Positions 1-64,000 of a stretch of 64,000 bases of DNA are shown in pieces. The stretch lies in assembly GCA_004297165.1 (NCBI GenBank), contig SCUJ01000006.1:1426464-1490463 (forward strand), given 5' to 3'. The notes below the pieces were generated by a model, which ran no database searches, was not told the DNA's origin, and saw nothing but the letters and a program-made list of their open reading frames with translations. The first letter of the stretch is position 1; every line of letters begins with the position of its first letter. Made by a program: the position numbers and the translations under genes. This DNA comes from Gammaproteobacteria bacterium (GTDB taxonomy: Bacteria; Pseudomonadota; Gammaproteobacteria; Eutrophobiales; Eutrophobiaceae).

Positions 1-1
1 G

Positions 2-718
2 CCCTTTAAACCAACCCAACAAGAAATGTATTACGACCGCGCCTTAAAGATCGCGCAAGTACAATCACCCGAGGATAAGATCAAGTATGCCGATCTGTCC
101 CTGGAGGCCGGACGTAACGTCTTGCAATTCTCCAAGAGCAAGAAGGCAAGACCTTTTCTGGAGACGGCTTACCAACATTATATGGATCAATTCGGGGCCG
201 GCCATTTGAGTACTGCCCTTGCCTGTCTGGCGCTTGGAGAATTCCATTCCGCAAAAAGAGACTACGAAAAAGCGGAGGAATATTTACTCGGGTCACTCGA
301 AACCTTCACCTCGGACCCTGCATATCGGACCCCCGAAATACGCGCTCGCACCGTGCTCACCGGGATGTATGAATACTGGAACAAACGAGAGATGGCGACG
401 GAACAAATACTGGCCATCAGCAAGATATCTTCAGGGACATCAACTCAAGAAATGATCCCTGTGTACAGAGTGAACCCGGATTACCCAACTGAAGCCTTGT
501 CCAAAGGAAGTGACGGGTGGGTAATGTTGGATTTTACAGTCGACGAAACAGGCCAGGTTTGTGATGTCGTTGTGGAAGATTCCGAAGGGCATCCATTATT
601 CAAAGATGCGGCAACTGCCGCAATTAATAAATGGCGATACGTGCCTCGTTTCGAAAATGGGAAACCTGTCGCCACCCCGCATTTGAAAGCAAAGCTTACT
701 TTTGATGTGGAAGGATGA
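2..718 (+). CDS. TPR protein with TonB-type C-terminal domain (5' end outside window)
   Basis: The reading frame is already open at the window edge, so the N-terminus is missing. The visible 238 residues align with the C-terminal half of the next gene, so roughly 220 residues lie upstream. TPR-like helical pairs fill the first 130 residues. The last ~85 residues match a TonB C-terminal domain: a proline/tyrosine start (VNPDYPTEA), the GWVMLDFTVDETG strand and the WRYVPRFENGKPV strand. TonB C-terminal domains normally contact TonB boxes or peptidoglycan in the periplasm. Here the domain is fused to TPRs rather than to a Pro-rich TonB linker, so classic energy transduction is not implied. Tandem duplicate of the following gene, 97 bp away. 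The in-frame ATG at 26 is internal, not the start. Confidence 0.8.
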   Translation, partial: PFKPTQQEMYYDRALKIAQVQSPEDKIKYADLSLEAGRNVLQFSKSKKARPFLETAYQHYMDQFGAGHLSTALACLALGEFHSAKRDYEKAEEYLLGSLETFTSDPAYRTPEIRARTVLTGMYEYWNKREMATEQILAISKISSGTSTQEMIPVYRVNPDYPTEALSKGSDGWVMLDFTVDETGQVCDVVVEDSEGHPLFKDAATAAINKWRYVPRFENGKPVATPHLKAKLTFDVEG

Positions 719-815
719 CCCAAGACGATTTATAACCTGATTCGCGTAATAACTCACGATCACTTGCCGTACAGCGTCGGATCGACTCGTTGAATTAAAG
801 CAAAAGGAGGGAAAC

Positions 816-2201
816 ATGGAATACAAAAATCAATGCCTGTGCATCGCCCTGCTGATACTGAGTGTCGCCTGCTTGTCAGCGGAATCTCCACAGGCGCCGG
901 ACCCCGCCAAGTTGCAGGCATTTAATGTCGCGCAAAAAGAATTGGAAGAATATTTGAAAGAAGGTCAGATAGATAAGGCCCTGAATAAGGCCGAGAAAGC
1001 GTTGGCCTTGAGCCGTGAACTTTATGGCGATAGCCACAAGACCACGGCTGGCGCGGCGTACAACTACGGATACCTGCTGTATAAGGTGGGAAACTACAAG
1101 TTGGCAACGGAGATGCTGACAGATGCCATATCGATGCATGAAACAGCGTACGGAGCGGAGGCGCCTGAGTTAATCACTGTCCTGGCGGCATACGGTGAAC
1201 TCTTATCCATCACGGATAATTCGAGATTCGGGACCACCGAACAGCAATCTATCGCATTACACCGCGCCTTGAGCATTAAAAAACGGCACTCACCCGATGA
1301 TCGTGTGGGGTATGCGGATCTGGTAACGAGGGTGGCGCCCTATCTTTATAAGAAACAACCTGACAAGGATGAAGCGCTGCAAATGATGCAGGATGCCTTG
1401 GCTATATATGAGGATGAATTGGAGGAGAATGACCCTCAGCTAATTCCGTTATTGATGGCGCTGGGCGACGCCAACGCCAAATTCTTCGATTCCAGAAAAC
1501 AGAGGCCTTACTACAACCGTGCGTTAAAACTCACCAAGATAAATTTTCCTGATGACCCGATGCGTTACACGGACCTTACGCTGGAAATCGGACAACATAT
1601 CATGCGTCTATCCCAAAGCCCTGATTCGAAAAATTATATTGAAAGGGCATATTGGTATTACAAGAAAGAACTGGGCAAGGACAATGTCAAGACGGCGATC
1701 GCAGCGCTTGCACTGGGTGAGTATCACTTCTCCATGAAGGATTACAAGTCAGTAATAAAAAACCTCCCTCCTGTTATAGATGTCTTATCCAAAGACTCGA
1801 CATACCGGAACTATGAACAACACGCTCACGGTATGCTCGCGATTTGCTATGAAAATTTAGGCCGGAGCGAAATGGCGACGGAACACCTTCTGGCGATAGG
1901 CAGGGTATCGCCCTGGATCCCTGATCAGGATTACCGGCCCGTCTTCAGAGTTATACCAAATTATCCTGTAGAGGCTTGTTCGACTAAAAGCGAGGGATGG
2001 GTGACTCTCGATTTTACGATTGACAAGACCGGCAGCGTTCGGGATGCGACGATTACCGGTCACGAAGGACATGAATCATTCAAGGAATCAGCTTTGGATG
2101 CGGTCAAAAAATTCAGGTATGCACCCCGTTTTGTAGAAGGACAGCCAGTGGATTCGCCACATATACAGACAAGATTGATTTTTGTATTTGATGATGAATA
2201 A
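816..2201 (+). CDS. Secreted TPR protein with TonB-type C-terminal domain
   Basis: 461 residues. A hydrophobic signal peptide spans about residues 5-22 and ends in CLSAES; a cysteine at 20 gives only a poor lipobox, so Sec processing is as likely as lipidation. TPR-like repeats occupy about residues 30-370; phrases such as ALNKAEKALALSRELYGD and AAYNYGYLLYKVGNYKLA are typical. Residues ~375-461 form the TonB C-terminal domain (VIPNYPVEA, GWVTLDFTIDKTG, FRYAPRFVEGQPV). The start is set by AAAGGAGGG eight bases upstream of the ATG. It is the downstream copy of a tandem pair. A periplasmic scaffold or accessory role is inferred from architecture only; the substrate or partner is unknown. Confidence 0.85.
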   Translation: MEYKNQCLCIALLILSVACLSAESPQAPDPAKLQAFNVAQKELEEYLKEGQIDKALNKAEKALALSRELYGDSHKTTAGAAYNYGYLLYKVGNYKLATEMLTDAISMHETAYGAEAPELITVLAAYGELLSITDNSRFGTTEQQSIALHRALSIKKRHSPDDRVGYADLVTRVAPYLYKKQPDKDEALQMMQDALAIYEDELEENDPQLIPLLMALGDANAKFFDSRKQRPYYNRALKLTKINFPDDPMRYTDLTLEIGQHIMRLSQSPDSKNYIERAYWYYKKELGKDNVKTAIAALALGEYHFSMKDYKSVIKNLPPVIDVLSKDSTYRNYEQHAHGMLAICYENLGRSEMATEHLLAIGRVSPWIPDQDYRPVFRVIPNYPVEACSTKSEGWVTLDFTIDKTGSVRDATITGHEGHESFKESALDAVKKFRYAPRFVEGQPVDSPHIQTRLIFVFDDE

Positions 2202-2242
2202 CATCACAAAAATTCAAAATATTCATCTCACGAACTCATGTA

Positions 2243-2641
2243 TCACGGATCGCGTCGACCGATTTCCGGCGGAAACCGCCACCAGGTCGCGATGACGATC
2301 AGACCGAATACGGTATAGCCTAGCGTGAAGACCCAGGACGGGGCATCGTAGTAGAGCACTCGCTGCAACCAATGCTCGATGAAACTGCCCTCATACGCGG
2401 TGACTTGGGCCTGCGTACGCAGCCACGACTCAAGAGTAGTCAACGGACATACCATGCCGACCCAGGACTCCGCAACCACGACGGCGATGGCCACGAGATG
2501 CGCCAGCCTGAACCATAAGGCATTCACCCACCGCCATCCCCGGAGATTGCCGAGGACGATCAGGACGAGGCCGAAGACGACGAATACGACGATGGCGACA
2601 TGCAATGCCAGCACCATGTCGGCGAGCAGTTGATACGGCAT
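2243..2641 (-). CDS. DUF2784 family inner-membrane protein
   Basis: 132 residues with about four predicted transmembrane helices (near residues 8-30, 45-65, 70-85 and 105-125). The conserved pattern of the DUF2784 family is visible: an N-terminal MPYQLLADMVLALHVAIVVFV helix and the WVGMVCPLTTLESWLR segment with a C-P-L-T-x-x-E-x-x-L-R signature. The family has no assigned biochemical function. The start ATG lies one base after the stop of the YdeI-like gene, so the two are probably co-transcribed. It is convergent with the TPR/TonB gene; the 41 bp between them contain no obvious terminator. Confidence 0.8.
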   Translation of the reverse strand: MPYQLLADMVLALHVAIVVFVVFGLVLIVLGNLRGWRWVNALWFRLAHLVAIAVVVAESWVGMVCPLTTLESWLRTQAQVTAYEGSFIEHWLQRVLYYDAPSWVFTLGYTVFGLIVIATWWRFPPEIGRRDP

Positions 2642-2642
2642 C

Positions 2643-3200
2643 TCACTTCAAACCCAATGGTTTGCCCTCGATCAACAAACCGATGGCTTCCTTCAATCTT
2701 CTCTGCTTCGTCTCTTCCCGTTTCGCGGTATTGATCCAGCCGAGATACATGCGTTGCTGGGAAGGCGTGAGTTTTCGGAAATTCTCCAACGCCGGTGGTT
2801 GGTTGCGTAAGGCCTCACGGATCTGGGGCGTCAGCTTGATGGAAACCCGCGGTTTGGCATAGCCGCGATCGGTCGGCGGCCGTTCCAGGCCCGCCGGCAT
2901 CAGACGCCCTTCGGCCTTGAGCCGGGCATAGTGTCCGCGATTCACGTCCGACCAACGGCTGCCGGGCTGGCGCGGCGTGAACTTGCGGGCAAAACGGTCC
3001 TCATCGAGACGCTTGACGAGGCTGTCGATCCAGCCGAAGCAGAGCGCCTCATCGAGGGCATCCGCATACGTAATGCATTTCCGCCCCGTATGGACCTTGT
3101 GGAAGATGAGCCAGACCTCCGTTTCGCGATCATGATGCCTGGCCAGCCACTTGCGCCATTCCTCCGGCGTTCGCGCCGCGAAGGTTTTAAGCGATTTCAC
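2643..3200 (-). CDS. YdeI/OmpD-associated family protein
   Basis: 185 residues, recognised by the N-terminal pattern FAARTPEEWRKWLARHH, the block YADALDEALCFGWIDS and the C-terminal R/K-rich helix with the GWINTAKREETKQRR motif, all typical of YdeI-like proteins (some annotated as bacteriocin-protection proteins). The molecular activity is not established. The open frame extends far upstream of 3200, but that extension is Arg/Pro-rich antisense-like sequence overlapping two other genes. The GTG at 3198-3200 overlaps the MNT stop as GTGA, a typical coupled junction, and gives the family's usual N-terminus. It belongs to the run of minus-strand genes from 4246 to 2243. Confidence 0.82.
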   Translation of the reverse strand: MKSLKTFAARTPEEWRKWLARHHDRETEVWLIFHKVHTGRKCITYADALDEALCFGWIDSLVKRLDEDRFARKFTPRQPGSRWSDVNRGHYARLKAEGRLMPAGLERPPTDRGYAKPRVSIKLTPQIREALRNQPPALENFRKLTPSQQRMYLGWINTAKREETKQRRLKEAIGLLIEGKPLGLK

Positions 3201-3529
3201 TCGCGACCTGCTTGCACCACGATATGCGTCGCTTCGATCTCGCGCCTGAAACTCTCCGGGATGCGCGCCCAGTCCATCACGTCCACATGAATCGGCAGGT
3301 TGCTTTCGATGAAAGCCTCCTTGAGCGCCCCCAGGGAAGGGGTTTCTTGCCAAGGATCGGCCGGGTTGCGCAGCACGAGATCGAGATCGCTGGCCTCGTG
3401 GCCGCCTCCGTTGACGCGGCTGCCATAGGCCCATACCTCCGCGTCCGGTGCATATTCTCGCAGCAACGTCTGGACTTGTTGCAGATATTTCGCCGGCAGA
3501 TCGAGCATGGTTACGGCGGAGGCGGTCAT
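3197..3529 (-). CDS. MNT-domain nucleotidyltransferase, antitoxin of HEPN/MNT pair
   Basis: 110 residues of the minimal nucleotidyltransferase fold. The active-site signature GS-x10-D-x-D is intact: G36 S37 followed by D48 and D50, with a third candidate acidic residue in the DVMDW strand near residue 84. In characterised HEPN/MNT modules the MNT protein AMPylates a tyrosine of the HEPN toxin and so neutralises it; that is family knowledge applied here, not something shown by the sequence. It lies five bases after the HEPN gene and overlaps the YdeI-like gene by four bases, so all three are likely on one transcript. Confidence 0.85.
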   Translation of the reverse strand: MTASAVTMLDLPAKYLQQVQTLLREYAPDAEVWAYGSRVNGGGHEASDLDLVLRNPADPWQETPSLGALKEAFIESNLPIHVDVMDWARIPESFRREIEATHIVVQAGRE

Positions 3530-3534
3530 GAAAT

Positions 3535-3963
3535 TTATTCCTTGCCGCCGAAGCGGGCGCGCAGCCCGGTTTCCAGCGTCCTGGCATCGGCGAGAAAGCC
3601 GGGCAACAGGGAAAGTGTCTCCTTGACGAAACCCTCGCCGTAATCGTGGGCAGTGTTGTTGCGATTATCGCGATAAGCAAACCAGCGCTCGACTTCAGTA
3701 ACACCCATCAGACCATGATTAGCGGCGGTTCGCAGCAGTTCCTTCACGGGAAGGGAATCGAGTTTCCGGCTGCCATGGCCATAGTCTCTAAGCGCCCGCC
3801 TGATGAGCTTGAAGGCGGTCTCCTGAGTGAGTTCGTAACCCTTGACGATGGCGTTACGAAAGACTTCCTGCTCGATGTCCCCCGGCGCGGCTTTCCGGTA
3901 TAACGCGAGCGAGGATTCAAGGGTATCGATGCAGCGCTTGAGATGATCGGTATTGAGGTTCAT
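3535..3963 (-). CDS. HEPN-domain toxin (HI0074-like nucleotidyltransferase substrate-binding protein)
   Basis: 142 residues, all-helical. It carries the HEPN ribonuclease signature R-x4-H as R101-NNTA-H106 followed by D107 and Y108, within YRDNRNNTAHDYGE. Y108 sits where AMPylated tyrosines occur in characterised HEPN toxins. Family members cleave RNA (tRNA in some cases) and are held inactive by the partner MNT protein. The toxin gene precedes the antitoxin gene by five bases, the usual order for this module. The catalytic residues look intact, so the system may be functional. The GYD gene stops four bases upstream of its start. Confidence 0.85.
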   Translation of the reverse strand: MNLNTDHLKRCIDTLESSLALYRKAAPGDIEQEVFRNAIVKGYELTQETAFKLIRRALRDYGHGSRKLDSLPVKELLRTAANHGLMGVTEVERWFAYRDNRNNTAHDYGEGFVKETLSLLPGFLADARTLETGLRARFGGKE

Positions 3964-3967
3964 CTAT

Positions 3968-4246
3968 CTACCCGAGCAGCTTGTCAAATTCCTTAATACT
4001 CATCGCCGGGGCCGTGTTGATCGAAACCGCCAGGAGCCGGCTGAGCGCCACCGAGGCCTTCATTGCGCTCGCGTTGTCGGGCAGTTCGACGACGAGCACC
4101 AGATCGGTATCGCCGAGCAGGGCATAGCCCGCCTTGAGTTCACCGCCGTGTTCCTTGAGCAGTTCCGTGGCTTCATCGGTGCGCTTCCCGCTGATGCCCT
4201 TCAAAGACTTCGAGGTGTATTTTACGGACATGATAAAAGTAGCCAT
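3968..4246 (-). CDS. GYD-domain protein
   Basis: 92 residues, matching the small GYD family: an N-terminal MATFIMSVKYTSKSLKGI strand/helix, the GYALLGDTDLVLVVELPDN core containing the family's G-x-x-D block, and a C-terminal helix. It is a predicted ferredoxin-like alpha/beta fold and cytosolic. The family's function is unknown. A strong Shine-Dalgarno sequence (AAGGAGG) sits seven bases before the ATG, making it the likely first gene of the transcript running into the HEPN/MNT pair. Whether it has any part in the toxin-antitoxin system is unknown. Confidence 0.8.
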   Translation of the reverse strand: MATFIMSVKYTSKSLKGISGKRTDEATELLKEHGGELKAGYALLGDTDLVLVVELPDNASAMKASVALSRLLAVSINTAPAMSIKEFDKLLG

Positions 4247-4323
4247 GAAATGCCTCCTTACCCTTTCGAGTTGGTTATGATGGACACGGCGTCGTTAAAG
4301 TCTAGTCGCGCCGGATCGCCGTT

Positions 4324-5094
4324 TCAATCGGTTATGCGTTGACACGCTGGCAATCCGCCGGCAAGGACGTTGCGATGCATCGCGGCGATATCGTAGGCAT
4401 GCGCCGTGGTTTCCTCCCGCCCGCCGCGCCAGGCATATCCGAAGTTCGTTTCCCCAATTTCGATCCCGAGTTGGCCCTGGGCGGATGCGGCGCCAGCCGG
4501 CGACCCTGCCCCGGAAATACATGGCTCGCCCTGTTGATCGAGCCCCACGATAAAGGGATACATATCCACCACGAACTGATGCCGCCCCGTCTCCAGTCTG
4601 CCGGTCGAATACAGCCTTCCGTCCACTTGGCGTCGGGTTGCGCCGAGATATAACACCGCATCAGCCGGGTTCAACGAGTGTAATACGGGGATAATTCCGG
4701 CGGCGTTGACCGTTGCCGACAGATCGATGACGTACGATACCCGCACGCCGATTTCCTCGCCACGCCGCGAGAGGATCGGTTCATCGCGCACCTCACTGAT
4801 GCGCGTGGCGGCGATAGCCCGCTCGCCCAATACTTGCTCGATCCGGTCCATGGTCAGCAGCACTGCCGGCGCGAGCCCCGCCATCAAGACGCCCACGCCC
4901 ACGACGATCAATCCTCGTTGCAGTCGGGATCGCGATGCAAACCGGCCCGCCGACCACCAGGTCAACGCGGGTGCAATTAACAGATAGGCCAGGGCGACGA
5001 GCCCCAAACCGGACGGACCATGACGAGCGACCGCGCCCAGCCAGAGCGCAATAAAGGCCTCCAGTATGATGAAACCGATCGCGATCGCTTTCAT
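4324..5094 (-). CDS. Membrane protein of unknown function
   Basis: 256 residues. Three hydrophobic helices lie near residues 2-22, 27-47 and 61-83, followed by a ~170-residue soluble domain that is probably periplasmic. I recognise no family. The soluble part has one cysteine pair separated by about 60 residues (in EPCISG and LPACQR) that could form a disulfide in the periplasm. The start ATG overlaps the stop of yaiI as ATGA, so translation is probably coupled and the two genes share a transcript. It ends 77 bp upstream of the GYD gene's start. Confidence 0.6.
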
Positions 5095-5537
5095 GGGCGC
5101 TTGCTCAATATCTTGTCCAGTTGATTCGCGAAGGCATGCCGATCGCCATGGTTCAGCGCCTTCGGACCGCCGGTGACGATTCCGCTGCCCCGCAAGGTGT
5201 CCATGAAATCGCGCATGGTGAGGCGGTCCCTGATCGTGTCGCTGGTATAAAGTTCGCCGCGTGGATTGAGCGCCAGCCCGCCTTTCTCAAGCACTGCCGC
5301 CGCCAGCGGGATATCCCCGGTGATCACCAGATCGCCAGCCGCAAGCCGTTTGACGATCTCGTTGTCGGCCACATCAAAACCGGAGGCCACTTTCAGGGTA
5401 CTGATGAGGGGAGATGCGGGTATGCGCATGGTTTGATTGGCGACCAGGGTCAGCGAAAGTCCGGTCCGCTCCGCCGCGCGATACAGGATCTCCTTGATCG
5501 CAACCGGACAGGCATCCGCATCCACCCAGATCTTCAT
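5091..5537 (-). CDS. yaiI: YaiI/YqxD family protein (UPF0178, DUF188)
   Basis: 148 residues, close to the E. coli YaiI length. Signature segments are the N-terminal [18 protein letters not shown], the [17 protein letters not shown] block and the C-terminal [19 protein letters not shown]. The family is PIN-like in fold, with conserved aspartates suggesting metal-dependent nuclease chemistry, but no substrate is established. It is the upstream member of a two-gene unit with the membrane protein, overlapping by four bases. The 88 bp between it and the ABC transporter ATPase stop show nothing recognisable. Confidence 0.88.
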
Positions 5538-5625
5538 AACTTGGTAAAACTGGTTGGAGTCATATACAACACAGGTAGGTCAGGATGCCATGGATAATCG
5601 AAAATGATTCCGCCCCTGAATAATC

Positions 5626-7257
<1,632 letters not shown>

Positions 7258-7265
7258 AGTGTCAC

Positions 7266-8141
7266 CTAGTCCGTGGCCGCTCGCGGGTCCAGCGCATCGC
7301 GCAGACCGTCGCCGAGGAAATTGAGTGAGAACAGGGTGAGGGACAAGGTGGCCGCGGGGAAGAACAGCAGCCAGGGATATTCCTCCATGGTCTCCACCCC
7401 ATAAGAGATCAGCAAGCCCCAGGAACTCTGCGGCGGCTGGATCCCCAGCCCAAGAAAACTCAGGAAGGATTCCAGCAGGATCACGTTGGGGATGGTCAGG
7501 GTGGTGTAGATGATGATCACGCCGAGCACATTGGGCAGGACATGCCGGTACATGATCCGGGACCGCGGGAGGCCCATGACGATTGCCGCCTCGATGTATT
7601 CCTGCCGGCGGATCCCGAGCACCTGGCCGCGGACGATCCGCGCCATGGTCAGCCATTCCACCGCGCCGATGGCCATGAACAGGAGAAACATATTGCGGCC
7701 GAAGATCACCATCAGCAGGATGATGAAGATGGTGAAGGGCAAGGCATAGAGGATATCCACGGTTCGCATCATCACGGCGTCCGTGCGCCCGCCGGCGTAA
7801 CCCGATACCGTTCCCCAGAGCACGCCGATGGTGAGCGCGACCGCCGTCGCCAGAAAGCCCACGGCGAGCGACACCCGGCTGCCGTAGAGGATCAGGGTCA
7901 GCAGGTCACGGCCAAAGGCATCCGTGCCAAGCCAGTGGGCGCCAGAAGGCGGCGTGGCGCCGAGATCGAGGTCCTGCGCCGAATAGGAATAGGGCGCGAT
8001 CCAGGGCGTGAGCAAGGCGAGCGACACCATCACCGTGAGTACACAGAGCCCGAGCATGGCCAGACGATTGCGGGAGAGACGCCGCCAGGCATCCTTCCAG
8101 AGAGAGGGGCTCGAACGGGCGTTATCCATTTCCATAGTCAC
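7266..8141 (-). CDS. oppC: Oligopeptide ABC transporter permease, OppC/DppC type
   Basis: 291 residues with the N-terminal OppC extension, six predicted transmembrane helices and the inner-membrane component motif EAAIVMGLPRSRIMYRHVLPN (E-A-A-x3-G), which docks with the ATPase. The conserved HWLGTDAFGRDLLTLILYGS after helix 1 is diagnostic of the DppC/OppC family. It forms the translocation pore with the OppB-type permease. The start is uncertain: GTG at 8141, or ATG codons at 8135 and 8129 in the same frame, none with a strong Shine-Dalgarno sequence. It sits seven bases after the oppB stop and eight before the fused ATPase start. Confidence 0.9.
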   Translation of the reverse strand: MTMEMDNARSSPSLWKDAWRRLSRNRLAMLGLCVLTVMVSLALLTPWIAPYSYSAQDLDLGATPPSGAHWLGTDAFGRDLLTLILYGSRVSLAVGFLATAVALTIGVLWGTVSGYAGGRTDAVMMRTVDILYALPFTIFIILLMVIFGRNMFLLFMAIGAVEWLTMARIVRGQVLGIRRQEYIEAAIVMGLPRSRIMYRHVLPNVLGVIIIYTTLTIPNVILLESFLSFLGLGIQPPQSSWGLLISYGVETMEEYPWLLFFPAATLSLTLFSLNFLGDGLRDALDPRAATD

Positions 8142-8148
8142 GGAAATT

Positions 8149-9084
8149 TCAGCCCCCGGCCGACTTGCCGCTGCGTAACCGCGGGTTCATCCAGGCGGCG
8201 ACAATATCCGCGAGCAGATTGAAGACGACGATGAGCACCGCGAAGAAGATGGTCATGCCGAGGATCAGGGTGTAGTCGCGGTTGAAGGCCGCCTGTACGT
8301 AGTAGCGCCCGAGCCCGGGGATCTGAAAGATGGTCTCGACCACGAAGGACCCGCCGAGGAGCCCTGCGAGCGCCGGACCCATGAACGAGATCACCGGTTG
8401 CATCCCGCCGCGCAGGGCGTGCCGCAGGACGATCATCGACTCGGAGACGCCCTTCGCCCGCGCCGTGCGGATGAAATCCTGGCTCAGGATCTCCAGCATC
8501 CCGCCGCGGGCGAGCCGCGAGATATAAGCCGCGTAGACGAAGCCCATGGTCACCGACGGCAGGATCTTGTCGCCCGGTATGTAACCCCAGCCCGAGACCG
8601 GCAGCCATTCCAGCCAGATGCCCACGATCAGCACGAGCAGCGGGCCCAGTACATAAGACGGCAGGCAGATCCCGATCATGGCGAGCGACATGGGGACATA
8701 GTCCTGCCACGTATTCGGTCTGAGCGAGGCGATCACCCCGGAGCTGATGCCGACCAGCAATGCAATCAGAAGGGCGTAAGCCCCCAGCTCGAAGGTCACC
8801 GGCAGACCCGCGCCGATGATCTCCGTCACCGTGCGGCCGGAATACTTGAATGACGGTCCGAAATCGCCTTGCGCGATATTCTTCAGATACTCGATATATT
8901 GGGTCACGAGGGGCTGATCGAGTTTGTAATAGGTCCGGAGGCCCTTCATCACCTCCACTGGCAGGGCCCGCTCCTGACTGAAGGGATCGCCGGGGGCGAG
9001 GCGGACCATGAAGAAGGAGGCGGTGATCACGATCAGGAGCACCGGGAGGGCCTGCAACAGTCGTTTCAAGATGAAGGCAGGCAT
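8149..9084 (-). CDS. oppB: Oligopeptide ABC transporter permease, OppB/DppB type
   Basis: 311 residues. The N-terminus MPAFILKRLLQALPVLLIV and the following VRLAPGDPFSQE segment are characteristic of OppB/DppB permeases. About six transmembrane helices are present. The EAA-like cytoplasmic loop reads DFIRTARAKGVSESMIVLRHALR. It pairs with OppC. The gene starts nine bases after the binding-protein stop, supporting a single oppABC-DF transcript. Confidence 0.92.
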   Translation of the reverse strand: MPAFILKRLLQALPVLLIVITASFFMVRLAPGDPFSQERALPVEVMKGLRTYYKLDQPLVTQYIEYLKNIAQGDFGPSFKYSGRTVTEIIGAGLPVTFELGAYALLIALLVGISSGVIASLRPNTWQDYVPMSLAMIGICLPSYVLGPLLVLIVGIWLEWLPVSGWGYIPGDKILPSVTMGFVYAAYISRLARGGMLEILSQDFIRTARAKGVSESMIVLRHALRGGMQPVISFMGPALAGLLGGSFVVETIFQIPGLGRYYVQAAFNRDYTLILGMTIFFAVLIVVFNLLADIVAAWMNPRLRSGKSAGG

Positions 9085-9093
9085 CGTGGGTAT

Positions 9094-10728
9094 CTATTCG
9101 GCCGCTTCGAGATGGACGTACTTGTAAGGATGCTGATCGAGGATGTTGTCCTCCCAGCCCCGCACGGTAGGGTCGATGAGCCGCACGCGGGTGTAGGTGT
9201 AGACCGGGGCCACCGGCACTTCTTCCATCAGGATCGCCTCGGCCTCCTGCAACAGTTCGTAACGCGCCGTCTGATCGCCGGTCATCCCGGCCTGATTCAG
9301 CAATTCGTCATAGCGTTGATTGGACCAGCCGGTGCGGTTGTTGCCGCCGTTGGTCACGAAGAGATCGAGAAAGTTGGTGGGATCGAGATAATCCCCGATC
9401 CAGCCGGCGCGCGAGAGTTCGTAATCGAGGTGGGATTCCCGATCGAGATAAACCTTCCAGTCGTTGTTGGAGAGACGGATATTGATGTTGAGCGCCTGCT
9501 TCCACATCTCCTGCAATGCAATCGCGACGCTGCGATGGCCTTCATCGGTGTTGTAGATGAGTTCCAGTGCAGGAAAGTCCCGTCCTTCCGGATAACCCGC
9601 TTCCGCCAGCAAAGCCCGCGCCCGATCGATATCGTAGCTGATCCGGGCCCGCGGCGTATAACCGTTGGTGTCCGGCGGGGTGAAGTTATAGGCGGGGATC
9701 TGACCGCCCTTCGTGACGCGTTCCACGATCTGTTCCCGGTTGATGCTGAGCGCTAGCGCCATGCGGATGCGTTTGTCGTCGAGCGGCTTGTGCGTGGTGT
9801 TGAAGCGGTAAAAGTAGGTGCCGAGATACGGGGAGATGCTGAGCGCGGCCGGGTTCTCGCGTTTATAGACGTTGATCTTCTCCAGCGGCACCCGCTCCGT
9901 GATGTGCAACTGACCCGCGCGGAACATGCGCTCCTCGGTGCTGCCGTTGGGGATGGGGTAGAAGTGGATCTCCTTGAGTCTCACCCTTGCGGCGTCCCAG
10001 TAGGTCGGCGATTTCTCCACGATGAGGATACGGTTCAGTTTCCATTCCTTCAGGGTGAACGGGCCGTTGCCGATGAAATTTCCCGGCCGGGTCCAGCGCG
10101 TACCCCGCTCGCCGAAGGCCCCGAACTTCTCGATGGTGGGCGGATGCACGGGAAAATAACTGTGGTGATCCAGGAGTTGCAGGAAATAAGGCGTCGGCGC
10201 CTTGAGATCGACCACCAGCGTGTATTCGTCCGGGGCATGCACGCCGACCAGGTTGAAATCGTCGAGCTTGCCCTCGAAGTATTCCTGGGCGTTCTGGATC
10301 GGGTAAAACATATAGGCATAGAGATTGCCCAGCGCCGGCGTCAGCGCCCGTTTCCAGGAATAGACGAAATCCCCCGCCTTGATCGGGTCGCCATTGGACC
10401 AGCGCGCGTCATGCCGCAAATGCAGGGTATAGCGCTTCAGGTCCTCCGAGACCTCCCAGGTCTCCGCCACTCCCGGTTCGATGGCCATGGTCTTGGGGTG
10501 CTTGGCGACCAACCCTTCGAACAGGGCATGCTGGATGTGAAACTCGGGGATGCCGGTGGTGATATGCGGATCGAGCTCCTGCGGTTCGTCGCCGTTGCCG
10601 AGATGCAGGATCTGATCACGATTACCGGATTCGACGTTGCTCTCGTAATTTAAGGAGCAGGCCGATGCCAGCAGGACAAACAGGGCGGTGAGCAGGCGGT
10701 TGACGATTTTGTGATTCGAGTCTGACAA
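9094..10728 (-). CDS. oppA: Oligopeptide ABC transporter substrate-binding lipoprotein (OppA/MppA type)
   Basis: 544 residues of solute-binding protein family 5. The signal peptide LLTALFVLLASAC ends in a lipobox cleaved before the cysteine, so the protein should be tethered to a membrane on the periplasmic side. Mature-domain hallmarks include LGNGDEPQELDPHITTGIPE and the RYTLHLRHDARWSNGDP strand that defines the family. Expected ligands are short peptides, possibly murein tripeptide as in MppA; specificity cannot be read from sequence. The predicted start is TTG at 10726-10728, preceded at five bases by GGAG; no ATG gives an intact signal peptide. First gene of the opp operon. Confidence 0.9.
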   Translation of the reverse strand: MSDSNHKIVNRLLTALFVLLASACSLNYESNVESGNRDQILHLGNGDEPQELDPHITTGIPEFHIQHALFEGLVAKHPKTMAIEPGVAETWEVSEDLKRYTLHLRHDARWSNGDPIKAGDFVYSWKRALTPALGNLYAYMFYPIQNAQEYFEGKLDDFNLVGVHAPDEYTLVVDLKAPTPYFLQLLDHHSYFPVHPPTIEKFGAFGERGTRWTRPGNFIGNGPFTLKEWKLNRILIVEKSPTYWDAARVRLKEIHFYPIPNGSTEERMFRAGQLHITERVPLEKINVYKRENPAALSISPYLGTYFYRFNTTHKPLDDKRIRMALALSINREQIVERVTKGGQIPAYNFTPPDTNGYTPRARISYDIDRARALLAEAGYPEGRDFPALELIYNTDEGHRSVAIALQEMWKQALNINIRLSNNDWKVYLDRESHLDYELSRAGWIGDYLDPTNFLDLFVTNGGNNRTGWSNQRYDELLNQAGMTGDQTARYELLQEAEAILMEEVPVAPVYTYTRVRLIDPTVRGWEDNILDQHPYKYVHLEAAE

Positions 10729-10779
10729 GGGACTCCGGGCCGATAATTATGTTTTTAATAAACTCCCGGTCAGATCATA

Positions 10780-11808
10780 TCAGACTTTCTTCAAGCCCTG
10801 GCGGACATCCTCAAACAAGGCGTCTATATCCGCTTCGGTGGTGCTCCAGTTGCACATGAGGCGCGAACCGCCAAGGAAGGCGTAATAACGCCACCCCTTG
10901 GCGTGCAGGAACTCGTTCAGATGTTCGGGCAATTTCACAAATACACCATTGGCCTCCACCGGGGCGAGGAATTCGATCCCGGGAAATTGCCGGAGGCCGG
11001 TGGCGAGACGCCGGGCGCAGCCATTAGCGTGACGGGCATGCCGCAACCAAGCGCCGTCCTCCAGCATACCGATCCAGGGCGCGGCCAGAAACCGCATCTT
11101 CGAGGCAAGTTGTCCCGCCTGCTTGCACCGGTATTCGAATTCATAGGCCAGTTCCCGGTTGAAAAACACCACGGCGTCGCCCACCGGCATACCTTGCTTG
11201 GTGCCGCCCAGGCTCAGCACATCGACGCCGTTCTTCCAGCTCAATTCGGCGGGAGATAACTCCAGAGACGCCACGGCATTGGCGAAACGGGCGCCATCCA
11301 TATGCACGAGCAGACCGTGTTGCCGGGCGGTCCGGGCCAGGATTGCAATCTCAGCCGGCGAATAGAGGGTCCCGGCCTCCGTAGCCTGCGTGATGCTCAG
11401 CACCTTGGGTTTTGGGAAATGGATATTGCGGCGGTTGAGGACAATGCGATCGATCTCGCCCGGATCCACTTTGCATCGCGCACCTTTGACCGTCAGGACC
11501 TTGCTGCCGTTGGAATAGAACTCCGGCGCACCGCATTCATCGGTCGCCACATGCGCCAGTTCGTGACAGATAATGCCGTGATAGGACCGGCACATGGCGG
11601 AGAGCGCCAGGGAATTGGCCGCCGTGCCGTTGAAGGTGAAGAACACCTCGCAGTCGGTTTCGAAGGTCTTCCGGATCAGGTCGGCGGCGCGCTGGGTCCA
11701 GGCGTCCTCGCCATAACCTGGCGCATAACCCGCATTGGCCTCCGCCAGCGCCGTCCAGGCCTCCGGGGTGATGCCCGCGGTGTTGTCACTGGCGAAGTGG
11801 TATTTCAT
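10780..11808 (-). CDS. ltaE: Low-specificity threonine aldolase-like PLP lyase
   Basis: 342 residues, fold-type I PLP enzyme of the threonine aldolase/beta-eliminating lyase family. Visible motifs are the N-terminal FASDNTAGITPE, the cofactor-binding region around VHMDGARFANA with its conserved aspartate, and the lysine in DVLSLGGTKQGMPVGDAVVFF that forms the Schiff base. The reaction is L-threonine or L-allo-threonine to glycine and acetaldehyde, though several family members act on other beta-hydroxy amino acids. An upstream in-frame ATG at 11871 would add 21 residues unlike the family; the ATG at 11806-11808 fits. The 51 bp to the opp operon below it allow co-transcription but do not prove it. 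Confidence 0.85.
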   Translation of the reverse strand: MKYHFASDNTAGITPEAWTALAEANAGYAPGYGEDAWTQRAADLIRKTFETDCEVFFTFNGTAANSLALSAMCRSYHGIICHELAHVATDECGAPEFYSNGSKVLTVKGARCKVDPGEIDRIVLNRRNIHFPKPKVLSITQATEAGTLYSPAEIAILARTARQHGLLVHMDGARFANAVASLELSPAELSWKNGVDVLSLGGTKQGMPVGDAVVFFNRELAYEFEYRCKQAGQLASKMRFLAAPWIGMLEDGAWLRHARHANGCARRLATGLRQFPGIEFLAPVEANGVFVKLPEHLNEFLHAKGWRYYAFLGGSRLMCNWSTTEADIDALFEDVRQGLKKV

Positions 11809-11937
11809 GGACGGGGTTTTAGGAAGCTCTAAATAAGTGTGTATCTCGTCTTGCCGGGCTTGACCCGGCATCCAGTAGACAATTGTTTTGACTGAATTTA
11901 ATGACGATTTGTGAAAAAGCGATACTTATCCAGTTCC

Positions 11938-12258
11938 TTAAATGTCATCCGTTGCCGTCTTCCAGACAATGACCCCAGACAACAGAAACATGGCGACGCC
12001 GGTCGCCCCGATCACCGGCAGGGTCAGCAGATTGGCAAGGGAAAAGCCGACGATGGCATCCACCGGCAGCGTCCAGGCGGCTATGGCCGAACCCAGGGCG
12101 GTAAAGACCAACAGGATCCCGTTCTTCTGCCAATCCGGAAGTTCCCTGGGCTTGGGCAGACGGGCCATGACGCGGGCGGTGAAACCGTCGTCCGGCAGAT
12201 AGGGTTCACTCTGCCGCATGTCGGCGAACAGCGCCGCAAGTTTGTCTGTCTGAGTCAT
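11938..12258 (-). CDS. Small membrane protein, candidate anti-sigma factor
   Basis: 106 residues. A cytosolic N-terminal part of about 45 residues (DKLAALFADMRQSEPYLPDDGF, then TARVMARLPKP) precedes two or three hydrophobic helices near residues 48-66 and 70-100. This layout and its place directly after the sigma gene suggest a membrane-bound regulator of the sigma factor. It lacks the zinc-binding HxxxCxxC motif of classic ZAS anti-sigma factors, so the role is inferred from context. The ATG at 12256-12258 starts two bases after the sigma stop, with AGAGG about nine bases upstream; an earlier in-frame ATG at 12279 would overlap the sigma gene. Confidence 0.6.
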   Translation of the reverse strand: MTQTDKLAALFADMRQSEPYLPDDGFTARVMARLPKPRELPDWQKNGILLVFTALGSAIAAWTLPVDAIVGFSLANLLTLPVIGATGVAMFLLSGVIVWKTATDDI

Positions 12259-12260
12259 CG

Positions 12261-12803
12261 TTATGCCTCTGTCTGCCAACTCTGCATCAATAGTCTCAGT
12301 TTATCCTGGCCCCGGGTGATGTAGCTCTTAACCGTGCCGAGCGGCCGGTCCATGACCTCTGCGATCTCATTATGAGTGAATTCCCGTTGATAGAACAGGT
12401 GCAGGGCCATGCGCTGCTCCGGCGGGAAGTTTTGCAGGACCCTGGCCATGTCCAGATGGATGTCCGTGCCGGGGCCGGGATCGGGGTCCGGGAGGTTGTC
12501 CACCAGGTCTTCATCGAGCGGAAGTTCCTCCTTGCGGCCCCGACAGTAGGCGGCGAAGCAGTTATAGGCGATGCGATAGATCCAGGTGAAAAAGCGGGCA
12601 TCGCCCTTGAACTGATCCAGCGATTTGTAGACCCGGATGAAGGTCTCCTGTGCGAGGTCGTCGGCGAGCGCCGCGTCCTGGCCGACGAGCTGCCGCAGGG
12701 AGTAGCGGAGCTGCGATTGATAGCGTTTGACGAGTTCCGCGAAGGCATGTTGATCCCCGTTCCTGACTACCCGATCGATCAGTACGTGATCATCGCTGGA
12801 CAC
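12261..12803 (-). CDS. ECF-type RNA polymerase sigma factor
   Basis: 180 residues with sigma region 2 (about 20-90, including ALADDLAQETFIRVYKSL and the core/-10-contacting RFFTWIYRIAYNCFAAY) and region 4 (about 120-175, with FPPEQRMALHLFYQREFTHNEI, then the helix-turn-helix EVMDRPLGTVKSYITRG). It is a group IV sigma factor of the RpoE-like type. It would direct RNA polymerase to a small regulon, often including its own operon. The start is GTG at 12801-12803. Third of four closely spaced minus-strand genes; the following gene may be its membrane-bound regulator. Confidence 0.92.
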   Translation of the reverse strand: MSSDDHVLIDRVVRNGDQHAFAELVKRYQSQLRYSLRQLVGQDAALADDLAQETFIRVYKSLDQFKGDARFFTWIYRIAYNCFAAYCRGRKEELPLDEDLVDNLPDPDPGPGTDIHLDMARVLQNFPPEQRMALHLFYQREFTHNEIAEVMDRPLGTVKSYITRGQDKLRLLMQSWQTEA

Positions 12804-12815
12804 TAAATCGCCGCC

Positions 12816-13550
12816 TTATTGCGCCGGTTTCTTTTCCAGCTTCCAGATCAGGAGCTGCGCCAGGCCAATGAACAGCGGGATCAGTCCCAACGCCGCGGCC
12901 TCCCTCGCGCCCATGACCAGGAAGCAGGCGATCACGCCCAGACCTACACCCGTCATCACCAACCCGCGATGCAGGTTGTTCCCAGGCGTCACCTGCTGAT
13001 GCAGGCTTTCCAATACCGCGGGCGGGATGTCGCGGCCGCTGCTGACGTACTGGTCGATCGTGTTGTGCATCAGACGTCGCTTGCGATAGTTGGCATAGAG
13101 CACCGCGGCGACCAGCATGATTGGCGTGCCGAAGATCAGCATGATCGCCAGGCTGGCGACAAACATGCCGCCAAGGGAGTCAATCGAATTGGACTCCCAT
13201 GGCGCGCCCGTGCCGGATTCCGCCGAGTCAATCCGGTCGCGCAAGCCCCGGATCCGGACCTTGAGCGCCTCGCGTTCGGCCCCGGCGAAGTCTCCCGCGG
13301 CCAATCGTTCCGTGAGATCCTCGATTTCATTGACCAGGTCCTGGCTGGATTTTTTCTTCAATTCTCCATTCGCTGGCGCTGCCTCTTGATCCGGAATCGT
13401 TGGCGCCTCCGCGGGGGCCACAGGAGATAACTGGTCTTCAAAGGCTGGCGTTTCCGTGGCCTGTACCTCTGTCTCCGTTTCCTGGGCCAGGACAGAAGCC
13501 GGTCCAGCCAGCGACAGCGTGAGCAGTAGTGAAGCGATGATGTTTTTCAT
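12816..13550 (-). CDS. DUF6249-type membrane protein with signal peptide and coiled coil
   Basis: 244 residues. A signal peptide ends near residue 22 (PASVLAQE). An acidic, alanine/proline-rich stretch follows to about residue 75, then a coiled-coil segment of charged heptads (about 68-115). The C-terminal half matches DUF6249: a helix near 133-155, the conserved YRKRRLMHNTIDQYVSSGRD, the phrase IPPAVLESL, and two more helices to the end. Proteins of this kind often sit beside ECF sigma factors in Gammaproteobacteria. It may act as a sensor or as an output of the operon, but neither role is proven. A clear GGAG precedes the ATG. Confidence 0.75.
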   Translation of the reverse strand: MKNIIASLLLTLSLAGPASVLAQETETEVQATETPAFEDQLSPVAPAEAPTIPDQEAAPANGELKKKSSQDLVNEIEDLTERLAAGDFAGAEREALKVRIRGLRDRIDSAESGTGAPWESNSIDSLGGMFVASLAIMLIFGTPIMLVAAVLYANYRKRRLMHNTIDQYVSSGRDIPPAVLESLHQQVTPGNNLHRGLVMTGVGLGVIACFLVMGAREAAALGLIPLFIGLAQLLIWKLEKKPAQ

Positions 13551-13576
13551 GGGCGTCTCCTCGGTTGAATTGTAGC

Positions 13577-13864
13577 TTATATCGGGTATCTCAAACCGGC
13601 CATCGGCAGGTTATGACAAGGGCAATCGGTGATCTCCACTCGTATCTCGACGTCCGTCCGCACCTGGCCGGGCTGTTCGGCATTGACCGGGGTGTTGACC
13701 TTGTCCATCCGCGAATCGAGCCGGTTTTGCATCCGGTATTCGATCCGTTCCTGCAAGGTATTGCTCACGCGGCTGGTGATGGACCCGGATTCGTCTCCCG
13801 CCAGGGCGACGATGGAAAACAGGCCAAAAGCAAGACTGATTATCGAGTTAGTCAGGTTCTTCAT
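13577..13864 (-). CDS. Small secreted protein, first gene of sigma-factor operon
   Basis: 95 residues. A signal peptide (about 1-23, ending in IVALAGDE) is followed by a short charged region and a C-terminal part with a C-P-C pair (DCPCHNLP). I recognise no family. The start has a good GGAGG nine bases upstream. It lies 26 bp upstream of the DUF6249 gene and is probably on the same transcript. Its position at the head of the operon suggests it is either a target of the sigma factor or part of the envelope signal that controls it; both are inference. Confidence 0.6.
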   Translation of the reverse strand: MKNLTNSIISLAFGLFSIVALAGDESGSITSRVSNTLQERIEYRMQNRLDSRMDKVNTPVNAEQPGQVRTDVEIRVEITDCPCHNLPMAGLRYPI

Positions 13865-13904
13865 GGCTGCACCCTCCGTAGGGAAATTGCTGAAGTTACG
13901 GATT

Positions 13905-13933
13905 AGATGCAGCCTCCCTCGCGTTTGGATGCA
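13905..13933 (-). promoter_or_regulatory. Candidate ECF-dependent autoregulatory promoter
   Basis: On the minus strand a TGCATCC block (13933-13927) is followed after 15 bases by TGCATCTAA (13911-13903), about 40 bp upstream of the first gene of the sigma-factor operon. The spacing resembles a -35/-10 pair, and ECF sigma factors often control their own operon. The repeat of TGCATC could also be chance. No experimental basis. Confidence 0.3.
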
Positions 13934-13986
13934 GGGTATGGAAATATTTTTCGGGAGACGTGGTCGTCACCATTACTGGAAGTATT

Positions 13987-14014
13987 GTAGGGGCGAAAGA
14001 TTTTTCGCCCCTAC
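13987..14014. repeat. Perfect 12-bp inverted repeat (REP-like hairpin)
   Basis: GTAGGGGCGAAA, four bases, then its exact complement TTTCGCCCCTAC. Hairpins beginning GTAGGGGCGA are common dispersed repeats in bacterial chromosomes. It lies in the 414-bp gap between the sigma-factor operon and the alcohol dehydrogenase gene, where no gene is seen. Confidence 0.85.
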
Positions 14015-14031
14015 GGCTCCTTTCCTTCTCT

Positions 14032-14252
14032 ATCCACCCTCTCCCCTACCCTCCCCCGTCAAGGGGGAGGGAGCATGAAACAGATCCCATCAAGGGTGAG
14101 GAGGTAAGAAGTAGAATCCGTCAAGTGAGAGGAAGCATGAAACAGATCTCGTCATGGGGAGGGGAGTAAACCGTGCCGTCTTGGAAAAGAGAGAAATGGG
14201 TTTAGGTTCCCCACTCCCCTCGCGGGAGAGGGGCAAGGGGAGAGGGGGTTTA
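14032..14252. repeat. Low-complexity C/G-rich repeat region with direct and inverted repeats
   Basis: The region contains an inverted repeat CCCTCCCCC / GGGGGAGGG (14049-14071). It also holds a diverged tandem repeat of about 62 bp whose clearest shared core is GCATGAAACAGATC at 14073-14086 and 14135-14148. A second C/G block of the type CTCCCCTCGCGGGAGAGGGG follows near 14213-14232. No coding potential is seen. This resembles dispersed intergenic repeats found next to genes in many proteobacteria. Confidence 0.65.
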
Positions 14253-14278
14253 TTAGTGAGGCGAACAACTGATTTTCG

Positions 14279-15424
14279 TTAAATCATTCGTTTCACAATC
14301 CGGGTGATATCATCTCCGGTCGGGACAATCGGATTGTAGCGGCACTGTACGCTGGCCAGTGTTTCCCGCACGATGACCGGCATGTCCTCAGCGTGATAGT
14401 TGTAATCGCAAAGACTTCCCGTGATGCCGATACCGGCAAAGAAATCCCTCAGCCGGGCATAACAGCTTTCCGATACGGCTTCGCTCCCGGAGTCCGGATC
14501 CAGAAAGCCGAGCGCCATGAAGATGTCTACAGCCTTGTCTTTGCAGGTACGCGCATTGAACTCCAGGACATAGGGGATGGTCATGCCGCAGGCCCGGCCG
14601 TGGGGCATGTGATAGAGACCGCAGATCGGCATGAGCAGGGCGTGGCACAAACCCATGTGCGCGTTCATGCCGGCGATCATCGCCATGGTCGCGCCGATCT
14701 GCACCTGCTCGCGCGCGGCGAGATCCTTCCCGTTGCGATAGACTCGCGGCAGACCTTGCGCAATCAGCGCGATCGCCTTTAAGGAGAACGGCTCTGTCGC
14801 TATCGAAGCGTCCCGGGAGAGGTAGGATTCGATGGCGTGCGTCAGGGCATCGGCCCCGCTGTGCGCCGTGACGCTGGGCGGCAGGGACAGCGTCATCTCC
14901 GGGTCGGTAATTGCGACGGTGGGACACAGTAGCGTACTCAACACGAGAAACTTGGTTTGCGCCGCCTCATCGATCAGCGCCGATCCGTCCGTGACCTCGC
15001 TGCCGGTCCCGGCCGTGGTCGGGATCGCGATGACCTTGCGCGTCAGCGGCGCGGGGATCCGGTTAATGCCCGCGTAATCCCCGATGCTGCCGCCGAATTG
15101 CGCAAGGGCCGCCAGCGATTTCGCGACATCGATGACGCTGCCCCCGCCGACGGCGACGATGCTGTCGCAATGCGTCAGATCCAGTTTCGCGGCAAGGTCG
15201 TCCACCAATGCCACCGTCGGCTCCTGCGTGACTTCGCCACAGATCGTATATTCGATCCCGGCAGCGGCGAGCGATCCGACCACCGGCGCAACGACCCCGG
15301 CGCGGATGAGTGCCGCGTCGGTCAGGAGCAAACTCTGTTTGCAGCCGAGTTCCTTGATAATGTCCCCGGTTTTGGCGGCCAGACCGCGCCCGTGGCGCCA
15401 ACTGGTGGGGAGATCGAATCTCAT
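14279..15424 (-). CDS. Iron-containing alcohol dehydrogenase
   Basis: 381 residues, group III (Fe-ADH) family. An N-terminal NAD-binding domain carries GGGSVIDVAKSLA (about residues 92-104) and the IPTTAGTGSEVTDGSAL loop; the C-terminal helical domain carries the metal ligands, with HSGADALTHAIESYL and the MGLCHALLMP and HMPHGRACGM histidine motifs. It would interconvert alcohols and aldehydes or ketones with NAD(P)H; the substrate is unknown. The frame is open to 15649, but the ATG at 15422-15424 overlaps the peptidase stop as ATGA and matches the family N-terminus. The last gene of a unit starting at the TPR-sulfotransferase or the peptidase. Confidence 0.88.
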   Translation of the reverse strand: MRFDLPTSWRHGRGLAAKTGDIIKELGCKQSLLLTDAALIRAGVVAPVVGSLAAAGIEYTICGEVTQEPTVALVDDLAAKLDLTHCDSIVAVGGGSVIDVAKSLAALAQFGGSIGDYAGINRIPAPLTRKVIAIPTTAGTGSEVTDGSALIDEAAQTKFLVLSTLLCPTVAITDPEMTLSLPPSVTAHSGADALTHAIESYLSRDASIATEPFSLKAIALIAQGLPRVYRNGKDLAAREQVQIGATMAMIAGMNAHMGLCHALLMPICGLYHMPHGRACGMTIPYVLEFNARTCKDKAVDIFMALGFLDPDSGSEAVSESCYARLRDFFAGIGITGSLCDYNYHAEDMPVIVRETLASVQCRYNPIVPTGDDITRIVKRMI

Positions 15425-17337
15425 CCAGCGCTCCAGCCGCACTCCCGCCCTGTATTTTGCTCCCGCAACCATTCCATCAAGGGCGTGAAGTATTCGATGA
15501 TGGCTGCGGCGTCCATGTCGCGCGTCCCCGTCATCTGCGCCAATGCCTCCTGCCAGGGACGGCTTGCGCCCAGCGACAGCATCGCCATGAACCGCTGGCC
15601 CGCCTCCTTGTTGCCGTAAATCGAGCATTCGTGCAGCGGCCCCTGCCAACCCGCCGCCGCGCAGAGCACCTTTTGAAACTGGAATTGCAGGATGAAGGCG
15701 AGGAAGTAGCGCGTGTAGGGCGTATTGCCAGGGATATGATATTTCGCACCCGGATCGAAGTCGGCCTCGCTACGCTCGATTGGCGGACGGATCCCCTGAT
15801 ATTGCGCGCGCAGGTCCCACCAGCTTTGATTGTAACGATCGGGAGGGGTGCGGCCGTCGAACACTGCCCAGCGCCACTGGTCGATCAGGCGACCGAAGGG
15901 AAGGAAGGCGATCTTGTCGAGCGCCTGTTTCATCTGTTCATTGATGGTCGCCTCGCGGCTCTGTTGCGCTGCATTGACCAACCCCTGCCTGACGAGATAA
16001 TCCGGGGTCATGGAGAGGTTGATGGTATCACCGATCGCCTCATGAAATCCGTCATGGGCGCCGCCCTGCAACAAGGGCGGCAGATGTTTGTAGTGCAGGT
16101 CGTAATAGACATGCCCGAGTTCATGGAATGCGGTGTAGAGCTCCTCGCCGGTGGGCTCCAGGCACTGCTTGATCCGCACATCCTCCTTGCCGTCCATGGA
16201 CCAGGCGCTCGCATGGCAGACGACCTCGCGATCCCTGGGCTTGAGCAGGAGCGATCGCTCCCAGAAGGTCTCCGGCAGTTGCGGCATCCCGAGCGAGACG
16301 TAGAAATCCTCGGCCATCCGGACCATATCGCGGACCAGTTCATCCTTGGCCTGTAATCCGGCCTCGGCGGGGTCGACCCCGCCGGCAATCTTTTGCTGGC
16401 GCGCCTGTTCCAACCGCCCTTCAAGTGTGCTGTCCACATCGAGGTCCGATACGCCGGGATAAGGCTCGACCAGGTCGTAGATCTCGCCCCATTGCTGGGC
16501 CCACATATTGCCGAGCAGATGCGCGGGGAGGAGTCCGGTCCGGGATACTTTTTCCTCGCCGTAGCGATCCGCCAGACGGTCCCGCACATAACAGTGGAGT
16601 TGATCGTACAACGGCTTCACCTGCCCCCAGAGACGATCCGTTTCCTGCTCGAATTCCGCCGGGGTCATGTCATAACCGGAACGCCACATCTCGCCGAGAT
16701 TGCTGAACCCGAGTTCCCGCGCCCCTTCATTGGCCAGTTCGACGAACCGCCGATAATCCTCGCGCATGGGCGGCGAGATGGTGTGCCAGCCGATCCAGGC
16801 ATCAAGCTGCGCATCGTAATCATGCTGGCGATCCGCCATGATCTGTTCCAGATCGTTGAGCGTCTGGCAGGTGTCCGACCCGCCGGGACAGTACTTGCCT
16901 TCGCCATACATCCCCTCCATCCGGGTCGCGATGGTGGTGAGTTCGTCGCGCTTGGCCGGATCGTCCGGGGCGGGCATGGCGGTGGCGAGTTTGAGCAACA
17001 GGATGGATCGCGACGTCTCCTCGTCCATGGGCTGGCCGGCATAACGGGTTGAGCGCTTTACCGCATCGCTGTGGAAGGCGAGCGAACGGGCCTGGGCCTT
17101 CGCGGCGATCAGTGCGCTGTCTTCGGTGATGTAAGTCGCCCGTATCCAGTTGGCGGCGGCCTCCTCCTTGTAGAGTTCTTCCAGGGCTTGATTCACGCCC
17201 GCCACGAATTCTTTCGGGCTCTCCGCCGGCGCCGTATCGGAGGTTGATGTTTGTTCATGACTTGGCGAGGTTCGATCGCATGCGGCCAAAAAAACACAAA
17301 GCAGCAGGGCGATATACGATCTGGCAAGTTTATTCAT
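15421..17337 (-). CDS. M2 family peptidyl-dipeptidase (angiotensin-converting-enzyme-like) lipoprotein
   Basis: 638 residues, the size of single-domain bacterial ACE homologues. The signal peptide SYIALLLCVFLAACD ends in a lipobox, so the enzyme is likely membrane-anchored in the periplasm. The zinc site is complete: HELGH in AFHELGHVYYDLHYKH, and the downstream glutamate ligand in DGFHEAIGDTINLSM. The M2 family removes dipeptides from the C-terminus of oligopeptides. The chosen ATG at 17335-17337 has GGGAG nine bases upstream and places the signal peptide at the N-terminus. It lies downstream of a POT-family transporter, which takes up the dipeptides such an enzyme would release. Confidence 0.9.
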   Translation of the reverse strand: MNKLARSYIALLLCVFLAACDRTSPSHEQTSTSDTAPAESPKEFVAGVNQALEELYKEEAAANWIRATYITEDSALIAAKAQARSLAFHSDAVKRSTRYAGQPMDEETSRSILLLKLATAMPAPDDPAKRDELTTIATRMEGMYGEGKYCPGGSDTCQTLNDLEQIMADRQHDYDAQLDAWIGWHTISPPMREDYRRFVELANEGARELGFSNLGEMWRSGYDMTPAEFEQETDRLWGQVKPLYDQLHCYVRDRLADRYGEEKVSRTGLLPAHLLGNMWAQQWGEIYDLVEPYPGVSDLDVDSTLEGRLEQARQQKIAGGVDPAEAGLQAKDELVRDMVRMAEDFYVSLGMPQLPETFWERSLLLKPRDREVVCHASAWSMDGKEDVRIKQCLEPTGEELYTAFHELGHVYYDLHYKHLPPLLQGGAHDGFHEAIGDTINLSMTPDYLVRQGLVNAAQQSREATINEQMKQALDKIAFLPFGRLIDQWRWAVFDGRTPPDRYNQSWWDLRAQYQGIRPPIERSEADFDPGAKYHIPGNTPYTRYFLAFILQFQFQKVLCAAAGWQGPLHECSIYGNKEAGQRFMAMLSLGASRPWQEALAQMTGTRDMDAAAIIEYFTPLMEWLREQNTGRECGWSAG

Positions 17338-17394
17338 GAGTTCATACTCCCGAAATCGATTCATTATTCTCTCTTGTGAAGCCGCGAGCTTCAC

Positions 17395-17471
17395 GTAGGG
17401 TGGGCAGGCCTTCCATGCCCACGCGGGATCAACATTGAATCACGTGGGCACCAACAACGTGCCCACCCTAC
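17395..17471. repeat. Inverted repeat GTAGGGTGGGC / GCCCACCCTAC
   Basis: Perfect 11-bp arms at 17395-17405 and 17461-17471 enclose 55 bp that contain a second inner pair of related G/C words (CATGCCCACG, CACGTGGGCA). It lies between the peptidase start (17337) and the POT transporter stop (17475). GTAGGGTGGGC palindromes are widespread dispersed elements; it could also influence read-through from the transporter gene. Confidence 0.8.
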
Positions 17472-17474
17472 GAA

Positions 17475-18983
17475 TCACTTCACCCCGCCAGTGAATCTCT
17501 TGATGGCCCCGCTCGACAGCAACAGCAGGATGCCCGCGCCGACAGCCATCGAAATGATCTGTAAGTACAGACCCGGCATCTCCGCCAGATTATCCGGATG
17601 AAAGCGTCCCGCCAGCAGCCCCGCAATGATGTCGCCCAGTGCGCTGCCCAGAAACCAGATGCCCATCATCTGACTGACGAAGCGCTTTGGGGCCAGGCTG
17701 CTGACGGCGCTGAGACCCACGGGACTCAGGCACAGCTCGCCCGTGGTGTGCAGGAGATAGGTAATGATGAGCCAGGTCGGCAGGACGTTCTCACCTTTCA
17801 CGACATAGTGCGACGCGAAATACATCACCAGGAAGCCGAGCCCGATCTGCATCAACCCCAGTCCGAACTTGGCGGGCGCGCTGGGATCAAGATTACGCCG
17901 GCCCAGGTTCACCCACAGGGCCGCGAAGAACGGCGACAGGATCAAGATGAAGAGCGGGTTGAGGCTCTGAAACCAGCCCGTGGGAATCTCGAAGCCGAAC
18001 ACGATTCGGTCCGTATAACGCTCCGCGAAGAGATTGAGCGAGGAACCGGCCTGTTCGAAACCGGACCAGAAGACCGCCTCGGCGATCACGAGGATGACGA
18101 TGACGATTACACAGTGGCGTTCGCGCGTATCGAGCGCGCCGAAGGCGAACACGTAGGCGAAATAGAGGGTGGCGATCGCCGCGATGATCCAGGTGGTGGC
18201 GTGGGCGAAACCGATCGGGTTGAAACCGATGACATCGTTCAGGATCAGCAGGAATATCCCGACCACCAGACTGACGCCGACGCCCACCGCCTGCCAGCCG
18301 TAGCGCGGGGCCGCCTTGGTCTTGCCGTTCGGGCGCAGATGATCCGGGAAACGCCCCGCATCGCCGAGATGTTTGCGCGTCAGCCTGAACTGAATCAGAC
18401 CGCACAACATGCCTACGCCGGCGGCGGCAAAGCCGTAATGCCAGCCGAAACTTTCGCTCTCGCCCAGGGTGCTGCAGATCAGCGGGCCGATCATCGCCCC
18501 CAGATTGATGCCCATGTAGAAGATCGTGAACCCGGCCGTGCGCGCGGACGATCCTTCCGGATACAATTCGCCGACGATGCTGCTGATATTGGGTTTAAGG
18601 AGCCCGGTGCCCAGCACCACCAGCATCAGACCGATGGGGAAACTGAAGGTCGCGGGGATGGCCAGGGTGAAATGGCCCAGCATGATGACGATCCCGCCGC
18701 ACCAGACTGATCGCTGCGCGCCAAGGAGTCGATCCGCGATCCAGCCGCCCGGCAGCGCCACCACATACACGGCGGCGGTGTAGATGCCATAGATGGCCGT
18801 GGCGGTGACGTCGTCGAGTTCCAGGCCGCCCGCGGCGAGCGGCGCCGTCATGAACAACACCAGCAGGGCGCGCATGCCGTAATAACTGAACCGTTCCCAC
18901 ATCTCGGTGAAGAACAGGGTATAGAGCCCGCGGGGATGGGAAAATAGGCCTGTGTTCAGCTCACTGGCGGTAGGGCTGTGCAT
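17475..18983 (-). CDS. POT-family proton-coupled di/tripeptide transporter
   Basis: 502 residues, about 12-14 transmembrane helices. Family signatures are FFTEMWERFSYYGMRALLVLFM (E-x-x-E-R-F-x-Y-Y-G, the proton/substrate motif), the PTR2 block FTIFYMGINLGAMIGPLICSTLGE and the late GELCLSPVGLSAVSSLAPKR. It imports di- and tripeptides across the inner membrane with protons. An N-terminal extension to 19040 would overlap the preceding gene; the ATG at 18981-18983 has GGGGGAGG about ten bases upstream and starts 25 bp after the sulfotransferase stop. It sits between a TPR-sulfotransferase and an M2 peptidase. Confidence 0.92.
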   Translation of the reverse strand: MHSPTASELNTGLFSHPRGLYTLFFTEMWERFSYYGMRALLVLFMTAPLAAGGLELDDVTATAIYGIYTAAVYVVALPGGWIADRLLGAQRSVWCGGIVIMLGHFTLAIPATFSFPIGLMLVVLGTGLLKPNISSIVGELYPEGSSARTAGFTIFYMGINLGAMIGPLICSTLGESESFGWHYGFAAAGVGMLCGLIQFRLTRKHLGDAGRFPDHLRPNGKTKAAPRYGWQAVGVGVSLVVGIFLLILNDVIGFNPIGFAHATTWIIAAIATLYFAYVFAFGALDTRERHCVIVIVILVIAEAVFWSGFEQAGSSLNLFAERYTDRIVFGFEIPTGWFQSLNPLFILILSPFFAALWVNLGRRNLDPSAPAKFGLGLMQIGLGFLVMYFASHYVVKGENVLPTWLIITYLLHTTGELCLSPVGLSAVSSLAPKRFVSQMMGIWFLGSALGDIIAGLLAGRFHPDNLAEMPGLYLQIISMAVGAGILLLLSSGAIKRFTGGVK

Positions 18984-19008
18984 GGATTTGAATCCTCCCC
19001 CTCGTAAT

Positions 19009-21345
19009 TCAATCTTTTTCGAGTTGCGCCCTGAGGGCATCGATATCTGTGGCGTAATTACGCCAACGGCCGCTGGAATCCCGGTGCAGTCCCTCCCGCA
19101 CCTGCCAGACGCTTGCGGTCTTCACCAGATTATCCGCGGCCGTAAATCCGAGACAGGCGGCATTCCATTCGAGGCCCAGAAAATCCAGGAGGCGTCTCAG
19201 TACTGGCTCAGGATCGACCACCAGCGCGTCATAGTCGACCGTGAATATATCCTTTCCAAAACAGCTCTGCCAGTGCGCCATCAGCGCAGCATGTTGCCGG
19301 TAATAATGCGCGGTATCGCCAAGATCAGTTGCATAGTTCAGATTGCCGCCGAGCTGCTGGAAGTATATCGACAAGCAGTTGTCCAGCGGATTGCGCCGGG
19401 TGTAAATGATCCGCGTCTGGGGAAACATGGCCTTGATAACCCCGAGAAACAGGAAGTTGTCCGGGCGCTTGTCCGTTACCACATGCGCCCCGGGAAATAA
19501 TTCATGCAACGCGGCCAGATACTCGCTCCCCATGACAGTGAGAGACTGGCTGGAGACCTCCGTAGCCGCCTCCGGGAAAGGAGACAGTCTTTGCGTTATC
19601 AGCCAGGGCAGGATGTCCAGTTCGCCGCCTGGGGTAATCTCGGGATGCCCGGCAAGGACCTGCTCAATCAGGGTGGAGCCGGAACGGAACATCCCGCAGA
19701 TGAATACCGGGGTCGCCTTCGAATCCGTTTTATTCCTTTCGATCCAAGCGGCATTAAACAATTCGATCAAGCGGCTGAGGGCCTGTTCCGTAATCTCGCG
19801 CCTATAAGGGGGCCGTAGTGTACGGCCGATACGGTTCGCCTCCCGGTAGGCCGCGAAGGCCTCCGTGTAGAGTCCCTGATCATCCATTGCCTTGCCCAGG
19901 GCAAAATGGAGACCTTCCCTGGCTGTCGGGTCGGTCTCTTCCGCGATCGCACGATGCAGCGCTCTCAGAAGATCGGTGTGTTTGGGAGTGATGCGCTGGG
20001 CGTGGGCAAGTCGCGTCAGCGCCTCCCGATATCCAGGATCGATCTTCAGGATTCGGCGATACAGGTCCATGGCCTCGTCACGCCTGCCTGCCTCCTCGAA
20101 CAGTCCGGCTAGATTAAACACTGCGGGGATGTATTCGCTATTTTCCTCGAGGGCGCGTCTATACATCGCCTCTGCCTGACTGGCCTGGCGCATGTCCGAG
20201 TACAACACACCCAGATTGGAATAGACCACTTCGGCTTGATCGATACCGAGCTTAAGCGCCTGTTCGTAGGCCACTCGTGCGTCCGCAAAACGCCTCTGTT
20301 TCTTGCAGAGTAAGGCCAGATTAAACCAGGCCGCCGCGCAGTCCGGCCGCAGATCCAGGAGGCGCCGGTAATGTGTGATAGCCTCATACACGCGTCCCAT
20401 ACCTTCCAGCAAGGCGGCGAGACGGCTGAAGTAATACAGGCTGTCGGGGACTTCATGGGTAAGCGCTACGAGCGCAGACACGGCGTCCTGCGGTCGGCGC
20501 GTCGCCAGATACGATTCCAGCAACGAGCGCAGTTCGGCCTCCCGGCTGGCATCCGGTTGTCTCTTTGCCTCCGCGGCAGTCAGTAATTGTCTAAGCTCGG
20601 GAGATTCCGGATCGCGCGCCAGGGCCTCGCGATAGGCCTCGATCGCGGGATCGAACTCCCCTGTATCCATAAGCGCATTGCCAAGATTCTGATAAAGCTC
20701 CGGACGTTTAAGCCCGAGTTGCAGCGCCGTTCGATAGTGCTTAATCGCTTCTGCCGATTGCCCGGTGAGCCGCAGACAGACGCCCAGATTGTGATGCGCG
20801 GCGGCGTAATCCGGCCTCGCTTCGATGGCCTTTTGCAGATAGGGGATAGCCTTTCCAGGCAAATCCTGCCGTTTCCAGGTATTGGCGAGTCCCAGCCATG
20901 CAGCGGCATCGCCTGAGTCGATCTCCAGACAACGTTTGAACGCCGCCTGTGCCGGGGCGAAATTCCGCATCCGCAACTGACCTAAACCGATATTTCTCCA
21001 GGCGAGGGAGAAGCGCGGCTCAATGGTCACGGCCTGCCGAAATCTTTCCATAGCCTCGGCAAACCTCCCCAACTGCTCCAGGGCGATGCCGAGATTATTG
21101 GCGACTTCGGCCTGTTGCGGAAAACGGCGCAGGGATTCCTGCAGGTATGCGATGGCGGTCTCGTACTCGCCCTGCTGGGAATGCAGGAGGCCGAGGAGTT
21201 GCAACGCGGTCGGGTTCGCCGGATCCCTGGCCAGATACTCCCGGTAGCGGGGGGCCGCCGCGTCCAGATCCCCGGCCTTGTGGGCCGCGACGGCCTCCTT
21301 CAGGTCCGCAGAAAGACTGGAATTATCAGGCCCGCTTGTTTGCAT
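19009..21345 (-). CDS. TPR-repeat sulfotransferase family protein
   Basis: 778 residues. Residues ~15-500 are 12 or more TPR units (for example AAPRYREYLARDPANPTALQLL). Residues ~540-778 are a sulfotransferase domain: the 5'-phosphosulfate loop VFICGMFRSGSTLIEQVLAG with GMFRSGST, and the 3'-phosphate motif IIYTRRNPLDNCLSIYF. Such domains move sulfate from PAPS to hydroxyl or tyrosine acceptors; TPRs probably recruit a protein or peptide partner. No signal peptide is visible, so it should be cytosolic. The ATG follows directly after the T-tract of a terminator from the TonB-receptor gene, and no separate Shine-Dalgarno sequence is visible. POT follows 25 bp downstream. Confidence 0.88.
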   Translation of the reverse strand: MQTSGPDNSSLSADLKEAVAAHKAGDLDAAAPRYREYLARDPANPTALQLLGLLHSQQGEYETAIAYLQESLRRFPQQAEVANNLGIALEQLGRFAEAMERFRQAVTIEPRFSLAWRNIGLGQLRMRNFAPAQAAFKRCLEIDSGDAAAWLGLANTWKRQDLPGKAIPYLQKAIEARPDYAAAHHNLGVCLRLTGQSAEAIKHYRTALQLGLKRPELYQNLGNALMDTGEFDPAIEAYREALARDPESPELRQLLTAAEAKRQPDASREAELRSLLESYLATRRPQDAVSALVALTHEVPDSLYYFSRLAALLEGMGRVYEAITHYRRLLDLRPDCAAAWFNLALLCKKQRRFADARVAYEQALKLGIDQAEVVYSNLGVLYSDMRQASQAEAMYRRALEENSEYIPAVFNLAGLFEEAGRRDEAMDLYRRILKIDPGYREALTRLAHAQRITPKHTDLLRALHRAIAEETDPTAREGLHFALGKAMDDQGLYTEAFAAYREANRIGRTLRPPYRREITEQALSRLIELFNAAWIERNKTDSKATPVFICGMFRSGSTLIEQVLAGHPEITPGGELDILPWLITQRLSPFPEAATEVSSQSLTVMGSEYLAALHELFPGAHVVTDKRPDNFLFLGVIKAMFPQTRIIYTRRNPLDNCLSIYFQQLGGNLNYATDLGDTAHYYRQHAALMAHWQSCFGKDIFTVDYDALVVDPEPVLRRLLDFLGLEWNAACLGFTAADNLVKTASVWQVREGLHRDSSGRWRNYATDIDALRAQLEKD

Positions 21346-21376
21346 AAAAAAAGACGGCGGGGTTGCCCCCGCCGTC
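21346..21376 (-). terminator. Rho-independent terminator of the TonB-receptor gene
   Basis: Read on the minus strand: a ten-base stem GACGGCGGGG / CCCCGCCGTC with a four-base loop, followed by seven Ts. It lies 23 bp after the receptor stop and its T-tract abuts the ATG of the next gene at 21345. Either the downstream gene depends on read-through, or its transcript begins inside this element. Confidence 0.9.
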
Positions 21377-21399
21377 TCGTCAGCTTGCCGCCACCGGCG

Positions 21400-24288
21400 C
21401 TAGAACTTCTGGGATACCGCGAAGAAGAAGTAGCGTCCCATGGAATCCCATAGACCAGGCACGGTGTTGCCATTGCCGTAGGTCGCGATGTTGTTGAAGT
21501 AGCCGCTGACCGGCGGGTCGTTGTCCAGCACATTGGTCACGCCCATGCTCAGCGTGGTCTCCCCGAAACCAATGAACGTGGGGGTGTACTCCGCCGTCAT
21601 ATCGAGGTAATGCTGTTCGTCCGCATCGAAACGGCTGCCTGCAGTACGGAATTCCTCGACGCCGTCGATGAATCTCCAACTGAGAGTCGCGTTCACGTTC
21701 CAAGGGGTATGCCAGGTGCCGGTAATGATATGTTTCCATTCAGGCGTTGGACGGCCGCAGACGCCGGCATAGGTCCCCGCGCATTCGTCGATCGTAGCCC
21801 CCGGAGAGAGCTGTTGATCTGCAGCCTCCACCAAGGTGCCCCGCAGGTTGACATCCACGTCGCCATACTGGCCCACATCGAAGCCATAACCCGCGAAGAA
21901 ATCGAAGCCCGAGACCTTGTAGAAACCGATGTTGATGTTGGTCGCCACGACATGTGGGGCGGTCGCGCTGCTGCCGATCCAGAGGTTACCATTGGTGGTT
22001 CCGCGATTCACCAGATCGCAGTAAGCGGCATCTCCAGTAAGGCCGCATTGGGTAACCACGAACTCAGGATCCAGTGTATCGATCGCGTCCTCAATATCGA
22101 TGCTCCAGTAGTCGACGCTGAAGGTCAGGCCGGGGACCTGTTCCGGAGTTATAACCGCGCCGACCGTGAAGCTGCTGGACGACTCGGCATCAAGGTCCGG
22201 ATTGCCGCCGGCGATCTGATTGTATTGACCGGCCGGGCTTAGCGGGACACTGCCGTACTGGGCGGCAGTCACCCCGGAGTTTGCGCACTGTGCCGCTGTT
22301 TGCGTGGGGGCCGCCCCGGCGCACGGATCGGTGCCGCTCCAGAGCCCCAGGTTTCGGGGTTCGAACAGCTCGCGGATGTTGGCATAACGTGAGGCCTGGT
22401 TATAACCACCGCGCAGCTTATAGCCCGTACGCGGGGTCCATTCGCCCAGGACCTTGTAGGTATCGGTGGAGACCCCGCCGCTGTAATCGGAATAGCGATA
22501 GCCAATCTCGGCGGTCAGCGACTCGATCCATTCCCGGCCCTGAACCAACGGGATCCTCGTCTCGAGGAAGAACTCGGCCACATCGATGCCGCCTTCGACA
22601 GCCGCAGTCGGACCGCCCTGACCGGCGCCATCGCCACTCTGGTAACCCTGGTCCGGATTGAAGTCCATGTGTTCGTCGCGGTACTCGCCGCCGAGCACCA
22701 CCTGCACGCCGTCCTGGGCCATCGGGCTTACAATCCCGTGACTGGTCAGGTCGCCAGTGACGTAGGCCACATATTGATCCTGGCTGAGTTCGCCGTCTGA
22801 GAACAGGGGCAGGGTCAGGTAATCGATGGCCGCCTGGGTAACTCCACCCGTCTCGAAGACATTCCAAGGGACGCAGGTAGGATCGCTGCCATCGACCACC
22901 GATTGACAGGTCGGCACGCCGGTGACATCGACCACATCCAGGGCCCGGATGATACGGGTGGTAGACAAGTCATTCTGATAAACCTCGCTCAGCAGCGTCC
23001 GGGAGAAGTTGACGAAGGCATCGTAACTCCACGCATCATTGATCGCGCCTTCCACACCCGTCAGTACACGGTAGGAAGTATGCCGTATGTCATCGAACCT
23101 CGGGCCGCCCTCCACGTTGCGCCGCCCGATATAAAGTGGAACGACATCGGTCGGAGCCGTACAGCCAATCGCCGCAAACTGCTGGGCTGATAGGAAGGCG
23201 TTACTGCAATTCAAGGTCGAAGTAACAAAAAATGCCCCGGATGGAGCAATCTGCGCATCGGTCTGGTCGTCCATGAACTGGAATTCCGCATACACATTGG
23301 CGTGTTCGTTGATCTCGTAGTGTCCGAACAGCCCCGCGGTGTAGCGCTCATCCGGCCGCTGGAAGAAATTCAGCGGGCCATAGTTGTAATAACTGTAATC
23401 CCAGGGTACGAACTGATCCCCGGACACTGTAAAGTAGAAGGTGCCGTTGAAAGGAGTAAAGAGTCCGGTGGGCAGAGTCGCGGAACCTGCGCAGGTATTA
23501 CCTCCGCTGGAGCTCAGTGCGCAGGCGCTAAAATCGCGTTCCGATTGTTTAATTGCGTTGATGCTTCTGTACCCAAGGTAGGCCGTGATATTACCCCGGC
23601 CATCGGCGCTGTTGACGCCCATGGTGATGTTGATGTTCTGGGTGTCACCGTCCCAAACGCTATCTGGCGCCTGCGTGAAACCATTAGCCGCGATCGCGGC
23701 CTGGACGGCGTCATCGCCTTGGTCATGCTGATAGGCGGAGTACTGATAATCCACCTGTACGCCCTCGAAATCCTTTTTCATGATGAAGTTGACCACGCCC
23801 GCCATGGCGTCCGAACCGTAGGTGGAGGAGGCCCCGCCAGTCAATACCTCGATGCGATCTATCAGTGCACCGGGTACTTGGTTGATATCGGGGGCAAGTT
23901 CATAGACATCGCCGAAACCCATGCGATGGCCATTGGTCAGGACCAGGGTCCGTTCTGAACTCAGGCCGCGGAGGTCGATGACGGCGGTGCCCGTGGCGCC
24001 GTTGGATTCATTGGCGGTCAATTCCGGGGTGATGGAGGGCAAATCATTCAGGAGGTCTTCCACACGGGTGATGCCGCGGGTCGCAATTTCTTCCGCCATG
24101 ACCGTGGTGACGGGGCTCGATGTGACGATATTGGCGTCGGTCGCGATGCGGGAGCCGGTGATGATGACCTCTTCGAGGTCCTGCTCCTGTGCCTGTACCA
24201 AGGCTGGGAGTGTTACTGCCGTTGCCGCCACGGTTGCTGTGGTCAGAGCCTGTTGTAATGCAAGTGACAAGGGTTTCCTCTCAAACAT
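21400..24288 (-). CDS. TonB-dependent outer-membrane receptor
   Basis: 962 residues. The signal peptide ends near ALVQAQEQ. A TonB-box-like segment EEVIITGSRI precedes the plug domain, with IDLRGLSSERTLVLTNGHRM and the GALIDRIEVLTGGASSTYGSDAMAG block typical of large receptors of the Caulobacter/Xanthomonas peptide- or carbohydrate-scavenging type. The rest is a 22-strand barrel ending in a terminal phenylalanine (FFAVSQKF), the Bam-recognition signature. AGGAGG precedes the ATG. The substrate is not readable from sequence; the neighbouring peptidase and di/tripeptide transporter make peptides the best guess. It is separated from the next gene by a strong terminator and flanked on both sides by TPR-sulfotransferases. 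Confidence 0.93.
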   Translation of the reverse strand: MFERKPLSLALQQALTTATVAATAVTLPALVQAQEQDLEEVIITGSRIATDANIVTSSPVTTVMAEEIATRGITRVEDLLNDLPSITPELTANESNGATGTAVIDLRGLSSERTLVLTNGHRMGFGDVYELAPDINQVPGALIDRIEVLTGGASSTYGSDAMAGVVNFIMKKDFEGVQVDYQYSAYQHDQGDDAVQAAIAANGFTQAPDSVWDGDTQNINITMGVNSADGRGNITAYLGYRSINAIKQSERDFSACALSSSGGNTCAGSATLPTGLFTPFNGTFYFTVSGDQFVPWDYSYYNYGPLNFFQRPDERYTAGLFGHYEINEHANVYAEFQFMDDQTDAQIAPSGAFFVTSTLNCSNAFLSAQQFAAIGCTAPTDVVPLYIGRRNVEGGPRFDDIRHTSYRVLTGVEGAINDAWSYDAFVNFSRTLLSEVYQNDLSTTRIIRALDVVDVTGVPTCQSVVDGSDPTCVPWNVFETGGVTQAAIDYLTLPLFSDGELSQDQYVAYVTGDLTSHGIVSPMAQDGVQVVLGGEYRDEHMDFNPDQGYQSGDGAGQGGPTAAVEGGIDVAEFFLETRIPLVQGREWIESLTAEIGYRYSDYSGGVSTDTYKVLGEWTPRTGYKLRGGYNQASRYANIRELFEPRNLGLWSGTDPCAGAAPTQTAAQCANSGVTAAQYGSVPLSPAGQYNQIAGGNPDLDAESSSSFTVGAVITPEQVPGLTFSVDYWSIDIEDAIDTLDPEFVVTQCGLTGDAAYCDLVNRGTTNGNLWIGSSATAPHVVATNINIGFYKVSGFDFFAGYGFDVGQYGDVDVNLRGTLVEAADQQLSPGATIDECAGTYAGVCGRPTPEWKHIITGTWHTPWNVNATLSWRFIDGVEEFRTAGSRFDADEQHYLDMTAEYTPTFIGFGETTLSMGVTNVLDNDPPVSGYFNNIATYGNGNTVPGLWDSMGRYFFFAVSQKF

Positions 24289-24567
24289 GCTGTCCTCCTA
24301 TCTCAACAGAGTTGTGTATAAGAGACGTATCCTGCTCGTCCGTTATTCTCTACTCCGCCATGGGTTAGTAAAGATCGATTATTAACGACATTCTTTCCGC
24401 ATGTACGCCCAAGTCCCGCACAGACCTTGGGTTCCCAATGCAGTTTATGTTGGCTGAGAGTATAGGGATAACGGCCATCGTTAGCAACCGACCGTTCGTG
24501 TGGCCTTGGCTTCCTGGCCAGGTTGTTGTACAAAAACGCCACTATTGTTTGAGTAAACGGACGTTGT

Positions 24568-25047
24568 TTATTTAATCCGTGTGACCCCCACCCGGCGGCC
24601 TGTCTCGACGACCTTGAGTTCATAGTAACCGAGGGGATTCCTGGATATCTCCACCTCGGGGTCTTCCAGCGAGGCAAAATATCGGCTGGGCACACGCTGA
24701 CCCCAGATCTGGCCATTGTCCAGGGTAAATGTCGTTTTGCCATCCCAGCCGCGAAAATGCCCGACGATTCGATGCCGGATGGGCTGTTTTTGCATTTCCC
24801 TGATTGTTTCATCGGTTTTGACGACCAGCTCCGAGTCATGGACAAGGAATTGCAGCAGCCAGCGATCAAGCCGCTCCAGTTCTTCAGGGTCAAGCTTATC
24901 CAGCCCGGATTGCTTGAATTCTTCAGCGCTCATCATGCGATTCAGACCCTTCCAGACAGAGGTATCCGATTCCTCACCGATTACAGCGCCCATTACGCCA
25001 AGCATAGCGATGAGTGCGATAAGTCGAATAAGTGGTTTACTCCCCAT
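24568..25047 (-). CDS. Secreted protein of unknown function
   Basis: 159 residues. A signal peptide covers about residues 1-24 (LIRLIALIAMLGVMGAVIGEE). The middle is acidic and helical (FKQSGLDKLDPEELERLDRWL). The C-terminal ~70 residues form a beta-rich region around HFRGWDGKTTFTLDNGQIWG, a pattern I have seen in small proteobacterial envelope proteins but cannot assign to a named family. The start at 25045-25047 is supported by AGAGGAGG seven bases upstream; an in-frame ATG at 25092 lacks this. It lies 45 bp after a TPR-sulfotransferase and 279 bp before the TonB receptor, so it may share a transcript with the former. Confidence 0.65.
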   Translation of the reverse strand: MGSKPLIRLIALIAMLGVMGAVIGEESDTSVWKGLNRMMSAEEFKQSGLDKLDPEELERLDRWLLQFLVHDSELVVKTDETIREMQKQPIRHRIVGHFRGWDGKTTFTLDNGQIWGQRVPSRYFASLEDPEVEISRNPLGYYELKVVETGRRVGVTRIK

Positions 25048-25092
25048 GCCTGCCTCCTCTCGAGTTTGTAACTTGTTCAATGTGTTAATCAT

Positions 25093-27105
25093 TCAGTATG
25101 GATAATCTTCAAGTTGCGATCCCAGCGCGCGCTTCAGGGGACCCAGCCAGGGCTCATAATGACGCCAATGCCCCAGCGCCTTTTTATAGATTGGCGAGCG
25201 AACCTGTTCGGAACTGGCCGTACTGACAGGGCGTTTGTTGTCATGAAAGGCAAGACACTCCGATTCAAAAGGCAGACCGCAATATTCGAGCAGACGGCGT
25301 ATCTCGTTCTCAGTATCCGCAACCAGCCTTTCATAAAAAATACGATGCACCCGCCCCGGCAACACGCTGTCGAAATGCGCCATCAACTCGACATAATTAC
25401 GGTAGTAACGACCGATGTGCTCAAGGTTGTAGCTGAAATTCTGACTGTGGGCGAAATGTTCCTTGAAGAGGGAGAAACCGCAGGCCATGGGATGCCGACG
25501 TACATCGATGATTCGGGCCTCGGGCAGGATAAGATGGATCAGTCCGATATGCGCGAAATTATTTGGCATTTTGTCGATGAAACGCGGCCTGCCTGACTTG
25601 CGCTGGATCCGGGTCTGCTCGATATAGGCCAGGCCGAGCTCGCGGAACGAATCCTGGCCAAGTTCCGCCAGGATCTCCGGATAACCGGGCGATTCCGCAC
25701 GTGGTCTCCACATATCCAGCGATTTGGCGATGGCGGCGATTTCTGGCAGTTCCATGGTGCCTTCCACCGTGCTATGACTGGCCAGGATCTGCTCCACAAG
25801 GGTCGAACCCGAACGGGGCAGACCGAGGATAAAGATCGGATCCGGCGCCGCATGACCGAAACGTGAGCGTTCTTTGAAAAACTCTGGCGTTAGCAGCGTT
25901 TGGGACCGTCTGATGTGTGCCTCCAGTTCTTCCGGATGGTAGGCCTTGTCCCGGCGACGCAGGGCATTGCCCTGCTCATAGTGATGGAAAGATTCAGCGA
26001 AGCGTCCACGGTCTTCCAGGGCCTTGCCGATGGCGAAATGAAAATGCAAACGATCATTCTCCGTAACGCCAGGGGCGTTGACCTGATCCAGCATGATTGC
26101 AAGATCCTGGTCACTCAATTGCAGCGTCTTGAGGTTGGCCAGGCTCCAATAAGGCTCACCGTAACATGGAGCGATTTGCATCGCCTTGCGGTAAGCCTCA
26201 ATGCACTCCTCGCGGCGTCCCACCGATTTCAACATATGTCCCAGACTGGTCCAGACTGTTGGTTGATCCGGTTGGTCCTGCAGTAAATCCGTACAGATGC
26301 GGATCGATTCATCATAATCGCGTTGCCGCACAAGTATTGCTGACTTCAGCTTGCGGACCTCGGGATTCCGCGGGTCATCCACGAGTAACTGCTTGGTTTG
26401 TGCGAGTGCCTCCACGGTCCGGTTCTGCCTGAGCAGCACCACGGCGTAATTGTGCCGAGCCCGCCGGTAACCGGGCGCGAGTTCCAGGCAGCGTTTAAGC
26501 AGAGCCTCCGCTTCGCGCATGTTGTCCCTGCGATCCGCGACATCGGCCAACAGGCTAATTGCAATGATGTCATTCGGTTGTGCCTCCAGATGATTCCGCA
26601 GGAGATTTTCCGCTTCGTCGATGCGTTTCTCCCGCAATGCAGTCGCCGGCCTGGTAAGGGCAGGGTCATGTGCGCCGTGGCGTGCGTATTCCAAGAAGGC
26701 CAGATTCGCGCCCACTCCATCGCCCGTGCTGATAAGTACGTCAGCCAAGGCCAGCCAGGCATCGCTGAAATCAGGTTTGGCGGCAACGGCGGCGCGCATC
26801 TCTGCTGCCGCCTCTGCCACCCTGCCGGTCTCTCGATAGGCCAATCCCAGTTGCAGATGCACCAGAGGCGCATCAGGGCAGGACCGGGATAACGGCTCAA
26901 GAATGGCTATCGCGCGGACTTGATCGCCCTGTAACCTAATGGCGATCCCTTGTAGCAGTTGGGTCAGTTGATGTCCCGGATTGATTAGCAGTAATTCGGC
27001 CGCCAGGGACTCTGCCTTCCGGGGGTCCACGGAAAGCTGCTGTTCGATCAGCGCGATCGCATTCACAGCGTGATCCGCTCCTTGAACTTGAGATTGTCGT
27101 TTCAA
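25093..27105 (-). CDS. TPR-repeat sulfotransferase family protein (second copy)
   Basis: 670 residues with about ten TPR units (residues ~10-390) and a C-terminal sulfotransferase domain (~420-670). The phosphosulfate loop is IFILGLPRSGSTLVEQILAS with GLPRSGST, and the 3'-phosphate motif is IIDVRRHPMACGFSLFKEHF. It has the same architecture as the gene at 19009-21345 but is clearly diverged, so it is not a recent duplicate. Expected to be cytosolic and PAPS-dependent; the acceptor is unknown. A divergent methyltransferase gene starts 114 bp upstream, so the intervening region likely holds promoters for both. Confidence 0.87.
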   Translation of the reverse strand: MKRQSQVQGADHAVNAIALIEQQLSVDPRKAESLAAELLLINPGHQLTQLLQGIAIRLQGDQVRAIAILEPLSRSCPDAPLVHLQLGLAYRETGRVAEAAAEMRAAVAAKPDFSDAWLALADVLISTGDGVGANLAFLEYARHGAHDPALTRPATALREKRIDEAENLLRNHLEAQPNDIIAISLLADVADRRDNMREAEALLKRCLELAPGYRRARHNYAVVLLRQNRTVEALAQTKQLLVDDPRNPEVRKLKSAILVRQRDYDESIRICTDLLQDQPDQPTVWTSLGHMLKSVGRREECIEAYRKAMQIAPCYGEPYWSLANLKTLQLSDQDLAIMLDQVNAPGVTENDRLHFHFAIGKALEDRGRFAESFHHYEQGNALRRRDKAYHPEELEAHIRRSQTLLTPEFFKERSRFGHAAPDPIFILGLPRSGSTLVEQILASHSTVEGTMELPEIAAIAKSLDMWRPRAESPGYPEILAELGQDSFRELGLAYIEQTRIQRKSGRPRFIDKMPNNFAHIGLIHLILPEARIIDVRRHPMACGFSLFKEHFAHSQNFSYNLEHIGRYYRNYVELMAHFDSVLPGRVHRIFYERLVADTENEIRRLLEYCGLPFESECLAFHDNKRPVSTASSEQVRSPIYKKALGHWRHYEPWLGPLKRALGSQLEDYPY

Positions 27106-27219
27106 TACATTACTCCTGAGTAAACAAATTGTACCTCAGCAATAGTTTATTCGTCTCCGAAAGGAGAACTCGAGTCTGGTGAAATATTTTTCCACACTCA
27201 TCCCGGTTATCATCTATAA

Positions 27220-28188
27220 ATGGGCATAGAGGAACGAAAACTGATTGACGCCTGGACGGAATACTGGCGAACCGGCATGAGCGGAAGTTGTGTTGGAGGA
27301 CCGGGGCTGGAATCAATCATCACTCCCGTGTGGAACGATTTCATTGATCTTCTGCCACGGAATGCGCGCGTGCTGGATCTGGCCACGGGTAATGGAATTG
27401 TTGCGCGCATATGTGCGGCGCGTGCCCGGCTGAACGAACTCGGGATCAGCATTGATGCGGTGGACGCCGCGGCGATTGATCCCAAGTGGCATCTGCAAAA
27501 TCTGGAACACAAGCTACAATCCATACAGTTCCATGCCGGCGTCCGCCTGGAATCGCTTCCTTTCGAGGACGAACAATTTACCGGGATCGTGTCACAGTTC
27601 GGATTTGAATACGCACCGCGAGATGCCGCTTCCGCGGAAACAATTCGGGTTCTCAGGCCCGGAGGCAGGATCCGGTTAATCATGCATTCGCGTGAAGGCG
27701 TTATCTCAAGAGATATCAGCATGCGCCTGCAAAGACTACAAGAGGCTCTTGGCGAGGATGGAATTCCCGGCATAGTTATGCGTTTGGCGCGCAACACTGC
27801 CATAAGTAATAGTGACTCGCGTAAGCTGAGACTGGCAGTCGATCGGTTGAGTACCCAGGCTCTCGAGGCGCCCGCGGATGATTCCGCGCTGTTCTACTCG
27901 CGCGAGTTCCTGCATGTGTGGCAACGGCGGGAGCGTTATCATCCCGCAGATTTACGACGTTCTCTGGAGGCTGGCTGGAATACAGCCAGAAACATGGTCT
28001 TGCGCCAGGAACAGATGCTCAAGGTTGCCTGTTCAGCCACGGACATGGAGGCCCTGGCGAATGGATTCCGGACGGCAGGACTGGAAGTTGATCAGATTTC
28101 AAAAATCATCGATCACCAGCGTGAAAATCAGATCGCCTGGTTATGCGATGCCCATAAGCCTGGCGGCGAGAGCGCCGACTCACCCTGA
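27220..28188 (+). CDS. Class I SAM-dependent methyltransferase
   Basis: 322 residues. Motif I VLDLATGNGIVA (about residues 48-59), an acidic residue after strand 2 (SIDAVDAAAID), and a GFEYAPRDAASAETIRVLRPGG block (motifs II-III) define the class I fold. The N-terminus DAWTEYWRTGMSGSCVGG resembles a methyltransferase subgroup often linked to small-molecule modification. The substrate is unknown. It is the only plus-strand gene in the 5.6-29.4 kb block and is divergent from a TPR-sulfotransferase. The Shine-Dalgarno sequence is weak, so the start is only moderately certain. Confidence 0.82.
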   Translation: MGIEERKLIDAWTEYWRTGMSGSCVGGPGLESIITPVWNDFIDLLPRNARVLDLATGNGIVARICAARARLNELGISIDAVDAAAIDPKWHLQNLEHKLQSIQFHAGVRLESLPFEDEQFTGIVSQFGFEYAPRDAASAETIRVLRPGGRIRLIMHSREGVISRDISMRLQRLQEALGEDGIPGIVMRLARNTAISNSDSRKLRLAVDRLSTQALEAPADDSALFYSREFLHVWQRRERYHPADLRRSLEAGWNTARNMVLRQEQMLKVACSATDMEALANGFRTAGLEVDQISKIIDHQRENQIAWLCDAHKPGGESADSP

Positions 28189-28203
28189 TCTTAAGACCTG
28201 GCC

Positions 28204-29373
28204 TTAAAACAACATATCGAACTTGTTTCTATATCTCTGCGCCTGCTCGTAATCCTTGGTCAACTCCAGTGCGCGTTCCAGGCTGAGTCTGGCCCTCTGG
28301 AGATCGCCCAAGGCCGAGTAGATTGCCCCCTGTAGAAAATGGAAGCGATGTTCCTCGGCATACGCGCGAATTGCCTTGTCGATATATTCCATGGCGATGT
28401 TGTATTTATGTGCGACATACGCGCTCATCGCCTGCGTATAAAGATAATAGGGATTGTTGTTGCGGTAATGTTCGGCCTGTCTGTGGAGATATCCCGCTTC
28501 AGTTATTTTACCCTGCGCCCGGTAGACCCTCTCCAGACTGCTGATCGCGATCAGACTCTCGGGCGCGAGTTCCAACGCCCTGCGGAAGGCGATTTCCGCC
28601 GTATCCAGTTCTCCCTGATCCCGATATATCGCGCCCAGGTTCACCCACAAGAAGGATTCCTCGGGGGCAAGGTCCAACGCCTTGCGCAAGTAACTGAAGG
28701 CGTCTTTTGGCCGATCTTCAATCAAATATTGCATAGCACGGTTGCTGAAGTATTGCGCCTCGGCAACTTGATCGGCGATGATTTTCTGGTCGTAATGAAG
28801 CTCATACTCCCGCATGTTGATGTCGACAACCTGTCGACTGCCATCCCCCCACTCGATCAGTACATTGACATGCTGATAGAGAATGAGCGTATCGAGATTC
28901 CGTAGATCCCACACCGGCGGTACTTCAACTTCATTAAACGAGGCATTGATGCCCATATGTCTCAGGATCGGGACCATGAACGTGGTGAATGACAGGCAAT
29001 TTGCCTTGTGTTCATTAAAAACCTGTAGTGCGGTGAAGATCGCCGCATCGTCAAATTGCAAGGCCAGATGTTCGGGGTCGAATACCGCTTCAAGCAGGAC
29101 GCGCAACTTGCGCTGATCGGAGTGAATGCCCTCAGTCACCTGGTCCACAAATGCGATGACTTCCGGTGTCAGACCGAGGAGATCATCCGTCGGCAGTTCA
29201 AGTTCTCCGGCATCCTCACTGAAAAACACTTTCCCTGAAAGAGCCTGCTGAAGTTCGGTCCCGGATACATGGCCAAGTCTTGAAATCGTGGTAGCGCAGC
29301 CGTAACAGATCACGCAAATAAATACCATGCAAGACCATTTGCGGCTTGACCTGCTATCGCGCGTAATACTCAC
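28204..29373 (-). CDS. Transglutaminase-like TPR lipoprotein
   Basis: 389 residues. A signal peptide (about 14-26) ends at a cysteine in VICYGCATT, a plausible but weak lipobox. The first half is a transglutaminase/papain-like domain with a probable catalytic triad: Cys in NCLSF (about residue 125), His in YQHVNVLIEW (about 166) and Asp in RQVVDINM (about 183). The second half holds four to five TPRs. Family members act in the envelope on peptides or peptidoglycan-linked substrates, but this one has no assigned substrate. It is convergent with the methyltransferase, with 15 bp between the stops. Downstream of it lies the heptamer repeat near 29.4 kb. Confidence 0.78.
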   Translation of the reverse strand: MSITRDSRSSRKWSCMVFICVICYGCATTISRLGHVSGTELQQALSGKVFFSEDAGELELPTDDLLGLTPEVIAFVDQVTEGIHSDQRKLRVLLEAVFDPEHLALQFDDAAIFTALQVFNEHKANCLSFTTFMVPILRHMGINASFNEVEVPPVWDLRNLDTLILYQHVNVLIEWGDGSRQVVDINMREYELHYDQKIIADQVAEAQYFSNRAMQYLIEDRPKDAFSYLRKALDLAPEESFLWVNLGAIYRDQGELDTAEIAFRRALELAPESLIAISSLERVYRAQGKITEAGYLHRQAEHYRNNNPYYLYTQAMSAYVAHKYNIAMEYIDKAIRAYAEEHRFHFLQGAIYSALGDLQRARLSLERALELTKDYEQAQRYRNKFDMLF

Positions 29374-29388
29374 TATCCTTCATCCGGC

Positions 29389-29491
29389 GTTGTCATTTGT
29401 CATTTGTCATTGGTCAGTAGTCATTGGTCATTTGTTAATTAAGACTTATTGACCAATGACCAATGACCAATGACTACTGACCAATGACAAA
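29389..29491. repeat. TTGGTCA heptamer array forming a long inverted repeat
   Basis: A seven-base period (TTTGTCA, TTGGTCA, GTAGTCA, TTGGTCA, TTTGTTA) runs from about 29390 to 29438, and the complementary unit TGACCAA runs from 29449 to 29487. Arms at 29403-29432 and 29462-29491 are a perfect 30-bp inverted repeat with a 29-bp loop. It lies between the transglutaminase-like gene and fabI. A second, shorter array of the same unit follows fabI. Confidence 0.92.
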
Positions 29492-29574
29492 ACCAGCATT
29501 TTTTGTCCTGAATGCGGCTAAACATTATACTCTCGTCTCCGCACATACAGATGTTCAAACAATCGGAGTTAATC

Positions 29575-30351
29575 ATGGGTTTACTTGAGGGGAAGCGTGC
29601 ATTAATCATCGGCGTGGCCAGCGACCGTTCCATCGCGTGGGGGATAGCGCAGGCCATGCGCCGCGAAGGGGCTGAACTTGCATTCACCTATCAGAATGAA
29701 CGGCTCCGGGAACGCGTGGAAAAATATGCCGCGCAAGTGGGTTCCGAGATCACCGTGCCTTGCGATGTCTCCAGCGATCAGGAGATCCAGGCAGTCTTCG
29801 AACATCTTGACGATTATTGGGATCATCTGGACATCCTGGTGCATTCCGTTGCCTATGCCCCGAAGGAAGAACTCGAAGGCGAATATCTGGAAAACGTCAC
29901 CCGAGCGGGATTTTTAATGGCCCACGAGATCAGTTCCTACAGCTTCACCGCGCTCGCTGACGCCGCCCGTCCCATGATGCAGGGCCGCAAAGGGGCAATG
30001 CTGACCTTGAGCTATATCGGTGCGGTCAGGGCGATGCCCAACTACAATGTCATGGGTGTCGCCAAGGCCAGTCTGGAGGCGAATGTTCGTTACATGGCCG
30101 CGAGCCTTGGGCCGGAGGGGATCAGGGTGAACGCGATCTCGGCCGGGCCGATCCGCACCCTGGCGGCCTCTGGTATCAAGGGTCTCAAGGATTTCCTGAA
30201 ACATGTGGAACAGAACGCTCCCCTGCGGCGCAATGTCACCATAGAAGAGGTGGGTAACGCTGCGGCGTTCCTGTGCTCGGATTACGCCTCCGCCATCACT
30301 GGCGAGATCACCTATGTGGATTGCGGCTACAACTCTGTCGGGGCGGTATAG
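29575..30351 (+). CDS. fabI: Enoyl-[acyl-carrier-protein] reductase (NADH), FabI
   Basis: 258 residues, as expected for FabI (262 in E. coli). The N-terminal glycine motif [21 protein letters not shown] binds NADH, and the catalytic tyrosine and lysine lie in YNVMGVAK (Y157, K164), with the FabI-specific Y-x6-K spacing. It catalyses the last step of each fatty-acid elongation cycle, reducing trans-2-enoyl-ACP. The start is the ATG at 29575, with GGAG nine bases upstream; an in-frame ATG at 29512 would overlap the repeat region. The gene stands alone, flanked by two heptamer arrays. Confidence 0.96.
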
Positions 30352-30356
30352 TCTAT

Positions 30357-30418
30357 CGTCATTGGTCATTGGTTGAATAAGGCAACTGACCAATGACCAA
30401 TGACCAGTGACGAATGAC
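30357..30418. repeat. Second TTGGTCA heptamer array after fabI
   Basis: GTCATTGGTCATTGGTT (30359-30375) is complemented by ACCAATGACCAATGAC units through about 30400, again with seven-base periodicity, and continues as TGACCAGTGACGAATGACC to 30418. It separates fabI from the convergent ppiD gene and could act as a bidirectional terminator as a hairpin. Confidence 0.88.
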
Positions 30419-30424
30419 CAAGGA

Positions 30425-32329
30425 TCAAAGATTATCCTGAAAGATCGTTATGTCGGCGTCCTTGCGCAGTGACTTTAAATATCGAGTCCAGCCATTGATC
30501 GCGTTCAATTGATTCAACTGCGCCTCGATCGCTTCCAGTTGCGTCTTGTCCATCTCGGCGAGTTCGGGTTTATGTACGCCGCTGACGATGATCACGGCAT
30601 AATCCCCGGATGCGAGTGAAGCGCCGCCAACCAGAGTTTTTCCTGTCTCAGGATCGCCGAGCCCGAACACCGCCTTCAGGATCGCGAAATCCGTGCTATT
30701 GTCATCGCGCGTGACGCCATTCTTATCGGTCCAGGTCAAACCATACTGACTCGCCACGGCGTCTTTCGTCTGCTCGGCGCGCAGGCCCTTGAGTATCTCT
30801 TCACCCTTGGCTTTTGCCTGATCCCTGGATCGCTCATATTTGAGACGGGTGACGATCTCTTCACGAACGGCCTCCAGAGGTTTCTTGCTCTCCGGTTTAT
30901 GATCGATTACTCGCAACACCACAGTCCTGTCACTTTCGAGTTCGATCGCCTCGCTGTTGTTGCCTCCTTCAAGCACCTCTTCACTGAAACTCGCGGCGAT
31001 GATCTTCGGATCGCGCAGCAGTTCCTCAACCTGTTGCGAACGGCTGAAAAAACTGCTTTCCCGGACCGGCAGTTTCAATTCCTCGGCGGCGACTTCCAGG
31101 GAGTCCGGATGCTCGAAGGCCAGAGTGACTAATTGATCCGCCAGTTCGTAATAGCGCGGCTCCGCCTGGGAATTGCGATAATCCTTTTCCACTTCCCCCC
31201 TGACATCCTCGAAGGTATTGTTGCTGCCACCCTTGATTTCCAGCACCTGAAGGATGCGGAAACCAGTTTTGGTTTCCAGGATATCGCTCGTCTCGCCTGC
31301 GTTGATCGCGAACAGGACTTCGTCCACTTCGGGCTCCATGATCCCGCGGGTCATGAAATCCATGTCAATCTTTTCGAACTCCGGATGTTCGGAGTCCTGC
31401 TCCTTGGCGAGGGCATCGAATGTAGCGCCGCTACGGATGCGGGCCAGGACGGTTACAGCCTTGGTGCGAATTTCCGCCTTGTCTTCCGCCGACGCTCCCT
31501 CCGGAACGCTGAAAAATAATTCCTGATATTTGCGCTGTTCATCGAGGTTATAGCGGTTTTTATTCGCCTCATAATATGCAGTCAGATCCGCTTCAGTCTG
31601 GGTCACTTCAGCCGCAATGGTTTCAAGCGCGATCTCGATATAGGCGATTCTAACCTGCTCCGGCTCCATGAATTGTTCAGCATCCGCTTCATAGCGTTGT
31701 TTGACATCCTCTTCAGAGATTTCCAGCGCTTCCTTGGCCGCGTCCGAAGACAGGACGGCATAACTGATGTCCCGCTTTTGTTGCAAGATCCGCGCGATAT
31801 TTCCCGCCGCCGTTTTGGTGATAAAGGCTGTCGCTGCGAGACCATTCTGCAATTGATCCGCGAGCAGATCCTGGCGCGTTTGCGTTTCAAATTCGGCGGG
31901 CGAAAGTCCGGCAGACATCAAGGTGCGCTCATAGATATCCCGATCAAAACCGGTAGTGCCCTGAAAATAACTCAAACTCCTGATGACCGTGGCGAGTTGC
32001 TCATCGCTGATGCGTAATCCGGCATCGGCATTTACCTGATTCAGCAGTTCACGATCCACGATGGCATCGATCGCACGTTGTTTCAGCGCCGTTTCCTGCT
32101 CGGTCGGGACGCTGCTGCCGACATTGTCCTGCCACTGCCGGCGCAGATTTTGGTAAGCCTGCTGAAACTGCTGGAGGGAGACCGCGGCGCCGTTTACGGA
32201 CGCGGCGTTGACGTTTCCGCCATTATCGAAATAGTAATTGATCCCCCAGAACGCGAAAGGAATGATCAACAATCCCATGATTATCGCCGCGATCCAGCCG
32301 GTTACTTTATCTCTGATTAGTTGCAGCAT
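30425..32329 (-). CDS. ppiD: Periplasmic folding chaperone PpiD
   Basis: 634 residues (623 in E. coli). A single N-terminal membrane anchor (about 12-35, WIAAIIMGLLIIPFAFWG) is followed by a SurA-like chaperone region (DRELLNQVNADAGLRISDEQ) and a central parvulin-type PPIase domain around 265-365 with the FEKIDMDFMTRGIMEPEVDE and TGFRILQVLEIKGG segments. It assists folding of proteins leaving the Sec translocon. Position downstream of lon, hupB and tRNA genes is the classical one. A terminator sits between the tRNAs and its ATG, so it probably has its own promoter. Confidence 0.93.
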   Translation of the reverse strand: MLQLIRDKVTGWIAAIIMGLLIIPFAFWGINYYFDNGGNVNAASVNGAAVSLQQFQQAYQNLRRQWQDNVGSSVPTEQETALKQRAIDAIVDRELLNQVNADAGLRISDEQLATVIRSLSYFQGTTGFDRDIYERTLMSAGLSPAEFETQTRQDLLADQLQNGLAATAFITKTAAGNIARILQQKRDISYAVLSSDAAKEALEISEEDVKQRYEADAEQFMEPEQVRIAYIEIALETIAAEVTQTEADLTAYYEANKNRYNLDEQRKYQELFFSVPEGASAEDKAEIRTKAVTVLARIRSGATFDALAKEQDSEHPEFEKIDMDFMTRGIMEPEVDEVLFAINAGETSDILETKTGFRILQVLEIKGGSNNTFEDVRGEVEKDYRNSQAEPRYYELADQLVTLAFEHPDSLEVAAEELKLPVRESSFFSRSQQVEELLRDPKIIAASFSEEVLEGGNNSEAIELESDRTVVLRVIDHKPESKKPLEAVREEIVTRLKYERSRDQAKAKGEEILKGLRAEQTKDAVASQYGLTWTDKNGVTRDDNSTDFAILKAVFGLGDPETGKTLVGGASLASGDYAVIIVSGVHKPELAEMDKTQLEAIEAQLNQLNAINGWTRYLKSLRKDADITIFQDNL

Positions 32330-32368
32330 GTTATAAATCCGGAGGTTGCCTGTGTTGTGATCTCAAAT

Positions 32369-32396
32369 AAAAAAGGCGTGCTTGCAAGGCACGCCT
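32369..32396 (-). terminator. Rho-independent terminator after tRNA-Asp
   Basis: Minus strand: an eight-base stem AGGCGTGC / GCACGCCT with a seven-base loop, then six Ts. It lies 14 bp after the CCA end of tRNA-Asp and 40 bp before the ppiD start, closing the hupB-tRNA transcript. Confidence 0.9.
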
Positions 32397-32409
32397 CAAT
32401 ATCTATTAT

Positions 32410-32486
32410 TGGCGGAGTGGACGGGGCTCGAACCCGCGACCCCCGGCGTGACAGGCCGGTATTCTAACCAACTGAACTACCACTCC
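32410..32486 (-). tRNA. tRNA-Asp (GTC)
   Basis: 77 nt including encoded CCA. The acceptor stem GGAGTGG pairs with CCACTCC, the T-loop is GGTTCGAGCC and the anticodon loop CTGTCAC gives GTC. It closely follows tRNA-Val. Confidence 0.97.
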
Positions 32487-32494
32487 GGAGACGT

Positions 32495-32570
32495 TGGTGG
32501 GTGCTGAGGGGATCGAACCCCCGACATTCGCCTTGTAAGGGCGACGCTCTCCCAGCTGAGCTAAGCACCC
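32495..32570 (-). tRNA. tRNA-Val (TAC)
   Basis: 76 nt including encoded CCA. The acceptor stem GGGTGCT pairs with AGCACCC, the D-arm is TAGCTCAGCTGGGAGAGC and the anticodon loop CTTACAA gives TAC. Eleven bases downstream of the hupB stop. Confidence 0.97.
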
Positions 32571-32581
32571 CGGGAGGCGCG

Positions 32582-32854
32582 CTAGTTTATTGCATCCTTG
32601 AGGACTTTTCCAGCCTTGAAACCCGGGACTTTGGACGCCTTGATCTTGATCGCCTCGCCGGTTCTCGGATTACGGCCGGTCCTGGCGCCGCGCTTGCGCA
32701 CTGAGAAAGTGCCAAAGCCAACGAGCGTCACAGTATCGCCTTTTTTCAGGGCCTTGGTGATTGCGGTTATGGCGCCATCGACAGCGCGGCCGGCGGCCGC
32801 CTTCGAGATATCAGCTGCATCGGCAACTGCATCTATGAGTTCTGCTTTGTTCAT
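32582..32854 (-). CDS. hupB: DNA-binding protein HU-beta
   Basis: 90 residues, exactly the HU length. Helical N-terminal dimerisation part [19 protein letters not shown], the beta-hairpin arms [21 protein letters not shown] with the conserved R-N-P tip, and the C-terminal helix [15 protein letters not shown] are all present. HU bends and compacts DNA without sequence specificity. An in-frame ATG ten codons upstream is unlikely. It follows lon and precedes tRNA-Val and tRNA-Asp on the same strand. A terminator lies between lon and hupB, so hupB has its own promoter. Confidence 0.97.
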
Positions 32855-32997
32855 AATAACGTTTCCCCTTAAACGATTCCCCAATGGTTGAGAAGGTAGT
32901 GAATTGCCTGCGAATTCCCGATGGATTGGTCATCAGTCAGGGCTTTATATCAACTGCCCTGTTTGTCGTCAAGGACATGGCCGGCTATTTTGCAAAT

Positions 32998-33021
32998 AAA
33001 AAAATCGCGGCTGCACCGCGA
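32998..33021 (-). terminator. Rho-independent terminator of lon
   Basis: Minus strand: a six-base stem TCGCGG / CCGCGA with a five-base loop, then seven Ts, beginning four bases after the lon stop. It separates lon from hupB. Confidence 0.88.
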
Positions 33022-33025
33022 ATTT

Positions 33026-35437
33026 TTAGTGGTGTCTGACGGCGTCTTTCTCTGCTTCGGTAACAGGCTCCTGCTTGATCATTTCTCCAGCTTCCTTGGT
33101 TGCGATGACAGGCCCGGGCATTCGCTGCAAGGCCAAGTCCAGCACCTCGTCTATCCATCTCACCGGACGAATCGTCAGATTTTGTTTTATATTCTTGGGG
33201 ATCTCCACAAGTTCGCGTTCGTTTTCCAATGGAATCAATACGGTATCAATGCCTCCGCGCAGGGCGGCGAGCAGTTTTTCCTTCAATCCACCGATGGGCA
33301 ATACCTCGCCACGCAAGGTAATTTCGCCGGTCATCGCCACGTTGGCGCGCACGGGAATGCCCGTCAATGCCGATACCAGCGCCGTGCACATGGCTACGCC
33401 GGCGCTCGGTCCATCTTTCGGTGTGGCGCCTTCCGGCACATGGATGTGAAAATCATGCTCCTTATAGAAATCAGGCGCTATGTTAAGCACCTTGCTGCGG
33501 CTGCGCACAACGGTCATAGCGGCCTCGATGGACTCCTTCATAACCTCCCCGAGTTGGCCGGTGCGCGTCGCATTGCCTTTTCCGGGCACCACGGCGGCCT
33601 CTATGGTGAGCAGTTCGCCGCCGACCTCGGTCCAGGCCAGACCTGTGACCTGACCGACCCGATCTTCCTCTTCCGCCCTGCCAAAACGGAATTTCTTTAC
33701 GCCCAGGAGCTTTTCCAGACGAACCGGGGTGATCTGCATTTGCTTGATATCAGGCTGTTGCAGGATTTTCTTTACCACCTTGCGACAGATATTCGCGATC
33801 TCCCGCTCCAGGTTCCTGACGCCCGCTTCCCGAGTGTAATAGCGGACGATATCCCGGATAGCCGCTTCCGTGAAGGTCAGTTCGCCTGGCTGGAGTCCGT
33901 GACGTTCCAATTGCTTGGGGATCAGATAGCGCGTGGCGATCTTGAGTTTCTCGTCCTCGGTGTAACCGGAGATGCGGATGACCTCCATCCGATCCAACAA
34001 CGCCGGAGGTATATTCAAGCTGTTCGCCGTGGTGACGAACATGACCTCCGAGAGATCGTAATCCACTTCAAGATAGTGATCGTTGAAGGTATGATTTTGC
34101 TCCGGATCGAGCACTTCCAACAGCGCGGAGGCCGGATCGCCGCGGAAATCCATCGCCATTTTGTCCACTTCATCCAACAGCATCAGCGGATTCTTGTGCC
34201 CCACCTTGGCCATGCTTTGCAGGATCTTCCCGGGCAGCGATCCAATATACGTGCGGCGATGACCACGGATCTCCGCTTCATCGCGCACACCGCCCAGCGA
34301 CATGCGCACGAATTTCCGGTTGGTGGCCCGGGCGATGGAGCGTCCCAATGATGTCTTGCCTACGCCTGGCGGTCCGACCAGACAGAGGATGGGTCCCTTC
34401 AGCTTCTTGACCCGTTGCTGGACAGCGAGATATTCCAGTATGCGATCCTTGACCTTCTCCAGCCCATAATGGTCCTCTTCAAGAACCTGCTCCGCCTGTT
34501 TGATGTCGCGGGAGATCTTGCTCCGCTTTTTCCAGGGTACGTTGACCAGCCAGTCGACGTAGTTGCGCACGACCGTGGCCTCCGCCGACATGGGCGACAT
34601 CATCTTCAGCTTGTTGAGCTCGGACAGCGCCTTTTTTTTGGCCTCCGCGTGCATGCCCGAGGACTCGATCTTGCGGGCCAGTTCCTCGATCTCATTGGGG
34701 ACTTCCTCAAGGTCGCCAAGTTCTTTCTGTATCGCCTTCATCTGCTCATTCAGGTAATACTCCCGCTGGCTTTTCTCCATCTGCGACTTGACCCGTCCAC
34801 GGATGCGTTTTTCCACTTGCAGCAGGTCTATCTCGGACTCCATGAGCAGGATGATGTATTCGATTCTCTCAATCACACCGCTTAATTCGAGGATCTTCTG
34901 TTTCTCCTCGATCTTGACCGACATCTGCGAGGCAATAACATCCGCCAATCTGCTGACGTCTTCTATCCCGTTCAAGGAAGACAGGATCTCGGGCGGTACT
35001 TTCTTGTTGAGCTTCACATACTGCTCGAATTGACTCACTATCGATCGCCGATGGACATCCGTCTCGCGCGCCTCGGCAACCTGTGTCTCTACAATCTCGA
35101 TTCTCGCGGTGAACATATCGCCGTTTCCAATATATTCTGAGATTCTGGCCCGTTTCGCCCCCTCGACCAGGACCTTGATAGTGCCATCGGGTAATTTCAG
35201 CAGTTGGAGGATGTTGGCGAGCGTGCCGAACGAGTAGATGTCTTCCACGCCGGGTTCGTCCTCGGAGGCGCGCTTCTGAGCCACCAGCAGGATCTGTTTG
35301 TTGGCCGACATGGCGCGGTCCAGCGCCTTGATGGATTTTTCCCGGCCGACGAACAGCGGAATGACCATGTGCGGGTAAACCACGACATCCCGGAGGGGCA
35401 ATACTGGAAAAATATTTATACTTAAATCTGAAGTCAC
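33026..35437 (-). CDS. lon: ATP-dependent protease La (Lon)
   Basis: 803 residues (784 in E. coli). LON substrate-binding N-domain, AAA+ module with Walker [14 protein letters not shown] (about residue 357) and Walker [11 protein letters not shown], and the C-terminal protease with the Ser-Lys dyad: Ser in [15 protein letters not shown] (about 679) and Lys in [14 protein letters not shown] (about 722). It degrades misfolded and regulatory proteins in the cytosol. The start appears to be GTG at 35435-35437 with AGGTGA seven bases upstream. A near-consensus sigma-32 promoter lies at 35474-35502. It follows clpX and precedes hupB, the standard order. Confidence 0.97.
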
Positions 35438-35473
35438 GTTGTCACCTGCCGTTATTGATGGTCATCACTGGCG

Positions 35474-35502
35474 ATATGGCGATGAGAACTCTTGAATTCA
35501 AG
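35474..35502 (-). promoter_or_regulatory. Probable sigma-32 (heat-shock) promoter of lon
   Basis: Minus strand: CTTGAA (35502-35497) followed after 15 bases by CGCCATAT (35481-35474), compared with the sigma-32 consensus CTTGAA and CCCCATnT; only one base of the -10 differs. The predicted transcript would start about 30 bases before the lon GTG. Sigma-32 control of lon is established in E. coli. Confidence 0.7.
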
Positions 35503-35585
35503 AGTTGCATTGAAATCAGCGAAGCCGCGGAAGTTGCCCATACCTGCTTTCCGCGCCTTATCTTGCTGGATTGTACTGCCGGCGT

Positions 35586-36872
35586 TCAGTCGGCCTCTGA
35601 GGCCACCCTGGGAATCTCCATGCCCTTGTAGATGAGCAAAGGTTTCGCATCGCCCGTAATCACACCGCCATCGATCACCACCTTGGTCACGTTATCCAGG
35701 GAAGGCAGATCGAACATGGTGTCCAGCAATACATGTTCCAGGATGGATCGCAGGCCGCGAGCGCCGGTCTTTCGCTCCACGGATTTACGGGCGACATTGA
35801 TTAGCGCTTCATCGCGGAATTCAATATCGCAGCCTTCCATCTCGAACAACCTCGAGTATTGTTTTGTTATGGCATGTTTAGGCTCGACCAATATCCGCAC
35901 GAGTTGCTTCTCATCGAGCTCATCCAGCGTCGCAACCACAGGCAAACGGCCTACAAACTCGGGGATCAATCCATATTTAATCAAATCCTCGGGTTCGACG
36001 CCTTGCAGCAATTCACTGAGACTGCGGCGATCGCTCCTGCTGTTGACTTCGGCGGAAAATCCAATCCCGCTCTTTTCGGAACGCTCCCGAATGATCTTTT
36101 CGAGTCCCGAGAAGGCGCCGCCGCAGATGAAGAGAATATTGGAGGTGTTGACCTGGAGGAATTCCTGCTGCGGATGCTTCCTGCCTCCCTGAGGCGGAAC
36201 CGAGGCGATGGTTCCCTCGATCAGCTTCAGCAGGGCTTGCTGCACGCCCTCGCCGGAGACATCCCGCGTGATCGATGGATTGTCGGATTTACGTGAGATT
36301 TTATCGATCTCGTCGATGTATACGATGCCCGTCTGAGCCTTCTCGACGTCGTAATCGCATTTTTGCAGCAGCTTTTGAATGATGTTTTCCACATCTTCGC
36401 CGACATAACCCGCTTCGGTCAGTGTGGTGGCGTCCGCGATGGTGAATGGCACATTCAGCAGTCTCGCCAGGGTCTCGGCCAGATAGGTCTTGCCGCAACC
36501 GGTGGGACCGATCAGCAGGACATTGCTCTTCGCCAGCTCGACATCGGCTTTTTTTATGCCGGGTTCAAGGCGCTTGTAATGGTTGTATACCGCGACGGAA
36601 AGTATCTTCTTCGCCACATCCTGCGCGATCACATACTCGTCCAGGATCTTCTTGATCTCGCGTGGCGTCGGAAGTCGCTTGCCGTCGCCAACCGTAGACT
36701 TGTCCTGGATCTCCTCGCGGATGATGTCGTTGCAGAGTTCGACGCACTCATCACAGATGAATACCGAGGGTCCGGCTATCAGCTTGCGAACCTCGTGCTG
36801 ACTTTTGCCGCAAAATGAGCAATAGAGTAACCGGTCGCCGTCGCCGCTGTTGCTTTGTCTACTGTCGCCCAT
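35586..36872 (-). CDS. clpX: ClpXP protease ATPase subunit ClpX
   Basis: 428 residues (424 in E. coli). The N-terminal C4 zinc-binding domain ([16 protein letters not shown] and [10 protein letters not shown]) recruits substrates and adaptors. The AAA+ module has Walker [16 protein letters not shown] (about residue 122) and Walker [10 protein letters not shown], plus a pore loop and an IGF-type loop (here SGIGFS) for ClpP docking. It unfolds proteins and feeds them to ClpP. It starts 37 bp after the clpP stop and is probably co-transcribed with it. Confidence 0.97.
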
Positions 36873-36909
36873 AACCGCACCTCAAATATATAAGTGTGGA
36901 TCGCAGCAC

Positions 36910-37566
36910 TTAATCATTTCTCGTCCTGCCGCCGGCATCCTTGAGTTGGGTGGCCAGCGAACCCCGCATCACCAGAACCTCATCGATCAGGCCATAGCTT
37001 TTAGCATCATCGGAGCTCAGGAAATGGTCGCGTTCGGTGTCCTGCCGGATTTTCTCCAGGGGCTGCCCAGTATGTTTCGCAAGGATCGCATTGAGGCGTT
37101 CTCTCGCATTCAGGATCTCTCGGGCATGAATGTCGATATCGGTTGCCTGACCCTGGAACCCTCCCAGCGGTTGGTGAATCATCACCCGCGAATGAGGCAG
37201 GCAGCATCTTTTGCCTTTAGCGCCGCCCGCCAGCAACAGCGCACCCATGCTCGCGGCCTGCCCGACACACATGGTGCTGACTGCGGGTTTTATAAACTGC
37301 ATAGTGTCATATATGGCCAGTCCGGCGGTTACCGAGCCGCCGGGGGAGTTGATATAGAAATGGATATCCTTGTCCGGGTTTTCCGATTCGAGAAACAGTA
37401 ACTGGGCAACCACCAGATTGGCAACATGATCCTCCACCGGACCTACCAGAAAAATAACCCGCTCTTTCAACAATCTGGAGTAGATGTCATAGGAGCGCTC
37501 GCCCCGCGAGGTCTGCTCGACGACGATCGGAACCAGATTCAAGGCTTGGATTTCTTTATTAGTCAT
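36910..37566 (-). CDS. clpP: ATP-dependent Clp protease proteolytic subunit
   Basis: 218 residues. The serine protease triad is visible as S106 ([14 protein letters not shown]), H131 (VMIHQPLGG) and D180 (DTERDHFLS). The N-terminal part [21 protein letters not shown] and the [16 protein letters not shown] strand are typical of ClpP1. It forms tetradecameric barrels and works with ClpX. It follows tig by 12 bp and precedes clpX; tig-clpP-clpX is a conserved unit. Confidence 0.98.
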
Positions 37567-37578
37567 ATAGTTATGCTA

Positions 37579-38910
37579 TCACAATGTTTGCGCGGTTTCA
37601 GTCTGCCCTTTCTTCGTAAGCTCGTCAAACGTCAACTTGACCTCTCTACTCCCAGCCTTCGCCGCCACCCAATCGACCACGGCTTCTTCCAGGGCTATTA
37701 CCTCTACTTCCGCATGCCGTTCCGGATCAGAGTAGTACCAGTTGATGAATGCCGCGGGATCCTGATATCCGCTTGCCGTTCCTTCGATAATCGCACGTAC
37801 CCTGGCGGGATCCGCCTTCAAATCGTTGGTCCGGATAATTTCACCCACTACCAGTTGTAAGGTCACACGTTTCCTCGCTTCCGCATCGAAGAATGATTCA
37901 TTTTTCATCTCCGGAAATTGATCGCCCGCAAGGCCACGCGCCTTTAGGCCATCCTCGAACTGGTGTTGCAACTGATGTATTTCTCGCGCCACAAGGCTAC
38001 CCGGGATTTCGAAGCGGTTTGCTTTGAAGAGCGCCTCCATCACGGACTCCCGTGTCTTCCTTGTCACTGCTTGTTTTGACTCCGCCTCCATATGCTCCCT
38101 GACTTGCCTCCGCAATTCCTCAATGCTGCCATCGGGAATGCCCAGGGCCGTCAGAAACGCGGCATCGATCTCGGGCAAGATCGGCTCCTCCACTCGTTTT
38201 ATGGTAACGGCGAATTGCACCGGTTTCCCGGCCAGATCGGCTATGTGATATTCTTCCGGGAACTTCAGGTCGAGGACAAACTCATCGCCCGCGTTGCGAT
38301 CCAGCAGGCCATCTTCAAAGCCGCTGATTAACCTTCTTGTCGCGAGATCGACGGTAAAATCGTTCCGGGTTCCGCCCTCGAATTCGGCGCCATCGACGGC
38401 GCCCCGGAAATCAATTGTCAAAACATCTCCGGCAGTCGATTTCCGATCGGCATTCTTCAGGGTCCTGCGTTGCCGGCGCAGGGTTTCGATGGTTCGATCG
38501 ATATCAGCCTCTTCGACCGTCACACTGATCTTGTCGATGATCAGCCCTTCAATAGGCGCGAGCGTTATCTCCGGCAAGATCTCAAAGCTGGCGGTATAGG
38601 TAATTCCCTTGCCTGTTTCCGCGGATATTTTGTCGATTCTGGGCGTGGCAGCCGGCCGCAATTTTTCCTTTTCGATGGCTTCCTGGAAACTGCTTCTCAC
38701 TATTTCTCCTACAACTTCATCCCGCACCTGTGGACCAAACCGGGATTTAATTAGCTTGAACGGTGCTTTCCCCGTTCTGAAACCTTGTATTCGCGTAGTT
38801 CGTGAAAGAGTTTTCAGGCGGTTTTCAACCTCGCCACTGACTTTCTCTTCCGGGACTTCCACCTTGAGTACCTTACCCAAGGCGCCTTCTGTTTCGACTG
38901 ATATCTGCAT
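37579..38910 (-). CDS. tig: Trigger factor
   Basis: 443 residues (432 in E. coli). The ribosome-binding N-domain contains the signature loop region RIQGFRTGKAPFKLIKSRFG (G-F-R-x-G-x-x-P), a central FKBP-like PPIase domain (about 155-240, around DEFVLDLKFPEEYHIADLAG), and a long helical C-terminal chaperone domain. It binds nascent chains at the exit tunnel. First gene of the tig-clpP-clpX cluster, with tRNA-Leu just upstream. Confidence 0.97.
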   Translation of the reverse strand: MQISVETEGALGKVLKVEVPEEKVSGEVENRLKTLSRTTRIQGFRTGKAPFKLIKSRFGPQVRDEVVGEIVRSSFQEAIEKEKLRPAATPRIDKISAETGKGITYTASFEILPEITLAPIEGLIIDKISVTVEEADIDRTIETLRRQRRTLKNADRKSTAGDVLTIDFRGAVDGAEFEGGTRNDFTVDLATRRLISGFEDGLLDRNAGDEFVLDLKFPEEYHIADLAGKPVQFAVTIKRVEEPILPEIDAAFLTALGIPDGSIEELRRQVREHMEAESKQAVTRKTRESVMEALFKANRFEIPGSLVAREIHQLQHQFEDGLKARGLAGDQFPEMKNESFFDAEARKRVTLQLVVGEIIRTNDLKADPARVRAIIEGTASGYQDPAAFINWYYSDPERHAEVEVIALEEAVVDWVAAKAGSREVKLTFDELTKKGQTETAQTL

Positions 38911-38962
38911 AGCGACTATTTCGAAATGAGTTTTTAAGGTAAAAAATAATGATTGATGCTGC

Positions 38963-39047
<85 letters not shown>

Positions 39048-39265
39048 CCGGGACTAATTAATGAGAAAAAACATCCAAGTATTGCGACAAACCCGATAGG
39101 ATTGAAATCTGCCGATGATTATACATTCGATTGGTGGAAAAACCCGCAAAAAAAAACACTGGTTACTGGCGTCAGAAACAGCAAAGTAATTTAAGTAACG
39201 CTATACACCTGGAGAGATTGTGGAAGTTGGCGATTGAGATTTATTAGATATTTACTGGCAGACTG

Positions 39266-39604
39266 TTAAAAACATTGTTCCTCGAAATCCTTGCAAGTAC
39301 GCCGGCATTGACGACCCCGTTGTGGGTCATAGATGCAATCCTCTCCCCAACGATTGCATACCGTCATACATTGTTTTTCCTCTCGCGTCTCATCGGAATC
39401 CCTGCGTTCGGGGATAAGTAAAGCGCCGTTTTCCGGGGCTTCCCTCCCACGCATCGGTTCGGGGACTTCGGCCTGAACCAACCTTAGTGTAGTTGTTTTG
39501 CTCGATCCGGATTCTGTGAGCATCTGCGCGCAGACCCCTGGCGTAAACTGCACGCAGATCAGAATGGATAAAACACTGAACAGATTTGAGTTAACTTTGA
39601 TCAT
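39266..39604 (-). CDS. Secreted six-cysteine small protein with a repeated CX3CX6C pattern
   Basis: 112 residues. A signal peptide ends near residue 26 (GVCAQM). The C-terminal 34 residues hold six cysteines spaced C-x3-C-x6-C-x9-C-x3-C-x6-C, a symmetrical arrangement in which both halves repeat the pattern CX3CX6C (CMTVCNRWGEDC and CRRTCKDFEEQC). This suggests an oxidised, disulfide-stabilised helical hairpin in the periplasm or outside. The region between is Pro/Glu/Arg-rich and low in complexity. I recognise no family. It is flanked by tRNA-Leu (218 bp away, nothing between) and the cyclase gene. Confidence 0.6.
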   Translation of the reverse strand: MIKVNSNLFSVLSILICVQFTPGVCAQMLTESGSSKTTTLRLVQAEVPEPMRGREAPENGALLIPERRDSDETREEKQCMTVCNRWGEDCIYDPQRGRQCRRTCKDFEEQCF

Positions 39605-39701
39605 CGTCGGATAGCCACTTGAAGATTATGCAATTAGACAGCCATCGGCTGCAAGGTTCCAGTGCGCGAACAGGTTGGCGTTCTTGTGATGATCCCAGGT
39701 T

Positions 39702-40787
39702 TCAGGAGACATGACCGGCAGTAGGTTTTTCGTTGCTCTGATATCGTTCCGTATCCCTACCACAACCCAAGAGATGATAAATAGCCACGGGTTCCTCAAT
39801 CCCTTTCATGCGGACAAACTTGGGTTCGTCGAATTCCAGATCCTTCGACTCCACTTCCCGGACCACTTCCCTTGACACATCGATGTGCATGGGTTCGGCA
39901 TAATTGCACAACCGCGAGGCAAGATTTACCGTCTCACCGATGACTGAATAATCCAAGTGATCGTCGGATCCGATATTGCCGATCAGGACTTCGCCGACAT
40001 GCAATCCTATGCCGAGTTCGAAGGCGCTTTTATCACCCAGTTTCTGATTGCGCCGGGTGACCTCCATGATATTCAATGCACAGCGACAGGAACGCTCCAC
40101 GGCATTGTCGTAATCGAAAATCGCCATCAGGCCGTCGCCTCCGAATTTATCGATGTAACCGCCATGCGCATGCACTGAATCGACCTGCATGCCCAGATTC
40201 CGGCTGAGACGTTCAAACAGCATTTCCAGATCAACCCGCTGACTCAAGGCTGTGAAACCGCGGACGTCGGTAAACATGACGCAAACCTTATGGCGCTCCG
40301 GGGACGGCAACAATCCTGTGAGAGAATACGCTTCCACCATGCGCTGGGTTTTGGCCGAGACATACCGGTTAAGATAACGCCGCGTCTGTTCCATCTCGCT
40401 ATAATACTTGACCTTCTGCAAATGGGCCTTGAGTCGGGCCTCCAGCACGATGGGATTTACGGGTTTGTTTATGAAATCCGTCGCCCCGGCGGCGAACACC
40501 TCGCTCAGGTTGCCATCTTCCTCCATTGCAGTGATGCATATTATGGGCGTTATGCGGTATCGGGCGATGGAGCGGATGCGTTCGCATATCTCGATGCCGC
40601 CAAGACCGGGCATGTTCAAATCGATAAGGAACGCATCGATGTCTTTTTCGAGGGCAAGGAAAAGTGATTTCTCGCCACGGTCCGCTGTCACAACCTGATA
40701 GCCGTTTTTCTCCAGCATCTTGGAGAGCATCAAGCGCAGCGTACGATCATCATCCGCCACTAATACTGTTTTGGATTTCTTTTGCAC
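39702..40787 (-). CDS. Response-regulator/adenylate cyclase (REC + class III cyclase)
   Basis: 361 residues. A receiver domain (about 5-125) carries the phospho-acceptor aspartate in FLIDLNMPG (about residue 57), the acidic pocket in VLVADDDRT and the lysine in FINKPVNP. A class III nucleotidyl cyclase domain (about 165-340) has both metal aspartates, in VMFTDVRGFTALSQ and FGGDGLMAIFD, the base-specifying lysine in GYIDKFGGD, and the aspartate in LDYSVIGETVNLA, pointing to ATP. It would make cAMP under control of an unknown histidine kinase. No kinase gene is adjacent. Its start is divergent from the flavoprotein operon by 332 bp. Confidence 0.88.
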   Translation of the reverse strand: MQKKSKTVLVADDDRTLRLMLSKMLEKNGYQVVTADRGEKSLFLALEKDIDAFLIDLNMPGLGGIEICERIRSIARYRITPIICITAMEEDGNLSEVFAAGATDFINKPVNPIVLEARLKAHLQKVKYYSEMEQTRRYLNRYVSAKTQRMVEAYSLTGLLPSPERHKVCVMFTDVRGFTALSQRVDLEMLFERLSRNLGMQVDSVHAHGGYIDKFGGDGLMAIFDYDNAVERSCRCALNIMEVTRRNQKLGDKSAFELGIGLHVGEVLIGNIGSDDHLDYSVIGETVNLASRLCNYAEPMHIDVSREVVREVESKDLEFDEPKFVRMKGIEEPVAIYHLLGCGRDTERYQSNEKPTAGHVS

Positions 40788-41119
40788 TTGCTATTGAGAT
40801 CACAATTGTTTAACAAGAATGCTTGGATCCCTGCCGACCTTCATGGTTCTTAATTCAATCCATATTCCAATATCATTTGAATTTAGCATATAAATTTGTG
40901 ATATCACACTATTTTTACCCTGCGATATCAACTCAAGCATAATGGATGAGGCCCCAAGATTAAGCATCTCGAGCAAGTCTCGATATGGTTTTATTTGACA
41001 TGGATCAAGTATGGTCGGGTTACTTTCCGCTATTTCTCCATTTGCCCGTAATCCAGTCGACGGGATTCACTCGGCGGATGACACGCCGCCAATCTGTAAT
41101 ATTCCTTAAGGGGGGAACA
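40788..41119. other. Divergent intergenic region, AT-rich
   Basis: 332 bp between the cyclase and the flavoprotein genes. It contains AT-rich sequence, GATATC words at two places and a near-consensus FNR-type site (separate entry). An in-frame ATG at 40985 exists on the plus strand, but its extension has no family support. No gene is seen here. Confidence 0.6.
40995..41008 (+). promoter_or_regulatory. Candidate FNR/Anr-type operator
   Basis: TTGAC-ATGG-ATCAA, one base from the consensus TTGAT-N4-ATCAA, centred at 41001.5. With a class II promoter the -10 would fall near 41031-41036 (TATTTC). The flavoprotein ATG is at 41120. Chance alone would give about two such matches in 64 kb, so this is supportive rather than conclusive. 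Confidence 0.45.
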
Positions 41120-43120
41120 ATGACGACATGGCATGATTACGTTCAGGCCACTTCACGCCTGCCGGAATGGCCGTATCCGCTGCGCTTTGGCAAGGTTAAG
41201 GAAGTTGTAAGTGATGTGCTGGTGATAGGCGGCGGCGTCGCGGGATGTCGCGCCGCCATCAGCGCTGCGCAAAATGGCGCGACTGTCGCGCTCGCCGAGC
41301 GCGGCAACGCCAAACGCAGCGGCGCGGGCGGATCCGGGGTCGATCACTGGCATGGCGCCTGCACCAATCCATGCTCGAGGGTGACGCCCGAAGACTATAC
41401 CCGCGCCGTCTTCGATAGCGCCCATGGTTATACCAGCGGACCGGTACGTTATATTTCCACCCGGGAAGGCTGGGATACCCTGCAGGAGGCGGAACGCTTA
41501 GGCGTCCAGATCCGGGATGTGGGCGACGAATTCAAGGGCGCCGATTTCCGCGACGATGAATCCAAGTTGATGTTCGCCTACGATTACCTGAACCGTCACA
41601 TCCTCAGAATCTGGGGCTTCAACATCAAGCCCGCAATATTCCGGGAGATGCAACGCCTGAAAGTGGATATTCACAATCGGGTCGTCATCACCAGTCTGTT
41701 GACGGAGAACGGTATTCAAGGCAATCGCGTGGTCGGCGCGACCGGCGTGAATACCAGAACCGGCGAATTTCTGGTCTTCCACGCCAAGGCGATCGTGATC
41801 TCCACGGGCAGCGCCGGCCGCCTCTGGTCCTTCGTGCCGGAGCTTACCGCTTCCAGTTCCATGAGCGATATGAACAATTGCGGCGTGGGTCTCGCGATCG
41901 GCTGGGAGGCCGGCGCGGAATTCGCCTGCATGGAGCAGACCATGCCCGGGCGGTTGAGCGGCTTCGGCTACGCCCCGTACAGCATGGCCAACGCCCACAA
42001 CACCTATCACGGCACACCCATCGTCGACGCCAACGGCAAGGAAGTCCCCTGGGTCGATGGCAGCGGTAATGAACTTAAATCGGTGGCTGAGCGATTCCTC
42101 CCAGGGCCAAAGCAAAAATTCATCCTTGGCGATGGCATCGGCCTTGCCTCCTATAACGAGGAGTATCGGAATAATTCTCTCGCCCCGGATCTCCCGGAAC
42201 GCATCCGTAAAGGGGAATTCACACTGCCCTTGTACGCGGATATGTCCCGCCTGCCCGAAGCGGAACGCCGGGTGATCTTCAACATGATGCTCACCAATGA
42301 AGGCAAGACCCGGGTGCCCATCTTCGACACCTTCACCAGGGCCGGTTTCGATCCCGAGGCCGACATGCTCCAGGCGCCGGTCATGCTGCCGCAGGGTTAT
42401 GCCCATTCGAATTTCTGGGGCGCCGGCGTCAATGCCCCGGCGAATATCCGGGCCCAGTCAGGCGGCGGCTTTCTGGTCGACTGGAACCTGCGCACCTCGC
42501 TCGAAGGCTTGTACGCCGCAGGCGGCGCGCCTCTGTTCGGCGGGGGTTGTCACGGCGAATCGCACACCACCGGGCGCTATGCCGGTCGCCAGGCGGCGCT
42601 GTACGCCCGCGGCGCGGCCGTCGCAAAACCTGACAAAGATCAAATACAGCGTGAATTGTGCAGGGCTCAGGCGCCATTGGCCAAACCCCGCGACGGCATC
42701 GGCTGGAAGGAGATAAATTACGCCATCGCCAGGATCATGCAGGACTACTGCGGCGCCTATAAGAACGAGCAAACCCTGAATGCCGGTCTGAGATTGATGC
42801 AGGATTTGCGCGAGACCGAACTACAGGCGGCATATGCCTCCAACCCGCACGAACTTGGCCGGTTGCTGGAGTGTCATTCGCTGATCTCCGTAGGGGAGCT
42901 GATCATGCATGCCTCTTTATCGCGCAAGGCGAGCAGCCGGCATCTGGACTTTTACCGCCTCGATTATCCCGAACTGGATCCTCACGAATGGGCCATGTTA
43001 TTACCCATCAAGCAACTCGGCGGTCAGGCGATGATCAGGGAATTATCGCTGAATCACCATCTGGAGGCCCCGTACAACGGCGATTACGAGCAAAATTACC
43101 GCCAACACTGCGGACTTTGA
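41120..43120 (+). CDS. FAD-dependent oxidoreductase, adenylylsulfate-reductase-alpha/fumarate-reductase-like
   Basis: 666 residues. FAD-binding Rossmann motif VLVIGGGVAGCRAAISAAQNGA (positions ~37-58) and the second FAD segment EGLYAAGGAPLFGGGCHGES near residue 460, matching the succinate dehydrogenase/fumarate reductase/AprA flavoprotein superfamily. A long C-terminal helical domain completes it. The substrate is unknown: it is like AprA in length and gene partner, but the sulfate-activation genes that accompany AprA are not seen here. GGGGGG precedes the ATG at eight bases; the frame is open to 40985. A ferredoxin gene starts 28 bp downstream and is its likely electron partner. Confidence 0.85.
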   Translation: MTTWHDYVQATSRLPEWPYPLRFGKVKEVVSDVLVIGGGVAGCRAAISAAQNGATVALAERGNAKRSGAGGSGVDHWHGACTNPCSRVTPEDYTRAVFDSAHGYTSGPVRYISTREGWDTLQEAERLGVQIRDVGDEFKGADFRDDESKLMFAYDYLNRHILRIWGFNIKPAIFREMQRLKVDIHNRVVITSLLTENGIQGNRVVGATGVNTRTGEFLVFHAKAIVISTGSAGRLWSFVPELTASSSMSDMNNCGVGLAIGWEAGAEFACMEQTMPGRLSGFGYAPYSMANAHNTYHGTPIVDANGKEVPWVDGSGNELKSVAERFLPGPKQKFILGDGIGLASYNEEYRNNSLAPDLPERIRKGEFTLPLYADMSRLPEAERRVIFNMMLTNEGKTRVPIFDTFTRAGFDPEADMLQAPVMLPQGYAHSNFWGAGVNAPANIRAQSGGGFLVDWNLRTSLEGLYAAGGAPLFGGGCHGESHTTGRYAGRQAALYARGAAVAKPDKDQIQRELCRAQAPLAKPRDGIGWKEINYAIARIMQDYCGAYKNEQTLNAGLRLMQDLRETELQAAYASNPHELGRLLECHSLISVGELIMHASLSRKASSRHLDFYRLDYPELDPHEWAMLLPIKQLGGQAMIRELSLNHHLEAPYNGDYEQNYRQHCGL

Positions 43121-43147
43121 TCCTCAAACCGCATGGGAGAAATTTCA

Positions 43148-43513
43148 ATGAACCAAACCGTCTATGTCGTCCCCAACCCGCCGACCCCGAATCGGATTAT
43201 TCAATTTAATCCGGTCAACTGCACGGGCTGCAACTCCTGCGTCGAGGTCTGTCCCACGGACGTGATGATGCCTAACCCAGAACAATATCAACCACCCATC
43301 GTCGTCTATCCCGAGGAATGCTGGTATTGCGGCGGTTGCGTCGAGGAATGTCCCGAAACGGAGGCGCTGACCCTGCTGCACCCAGCCAGTCAGCGCATCT
43401 CGGTCAACTGGAAGCATCGGGACACGGGTGAAGTATTCCGCCTCGGCATGAAGAACCCGCCGCCCGCACGCCAGATGACCGTCTCAGGCAAGCGCTCAGC
43501 GTCACGTAAATAG
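43148..43513 (+). CDS. Two-[4Fe-4S] ferredoxin subunit
   Basis: 121 residues. Two iron-sulfur cluster motifs: CTGCNSCVEVCP and CWYCGGCVEECP, each C-x2-C-x2-C-x3-C-P. The remainder is short, with a basic, proline-rich C-terminal tail. It is like the small AprB-type subunit that pairs with the large flavoprotein. It would pass electrons between the flavoprotein and an unknown donor or acceptor. GGGAG lies eight bases before the ATG. A 213-bp gap with two hairpins separates it from the DUF35 gene. Confidence 0.9.
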   Translation: MNQTVYVVPNPPTPNRIIQFNPVNCTGCNSCVEVCPTDVMMPNPEQYQPPIVVYPEECWYCGGCVEECPETEALTLLHPASQRISVNWKHRDTGEVFRLGMKNPPPARQMTVSGKRSASRK

Positions 43514-43547
43514 GCGACAAACGCCCTGCCAGTGCGGCTTTCATTCC

Positions 43548-43581
43548 TCATCCCCGGTGGGTTATTATCTGCCGGGGATGA
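43548..43581. other. Ten-base-pair hairpin after the ferredoxin gene
   Basis: TCATCCCCGG and CCGGGGATGA, perfectly complementary, 14-base loop. No T-tract follows, so it is not a classical terminator, but it could limit transcription or stabilise the 3' end of the flavoprotein-ferredoxin message. A further palindrome, CCGGACCGGTCCGG, lies at 43668-43681. Confidence 0.5.
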
Positions 43582-43726
43582 TGCAAGGCTTCGGCATATA
43601 CAGCCAGACTGAAGCAAGCCCCGCCGCCAAGTTCGAACCGCCTCTGTCCGAATTCCCTGTTCTCCGACCGGACCGGTCCGGCTTGTTGGCTGCACCAAAT
43701 ACATTTCTACCTGTGGGAGTCTGACG

Positions 43727-44131
43727 ATGGTCAACGATAGTGCGCTGTTTTCAGGTACCGGCCCGTTCATAAGCTACAAACAAGCCCTGAAGGCCGGGGA
43801 ATTCAAGATCCAGAAATGCGAAAGCTGCGGTAAACATATCTATTATCCGCGTTCGCTTTGCAACCATTGCGGTTCGCCCAGGCTTGCGTGGGTCAAGGCA
43901 TCGGGCAAGGGCATCGTATATTCCACCAGCATCGTCCGCCAGAAACCCGAACAGGGCCCGGATTACAACATCGCCCTGGTCGATCTCGAGGAAGGCCCGC
44001 GCATGTTGACGCGCATCGTCGATATCAAGCCCGAAGACATCCGCATCGGCATGCCGGTACAAGGCGCGGTCGGTGACGTCGACGGAGAGCCCGCGGTGGT
44101 CTTCCGGGCGAGCACAGGAGGGCGACTCTGA
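43727..44131 (+). CDS. DUF35 (zinc-ribbon/OB-fold) acyl-CoA-associated protein
   Basis: 134 residues. N-terminal zinc ribbon with C-x2-C in KCESCGKHIYYPRSLCNHCG (four cysteines), followed by an OB-fold domain (GKGIVYSTSIVRQKPEQG, PRMLTRIVDI). DUF35 proteins form complexes with thiolase-like or HMG-CoA-synthase-like partners and bind the CoA ester; in steroid side-chain degradation ChsH2 with Ltp2 performs a retro-aldol cleavage. Its stop overlaps the start of the thiolase-like gene (TGATG), which strongly supports a complex of the two. GGGAG is nine bases before the ATG. Confidence 0.88.
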   Translation: MVNDSALFSGTGPFISYKQALKAGEFKIQKCESCGKHIYYPRSLCNHCGSPRLAWVKASGKGIVYSTSIVRQKPEQGPDYNIALVDLEEGPRMLTRIVDIKPEDIRIGMPVQGAVGDVDGEPAVVFRASTGGRL

Positions 44132-45279
44132 TGGTGCATCCATTACGCGGCGCGGCCGCCGTCGTCGGCGTGGGACTGACTCCGTTCGGCGAACTGACCG
44201 GACGCATCCCCATCGAGATCATGGCCGAAGCGGTGCACAACGCAGTCGGAGATGCCGGCATTACCATCGATCAGATCGACGGGATCTTCGGCAGCAATTT
44301 CTCCGATCAGCTCATGCCGTTGACGATCGCTGAATACTTCGGCATCAAACCCCGCTACATGGACGGCACCAATATCGGCGGCTCGTCCTTCGTCAACTGC
44401 CTGCAATCGGCGGCGGCGGCCTTGAAGCTGGGGTTATGCGATATAGCTCTGATCGCTTACGGCAGCAACCACCGGACCAACACCCGTCGCGGTCCGCCGC
44501 CCCACGGCTATACCGTCGAGACCGTCTACAAGCCCCGCTATCCCATCAACGGCTACGCCCTCGCCGCCGCCCGTCATATGCATGAATTCGGCACCACAAA
44601 GGAACAGTTGGCGGAGGTGGCTGTCGCCGCCCGTCAATGGGCCATGAAAAACCCGGCGGCGTTCATGCGCAACCCGCTGACGATCGAGGAAGTGGTCAAC
44701 GCCAGGATGGTGGTCGATCCGCTGGGAGTGCGCGATTGCTGTCTGATTACCGATGGCGGCGGCGCGATGATCATGGTCTCGCGGGAGAGAGCCAAAGACT
44801 TTCCCAAAGCGCCAATCTACATGCTCGGCGTCGGTTCGGCCACGACCCACAACATCATCGGCGAGATGGCGGACCTCACGACCACGGCGGCGGCCCAATC
44901 CGCACCCCGTGCCTTCGAAATGGCCGGCGTCACACCGAAGGACATTGATATTGTCGAGCTATATGATGCCTTCACCATCAACACCATCCTGTTCCTCGAG
45001 GATATGGGCTTCTGCGCCAAGGGCGAGGGCGGCGCCTTCGTTTCGAACGGCAACATCGCCCCGGGGGGATCCCTGCCGGTCAACACCAATGGCGGCGGTC
45101 TGAGTTGCGTGCATCCCGGCATGTACGGGATGTTTCTCATGATCGAGGCTGTGCAGCAGTTGCGCGGTGAGGCCGGTACGAGACAAGTGGCAGGCGCTGA
45201 ACTGGCCGCCTGCAACGGCAACGGCGGTTTCCTCTCCAGTCAGGTAACGGCGATCTTCGGCAGCGCGGCGACGTTATAA
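44131..45279 (+). CDS. Thiolase-like protein lacking the usual active-site cysteine
   Basis: 382 residues of the thiolase/SCP2-like lipid-transfer family. The C-terminal motif NGGGLSCVHPGMYG has the conserved histidine and the glycine pattern, and FLEDMGF, LPVNTNGGG and the final GSAATL match the family. In the N-terminal half, the region that normally has the nucleophilic cysteine reads NIGGSSFVNCLQSAAAAL; the cysteine is shifted or replaced by serine/phenylalanine. Ltp2-type aldolases show a similar loss. So cleavage or C-C bond breaking by a non-cysteine mechanism is possible; substrate is unknown. Translationally coupled to the DUF35 gene. Confidence 0.82.
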   Translation: MVHPLRGAAAVVGVGLTPFGELTGRIPIEIMAEAVHNAVGDAGITIDQIDGIFGSNFSDQLMPLTIAEYFGIKPRYMDGTNIGGSSFVNCLQSAAAALKLGLCDIALIAYGSNHRTNTRRGPPPHGYTVETVYKPRYPINGYALAAARHMHEFGTTKEQLAEVAVAARQWAMKNPAAFMRNPLTIEEVVNARMVVDPLGVRDCCLITDGGGAMIMVSRERAKDFPKAPIYMLGVGSATTHNIIGEMADLTTTAAAQSAPRAFEMAGVTPKDIDIVELYDAFTINTILFLEDMGFCAKGEGGAFVSNGNIAPGGSLPVNTNGGGLSCVHPGMYGMFLMIEAVQQLRGEAGTRQVAGAELAACNGNGGFLSSQVTAIFGSAATL

Positions 45280-45318
45280 CTTCTACTTTGTATAGATTTT
45301 TATATTCAACGTTCATGA

Positions 45319-45348
45319 AATCGACGGGTTTACACAAACCCGTCGATT
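45319..45348. terminator. Strong hairpin between convergent genes
   Basis: AATCGACGGGTTT, four bases, then its exact complement: a 13-bp stem between the thiolase-like gene (+) and the HiPIP gene (-). No T-tract lies on either side. Position and strength suggest a bidirectional terminator or barrier. Confidence 0.6.
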
Positions 45349-45366
45349 CTGAAGACTAAGACCCGA

Positions 45367-45708
45367 TCAGGCCTTCTTGGTCCAGCTCATGCACCAACCC
45401 TTCGCGGACACTGTCTTGCCGGGGAAGAGCATGCAGGGACGCCAATCGCCGGCATCCGCCTGGATGAACTGGCAGTTGGTGCAGTCCTGATCCGCCGCAG
45501 CCACACCCATCTTGTCGACGCGCGTGGCCTTGGCGGCGTCATGCACGTATTTCAACGCCACAGCAGTCGCGTCGGATTCCTCGACATGGGGCAGATCCTG
45601 GGCCAAAGCGAACGGGATCTTGACCAAGCCGACTACCGAGGACAAGGCGACAGTTTTCAGTATCAGGCCGGTAGCGCGACGACGCCCGGCATCGAAATTA
45701 TTGCTCAT
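45367..45708 (-). CDS. High-potential iron-sulfur protein (HiPIP), Tat-exported
   Basis: 113 residues. A twin-arginine signal (GRRRATGLILKTVALSSVVG) directs export of the folded protein to the periplasm. The mature part has the four HiPIP cysteines: DCTNC, then CMLFPGKTVSAKGWC, spaced C-x2-C-x12-C-x13-C for one high-potential [4Fe-4S] cluster. HiPIP carries electrons, for instance to a photosynthetic reaction centre or terminal oxidase; which one applies here is not known from this window. AGGAG is seven bases before the chosen ATG at 45706-45708; a 22-residue N-terminal extension has no support. Divergent from fimT. Confidence 0.93.
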   Translation of the reverse strand: MSNNFDAGRRRATGLILKTVALSSVVGLVKIPFALAQDLPHVEESDATAVALKYVHDAAKATRVDKMGVAAADQDCTNCQFIQADAGDWRPCMLFPGKTVSAKGWCMSWTKKA

Positions 45709-45995
45709 GTTGGACTCCTGAATAGATAACAAGTTTGCCATCGTAAGTAAAACCAACCAGACATCATTCCACATCTTGACCGACAGTCTCTGCCGGAATT
45801 GGTTCGGGAAATTGGCGCTGACAGGTCAGAAAAAATAACACGCGCGAATTATACCAAGTTAACCTGAATAAATAACACAGCCGAGTAATGTCGCATCATC
45901 TCCGGATCGGTCACCCCTGCCATTCGTCAGGAATTTACTACCGTTGACGACATGGCGGGCAACATCGCCGAATCGCCTGGCATAAGATAGCGCTC

Positions 45996-46484
45996 ATGAA
46001 CAGACATGCCGGCTTCAATATCCTTGAACTGATGGTTGCCCTCGCGGTAATGGGCGTCATCACTGTGTTGGCTGTGCCCGCGTTCGGCGAACTCGTAAAG
46101 AATAACCGGCTCGCAACACAAGCGAACGATATGATCAATTCCCTTCATTACGCCCGCAGTGAAGCGGTGAACCGGGGCAGTAACATCAGAATTGAACCTC
46201 TGACCGCAGGCACCACCTGGACCACCGGATGGCGGGTCTGCATCGATGTAAATGTCGATAACGACTGCGTGGATGTCACCGACATCATCCTGAGAAATTT
46301 TGATCGCATCGAAGGCGCCAGTCTCATCAGTTCGCAGAATTCCATTACCTACAGGCCGGCAGGGGATATCACTGCCGCCACCACCCTGACGCTCACTGCG
46401 ACTGAATGCACCGGGGAACACATCCGCACCATCAGTTTGCTGGCCTCAGGCCACCCGAATCTTACGCGTAACGCTTGTCCATAG
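45996..46484 (+). CDS. fimT: Type IV pilus minor pilin, FimT/GspH type
   Basis: 162 residues with a short leader and prepilin site AG|FNILELMVALAVMG; E5 and the following hydrophobic helix are conserved. The rest is the GspH-type beta domain (SEAVNRGSNIRIEPLTAG). FimT/FimU-type minor pilins help prime the pilus. It is first in the plus-strand cluster fimT-pilV-pilW-pilX-pilY1-pilE. The pilV TTG or ATG start overlaps or abuts its end, arguing for translational coupling. Confidence 0.9.
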   Translation: MNRHAGFNILELMVALAVMGVITVLAVPAFGELVKNNRLATQANDMINSLHYARSEAVNRGSNIRIEPLTAGTTWTTGWRVCIDVNVDNDCVDVTDIILRNFDRIEGASLISSQNSITYRPAGDITAATTLTLTATECTGEHIRTISLLASGHPNLTRNACP

Positions 46485-46492
46485 GTATTAAA

Positions 46493-46954
46493 ATGCGCTC
46501 CAGTTACCAGCCATTGTCTCGGATGTCAGGCTTCTCCCTGATGGAAGTGCTGATCGCCATGCTGATCCTTTCCATCGGTCTGTTGGGGCTTGCCGCGCTC
46601 CAGGCCACGTCCCTCAAAACCAACCAGGAGGCCTATCAACGCACCCAGGCAACATTTCTCGCCTATGACATGATCGATCGCATCCGGGCTAACCGGGCGC
46701 GGGCCTTGGCTGGTAACTACGATCTCGCAATGGCTGACGACGCCCCGGCCGGCGCCGCAATCGATGATGTCGACGTTGCCAACTGGCTGAATGTTTATGT
46801 CGCGGCGCTAATGCCGGCTGGCGACGGGTCCATCGACTGCACAACGACGGCCGGGTCCTGCACCATCACCGTTCAGTGGGATGCCAGCCGTACCGGCGGG
46901 GCCGCGACCGATAGCGCAGATATCATGCAATTCGCCTTTACATCAGAGATCTAA
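46493..46954 (+). CDS. pilV: Type IV pilus minor pilin PilV
   Basis: 153 residues. Prepilin site SG|FSLMEVLIAMLILSIGLLGLAALQ with E5 conserved, and the characteristic PilV segment TNQEAYQRTQATFLAYDMIDRIRANR. It belongs to the minor-pilin complex that primes pilus assembly. The ATG at 46493 is just after the fimT stop; a TTG at 46475 in the same frame is possible and would overlap fimT. Spaced three bases from pilW. Confidence 0.9.
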   Translation: MRSSYQPLSRMSGFSLMEVLIAMLILSIGLLGLAALQATSLKTNQEAYQRTQATFLAYDMIDRIRANRARALAGNYDLAMADDAPAGAAIDDVDVANWLNVYVAALMPAGDGSIDCTTTAGSCTITVQWDASRTGGAATDSADIMQFAFTSEI

Positions 46955-46957
46955 CCC

Positions 46958-48040
46958 ATGATCGGCACCAAGCCCCGCAGCCTTCAAGATGGTTTCTCGC
47001 TGATCGAATTGATGACCGCCCTGGTGTTGGGTCTGATTCTTACCGGCGGCGCCATCCAGATCTTCATCAGCAGCAAGGCCACGTACCGGACGGAAGCGGC
47101 CCTGGCGCGGATCCAGGAGACCGGGCGTTTCATCGTCGATTACATGGCCCGGGAGGTCCGCATGGCCGGGTACACCGGTTGTTCCAGCCGGGGAAACATC
47201 ACGCCCAACATCATCGCCAACAATCCCCCGCCCCTCGCCCTTAACAACGCGAACGCCCTGCTGGGATACAACGTCACTGGTGTGGATACCTGGTCGCCTG
47301 GCATTCCGGCGAGCATCCAGTTCGGACTCCAGGGGATTAACGGCGATGGAATCGCGGATAGCGATGTCATCAACATCATGCGGGCGGACGAATGCGGCGC
47401 TACCGTAGTAGGCAACTGGGATGTCACCAATGCCAATGTGCAAGTGGCCTATCCCAATACCTGCGGCTTCGAACAACACCGGCCGGTGATCATCTCGGAC
47501 TGCGTCAATACCGACATCTTCCAGATCGTAAGCAATCCCAACGCCAGCGGAAATAAACAGACACTTACCCACAGTAATTCCGGTAATACTGGTAATTTCC
47601 TGGCCCAGAACTACGGCCCTGATTCCCAGATCTCCGTCCCCCGTTCCAACTCCTTCTTCATCGCGCCCGGCACCAGCGGAGAACCGGCGCTGTACATGGC
47701 GTCCTGGCATACCAACGATGATGACGATACCGTGGATACAGATGATTTCGACATCATGGAACTGGCGGATGGCGTGGAAGATCTCCAAATCCTCTACGGA
47801 GAGGATACGGGCGGTGGGGATCTGTATGCCGACAGCTATGTGGCGGCCAGCGCCGTAACCGACTGGTCGGCGGTCAGAAGCGTACGCATCATGCTCCTGT
47901 TGCGGAGCGATGACCGGGTCACCGAGGAACCGCGGGCAATCACTTTCAATGGCGCCGTGGTCAACAGCGGCGCCGGTGCCGACCGCCGCCTGCGCATGGT
48001 CTATATCTCTACTGTCACGGTCCGCAACCGCTTACCCTAA
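46958..48040 (+). CDS. pilW: Type IV pilus minor pilin PilW
   Basis: 360 residues. Prepilin site DG|FSLIELMTALVLGLILTGGA with the PilW-typical RTEAALARIQETGRFIVDYM, and a large extracytoplasmic domain. PilW minor pilins are larger than FimT and PilV, as here. With PilX and PilY1 it sits at or near the pilus tip. Three bases from pilV and 12 before pilX, so the genes form one transcript. Confidence 0.9.
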   Translation: MIGTKPRSLQDGFSLIELMTALVLGLILTGGAIQIFISSKATYRTEAALARIQETGRFIVDYMAREVRMAGYTGCSSRGNITPNIIANNPPPLALNNANALLGYNVTGVDTWSPGIPASIQFGLQGINGDGIADSDVINIMRADECGATVVGNWDVTNANVQVAYPNTCGFEQHRPVIISDCVNTDIFQIVSNPNASGNKQTLTHSNSGNTGNFLAQNYGPDSQISVPRSNSFFIAPGTSGEPALYMASWHTNDDDDTVDTDDFDIMELADGVEDLQILYGEDTGGGDLYADSYVAASAVTDWSAVRSVRIMLLLRSDDRVTEEPRAITFNGAVVNSGAGADRRLRMVYISTVTVRNRLP

Positions 48041-48052
48041 GGGAGTTCGCTG

Positions 48053-48559
48053 ATGATCCTTTCACATCACAATCAGTCCGGCGCCGCCCTGATCGTCTGC
48101 CTCATGTTGCTGTTGATCATGACCCTGATCGGGGTCAGCGCCATCACCAGTTCCACCATGGAAGAAAAGATGGCCGGCAACGTCCTCAACAAACACCTGT
48201 CGTTTCAGGCCGCCGAGACCGCCCTGCGCACGGGCGAGACTGTCGCCGCTGGGCTCGCTGCGGATACCGTCTTTGACGGGACCGGAGGCCTTTACCCGAG
48301 ATCCAATGTTGACGACACCGATTACCCCATCTGGGAAAACGCCGCCACCTGGGTGAATGCCGTTTCAGACCCGGCGCTGGCCCAGCAACCCCAGTACATC
48401 ATCGAGAATTTCGGGACCGCACCGCGCGATGCCAATTGCATGCTGGAAGTACCGCTTAAGGCAGGCTGTCTGCTCCCCGTCTACCGTGTTTCGGCGCAGG
48501 GATGGGGACTCAATACCAACGCCGTATCCTTGATCCAGACCACCTACAAGCAATTGTAA
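48053..48559 (+). CDS. pilX: Type IV pilus assembly protein PilX
   Basis: 168 residues. Its N-terminus QSGAALIVCLMLLLIMTLIGVSAI is PilX-type: no conserved E5, but the typical G-A-A-L segment followed by the STMEEKMAGN motif. A soluble domain with two cysteines completes it. It interacts with PilY1 and minor pilins. GGGAG precedes the ATG. It is followed by pilY1 with a 45-bp gap. Confidence 0.88.
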   Translation: MILSHHNQSGAALIVCLMLLLIMTLIGVSAITSSTMEEKMAGNVLNKHLSFQAAETALRTGETVAAGLAADTVFDGTGGLYPRSNVDDTDYPIWENAATWVNAVSDPALAQQPQYIIENFGTAPRDANCMLEVPLKAGCLLPVYRVSAQGWGLNTNAVSLIQTTYKQL

Positions 48560-48604
48560 TCAGGATGGCCGTGTGCCGCCTGTCTCTCACAGGAGATCGT
48601 CATC

Positions 48605-51600
48605 ATGAAGTTGCAAAAGACCGGACTCAACGGGAATAAGCTGAAATGGCTACTGCTGGGGATTCTGTCCGGCATGAATGCCGGGGCAGCGCCCTTGAAT
48701 CTCCCCGACGTGCCCCTGTTCGTCTCCAACGTCAAGGAACCGCCGCTTATCCTGCTCACCATGGGCCGGGACCACAAGCTCTATTACGAGGCCTATAACG
48801 ACGCCTCGGACCTCAACGACGACGGCAATCTGGATATTCGTTACGACCCTTCCATCGACTATTACGGTTATTTCGATTCCAGCAAGTGTTACACCTATTC
48901 CTCGACCGATACCAGATTTGAACCCACGGTCTTTACCAGCGACAAGACATGCAGCGGCGCGTTTGAATGGAGCGGCGATTTTCTGAATTACCTGACCACC
49001 TCCAGGATGGACGCCCTGCGCGGCGTGCTCTACGGTGGGTACCGCAGCACCGATACTGCTTCACTCACCGTCCTGGAGCGGAGCTACATCCCCCAGGATG
49101 CCCATAGTTGGGGCAAGGAATACACCAGTATCGCTGTGGATGGTTTTGACATCCGGGATTACACCCCTCTGGATTTACCAGCGACCGACAAGCGCCACCT
49201 GTTCGCCAATACGACATTAGGATCCTCCAGTACGGTGGGAGCACCTCTACTTAGAGTCCTTAACGATTCCCCCTACAGGGTATGGGAATGGCTGTCCATC
49301 GAGCGGCCCGTTGCTGGTAGTAAATGTGTCAACCAGAGCACCAATTGCGTGACCGCCGCGCCAACTCCAAGCTATGTCATCGTCCCGGCAAGCGCCACGG
49401 AAGGGTTGAGCGACATCACCCGACAAGTCTATAAAAATACCGGTTGCGGCAGCGGCTGCGATCAGACACCGGACAACTACTCCGAAATGGATGCCTTCCA
49501 AACCGTTGCCGTCGGGAACGGGGTTTTCGGTTCCGACACACCCACCAATATCGATAATGCCAACAGTGACGATGACTTTACCAGTCCGCCTCTCACAAAT
49601 GACTATTTCACCCTGATAACAGGCACTCTGAACATAACCCTTGGGGGCTCGTATTACTTTGGAGTCGATGGCGACGATGGCGTGGAATTTTCCATCGACA
49701 CCACGGGTGACGGATTTACCTCGACGGATGTCATAGCCACTTTTTACGGTTCGCACGGTTTCAGCAGCTCGCCAAGCACCCACAGCGGTCTCGTGATACT
49801 CCCTCCCGGCAGTTATGACTTCCGTTACCGGCATGCCGAGGATGGCGTCGACGCCGGTTTCAAACTGTTCTGGGCCCCGCCCACCGGCGGCGTCGCCAGC
49901 ACCATGACGGACTTCACCGTACGGGTAAAAGTCTGCGTCTCCGGACTGCTCGAGTCCAACTGCAAGCAATATCCGGACGGCAACTACAAGCCAACCGGGA
50001 TCCTGCATCAGTACGGAGAAAACGACAGCATGAAGTTCGGTCTGTTGACGGGTTCCTATAAAAAGAATCTCAGCGGCGGCATCCTGCGCAAGAAGATGGG
50101 ATCGTTCACGGATGAGGTTAATATCAACACTGACGGCACACTGACAAGTACAGTAGGCATCATCAAGACCATCAACAATCTCAGGGTCATTGGTTTTAGT
50201 GGCGGAGGCACTTATACGCATGATTCCAATTGCGGCTTCGTCTTCAACCAACCCCGAGTAGAAGGCGATTGCCGGCTCTGGGGCAACCCCATCGCCGAGA
50301 TGATGTACGAAGGGACTCGCTATTTCGCCGGCAAGGCGACGCCGACCTCGGATTTCACATTTACTACCACTGGCACGGATGACGCCACTCTGGGTCTGCC
50401 CTTCCCCGCCTGGGATAATCCCTACGATCCCACCACCGGCGCCAACGAATGCGCCCTGCCCATGCAACTCGTGATCTCGGACATCAACCCCTCCTACGAC
50501 ACCGACAAACTGCCGGGGGTGAACAGCAACTTCGGCAGTTTCACCGGGGATGTGACCGGACTGGATGTGGAGGATATCGCCGATTCCGTCATCACCCCGA
50601 ATGAACCCGAGATCCCCGGCAATCACTTCATCGGCCAGGTGGGGGCGACTTATAACGGCGCACCCACCCCCAAGACCGTGACCACCGTGGGTGCGATCCG
50701 CGGCCTTGCCCCGGAGGAACCCACCAAGCAGGGTGGCTACTACTCCAGTTCTGTCTCGTATTTTGGCAAGAACGAGGACATCAATCCCGTCACGGGCAGC
50801 CAGCATATCACCACGCTCGCTGTGGCGGTCGCTTCACCCCTGCCTAAATTCGAGATCCCGGTGGCGGGTAAAATCGTCACCCTGGTGCCCTTCGCCAAAT
50901 CCGTCGGCGGTGGGTCCTGGGGCATCAATAAAAATGAGGGGCAGTTCCAGCCCACCAATGCCATTGTCGATTTCTACGTCGAGGATATTGCCAACACCAA
51001 TGCCCTGAACGCCGACCCAGGCACCAACAATGGTCTGCCTTACTACAAATTCCGCATCAACTTCGAGGACGCCGAGGCGGGCGCGGACCATGACATGGAC
51101 GCCATTGTGGAGTATACATTCTTCGTCGATGATAACGGCACAGCAAGCGATAACTCCGACGATACCGTATCCGTCGAACTCAACTCCTTGTATGCCGCGG
51201 GGTCCGTAATTCAGCACTTGGGCTATGTCATCTCCGGCACGACCACGGATGGGATCTACCTGGAGTTACGGGATACCGATACCGCCAGCGGGAGCGATGT
51301 GGATTATTTCCTGGATACGCCAAATACCGCCTCAACCGCGTTGCCCTTAACCAGCAACCGGAGCTTTACTCCAGGCTCGACCACCGCCGCCACGCTGATG
51401 AAGGACCCGCTGTGGTACGCCGCGAAGTGGGGCGGTTTCCAGGATTCGAATGACAATGACCTGCCGGACCAGCAATCCGAGTGGGACGAGGACAGCGATG
51501 GGATCCCGGATACCTATTTCCTGGTTACCAACGCCGGCAAACTCAAGGAACAACTTGACGCCACCTTCCAGAAGATTACCGAGCTGGTGGGGGCATCGGC

Positions 51601-53653
51601 CTCGTCCGTGGCCATCAACTCCACGGTTTTGCGCACCAACGCCAGACTCTACCAGGCCAAGTTCAATACCGCCGACTGGTCCGGCGAGTTATCCGCCTTC
51701 ACCCTTAACTCGGACGCGACCATCAATAGCGAGGTATGGCGGGCTACGGAACACATACCGGATGCCGCAAGCCGCAAGATATTCACTTCCGTTGATAAAA
51801 GCGGGACGCTCACCCCCATACTTTTCAACGACAGCGACGCGGACCTGGTCGCGGCGATCGGCAGCACAGATCTCGTTAATTATCTGCGCGGCGATGCCGC
51901 CAATGAGTTGGCAAACGGCGGACTCTTCCGGGATCGAAGTGTGCGCCTGGCGGACATTATCAATGCCTCGCCAGTGTCGGTCGGCGCCGACAATTTCTTT
52001 TACAATGTGCTGTCCACAGCGAATGGCGGCGCCGCTTATAACTCCTATCTTGCGCAGAAGGTGAATAACTATAAGGATACCGACGACAAGACTTTTTCCA
52101 TCGTCTTCGCCGGCAGCAATGACGGGATGATACATGCCTTCCAGGACACCTGGGATACGGATCCGAGCAATGCCGGCAAGGAGATATTCGCCTATGTTCC
52201 CAGCGTCCTCCACGGCGGCCTGAGCGAGCTTGCCTCCACCGGTTACGACCATCGATATTATGTGGACGCCTCTCCCTTCGTGAGCGATGTCTTTTTCGAC
52301 TTCGACAGTGACGGCGTGCCCGAGGCCACCGACTGGCGCACCATGTTGGTCGGCGCCTTGGGCGGCGGCGGCCGCTCCGTTTACGCCATCGATGTAACCG
52401 ATGTCCATACACTGGTTACTTCTGACGTCGATACTTTCGATATCAGCGACGTCATGTGGGAATACAATGTCACCGATCCCACCAGCGTCAGCAGTTCCGA
52501 TCACAGCGAACAGATGGGATACATCATGTCTCAGCCACAACTGGTGCTGTTGAACAACGACAAATTTGCGGTCATCTTCGGCAACGGCTACAACAGCTAC
52601 AGCCACAGGGCGCAACTTTTCATCCTGGACGCGGAGACCGGCGCCGAGATCAAGGTGATCGATACCGAAGTTGGAAGTTCCGGCACGCCCAACGGTCTCG
52701 CCATGCCCTTCCTCCTGGATGAGAATGGCGATCGCAAGGTCGATACCGTTTACGCCGGGGACCTGCTAGGCAATATGTGGAAATTCGACCTGAAGGGGGG
52801 TAGCGTCAGTTCCTGGGGCGTGGCCTACAAGACGGGCAGTACCCCCAAACCGCTCATCACCATTGCGGACGGACTTGGCGCGGCACAGGCGATCACGACC
52901 AGACCTGTCGTGGTCAAACATCCCACTTCAGGGTTTGTCGTCCTGTTCGGCACCGGCAAATACCTGGAAACAGGCGATAATATTTTGCCACTATCCCCAC
53001 AGGAGCAGTCTTTCTATGGCGTCCGGGACAGCGGCGCGAAGATTACCACCGGCCGGAGCGAGTTGCTGGAGCAAACCATTCTGGCCGAAATAGATATCTA
53101 TGACGATCACGACACTCCGGCTACGGGTGACGATACGTTCCTGAATACTACACGCGTGGTCACCGAGACTCAGGTCGATTACACAGTCGACAAGGGTTGG
53201 TTCATTGACCTGGTTTCGCCCAATCCCGCGGATCCGCCGGTGCCGCCCTCCTTTGCCAAGGGCGAGATGGTAATCTCAAATCCGCTGACCCGGTTCGAGC
53301 GGGTGATCTTCACCACTTTCATCCCTCCCGAAGACCCCTGCACCGATGCCGGCGGCACCGCGGTTTTGATGGAAGTGGATGCGGTCAATGGAGCCCGGCT
53401 GGAAAACTCGGTATTTGATCTGAATAACGATAGCGTGATCGATGCAGAGGATTTTGTCGATCTTGAAGGCATTGCAGTCCCCGGCAGTGGTATATTCATT
53501 CCTGCCACCCTGGCTTCTCCAGCCGTCATCTCCGCTGAAGACGCCAGCAAGGAATTCAAACTGACTTCCGGGATCTCGGGCACCATAACAACGACTCAAG
53601 AAGCGACCGGAGGCATAACTGTCGGCCGTCAATCCTGGCGCCAGATCAGATAG
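48605..53653 (+). CDS. pilY1: PilY1-type pilus tip adhesin with inserted PA14-like domain
   Basis: 1682 residues, larger than most PilY1. A Sec signal (GNKLKWLLLGILSGMNAGAA), then the conserved PPLILLTMGRDHKLYYEAYN start and an EF-hand-like DLNDDGNLDIRYD loop near residue 75. Residues ~324-426 look like a PA14-type sugar-binding module (YYFGVDGDDGVEFSIDTTGD, ILPPGSYDFRYRHAEDG). Calcium-loop-like motifs (DEDSDGIPD near 962, DFDSDGVPEATDW near 1232) and the C-terminal PilC-type beta-propeller (AYVPSVLHGGLSELAS, YYVDASPFVSDV) follow. It should sit at the pilus tip and control retraction or adhesion. AGGAGA precedes the ATG. Confidence 0.92.
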   Translation: MKLQKTGLNGNKLKWLLLGILSGMNAGAAPLNLPDVPLFVSNVKEPPLILLTMGRDHKLYYEAYNDASDLNDDGNLDIRYDPSIDYYGYFDSSKCYTYSSTDTRFEPTVFTSDKTCSGAFEWSGDFLNYLTTSRMDALRGVLYGGYRSTDTASLTVLERSYIPQDAHSWGKEYTSIAVDGFDIRDYTPLDLPATDKRHLFANTTLGSSSTVGAPLLRVLNDSPYRVWEWLSIERPVAGSKCVNQSTNCVTAAPTPSYVIVPASATEGLSDITRQVYKNTGCGSGCDQTPDNYSEMDAFQTVAVGNGVFGSDTPTNIDNANSDDDFTSPPLTNDYFTLITGTLNITLGGSYYFGVDGDDGVEFSIDTTGDGFTSTDVIATFYGSHGFSSSPSTHSGLVILPPGSYDFRYRHAEDGVDAGFKLFWAPPTGGVASTMTDFTVRVKVCVSGLLESNCKQYPDGNYKPTGILHQYGENDSMKFGLLTGSYKKNLSGGILRKKMGSFTDEVNINTDGTLTSTVGIIKTINNLRVIGFSGGGTYTHDSNCGFVFNQPRVEGDCRLWGNPIAEMMYEGTRYFAGKATPTSDFTFTTTGTDDATLGLPFPAWDNPYDPTTGANECALPMQLVISDINPSYDTDKLPGVNSNFGSFTGDVTGLDVEDIADSVITPNEPEIPGNHFIGQVGATYNGAPTPKTVTTVGAIRGLAPEEPTKQGGYYSSSVSYFGKNEDINPVTGSQHITTLAVAVASPLPKFEIPVAGKIVTLVPFAKSVGGGSWGINKNEGQFQPTNAIVDFYVEDIANTNALNADPGTNNGLPYYKFRINFEDAEAGADHDMDAIVEYTFFVDDNGTASDNSDDTVSVELNSLYAAGSVIQHLGYVISGTTTDGIYLELRDTDTASGSDVDYFLDTPNTASTALPLTSNRSFTPGSTTAATLMKDPLWYAAKWGGFQDSNDNDLPDQQSEWDEDSDGIPDTYFLVTNAGKLKEQLDATFQKITELVGASASSVAINSTVLRTNARLYQAKFNTADWSGELSAFTLNSDATINSEVWRATEHIPDAASRKIFTSVDKSGTLTPILFNDSDADLVAAIGSTDLVNYLRGDAANELANGGLFRDRSVRLADIINASPVSVGADNFFYNVLSTANGGAAYNSYLAQKVNNYKDTDDKTFSIVFAGSNDGMIHAFQDTWDTDPSNAGKEIFAYVPSVLHGGLSELASTGYDHRYYVDASPFVSDVFFDFDSDGVPEATDWRTMLVGALGGGGRSVYAIDVTDVHTLVTSDVDTFDISDVMWEYNVTDPTSVSSSDHSEQMGYIMSQPQLVLLNNDKFAVIFGNGYNSYSHRAQLFILDAETGAEIKVIDTEVGSSGTPNGLAMPFLLDENGDRKVDTVYAGDLLGNMWKFDLKGGSVSSWGVAYKTGSTPKPLITIADGLGAAQAITTRPVVVKHPTSGFVVLFGTGKYLETGDNILPLSPQEQSFYGVRDSGAKITTGRSELLEQTILAEIDIYDDHDTPATGDDTFLNTTRVVTETQVDYTVDKGWFIDLVSPNPADPPVPPSFAKGEMVISNPLTRFERVIFTTFIPPEDPCTDAGGTAVLMEVDAVNGARLENSVFDLNNDSVIDAEDFVDLEGIAVPGSGIFIPATLASPAVISAEDASKEFKLTSGISGTITTTQEATGGITVGRQSWRQIR

Positions 53654-53664
53654 AGGAATTACAA

Positions 53665-54126
53665 ATGAAAGATCTCAGTAAACAACGCGGGGTTACCCTA
53701 ATCGAATTGTTGATCGTAGTCACTATAATCGCCGTCCTGGCGGCGATTGCGATCCCTTCCTACAACAACTACGTCATGCGGGCCAGGCGCACGGAGGCGC
53801 GCGGGAACCTGCAGGAGCTTTCCCAGTATCTGGAAAGATATTTCACCGAGAATGGCCGTTACGATCAGGACCGCGGCGGCACGGCGTTCAGTCTGCCCTT
53901 CAACAAATCGCCCAAGGAGGGAGCGGCGACTTTTTATAACATCACCTTTGCCGCGGGTCCCGCCCAGAGCTCCTATACCTTGAAGGCGACTCCAACCGGC
54001 GCCCAGACAATCGATACTGCCTGCGGCGCATTGACCCTGGCCCACACCGGGACCAAGTGCATCCTGAACGGCACGAAGTGTTCCAATGTCGTCGCCGATC
54101 AGGCAGTCGTAGGGGAATGCTGGTAG
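53665..54126 (+). CDS. pilE: Type IV pilin (PilE-like)
   Basis: 153 residues. A class III leader and prepilin site RG|VTLIELLIVVTIIAVLAAIAIPSYNNYV; the +1 residue is valine rather than the usual phenylalanine, while E5 is present. The globular part has a C-terminal cysteine set (DTACGALTLAHTGTKC, KCSNVVADQAVVGECW) like the disulfide loop of PilE. It may be the major pilin or a PilE-type minor pilin, as seen beside pilY1 in several Gammaproteobacteria. AGGA lies seven bases before the ATG. Confidence 0.9.
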   Translation: MKDLSKQRGVTLIELLIVVTIIAVLAAIAIPSYNNYVMRARRTEARGNLQELSQYLERYFTENGRYDQDRGGTAFSLPFNKSPKEGAATFYNITFAAGPAQSSYTLKATPTGAQTIDTACGALTLAHTGTKCILNGTKCSNVVADQAVVGECW

Positions 54127-54129
54127 GTT

Positions 54130-54594
54130 CTAGTCACACCACTTTTCGATATTGGCCTCGGCTGCCTTGATCCGGGCAGCATGTTCTTCATCGGTAGTCC
54201 GGGTGACATTCCCGGACTCATCCACGGATCGCAGTCGGCCAGCCGTCTGCAATTTTTGCAGCTTGGCCCTGGAGTTGTCGCAATTCTCCGCCTTTATCTC
54301 CTGAAATTCCCGCTTTTTTTGCCTTGCCTCGGCCTCTTTTGCCTGTTGTTGATCGCTTTTGTTCAGTTGCAGCCGCAGATCATGCAACCTTTTTAACTGC
54401 TTTGCGGACGCCCCGCCTGCCGTTGTCTCGACGGTCTCCGTCTCTATATCTCCTGGCGGAGGCGTCTCGGAATAATGCACATTCCCTTCCGCGTCCTTCC
54501 ACTTATAGACCTCTGCGGCGACCGAGGGATAACCAGCGAGGAGGGTCCATGACACCAGGGTCATCCCACATAACAGTCTTGTGGCATGTTTCAT
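54130..54594 (-). CDS. DUF4124 protein with signal peptide
   Basis: 154 residues. A signal peptide (about 1-27) is followed by the DUF4124 core EVYKWKDAEGNVHYSETPPPGD (Y-K-W-x-D-x-x-G-x-x-x-Y-S), then a coiled-coil stretch (QLKRLHDLRLQLNKSDQQQA) and a charged C-terminal part. The DUF4124 family is periplasmic and of unknown function. The chosen ATG at 54592-54594 places the signal peptide at the N-terminus. It is convergent with pilE with three bases between the stops. Confidence 0.88.
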   Translation of the reverse strand: MKHATRLLCGMTLVSWTLLAGYPSVAAEVYKWKDAEGNVHYSETPPPGDIETETVETTAGGASAKQLKRLHDLRLQLNKSDQQQAKEAEARQKKREFQEIKAENCDNSRAKLQKLQTAGRLRSVDESGNVTRTTDEEHAARIKAAEANIEKWCD

Positions 54595-54757
54595 ATCGCC
54601 ATACTCTCCGAATATCGATGCGAACAGTATTGGGAAACTCAAAGCTTTGGACTCGAATCCTCGCTGCCTGTTCGAAACGGCGAGGCACAGCATCAATGAT
54701 AGATGCTGTTACGGGAGAAAATCCATGAGAAAGGGAGGTGAGTTATACATGATGAAT

Positions 54758-54833
54758 TGGTGGGCCGTGTAGGGGTCGAACCTACGACCTTGGGATTAAG
54801 AGTCCCCTGCTCTACCAGCTGAGCTAACGGCCC
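54758..54833 (-). tRNA. tRNA-Lys (CTT)
   Basis: 76 nt including encoded CCA. The acceptor stem GGGCCGT pairs with ACGGCCC, the anticodon loop CTCTTAA gives CTT, and the T-loop is GGTTCGACC. It is the last of a cluster of four minus-strand tRNAs. Confidence 0.96.
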
Positions 54834-54866
54834 GGTGGAATGTCATGCGGCAATACCCAAAATAAT

Positions 54867-54943
54867 TGGGGTGAGCGATGGGGCTCGAACCCACGACCAC
54901 AGGATCCACAATCCTGCGCTCTGCCAACTGAGCTACGCTCACC
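54867..54943 (-). tRNA. tRNA-His (GTG)
   Basis: 77 nt including encoded CCA. The extra 5' G (G-1) opposite C73 is encoded, and the anticodon loop TTGTGGA gives GTG. T-arm GGGTTCGAGCCC. Confidence 0.95.
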
Positions 54944-55027
54944 ATGAAACGCATGCGAGTGGCGCTTGCCGTACCGGTGTAAAGCCCACTCATCCCCTGA
55001 AATTCTATCCAAAGACGTTCCGGCATC

Positions 55028-55104
55028 TGGTACGCCTGGCAGGATTCGAACCTGCTACCCTCGGCTTAGAAGGCCGATGCTCTATCCAGATGAGCTACAG
55101 GCGC
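55028..55104 (-). tRNA. tRNA-Arg (TCT)
   Basis: 77 nt including encoded CCA. Anticodon loop CTTCTAA gives TCT, T-arm CAGGTTCGAATCCTG. The first acceptor pair appears to be G-U. Confidence 0.94.
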
Positions 55105-55172
55105 ATGTCCAAAGACATACCTATATAGTATATCGCGTACGCGGCCGGCACAGCGCGCACCATTATCGATTT

Positions 55173-55249
55173 TGGTCGGGGCAGAGGGATTTGAACCCCC
55201 GACCCTCTGCTCCCAAAGCAGATGCGCTACCAGGCTGCGCTATGCCCCG
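55173..55249 (-). tRNA. tRNA-Pro (TGG)
   Basis: 77 nt including encoded CCA. Acceptor stem CGGGGCA / TGCCCCG, D-arm with TAGCGCAGCCTGGTAGCGC, anticodon loop TTTGGGA gives TGG. First of the Pro-Arg-His-Lys tRNA cluster. Confidence 0.96.
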
Positions 55250-55445
55250 ATGAACCCGCATTTTCAGGGGTTGCGATGATACGCGGCGGGGCTGACAGGG
55301 TCAATGCAAAGCTGGTTCAGGCGACCTTAAGCCTTGTATCCCGGCACAAAGTATCTATCATGTGACCGATAAAGATACCTTTTGCGGGACCTCCAGGCGC
55401 TTACCCAGGTCCGCGAAAACCCACTCTCCGAGGAGCATTCTGGTA

Positions 55446-55940
55446 ATGAACGTACGTATGACCACAACCATGGGCGATATTCTGCTGGAATTGACCCCCG
55501 ACAAGGCGCCGCAAACGGTGCAGAACTTCCTTGCCTACGTTGAAAGTGGCCACTATGCAGGCACCATCTTTCACCGTGTGATCAAGGATTTCATGATTCA
55601 GGGAGGCGGTATGGACTCCCAGATGCGCGCCAAAACGACAAACAAACCGATCCAGAACGAGGCCGACAACGGGCTGAAGAATGAGCTGGGCGCCATCGCC
55701 ATGGCCCGCACCGGGGATCCGCATTCGGCCAGCGCGCAGTTTTTCATCAATACCAATGACAACGCCTTCCTCGATTACCGAGCGTCGACCCGAGAAGGCT
55801 GGGGTTATTGCGTTTTCGGCAGGGTCACCGATGGGATGGAGACCGTGGAAAAAATCGAGCAAGCCGTAACCACCAGCCGCAAGGGCCACCAGGATGTGCC
55901 CGAGGAGATAATAGAGATCGTGGAAGTGGTATTGATCTGA
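55446..55940 (+). CDS. ppiB: Cyclophilin-type peptidyl-prolyl isomerase B
   Basis: 164 residues, the size of cytosolic PpiB. Active-site arginine and binding residues lie in FHRVIKDFMIQGGGM, followed by MARTGDPHSASAQFFIN (with the conserved F-F-I-N) and the tryptophan-containing WGYCVFGRV. It catalyses proline isomerisation in the cytosol; no signal peptide is seen. The ATG at 55446 is chosen; a GAGGAG about 14 bases upstream is somewhat distant. It precedes lpxH by 48 bp, a common pairing. Confidence 0.95.
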   Translation: MNVRMTTTMGDILLELTPDKAPQTVQNFLAYVESGHYAGTIFHRVIKDFMIQGGGMDSQMRAKTTNKPIQNEADNGLKNELGAIAMARTGDPHSASAQFFINTNDNAFLDYRASTREGWGYCVFGRVTDGMETVEKIEQAVTTSRKGHQDVPEEIIEIVEVVLI

Positions 55941-55988
55941 GCTGCGTCCACACGCTGGAGCGCCGCGCCGTCCGGGAATACCTCCAAC

Positions 55989-56732
55989 ATGGATACGCTG
56001 TTCATCGCCGACCTGCATCTCAGCGAAAAACGGCCTGAAAAACTGGCGCTGTTCCTGGACCTGCTGCGCGGTTCGGCAAGACAGTCAAAGGCCTTGTATA
56101 TCCTGGGCGACCTTTTCGAGCATTTCTGGTTGGGCAATGACGATAGGACCCCGCCGGTTCCCAAGGTCCTGGCCGGATTGCGGGAATTCTGCGCGGTTGG
56201 CGGGAAGCTCTACATCGTGCGTGGCAACCGGGATCTCATGCTGGATAGTGGGATTGAGGGCCTGACGGGCGGCAAATTACTGCCCGACTTTTCGGTGGTG
56301 GAGATCTCGGGCAAGCGGGTTTTATTATGCCATGGGGACTTACTCTGCAGCCGGGATGTCAGTTATCAACTTTATCGCAAATTCATGGAACTGGCCGCCA
56401 TCCGCGCAGCGTTCCGCGCCCTGCCATATCGCCTGCGATCGTTTATCACCTCGGGTCTCCGTCCCCTAATGCGTCGCTCGTCGCAATACAAAAGCCCGGT
56501 GAGCATCGATACGGATCAGCTTACGATCGAACGATTGCTGAGGTCGTTTGGCTGCGCGGAATTGATCCATGGACATACGCACCGTCCGGGCATGCACGAC
56601 TTCCTGTTGGATGGTCAAAATGCCCGTCGGATTGTCCTGGGGGATTGGTATGACGAAGACAGTGTATTGCTATGCCGTGACGGGGAACGCCGCCTGTTGA
56701 GCGTCGCGGAATATAGTTCGATCACTATATAA
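55989..56732 (+). CDS. lpxH: UDP-2,3-diacylglucosamine diphosphatase LpxH
   Basis: 247 residues (240 in E. coli). Calcineurin-like metallophosphoesterase with the motifs D-x-H (FIADLHLSE), GD (LYILGDLFEHFW), GNRD (YIVRGNRDLMLD), H (VLLCHGDLLC) and GHTH (LIHGHTHRPG). The second-motif tail DLFEHFW is LpxH-specific. It hydrolyses UDP-2,3-diacylglucosamine to lipid X in lipid A synthesis at the inner face of the inner membrane. Follows ppiB; a MITE-like repeat lies immediately downstream. Confidence 0.96.
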   Translation: MDTLFIADLHLSEKRPEKLALFLDLLRGSARQSKALYILGDLFEHFWLGNDDRTPPVPKVLAGLREFCAVGGKLYIVRGNRDLMLDSGIEGLTGGKLLPDFSVVEISGKRVLLCHGDLLCSRDVSYQLYRKFMELAAIRAAFRALPYRLRSFITSGLRPLMRRSSQYKSPVSIDTDQLTIERLLRSFGCAELIHGHTHRPGMHDFLLDGQNARRIVLGDWYDEDSVLLCRDGERRLLSVAEYSSITI

Positions 56733-56738
56733 CCCGCA

Positions 56739-56883
56739 AACAGGCTTAGGAAAAACGTCGCGAGCGACGGCAGAACCAGGCGCACGGGGGCGAGAAACCG
56801 GAGTTTACACGGTAGTAAATGAGGATTTCGAGCCAGCGCGCAACGCCGTTATGCCTAGCGCAGCAGTTTTTCAACAGCCTGTT
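56739..56883. mobile_element. MITE-like element with imperfect 18-bp terminal inverted repeats
   Basis: About 145 bp. The left end AACAGGCTTAGGAAAAAC and the reverse complement of the right end, AACAGGCTGTTGAAAAAC, match at 15 of 18 positions. The centre has a small hairpin (GTTTAC...GTAAAT). There is no coding potential. The right end supplies the first two bases of the ampE stop codon. Similar repeats ending in CAGTTTTTCAACAGCCTGTT are familiar to me as dispersed elements in gammaproteobacterial genomes. No clear target-site duplication is visible. Confidence 0.72.
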
Positions 56884-57727
56884 ACGACAGCCAGTTGGCT
56901 ATCGTCATCAACCCCAACACCGTCAGCCAGATAATCAGCGTCCGGTTGATCATGGCTTGGAGTCCATACAACTGATTGCTGAAATTCTGTTCCTCATCCT
57001 GCTCGGGACGAAATTGCAGGGCGCCGAGACCGCTTGCGGCGATGATCTCCTCGCTGCATTCCAGCGTGGCGCCCTGAACCGATCGCCAGCCATTCAATGC
57101 GTCTTCGAGGCTGCCGCTTAAGGCGAAGCCCAAAGCCACCAATCTTGCGGAAGGCCACATTAAAATACAGCGCAGATGCGCCACCGCGCTGGCATAACCG
57201 CCATGAATATCCCGATAGCGCCGATACATGACGCCGGTGAGGGCATACAGCAGCGCCCCCGTCATCCCCAGGATGATGAACCAGAAAATTATGCCGAAGA
57301 GGTTCGCATGAGCTTGCAGCAACAGCGCACGGGCGATCCGTGAGTTGTCGCCATGCTCCGGATCGAGTTCCAACTCCTTTACCAGATCTTTCAGACCGGC
57401 CTCGTCATTATCCGCCACGATCGCCAGCAGGCTGTCGAAATAACGGTTGGGGTCGGCGCCCAGACTGTAGACAAACATGACCATGGCGATCAGCCAGGGA
57501 AACATTGCGGACATCTCTCCCAGCCAGCCGGTCAGGACCAGCAAGAGCGCCAGCGGCAACGCGAGAGTCAGGACAACGCCCGTCGGCCCATCCCAGAACG
57601 CATAACGATTGCAGCGCATCTCCAGCCAATCGCTGTAGCGTTCGAACCAGGAATAATCCCTGAAGCGATCCAGCGGTCCCATGAAGGACACCAGCGCGAG
57701 ACCGAGCACGATACTGATTAAGGTCAT
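56882..57727 (-). CDS. ampE: AmpE-like inner-membrane protein
   Basis: 281 residues (284 in E. coli). The N-terminal segment MTLISIVLGLALVSFMGPL, the WFERYSDWLE stretch and four predicted transmembrane helices match AmpE, a CobD/CbiB-like family. The DPNRYFDSLLAIVADNDEA loop is intact. AmpE is a putative sensor or regulator linked to ampD in beta-lactamase induction and peptidoglycan recycling; its exact role is unresolved. It starts 42 bp downstream of ampD on the same strand, the usual ampD-ampE order. Its stop codon sits at the edge of the MITE-like element. Confidence 0.9.
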   Translation of the reverse strand: MTLISIVLGLALVSFMGPLDRFRDYSWFERYSDWLEMRCNRYAFWDGPTGVVLTLALPLALLLVLTGWLGEMSAMFPWLIAMVMFVYSLGADPNRYFDSLLAIVADNDEAGLKDLVKELELDPEHGDNSRIARALLLQAHANLFGIIFWFIILGMTGALLYALTGVMYRRYRDIHGGYASAVAHLRCILMWPSARLVALGFALSGSLEDALNGWRSVQGATLECSEEIIAASGLGALQFRPEQDEEQNFSNQLYGLQAMINRTLIIWLTVLGLMTIANWLS

Positions 57728-57769
57728 TATCTCGTCCTAATGTTCATTTCAGACTGCCGGCCATTGCAC

Positions 57770-58321
57770 CTATAACAGCGCATACAAGCGGTTCCAGTCG
57801 AAGGCAGGCCCCGGATCGGTCTTGCGTCCGGGAGAAATCTCGGAATGACCGACCACACGCGCCTTGCAAACATCCGGCCAGTGCCGCATTAAAAGTTTTA
57901 TGATCCCGGCTGTGCGATCATACTGGCAATCCGCATAGGGATCATCATCGGATCCTTCCAGCTCGATGCCGATGGAAAAATCGTTGCACCTTTCCCGTCC
58001 CTGGAATCGGGATTCTCCCGCGTGCCAGGCGCGGAGGTTCAAGGGCACATATTGTGTAATCTCTCCGGCGCGATCGATAAAGAGATGCGAGGAAACGCGC
58101 AGATGACAGATGCCGCTGAAATACGGGTGATCGCCCGCCTCAAGGCGGTTGGTGAACAACCGGTCGATATGCGGTCCGCCGTAGCAGCCCGGCGGCAGGC
58201 TGATGCCGTGGATGACCACCAGATCGATGACGCTGCCTTCCGGGCGGGGATCGCAATTGGGCGAGAGGACATGCCGCACAGGATTCAGCAATCCGGTCTC
58301 CCGGTCCAGCCACAGTGACAT
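57770..58321 (-). CDS. ampD: 1,6-anhydro-N-acetylmuramyl-L-alanine amidase AmpD
   Basis: 183 residues, identical in length to E. coli AmpD. Zinc ligands are expected at the histidine in LVVIHGISLPPG, the histidine in VGHSEISPGRK and the aspartate in KTDPGPAFDW; the AmpD-specific S-P-x-C-D-x-R near the start is visible (LSPNCDPRPEG). It removes the peptide from recycled anhydromuropeptides in the cytosol. The ATG is at 58319-58321; a TTG three codons upstream is not needed. Divergent from nadC by 127 bp, so that gap holds promoters for both. Confidence 0.95.
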   Translation of the reverse strand: MSLWLDRETGLLNPVRHVLSPNCDPRPEGSVIDLVVIHGISLPPGCYGGPHIDRLFTNRLEAGDHPYFSGICHLRVSSHLFIDRAGEITQYVPLNLRAWHAGESRFQGRERCNDFSIGIELEGSDDDPYADCQYDRTAGIIKLLMRHWPDVCKARVVGHSEISPGRKTDPGPAFDWNRLYALL

Positions 58322-58448
58322 AGAGATCAATTAAAGGGGATGTATATCGGTGGTGGTCGCTGGGATTACCTTACCATATATGCACAGAGATGATGATAGC
58401 CGGCCAATAATTCTCTACCATGGTGCCCCACCTGTCTGGAGATTGCCC

Positions 58449-59291
58449 ATGCCGGAGATCAGATTACCGGAAGACATCAGCATCACTGTGCGTCGCGCCC
58501 TAGAGGAAGACATCGGCAGCGGCGACATCACCGCCGGTTTGGTGCCCGAACGCCTGACCGCCAATGCCGTGGTGATCAGCCGCGAGCCGGCGATCTTGTG
58601 CGGGACGGCCTGGTTCGACGAGGTCTTCCGGCAATTGGACCCCGCAGTGGCGGTTGCCTGGCGACTCGCCGATGGCGATGCGCTTGCGCCCGATCAACCT
58701 GTCTGCACGGTGACAGGACCAGCCAGGAGTCTGCTCACTGGCGAACGCACAGCCCTTAATTTTTTGCAACTCTTGTCCGGCACGGCAACCACCACCAGAA
58801 ATTACGTCAAGTTGCTGGGCGAGACAAAAACCCGGCTCCTGGATACCCGTAAAACCCTGCCCGGATTACGCACTGCACAGAAATATGCCGTCGCCTGCGG
58901 GGGCGGCTGCAATCATCGCCTGGGGCTTTATGACGCCATCCTTATCAAGGAAAACCATATTGAGGCCGCCGGCGGCATCCCCCAGGCGATTTGTCAGGCT
59001 AAAACCCTCAATAAACCGATCGAAATTGAGGTTGAAAACCTCGATCAGCTACAGCAGGCCATCGCGGCGGGCGCCGACCGTATCATGCTGGATAATTTCT
59101 CCCTGGAGATGACCACCACCGCCGTGCGCATCGCCGCGGGACGGGCTGAGCTGGAGGTCTCCGGGGGCATAGAGGCCGATACGCTCGGATCGCTCTGCGG
59201 CACTGGCGTGGATTTCATCTCCATAGGGGCGCTCACCAAACACGTGCAGGCCATCGATTATTCCATGCGCGTTGTAACCGTGAAGACATAG
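58449..59291 (+). CDS. nadC: Nicotinate-nucleotide pyrophosphorylase (carboxylating)
   Basis: 280 residues (297 in E. coli). Active-site patterns are the ERTALNFLQLLSGTATTTR helix, the TRKTLPGLRTAQKYAVACGG segment, HRLGLYDAILIKENHIEAAGG, and IEIEVENLDQ with the catalytic acids. It converts quinolinate and PRPP to nicotinate mononucleotide and CO2 in NAD synthesis. GGAG lies eight bases before the ATG at 58449; the frame is open to 58350, but that extension overlaps the promoter region. nadC next to ampD is a classical gammaproteobacterial arrangement. Confidence 0.96.
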   Translation: MPEIRLPEDISITVRRALEEDIGSGDITAGLVPERLTANAVVISREPAILCGTAWFDEVFRQLDPAVAVAWRLADGDALAPDQPVCTVTGPARSLLTGERTALNFLQLLSGTATTTRNYVKLLGETKTRLLDTRKTLPGLRTAQKYAVACGGGCNHRLGLYDAILIKENHIEAAGGIPQAICQAKTLNKPIEIEVENLDQLQQAIAAGADRIMLDNFSLEMTTTAVRIAAGRAELEVSGGIEADTLGSLCGTGVDFISIGALTKHVQAIDYSMRVVTVKT

Positions 59292-59392
59292 CGAACCTGG
59301 TTACTCCCATGACTGGCGTGGGACTGGTACACTGTGTTTTTGTCCGACTTCCATTATTCAGGGATATAATCATAGTCAAAACCGGATATTCG

Positions 59393-60538
59393 ATGATTGT
59401 GAAAAATACCAATCCCTTTCGGTCGTTGCGCATCATCCTGTCGGCCCTGTCCGTTCTGGTCCTGACCTGGACCACACACGCCCAGGCCCAGTCCTATGAG
59501 GATGGCAGAAGCGCTTATGTGCGGGGCGATTATGCCCGCGCCCAAGAACTTTTGCTGCCGCTGGCGGAAGAAGGCAACGCCGGCGCCCAGACGATCCTGG
59601 GAATCATGTACGACTACGGGCATGGCGTGGAGAAGGACGAAGTCAAGGCCCTGGACTGGTACCTGCGCGCCGCCGTCCAGGGAGACCCCGCGGTCCAGTA
59701 CAAGGTCGGCGATCGCTTTTTTCAAGGGATCGGCACGGAACAAAACTATCGCGAGGCATTGGAATGGTGGGAACTGGCCGCAAGCGGCGGTTACTCGGAT
59801 GCCCAGTTCAATCTAGGCCTGATGTATTACCGGGGGTTGGTCACCCCGCCCGATTTCGCCAGGGCGGCGGAGTTATTCCAGCGCGCCGCGGAACAGGAAA
59901 ACAGCTATGCCCAATACAGCTTGGCGGTGATGTACTCCTTCGGGGAAGGCGTGGATAAAAGCTATGGCGAGGCCCTTAAATGGCTGGAGAAATCCGCGGC
60001 GCAAGGTCTGGCCCAGGCGCAATTCAACCTCGGCGTTTTTTATGAAAATGGCTATGGGGTTGAAAAAAATGCCGCGACCGCACACGCTTGGTACGAGAAG
60101 GCCGCGGCCCAGGATCTCGCCGAGGCCAAAGCGAAACTGGCTGGTTTAACGTCTCCCGTTGAAGGTCAGACAACAAGCCTTGCGCAGATGCCAGTGGAAA
60201 ACGCCGATACCCTGGACGAGAACCAGACTCATGACATCCGCCAACAGGAGTGGGTCTTGCAACAACCGTCGGAGTATTACACCCTGCAACTGGTGAGCGT
60301 CCTGAAGGAACAGGACATCGTCAACTTCATCCGGGCGCACGGCATCGAAAGCGAATCCGCGTACGTGGCGGTCATGGTAAATGGCGTAACCCACTATAAT
60401 GCGCTTTACGGGGTCTACCGGAGCTATGAATCCGCCCTGGAGGCGGCCGCCGAAATGCCGGACTCACTGGCGGAACTCAAGCCCTGGGCGCGGAGTTTCC
60501 GGGTCTTGCAAGGCATGCTTGGCCAGAACCGGGACTGA
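59393..60538 (+). CDS. Sel1-repeat protein with C-terminal SPOR domain
   Basis: 381 residues. A signal peptide ends near HAQAQSYE (about residue 33). Six Sel1-type repeats follow (for example AQTILGIMYDYGHGVEKDE and AQFNLGVFYENGYGVEKN), up to about residue 250. The C-terminal ~80 residues form a SPOR-like domain (YYTLQLVSVLKEQDIVNFIRA, ending WARSFRVLQGM), which in other proteins binds denuded peptidoglycan at the septum. So a periplasmic scaffolding role is likely. It is preceded by nadC and followed by the two paralogous unknown genes. Confidence 0.85.
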   Translation: MIVKNTNPFRSLRIILSALSVLVLTWTTHAQAQSYEDGRSAYVRGDYARAQELLLPLAEEGNAGAQTILGIMYDYGHGVEKDEVKALDWYLRAAVQGDPAVQYKVGDRFFQGIGTEQNYREALEWWELAASGGYSDAQFNLGLMYYRGLVTPPDFARAAELFQRAAEQENSYAQYSLAVMYSFGEGVDKSYGEALKWLEKSAAQGLAQAQFNLGVFYENGYGVEKNAATAHAWYEKAAAQDLAEAKAKLAGLTSPVEGQTTSLAQMPVENADTLDENQTHDIRQQEWVLQQPSEYYTLQLVSVLKEQDIVNFIRAHGIESESAYVAVMVNGVTHYNALYGVYRSYESALEAAAEMPDSLAELKPWARSFRVLQGMLGQNRD

Positions 60539-60599
60539 GACGACCCGGACTGACGGCGAAATTCAGCGTAAAAATCAACCTTCCGGAAAAAAAGTCCCG

Positions 60600-61325
60600 A
60601 TGTCGAAATTCAAACAGATTCTGCAAGCTGAAGCGGAAGACCTCCTGCGAATCTTCTATGAGTTCAGAAATCTCGATTCGACGCCGGAACAGCGACTGGA
60701 CGCGATTTCCAGGGAATTGAAAACCCGCGTGGCGCAAATCGTCACCGCGGTTGGGTTCAATCCCGTAACGGCGCATCTGCCGGAAATTCTACCGTTACTC
60801 GGTTTCGCCAACCTGGAGGAACTGCACGCCAGGCGTAACGACATCTTTACCGGCGATATCTACAAATATTTATCGTTGGAAAACGTCCTGACGATCTACG
60901 ACCTTGTCAAGCAGCATCCGGAATACCTGCAAGTGATGCGTTACCTGCTGAAACGCCGGCTCGCGAATATCGAACGCCAGATCGAGGCGACCGTGAATTC
61001 CCTCATCATAGAGAAATATAAGGCGGAGATGCGCGCCATATATAATGACGGGATCGCGGATATAGAATTTGCCGAGGAGCGTCTGAATACCAAGGACAGC
61101 GGATTCCGGGCCTTGCTCAACGAGGTCTGCATCATCATCGAAAGCAAACTGATCCCGGCCGGGGACATATTCTTCCGCGATTCCATACTCCCGCAGGAAA
61201 AACATAAAATACTTAGCAAGGGACTCATGCCGAGGGATCTCATTCAGACGCGGCTCGATGATGCCGCTGTTTCTCAGGAGGAACGCAAAATCTTATATGA
61301 TTACCTCAAACAAAACCGCGCCTGA
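60600..61325 (+). CDS. Protein of an unrecognised helical family, copy 1
   Basis: 241 residues, no signal peptide, no recognised domain; expected cytosolic and mostly helical. Its sequence aligns over its whole length with the next gene: EDLLRIFYEF/EDLVRLFYKI, VGFN/LGFN, RRNDIF/RTNELF, MRAIYNDGIADIEF/VHSIYNAGIVDQSF and IFFRDSILPQEKHKIL/LFFLDTLIPEEKKELI. Conserved blocks GFN, IYN-GI-D and the F-x-D-x-x-x-x-E-x-K motif near the C-terminus are likely functional. It precedes its paralogue by 20 bp, which precedes gltA. The start ATG at 60600 lacks a strong Shine-Dalgarno sequence. No function can be assigned. Confidence 0.65.
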   Translation: MSKFKQILQAEAEDLLRIFYEFRNLDSTPEQRLDAISRELKTRVAQIVTAVGFNPVTAHLPEILPLLGFANLEELHARRNDIFTGDIYKYLSLENVLTIYDLVKQHPEYLQVMRYLLKRRLANIERQIEATVNSLIIEKYKAEMRAIYNDGIADIEFAEERLNTKDSGFRALLNEVCIIIESKLIPAGDIFFRDSILPQEKHKILSKGLMPRDLIQTRLDDAAVSQEERKILYDYLKQNRA

Positions 61326-61345
61326 AAAGGACGACAGGAAGAGTC

Positions 61346-62059
61346 ATGCTTAATTTCACGGAACTGTTGACGGCCTCGGAGGAAGATCTGGTGCGGCTGT
61401 TCTACAAGATCAATACCGACAGCGCCGACGATTTCATCATCCGGATAAACAAGGTGGCCGCGCAACTCGGCCTCAATCATTCGCAACTGGTATGCGCCCT
61501 GGGTTTCAACAAACATATCAGGGAGCTATCCGACATCTATTCAACCCTCGGATTCCGCTCCTACAAATTGCTCTCCTATCGCACCAATGAGCTGTTCCGG
61601 ACGGATACCTATAACCAGTTGCCGATCGACAATATCCTGGATATCTATTCGGAGCGCCTGGAGGACCAGCAGATCCTGGAGTCGCTGAAGGAAATGCTCC
61701 ATCCCCGCCTCGAGCACATCGAGACGGATATCGAGAAGAACGGCGACCCCGCGCACATCATCAGCTATCGCATGGAGGTTCACTCCATCTATAACGCCGG
61801 GATAGTCGATCAATCCTTCGCCGAAACCCGGATTGGCAAGGATATCGGCAAATTCAGATTGATGGCCAATGAGGTGCTGACGATAGTCGGCGCCGGTTTG
61901 CTGCCGCCAAGTAATCTGTTCTTTCTGGACACCCTGATCCCCGAGGAAAAAAAGGAGCTTATCGACCACGACCACATCACGCCCGCAATGATTGCCAACC
62001 GCCTGCAAAACCGGCATATCAGCGAGGCGGAACGTGATATGCTGGAAGGGCATCTCTGA
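61346..62059 (+). CDS. Protein of an unrecognised helical family, copy 2
   Basis: 237 residues. Clear paralogue of the preceding gene (see there for the shared blocks). The pair is diverged enough that duplication is old. No signal peptide, transmembrane helix or zinc motif is visible. GGAAG lies eight bases before the ATG. It ends 92 bp before gltA on the same strand, so the two genes may share a transcript with gltA, though an own gltA promoter is equally possible. No function can be assigned. Confidence 0.65.
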   Translation: MLNFTELLTASEEDLVRLFYKINTDSADDFIIRINKVAAQLGLNHSQLVCALGFNKHIRELSDIYSTLGFRSYKLLSYRTNELFRTDTYNQLPIDNILDIYSERLEDQQILESLKEMLHPRLEHIETDIEKNGDPAHIISYRMEVHSIYNAGIVDQSFAETRIGKDIGKFRLMANEVLTIVGAGLLPPSNLFFLDTLIPEEKKELIDHDHITPAMIANRLQNRHISEAERDMLEGHL

Positions 62060-62151
62060 AGCCCGAAGCGATAACCGGTCAGCGCTCTCGATGAGGTATA
62101 CTACACACATAAGATCGGCGATGCGGAGAACCCCTGCCTGGAGGAGTCACC

Positions 62152-63441
62152 ATGCCTGAAACAGCGAGATTGACCTTACCCGACGGAAAGACCCTGGACA
62201 TGCCGGTCGTGATCGGCAGCGAGGGTGAAAGGGCCATCGATATCGGCAAACTGCGCGCCAGCACCGGATATATCACGCTGGATCCGGGTTTCGTCAACAC
62301 CGGCGCCTGCCAGAGCGGCATCACCTTTCTGGACGGGGAAAAGGGCATCCTGCGCTACCGGGGCATACCCATCGAACAACTGGCGGAAAAAGCCACGTTC
62401 GTGGAGGTCAGTTACCTGCTGATTTACGGCCACCTGCCAAACAAGGAAGAACTCGCGCGATTCTCCTCGGCCTTGACCACACACGCCCTGATTCACGAAG
62501 ACATGCGGAATTTCTTCGAGAATTTCTCCAATACCGCCCATCCCATGGCGATCCTCTCCGCCATGGTAACCTCGCTATCGGCTTACTATTCCGACGGCGC
62601 CAGCGCGGCCAACCTGGAGTCATTTGATCTGAACGCGGCCCGCCTGATTTCGAAGGTGAGAACCATCGCGGCCTTCTCCTACAAGAAATCCATAGGCCAG
62701 CCCATCATCTACCCGACCGACAAGTTATCTTATTGCGCCAACTTCCTGAAGATGATGTTCGCCCTGCCGACCGAAGAGTACGTCGTTGATCAGGAGCTGG
62801 TGGATATCATGAACCTGCTGTTAATCCTGCATGCGGATCACGAGCAGAATTGCAGCACCTCGACGGTCAGGATTGTCGGCAGCAGCGACGCGAACCTCTA
62901 TGCCTCGGTGGCCGCGGGGATCCTCGCGCTCTGGGGTCCCTTGCACGGCGGGGCCAACCAGCAGGTTATCGAGATGCTGGAACACATCCACGCGGAAGGC
63001 GGCAACGTCAAGAAATTCATCGACCTGGTCAAGGACAAGAATTCCGGCGTGCGGTTGATGGGCTTCGGGCACCGCGTCTACAAGAATTTCGATCCCAGGG
63101 CCAAGATTATCAAACAGGCCTGCGATCGGGTCCTGAAGAAGACCGGCAACCCCGACCCGCTGCTGGATCTGGCCAAGCAACTCGAAGAGTGCGCCCTCGC
63201 GGACGAATATTTCATCGGGCGTAAACTCTACCCCAATGTCGATTTCTACAGCGGCATCATCTACAGGGCCATTGGCATCCCCACCAACATGTTCACCGTC
63301 ATGTTCGCGCTCGGCCGGCTGCCCGGCTGGATCGCCCAATGGAAAGAAATGATGGAAGATCCGGACAAAAAGATATCGAGGCCGCGGCAGATTTATACCG
63401 GGCCGGTTCTGTCGAATTACATCCCCCGCGAAAAACGTTAA
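62152..63441 (+). CDS. gltA: Citrate synthase (type II)
   Basis: 429 residues (427 in E. coli). The catalytic residues are visible: His in LILHADHEQNCSTSTVRIV, His in ALWGPLHGGANQQVIEML, and Asp in PNVDFYSGIIYRAIGIP; the FGHRVYKNFDPRA segment contributes substrate-binding residues. It condenses oxaloacetate and acetyl-CoA to start the TCA cycle. The N-terminal beta-rich extension is the mark of hexameric, NADH-regulated type II enzymes. GGAGG precedes the ATG. It is followed by a small ORF and a NIPSNAP gene. Confidence 0.97.
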   Translation: MPETARLTLPDGKTLDMPVVIGSEGERAIDIGKLRASTGYITLDPGFVNTGACQSGITFLDGEKGILRYRGIPIEQLAEKATFVEVSYLLIYGHLPNKEELARFSSALTTHALIHEDMRNFFENFSNTAHPMAILSAMVTSLSAYYSDGASAANLESFDLNAARLISKVRTIAAFSYKKSIGQPIIYPTDKLSYCANFLKMMFALPTEEYVVDQELVDIMNLLLILHADHEQNCSTSTVRIVGSSDANLYASVAAGILALWGPLHGGANQQVIEMLEHIHAEGGNVKKFIDLVKDKNSGVRLMGFGHRVYKNFDPRAKIIKQACDRVLKKTGNPDPLLDLAKQLEECALADEYFIGRKLYPNVDFYSGIIYRAIGIPTNMFTVMFALGRLPGWIAQWKEMMEDPDKKISRPRQIYTGPVLSNYIPREKR

Positions 63442-63461
63442 CCGATACGGAAAGGCTGTTC

Positions 63462-63644
63462 ATGAGTAAAGATTCCCGCATTGAATTACACGAAGCCCGG
63501 CAAATCGCCGACGAGTTGTTGCAGCAGTTGCGCATGTACCAGAAGTGCATCCGCGACCCGGACGCCACCATCTCCCTGCCGGATATGAACCGCATGTGTC
63601 AGCTCGCCGACACCTTGCTGAAGAAACTCGATAATCTGAACTGA
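63462..63644 (+). CDS. Small helical ORF after gltA
   Basis: 60 residues, entirely helical by pattern (ELHEARQIADELLQQLRMYQ, MNRMCQLADTLLKKLDNLN). No signal peptide. It resembles small conserved cytoplasmic proteins but I recognise no family. AAAGG lies 12 bases before the ATG. It starts 20 bp after the gltA stop, so it is likely co-transcribed with gltA. Coding is supported by position, in-frame length and amphipathic character only. Confidence 0.5.
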   Translation: MSKDSRIELHEARQIADELLQQLRMYQKCIRDPDATISLPDMNRMCQLADTLLKKLDNLN

Positions 63645-63705
63645 CGCGCAACGATTGTCCGTGCGTCGCGAACTGTAACAACCCATCAATTGAGGAGTTT
63701 GTCTC

Positions 63706-64000
63706 ATGATCGCCAGCATTCACCGCATCCGCGGCAGCCTCATCGCCTGTCTCTGCTTGTTGCTGATTAGCGCAGCGCCCGCGGCGCTGGCCGAAAAATT
63801 GTACGAACTGCGCATCTATACCGCCAACCCCGGCAAGCTCGATGCCTTGAACGCCCGTTTTCGCGACCATACGCTGGCCCTGTTCGAGAAACACGGCATC
63901 GAGAACCTTTACTACTGGACTGTGACGGAAGGCGCGGAGGGCGAGGTCCCCGCCAACCTGCTGGTATATATCGTCGCCCATAAGGACAAGGCCACGGCTG
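63706..64000 (+). CDS. NIPSNAP family protein (3' end outside window)
   Basis: The visible 98 residues begin with a signal peptide (IACLCLLLISAAPAALAEK) followed by the NIPSNAP pattern YELRIYTANPGKLDALNARF and the helix HTLALFEKHGIENLYYW. The family forms dimeric ferredoxin-like folds of unknown function. GAGGAG sits nine bases before the ATG. The gene runs off the window end, so length and C-terminus are unknown. It is 61 bp downstream of the small ORF. Confidence 0.82.
   Translation, partial: MIASIHRIRGSLIACLCLLLISAAPAALAEKLYELRIYTANPGKLDALNARFRDHTLALFEKHGIENLYYWTVTEGAEGEVPANLLVYIVAHKDKATA

Follow-up and report, generated by a model that had tools for sequence, protein, structure and literature searches.

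A predicted exported protein with six cysteines in a repeated pattern, found across a gammaproteobacterial order and usually encoded upstream of tig

The described systems closest to the protein reported here are the small Tim proteins (Tim8/9/10/12/13), helical hairpins with twin CX3C motifs, whose compartment reviewers have compared with the periplasm and which the same review names as one case of proteins with an origin independent of bacterial ancestors (PMC5203823). Comparable cysteine layouts occur in CHCH proteins such as the mitochondrial, helical COA6, with CX9C-CX10C (PMC8773535), in plant alpha-hairpinins, with C1X3C2XnC3X3C4 and a six-cysteine form, CX3CX3CX4-20CX3CX3C (PMC11591084), in the aphid BCR3 peptide, whose first half reads CX3CX6C (PMC9604261), and in the Csp copper storage proteins, four-helix Cu(I)-binding bundles with CXXXC motifs and many cysteines, none of which is in a disulfide in apo-MtCsp3 (PMC5171941). 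CX3CX6C is also found within Frizzled/glypican-type domains of a different layout (ECOD, PMC4256011). As described in the cited passages, none of the small Tims, CHCH proteins, alpha-hairpinins, BCR3, beta-hairpin antimicrobials (PMC7761999) or Csp proteins shows a direct duplication of CX3CX6C.

That spacing, twice in succession, ends a protein encoded on the minus strand of the window (the whole stretch of 64,000 nucleotides that was analysed), with the translation MIKVNSNLFSVLSILICVQFTPGVCAQ...GALLIPERRDSDETREEKQCMTVCNRWGEDCIYDPQRGRQCRRTCKDFEEQCF; read on the plus strand, 39266-39604 is broken by stops. Residues C79, C83, C90, C100, C104 and C111 (C1 to C6 below) are spaced exactly C-x3-C-x6-C-x9-C-x3-C-x6-C, so that the two halves repeat each other as the original prediction had said, and two further cysteines, C17 and C25, lie within the predicted signal peptide. 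The gene and its parts are as follows.

39266..39604, minus strand: gene for the predicted exported six-cysteine hairpin protein, 112 aa, stop codon within the span
39527..39604, minus strand: predicted type-I signal peptide, residues 1-26, with the cut after VCA placed by eye
39410..39436, minus strand: PxxGxLxLP linker motif, residues 57-65 (PENGALLIP), a candidate docking peptide, from conservation
39335..39370, minus strand: repeat 1, residues 79-90 (CMTVCNRWGEDC), from alignments and repeat comparison
39308..39334, minus strand: hairpin tip of variable length, residues 91-99, from length variation; a turn in both AlphaFold2 models
39272..39307, minus strand: repeat 2, residues 100-111 (CRRTCKDFEEQC), from alignments and repeat comparison

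That this frame is translated, as had been supposed, was borne out by its substitution pattern. The dN/dS ratio, taken from computed dN and dS values, was 0.08-0.38 in 17 of 19 pairs (each >72% identical), with dS saturated in the remaining two; the same codon comparison placed 584 of 980 differences at third codon positions, and TGT and TGC both occur at each cysteine. The six-cysteine gene is real, and purifying selection acts on its frame. A scan for promoters and terminators gave no signal above shuffled sequence.

We followed the cysteines through two sets of loci, one found by protein similarity and one by pattern search. A loose pattern, with x3 fixed and x4-9 and the loop free, recovered the motif in 30/30 loci of the former and 36/36 of the latter, which argues that the motif is not due to chance. 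The x3/x6 spacing is kept in all motif-bearing loci, the middle loop alone varying in length (longest in L066), and length change within the domain is confined to the tip between C90 and C100. Since the pattern used to collect the second set itself demanded C2, W, G and C3, the similarity set is the less biased of the two; in it, the six cysteines and the tryptophan are invariant in all 29 aligned loci, the thirtieth (L023, which ends in CY) having been removed by a filter. Among the 36 full-length members (the window and 35 of the 36 pattern-searched loci, L056 being left out for a masked run), the six cysteines, W86 and G87 are invariant throughout, so the cysteine spacing is kept in orthologues as had been expected. 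A wider set (A2) of 41 domains, other families included, was filtered on the six cysteines and the tryptophan, which the filter itself therefore makes invariant there; under a looser filter no further row was lost. The second aromatic position, which this filter did not demand, is F/Y in 38 of the 41 and L in three, and its residue is not aromatic in L007, a locus of set A1 outside the 41.

The likeness between the halves goes beyond their spacing. Both fit C-x2-[V/T]-C-x2-[W/F]-[G/A/T]-[E/Q]-[D/E]-C, and their non-cysteine columns also match (permutation fraction 0.00025 in 20000 trials that shuffled the non-cysteine columns of the second half, 41 sequences), in keeping with the internal duplication originally proposed. 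This sequence comparison supports an origin of the six cysteines by duplication of a 12-residue unit, while shared structural constraint could also raise the similarity.

The original prediction knew of no bacterial family with this layout, and our searches agree. The window protein had no Pfam match at E 5, two chance-level matches in NCBIfam and chance-level matches among PDB sequences, none of them credible. The 36 members likewise gave no credible family, with scattered best E values of 0.0027 (Pfam), 0.055 (PHROGs) and 0.017 (NCBIfam); among the Pfam matches, three of the 36 members weakly matched DUF326 (best E 0.0027), which we take to be a family covering copper storage proteins, and four weakly matched Conotoxin (best E 0.0039). 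The A2 profile found one weak and unrelated ribosomal match among PDB chains (E 0.019), a result that leaves room for remote homology. Foldseek gave no match at E 0.001 or better, and a second look with VIA gave a best Z of 2.9 (rmsd 4.4 over 46 residues) and no informative relative; the PDB matches by sequence and by fold were generic hairpins, or toxin-barrel or cystine-knot hairpins. A literature search of open-licence PMC for the cysteine spacing, bacterial twin CX3C proteins, small disulfide-rich periplasmic proteins and a gene upstream of tig did not find a description of the protein. Thus, in the libraries searched, the six-cysteine protein has no credible match to a described family.

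Nor was there a credible sequence match to any of the systems introduced above, so the comparison is one of layout. If C3 and C6 are ignored, the protein has the small Tim arrangement, CX3C-X16-CX3C (C79/C83 and C100/C104 with 16 residues between), in 29/29 and 36/36 aligned members; it differs from small Tims in two extra invariant cysteines, in the strands predicted by AlphaFold2 and in being bacterial with a signal peptide, and the A2 profile revealed no sequence homology to solved small Tims among PDB chains. As in the CX9C-CX10C pattern of COA6 (PMC8773535), C1-x10-C3 and C4-x10-C6 would give two end staples, but each arm here has an extra cysteine, whereas COA6 is mitochondrial and helical, and the same profile search gave no match to CHCH/COA6. 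We set aside membership of the alpha-hairpinins, since C90 falls inside their X stretch and the spacing here is CX3CX6C twice; this protein is also bacterial, and the cited passages on alpha-hairpinins mention no W/F repeat (PMC11591084). In BCR3, the second half is mirrored (CX6CX3C), the middle is longer and the source is an insect (PMC9604261). Membership of the Csp/DUF326 group, suggested by the CXXXC motifs, was not supported by profile search, the window protein having no match and the three members matching weakly.

Several features of the sequence bear on where the protein resides. Reading each frame from its first ATG, we saw a hydrophobic 12-mer in the N-terminus, together with a permissive AXA-like site, in 36/36 full-length members, as expected for the secreted or envelope protein originally predicted, and a lipobox in none of the 36; the protein is thus likely to be exported by Sec and to undergo type I cleavage. 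L072 and L075, relatives from beyond the order, look by eye like lipoproteins (ASSC and LSAC). A variable, acidic linker joins the signal to the hairpin and carries a conserved P-x2-G-x-L-x-L-P, the strict form G-x-[LI]-x-[LI]-P of which occurs in 29/36 members and a relaxed form in 32/36, with P65 present in 34/36. The same genome encodes DsbB, together with a DsbA-family protein recognised by a partial match (positions 70-181 of 191).

Evidence on the fold is divided. For the window protein (36 alignment rows), AlphaFold2 predicted strands at 79-93 and 97-111, with pLDDT 95-97 in blocks 81-110, 52-73 in the preceding blocks and pTM 0.35; for the L058 domain (34 rows), it predicted strands at 12-27 and 33-48 with a mean pLDDT of 85.9, the five models scoring 85.9, 84.8, 84.3, 65.1 and 48.0, the last two poor. 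The pLDDT is >=90 over 33 residues in each prediction, and the strand limits, as we read them, place C1 opposite C6 and C3 opposite C4 in both, although the two alignments are shallow and largely overlapping. By contrast, the hydrophobic moment at helical angles exceeds that of permuted sequences in arm 2 (p 0.0035-0.043) and less clearly in arm 1 (p 0.014-0.16), while no such excess is seen at the strand angle (p 0.66 or more). Of the two hydrophobicity scales, one treated cysteine as buried. Periodicity computed from entropy is not decisive, with a tendency towards strand in arm 2 (p 0.06-0.08). When a helical hairpin is idealised, just one of the 15 possible pairings, the nested one, closes all three disulfides, whereas no more than two can close in an ideal beta-hairpin; this geometric argument is weak, because in a control the middle cysteine could also be offset by 3, 4, 7 or 8 with a close fit (residual 0.26 or less), and by 5 or 6 with a nearly close one.

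The helical hairpin of the original prediction, which is also the small Tim fold, therefore keeps the support of hydrophobic periodicity and disulfide geometry but is contradicted by the beta-hairpin in both AlphaFold2 predictions, and this disagreement makes the third disulfide unsure, the beta model leaving C2 and C5 unpaired. The same disagreement gives structure prediction a sharp test in this minimal duplicated hairpin. Should the arms prove helical, bacteria would seem to have made twin-CX3C hairpins independently.

To place the gene across genomes, we searched 96 of them with the protein and found 47 with a match, all within the window's own family; with a profile, the order (represented in this genome set by a single family) gave matches in 47/53 genomes, 18/18 genera and 32/33 good genomes. 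Copy number is usually single. Of the six order genomes with no match (G001, G011, G014, G023, G042 and G045), four (G001, G014, G042 and G045) also lacked any match in a search with trigger factor, and the other two, G011 and G023, have tig at the edge of a contig, with just 204 bases ahead of tRNA-Leu in G011; there is therefore no clear absence in the order. In G024, listed as 100% complete, the copy (L106) is split over two frames with internal stops, which is either a decayed gene or an assembly fault; unless the assembly is in error, the protein is not needed everywhere. In a genus with 1.0-1.5 Mb assemblies, four of six genomes match. Beyond the order, an even sample of the class gave matches in 11/369 genomes, seven of them outside the window's own family. 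From another search of the class, two weak matches (L076 and L077) were dropped as relatives for having no six-cysteine motif; in a phylum sample, 6/398 genomes matched, the window's own genome alone convincingly and the others partially at E 2.4e-4 or worse. At E 0.01, the window protein matched nothing in plasmid or phage collections. One record titled Klebsiella pneumoniae (a MAG, L059) carries the order's gene and gene order and is probably mislabelled.

The gene order around the cysteine gene in the window comprises the following neighbours.

39702..40787, minus strand: response-regulator receiver and nucleotidyl cyclase gene (Pfam), upstream, 97 bases before the cysteine gene
38963..39047, minus strand: tRNA-Leu (anticodon UAG), the usual downstream neighbour, the same tRNA lying downstream in 34/36 loci
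37579..38910, minus strand: tig, trigger factor, usual downstream neighbour, from a Pfam match and gene order
36910-37566, minus-strand neighbour series: clpP, after tig, named by sequence recognition
35586-36872, downstream series after clpP: clpX, named by sequence recognition
33026-35437, downstream series after clpX: lon, named by sequence recognition

The names clpP, clpX and lon are our presumptive assignments, made by recognising the sequences and with no family search. Gene order was tallied over 36 loci taken from named genome records, L046 and L048 belonging to a single MAG. In 33 of these, tig is found on the strand of the cysteine gene, 138-942 bases further downstream. Clustering of open reading frames placed clpP next in 29/36, clpX in 28/36 and lon in 31/36, counts to be read knowing that some contigs end early and that the ORF picker hid some genes. 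The order cysteine gene, tRNA-Leu, tig, clpP, clpX, lon recurs in families f140 (L105) and f97 (L101). The receiver-cyclase gene lies directly upstream in 10/36 loci, in the window and in f140, at a gap estimated to be within about 130 bases, a recurrence that makes a shared transcript possible; it was not found adjacent in 26/36 loci, four of which have less than 1.2 kb of upstream contig and one of which (L041) has it 2.3 kb away. An order-wide protein with no family model in the libraries searched, kept also in 1.2-1.5 Mb assemblies and mostly tied to tig-clpP-clpX-lon, offers a directly testable case for both its loss and its role.

Weighing these results, we lean tentatively, and a little short of even confidence, towards a Dsb-oxidised, disulfide-stapled periplasmic hairpin on a flexible linker that would serve as a constitutive binding or assembly module (adaptor or chaperone-like). 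Sec would export the miniprotein to the periplasm, with a lipoprotein anchor in some relatives, and the mature form would consist of a disordered acidic linker with G-x-L-x-L-P followed by a C-terminal hairpin of ~34 residues, its two arms probably derived by duplication of the 12-residue unit. Oxidation by the Dsb system would staple the two ends of the hairpin through C1-C6 and C3-C4 and, were the arms helical, add C2-C5 as a third rung, while the conserved W, F and basic R-x-C-R-R face may bind an envelope partner and the linker motif may dock or tether the hairpin. Core status, gene order and retention in 4/6 genomes of the small-assembly genus speak against a weapon and for housekeeping work in the envelope. 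Only the gene neighbourhood and the analogy with small Tims (PMC5203823) speak for a chaperone-like reading, whose fullest version, an independent bacterial counterpart of mitochondrial twin-CX3C/CHCH proteins in which a three-rung helical hairpin (C1-C6, C2-C5, C3-C4) acts as an ATP-independent periplasmic chaperone or assembly factor, encoded upstream of cytoplasmic tig, clpP, clpX and lon, strikes us as very improbable.

If the hairpin is instead a beta-hairpin stapled by C1-C6 and C3-C4, the unpaired C2 and C5 on opposite faces might link copies or partners through intermolecular disulfides. This agrees with the register that AlphaFold2 gave twice, with the limit of two pairings in an ideal beta-hairpin and with the entropy periodicity of arm 2; we nevertheless regard it as unlikely, given the hydrophobic periodicity, the shallow, overlapping alignments (36 and 34 rows) with two of five models poor (65.1 and 48.0), and the fact that unpaired invariant cysteines would be unusual in the periplasm. 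Thiols free to bind metal would make the two CX3C motifs an envelope site for a soft metal such as Cu(I), as in Csp3, whose CXXXC motifs on single helices bind Cu(I) (PMC5171941). Cysteines at i, i+4 and i+11 would share one face of a helix (at 100 degrees per residue), and there are the weak DUF326 matches; but the window protein lacks any Pfam match, Csp3 monomers are four-helix bundles with far more cysteines (18 in MtCsp3; PMC5171941), and the family has no conserved histidine and a methionine only at position 80, where M/I/L/V occur, so that we consider metal binding improbable.

Just as improbable, to us, is a role in the envelope as a redox-active thiol carrier or sensor, perhaps linked to the receiver-cyclase gene. 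The pairing with that gene in 10/36 loci, the window and one other family would suit it, as would the convergent glutaredoxin-domain gene with an N-terminal signal-like stretch in L070, but the hairpin has no CXXC motif, the cyclase gene was not found adjacent in 26/36 loci, and receiver and cyclase domains are cytoplasmic whereas the cysteine protein is predicted to be exported. Least credible of all, and remote in our judgement, is a secreted antimicrobial or effector hairpin, tachyplesin-like or alpha-hairpinin-like, the role of small disulfide-rich effector having been one suggestion of the original prediction. The motif of the alpha-hairpinins is CX3C..CX3C (PMC11591084), animals have antimicrobial beta-hairpins with two disulfides (PMC7761999), R-x-C-R-R-x-C-K is basic and four members weakly match Conotoxin; yet the linker is acidic, L072 and L075 read as lipoproteins, and the gene is usually single-copy and order-wide, mostly in one fixed order beside housekeeping genes, with no plasmid or phage match. 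It is this core status that led us to rank an effector or antimicrobial role low.

Departures from the usual gene order were also seen. Both tRNA-Leu and tig are missing beside the gene in L031 and L066, and in L048 the tRNA alone is present, the contig ending 661 bases on. In the genome of L031 (G006), tig is on another contig, a case of relocation or of a chimeric contig. A second subfamily (f133, f92 and f120; loci L102, L103 and L104) ends in CE with a loop of NVDPRG or DVDPRG and adjoins what we take to be trmB rather than tig, a presumed HAD gene intervening in two of the three loci that were read, both names resting on our recognition of the sequences; tRNA-Leu and tig are present in these genomes, with no cysteine motif within up to 1.5 kb upstream. 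The place beside tig may simply reflect an old gene order and, with a tRNA gene between, need not require a shared transcript or function. In L070, a DUF4124-glutaredoxin gene with a signal-like start (1697-2194) lies between the cysteine gene and tRNA-Leu, convergent with the former. Elsewhere in the window, 46958-53653 on the plus strand encodes a PilW-like minor pilin and a PilY1 protein of 1682 aa.
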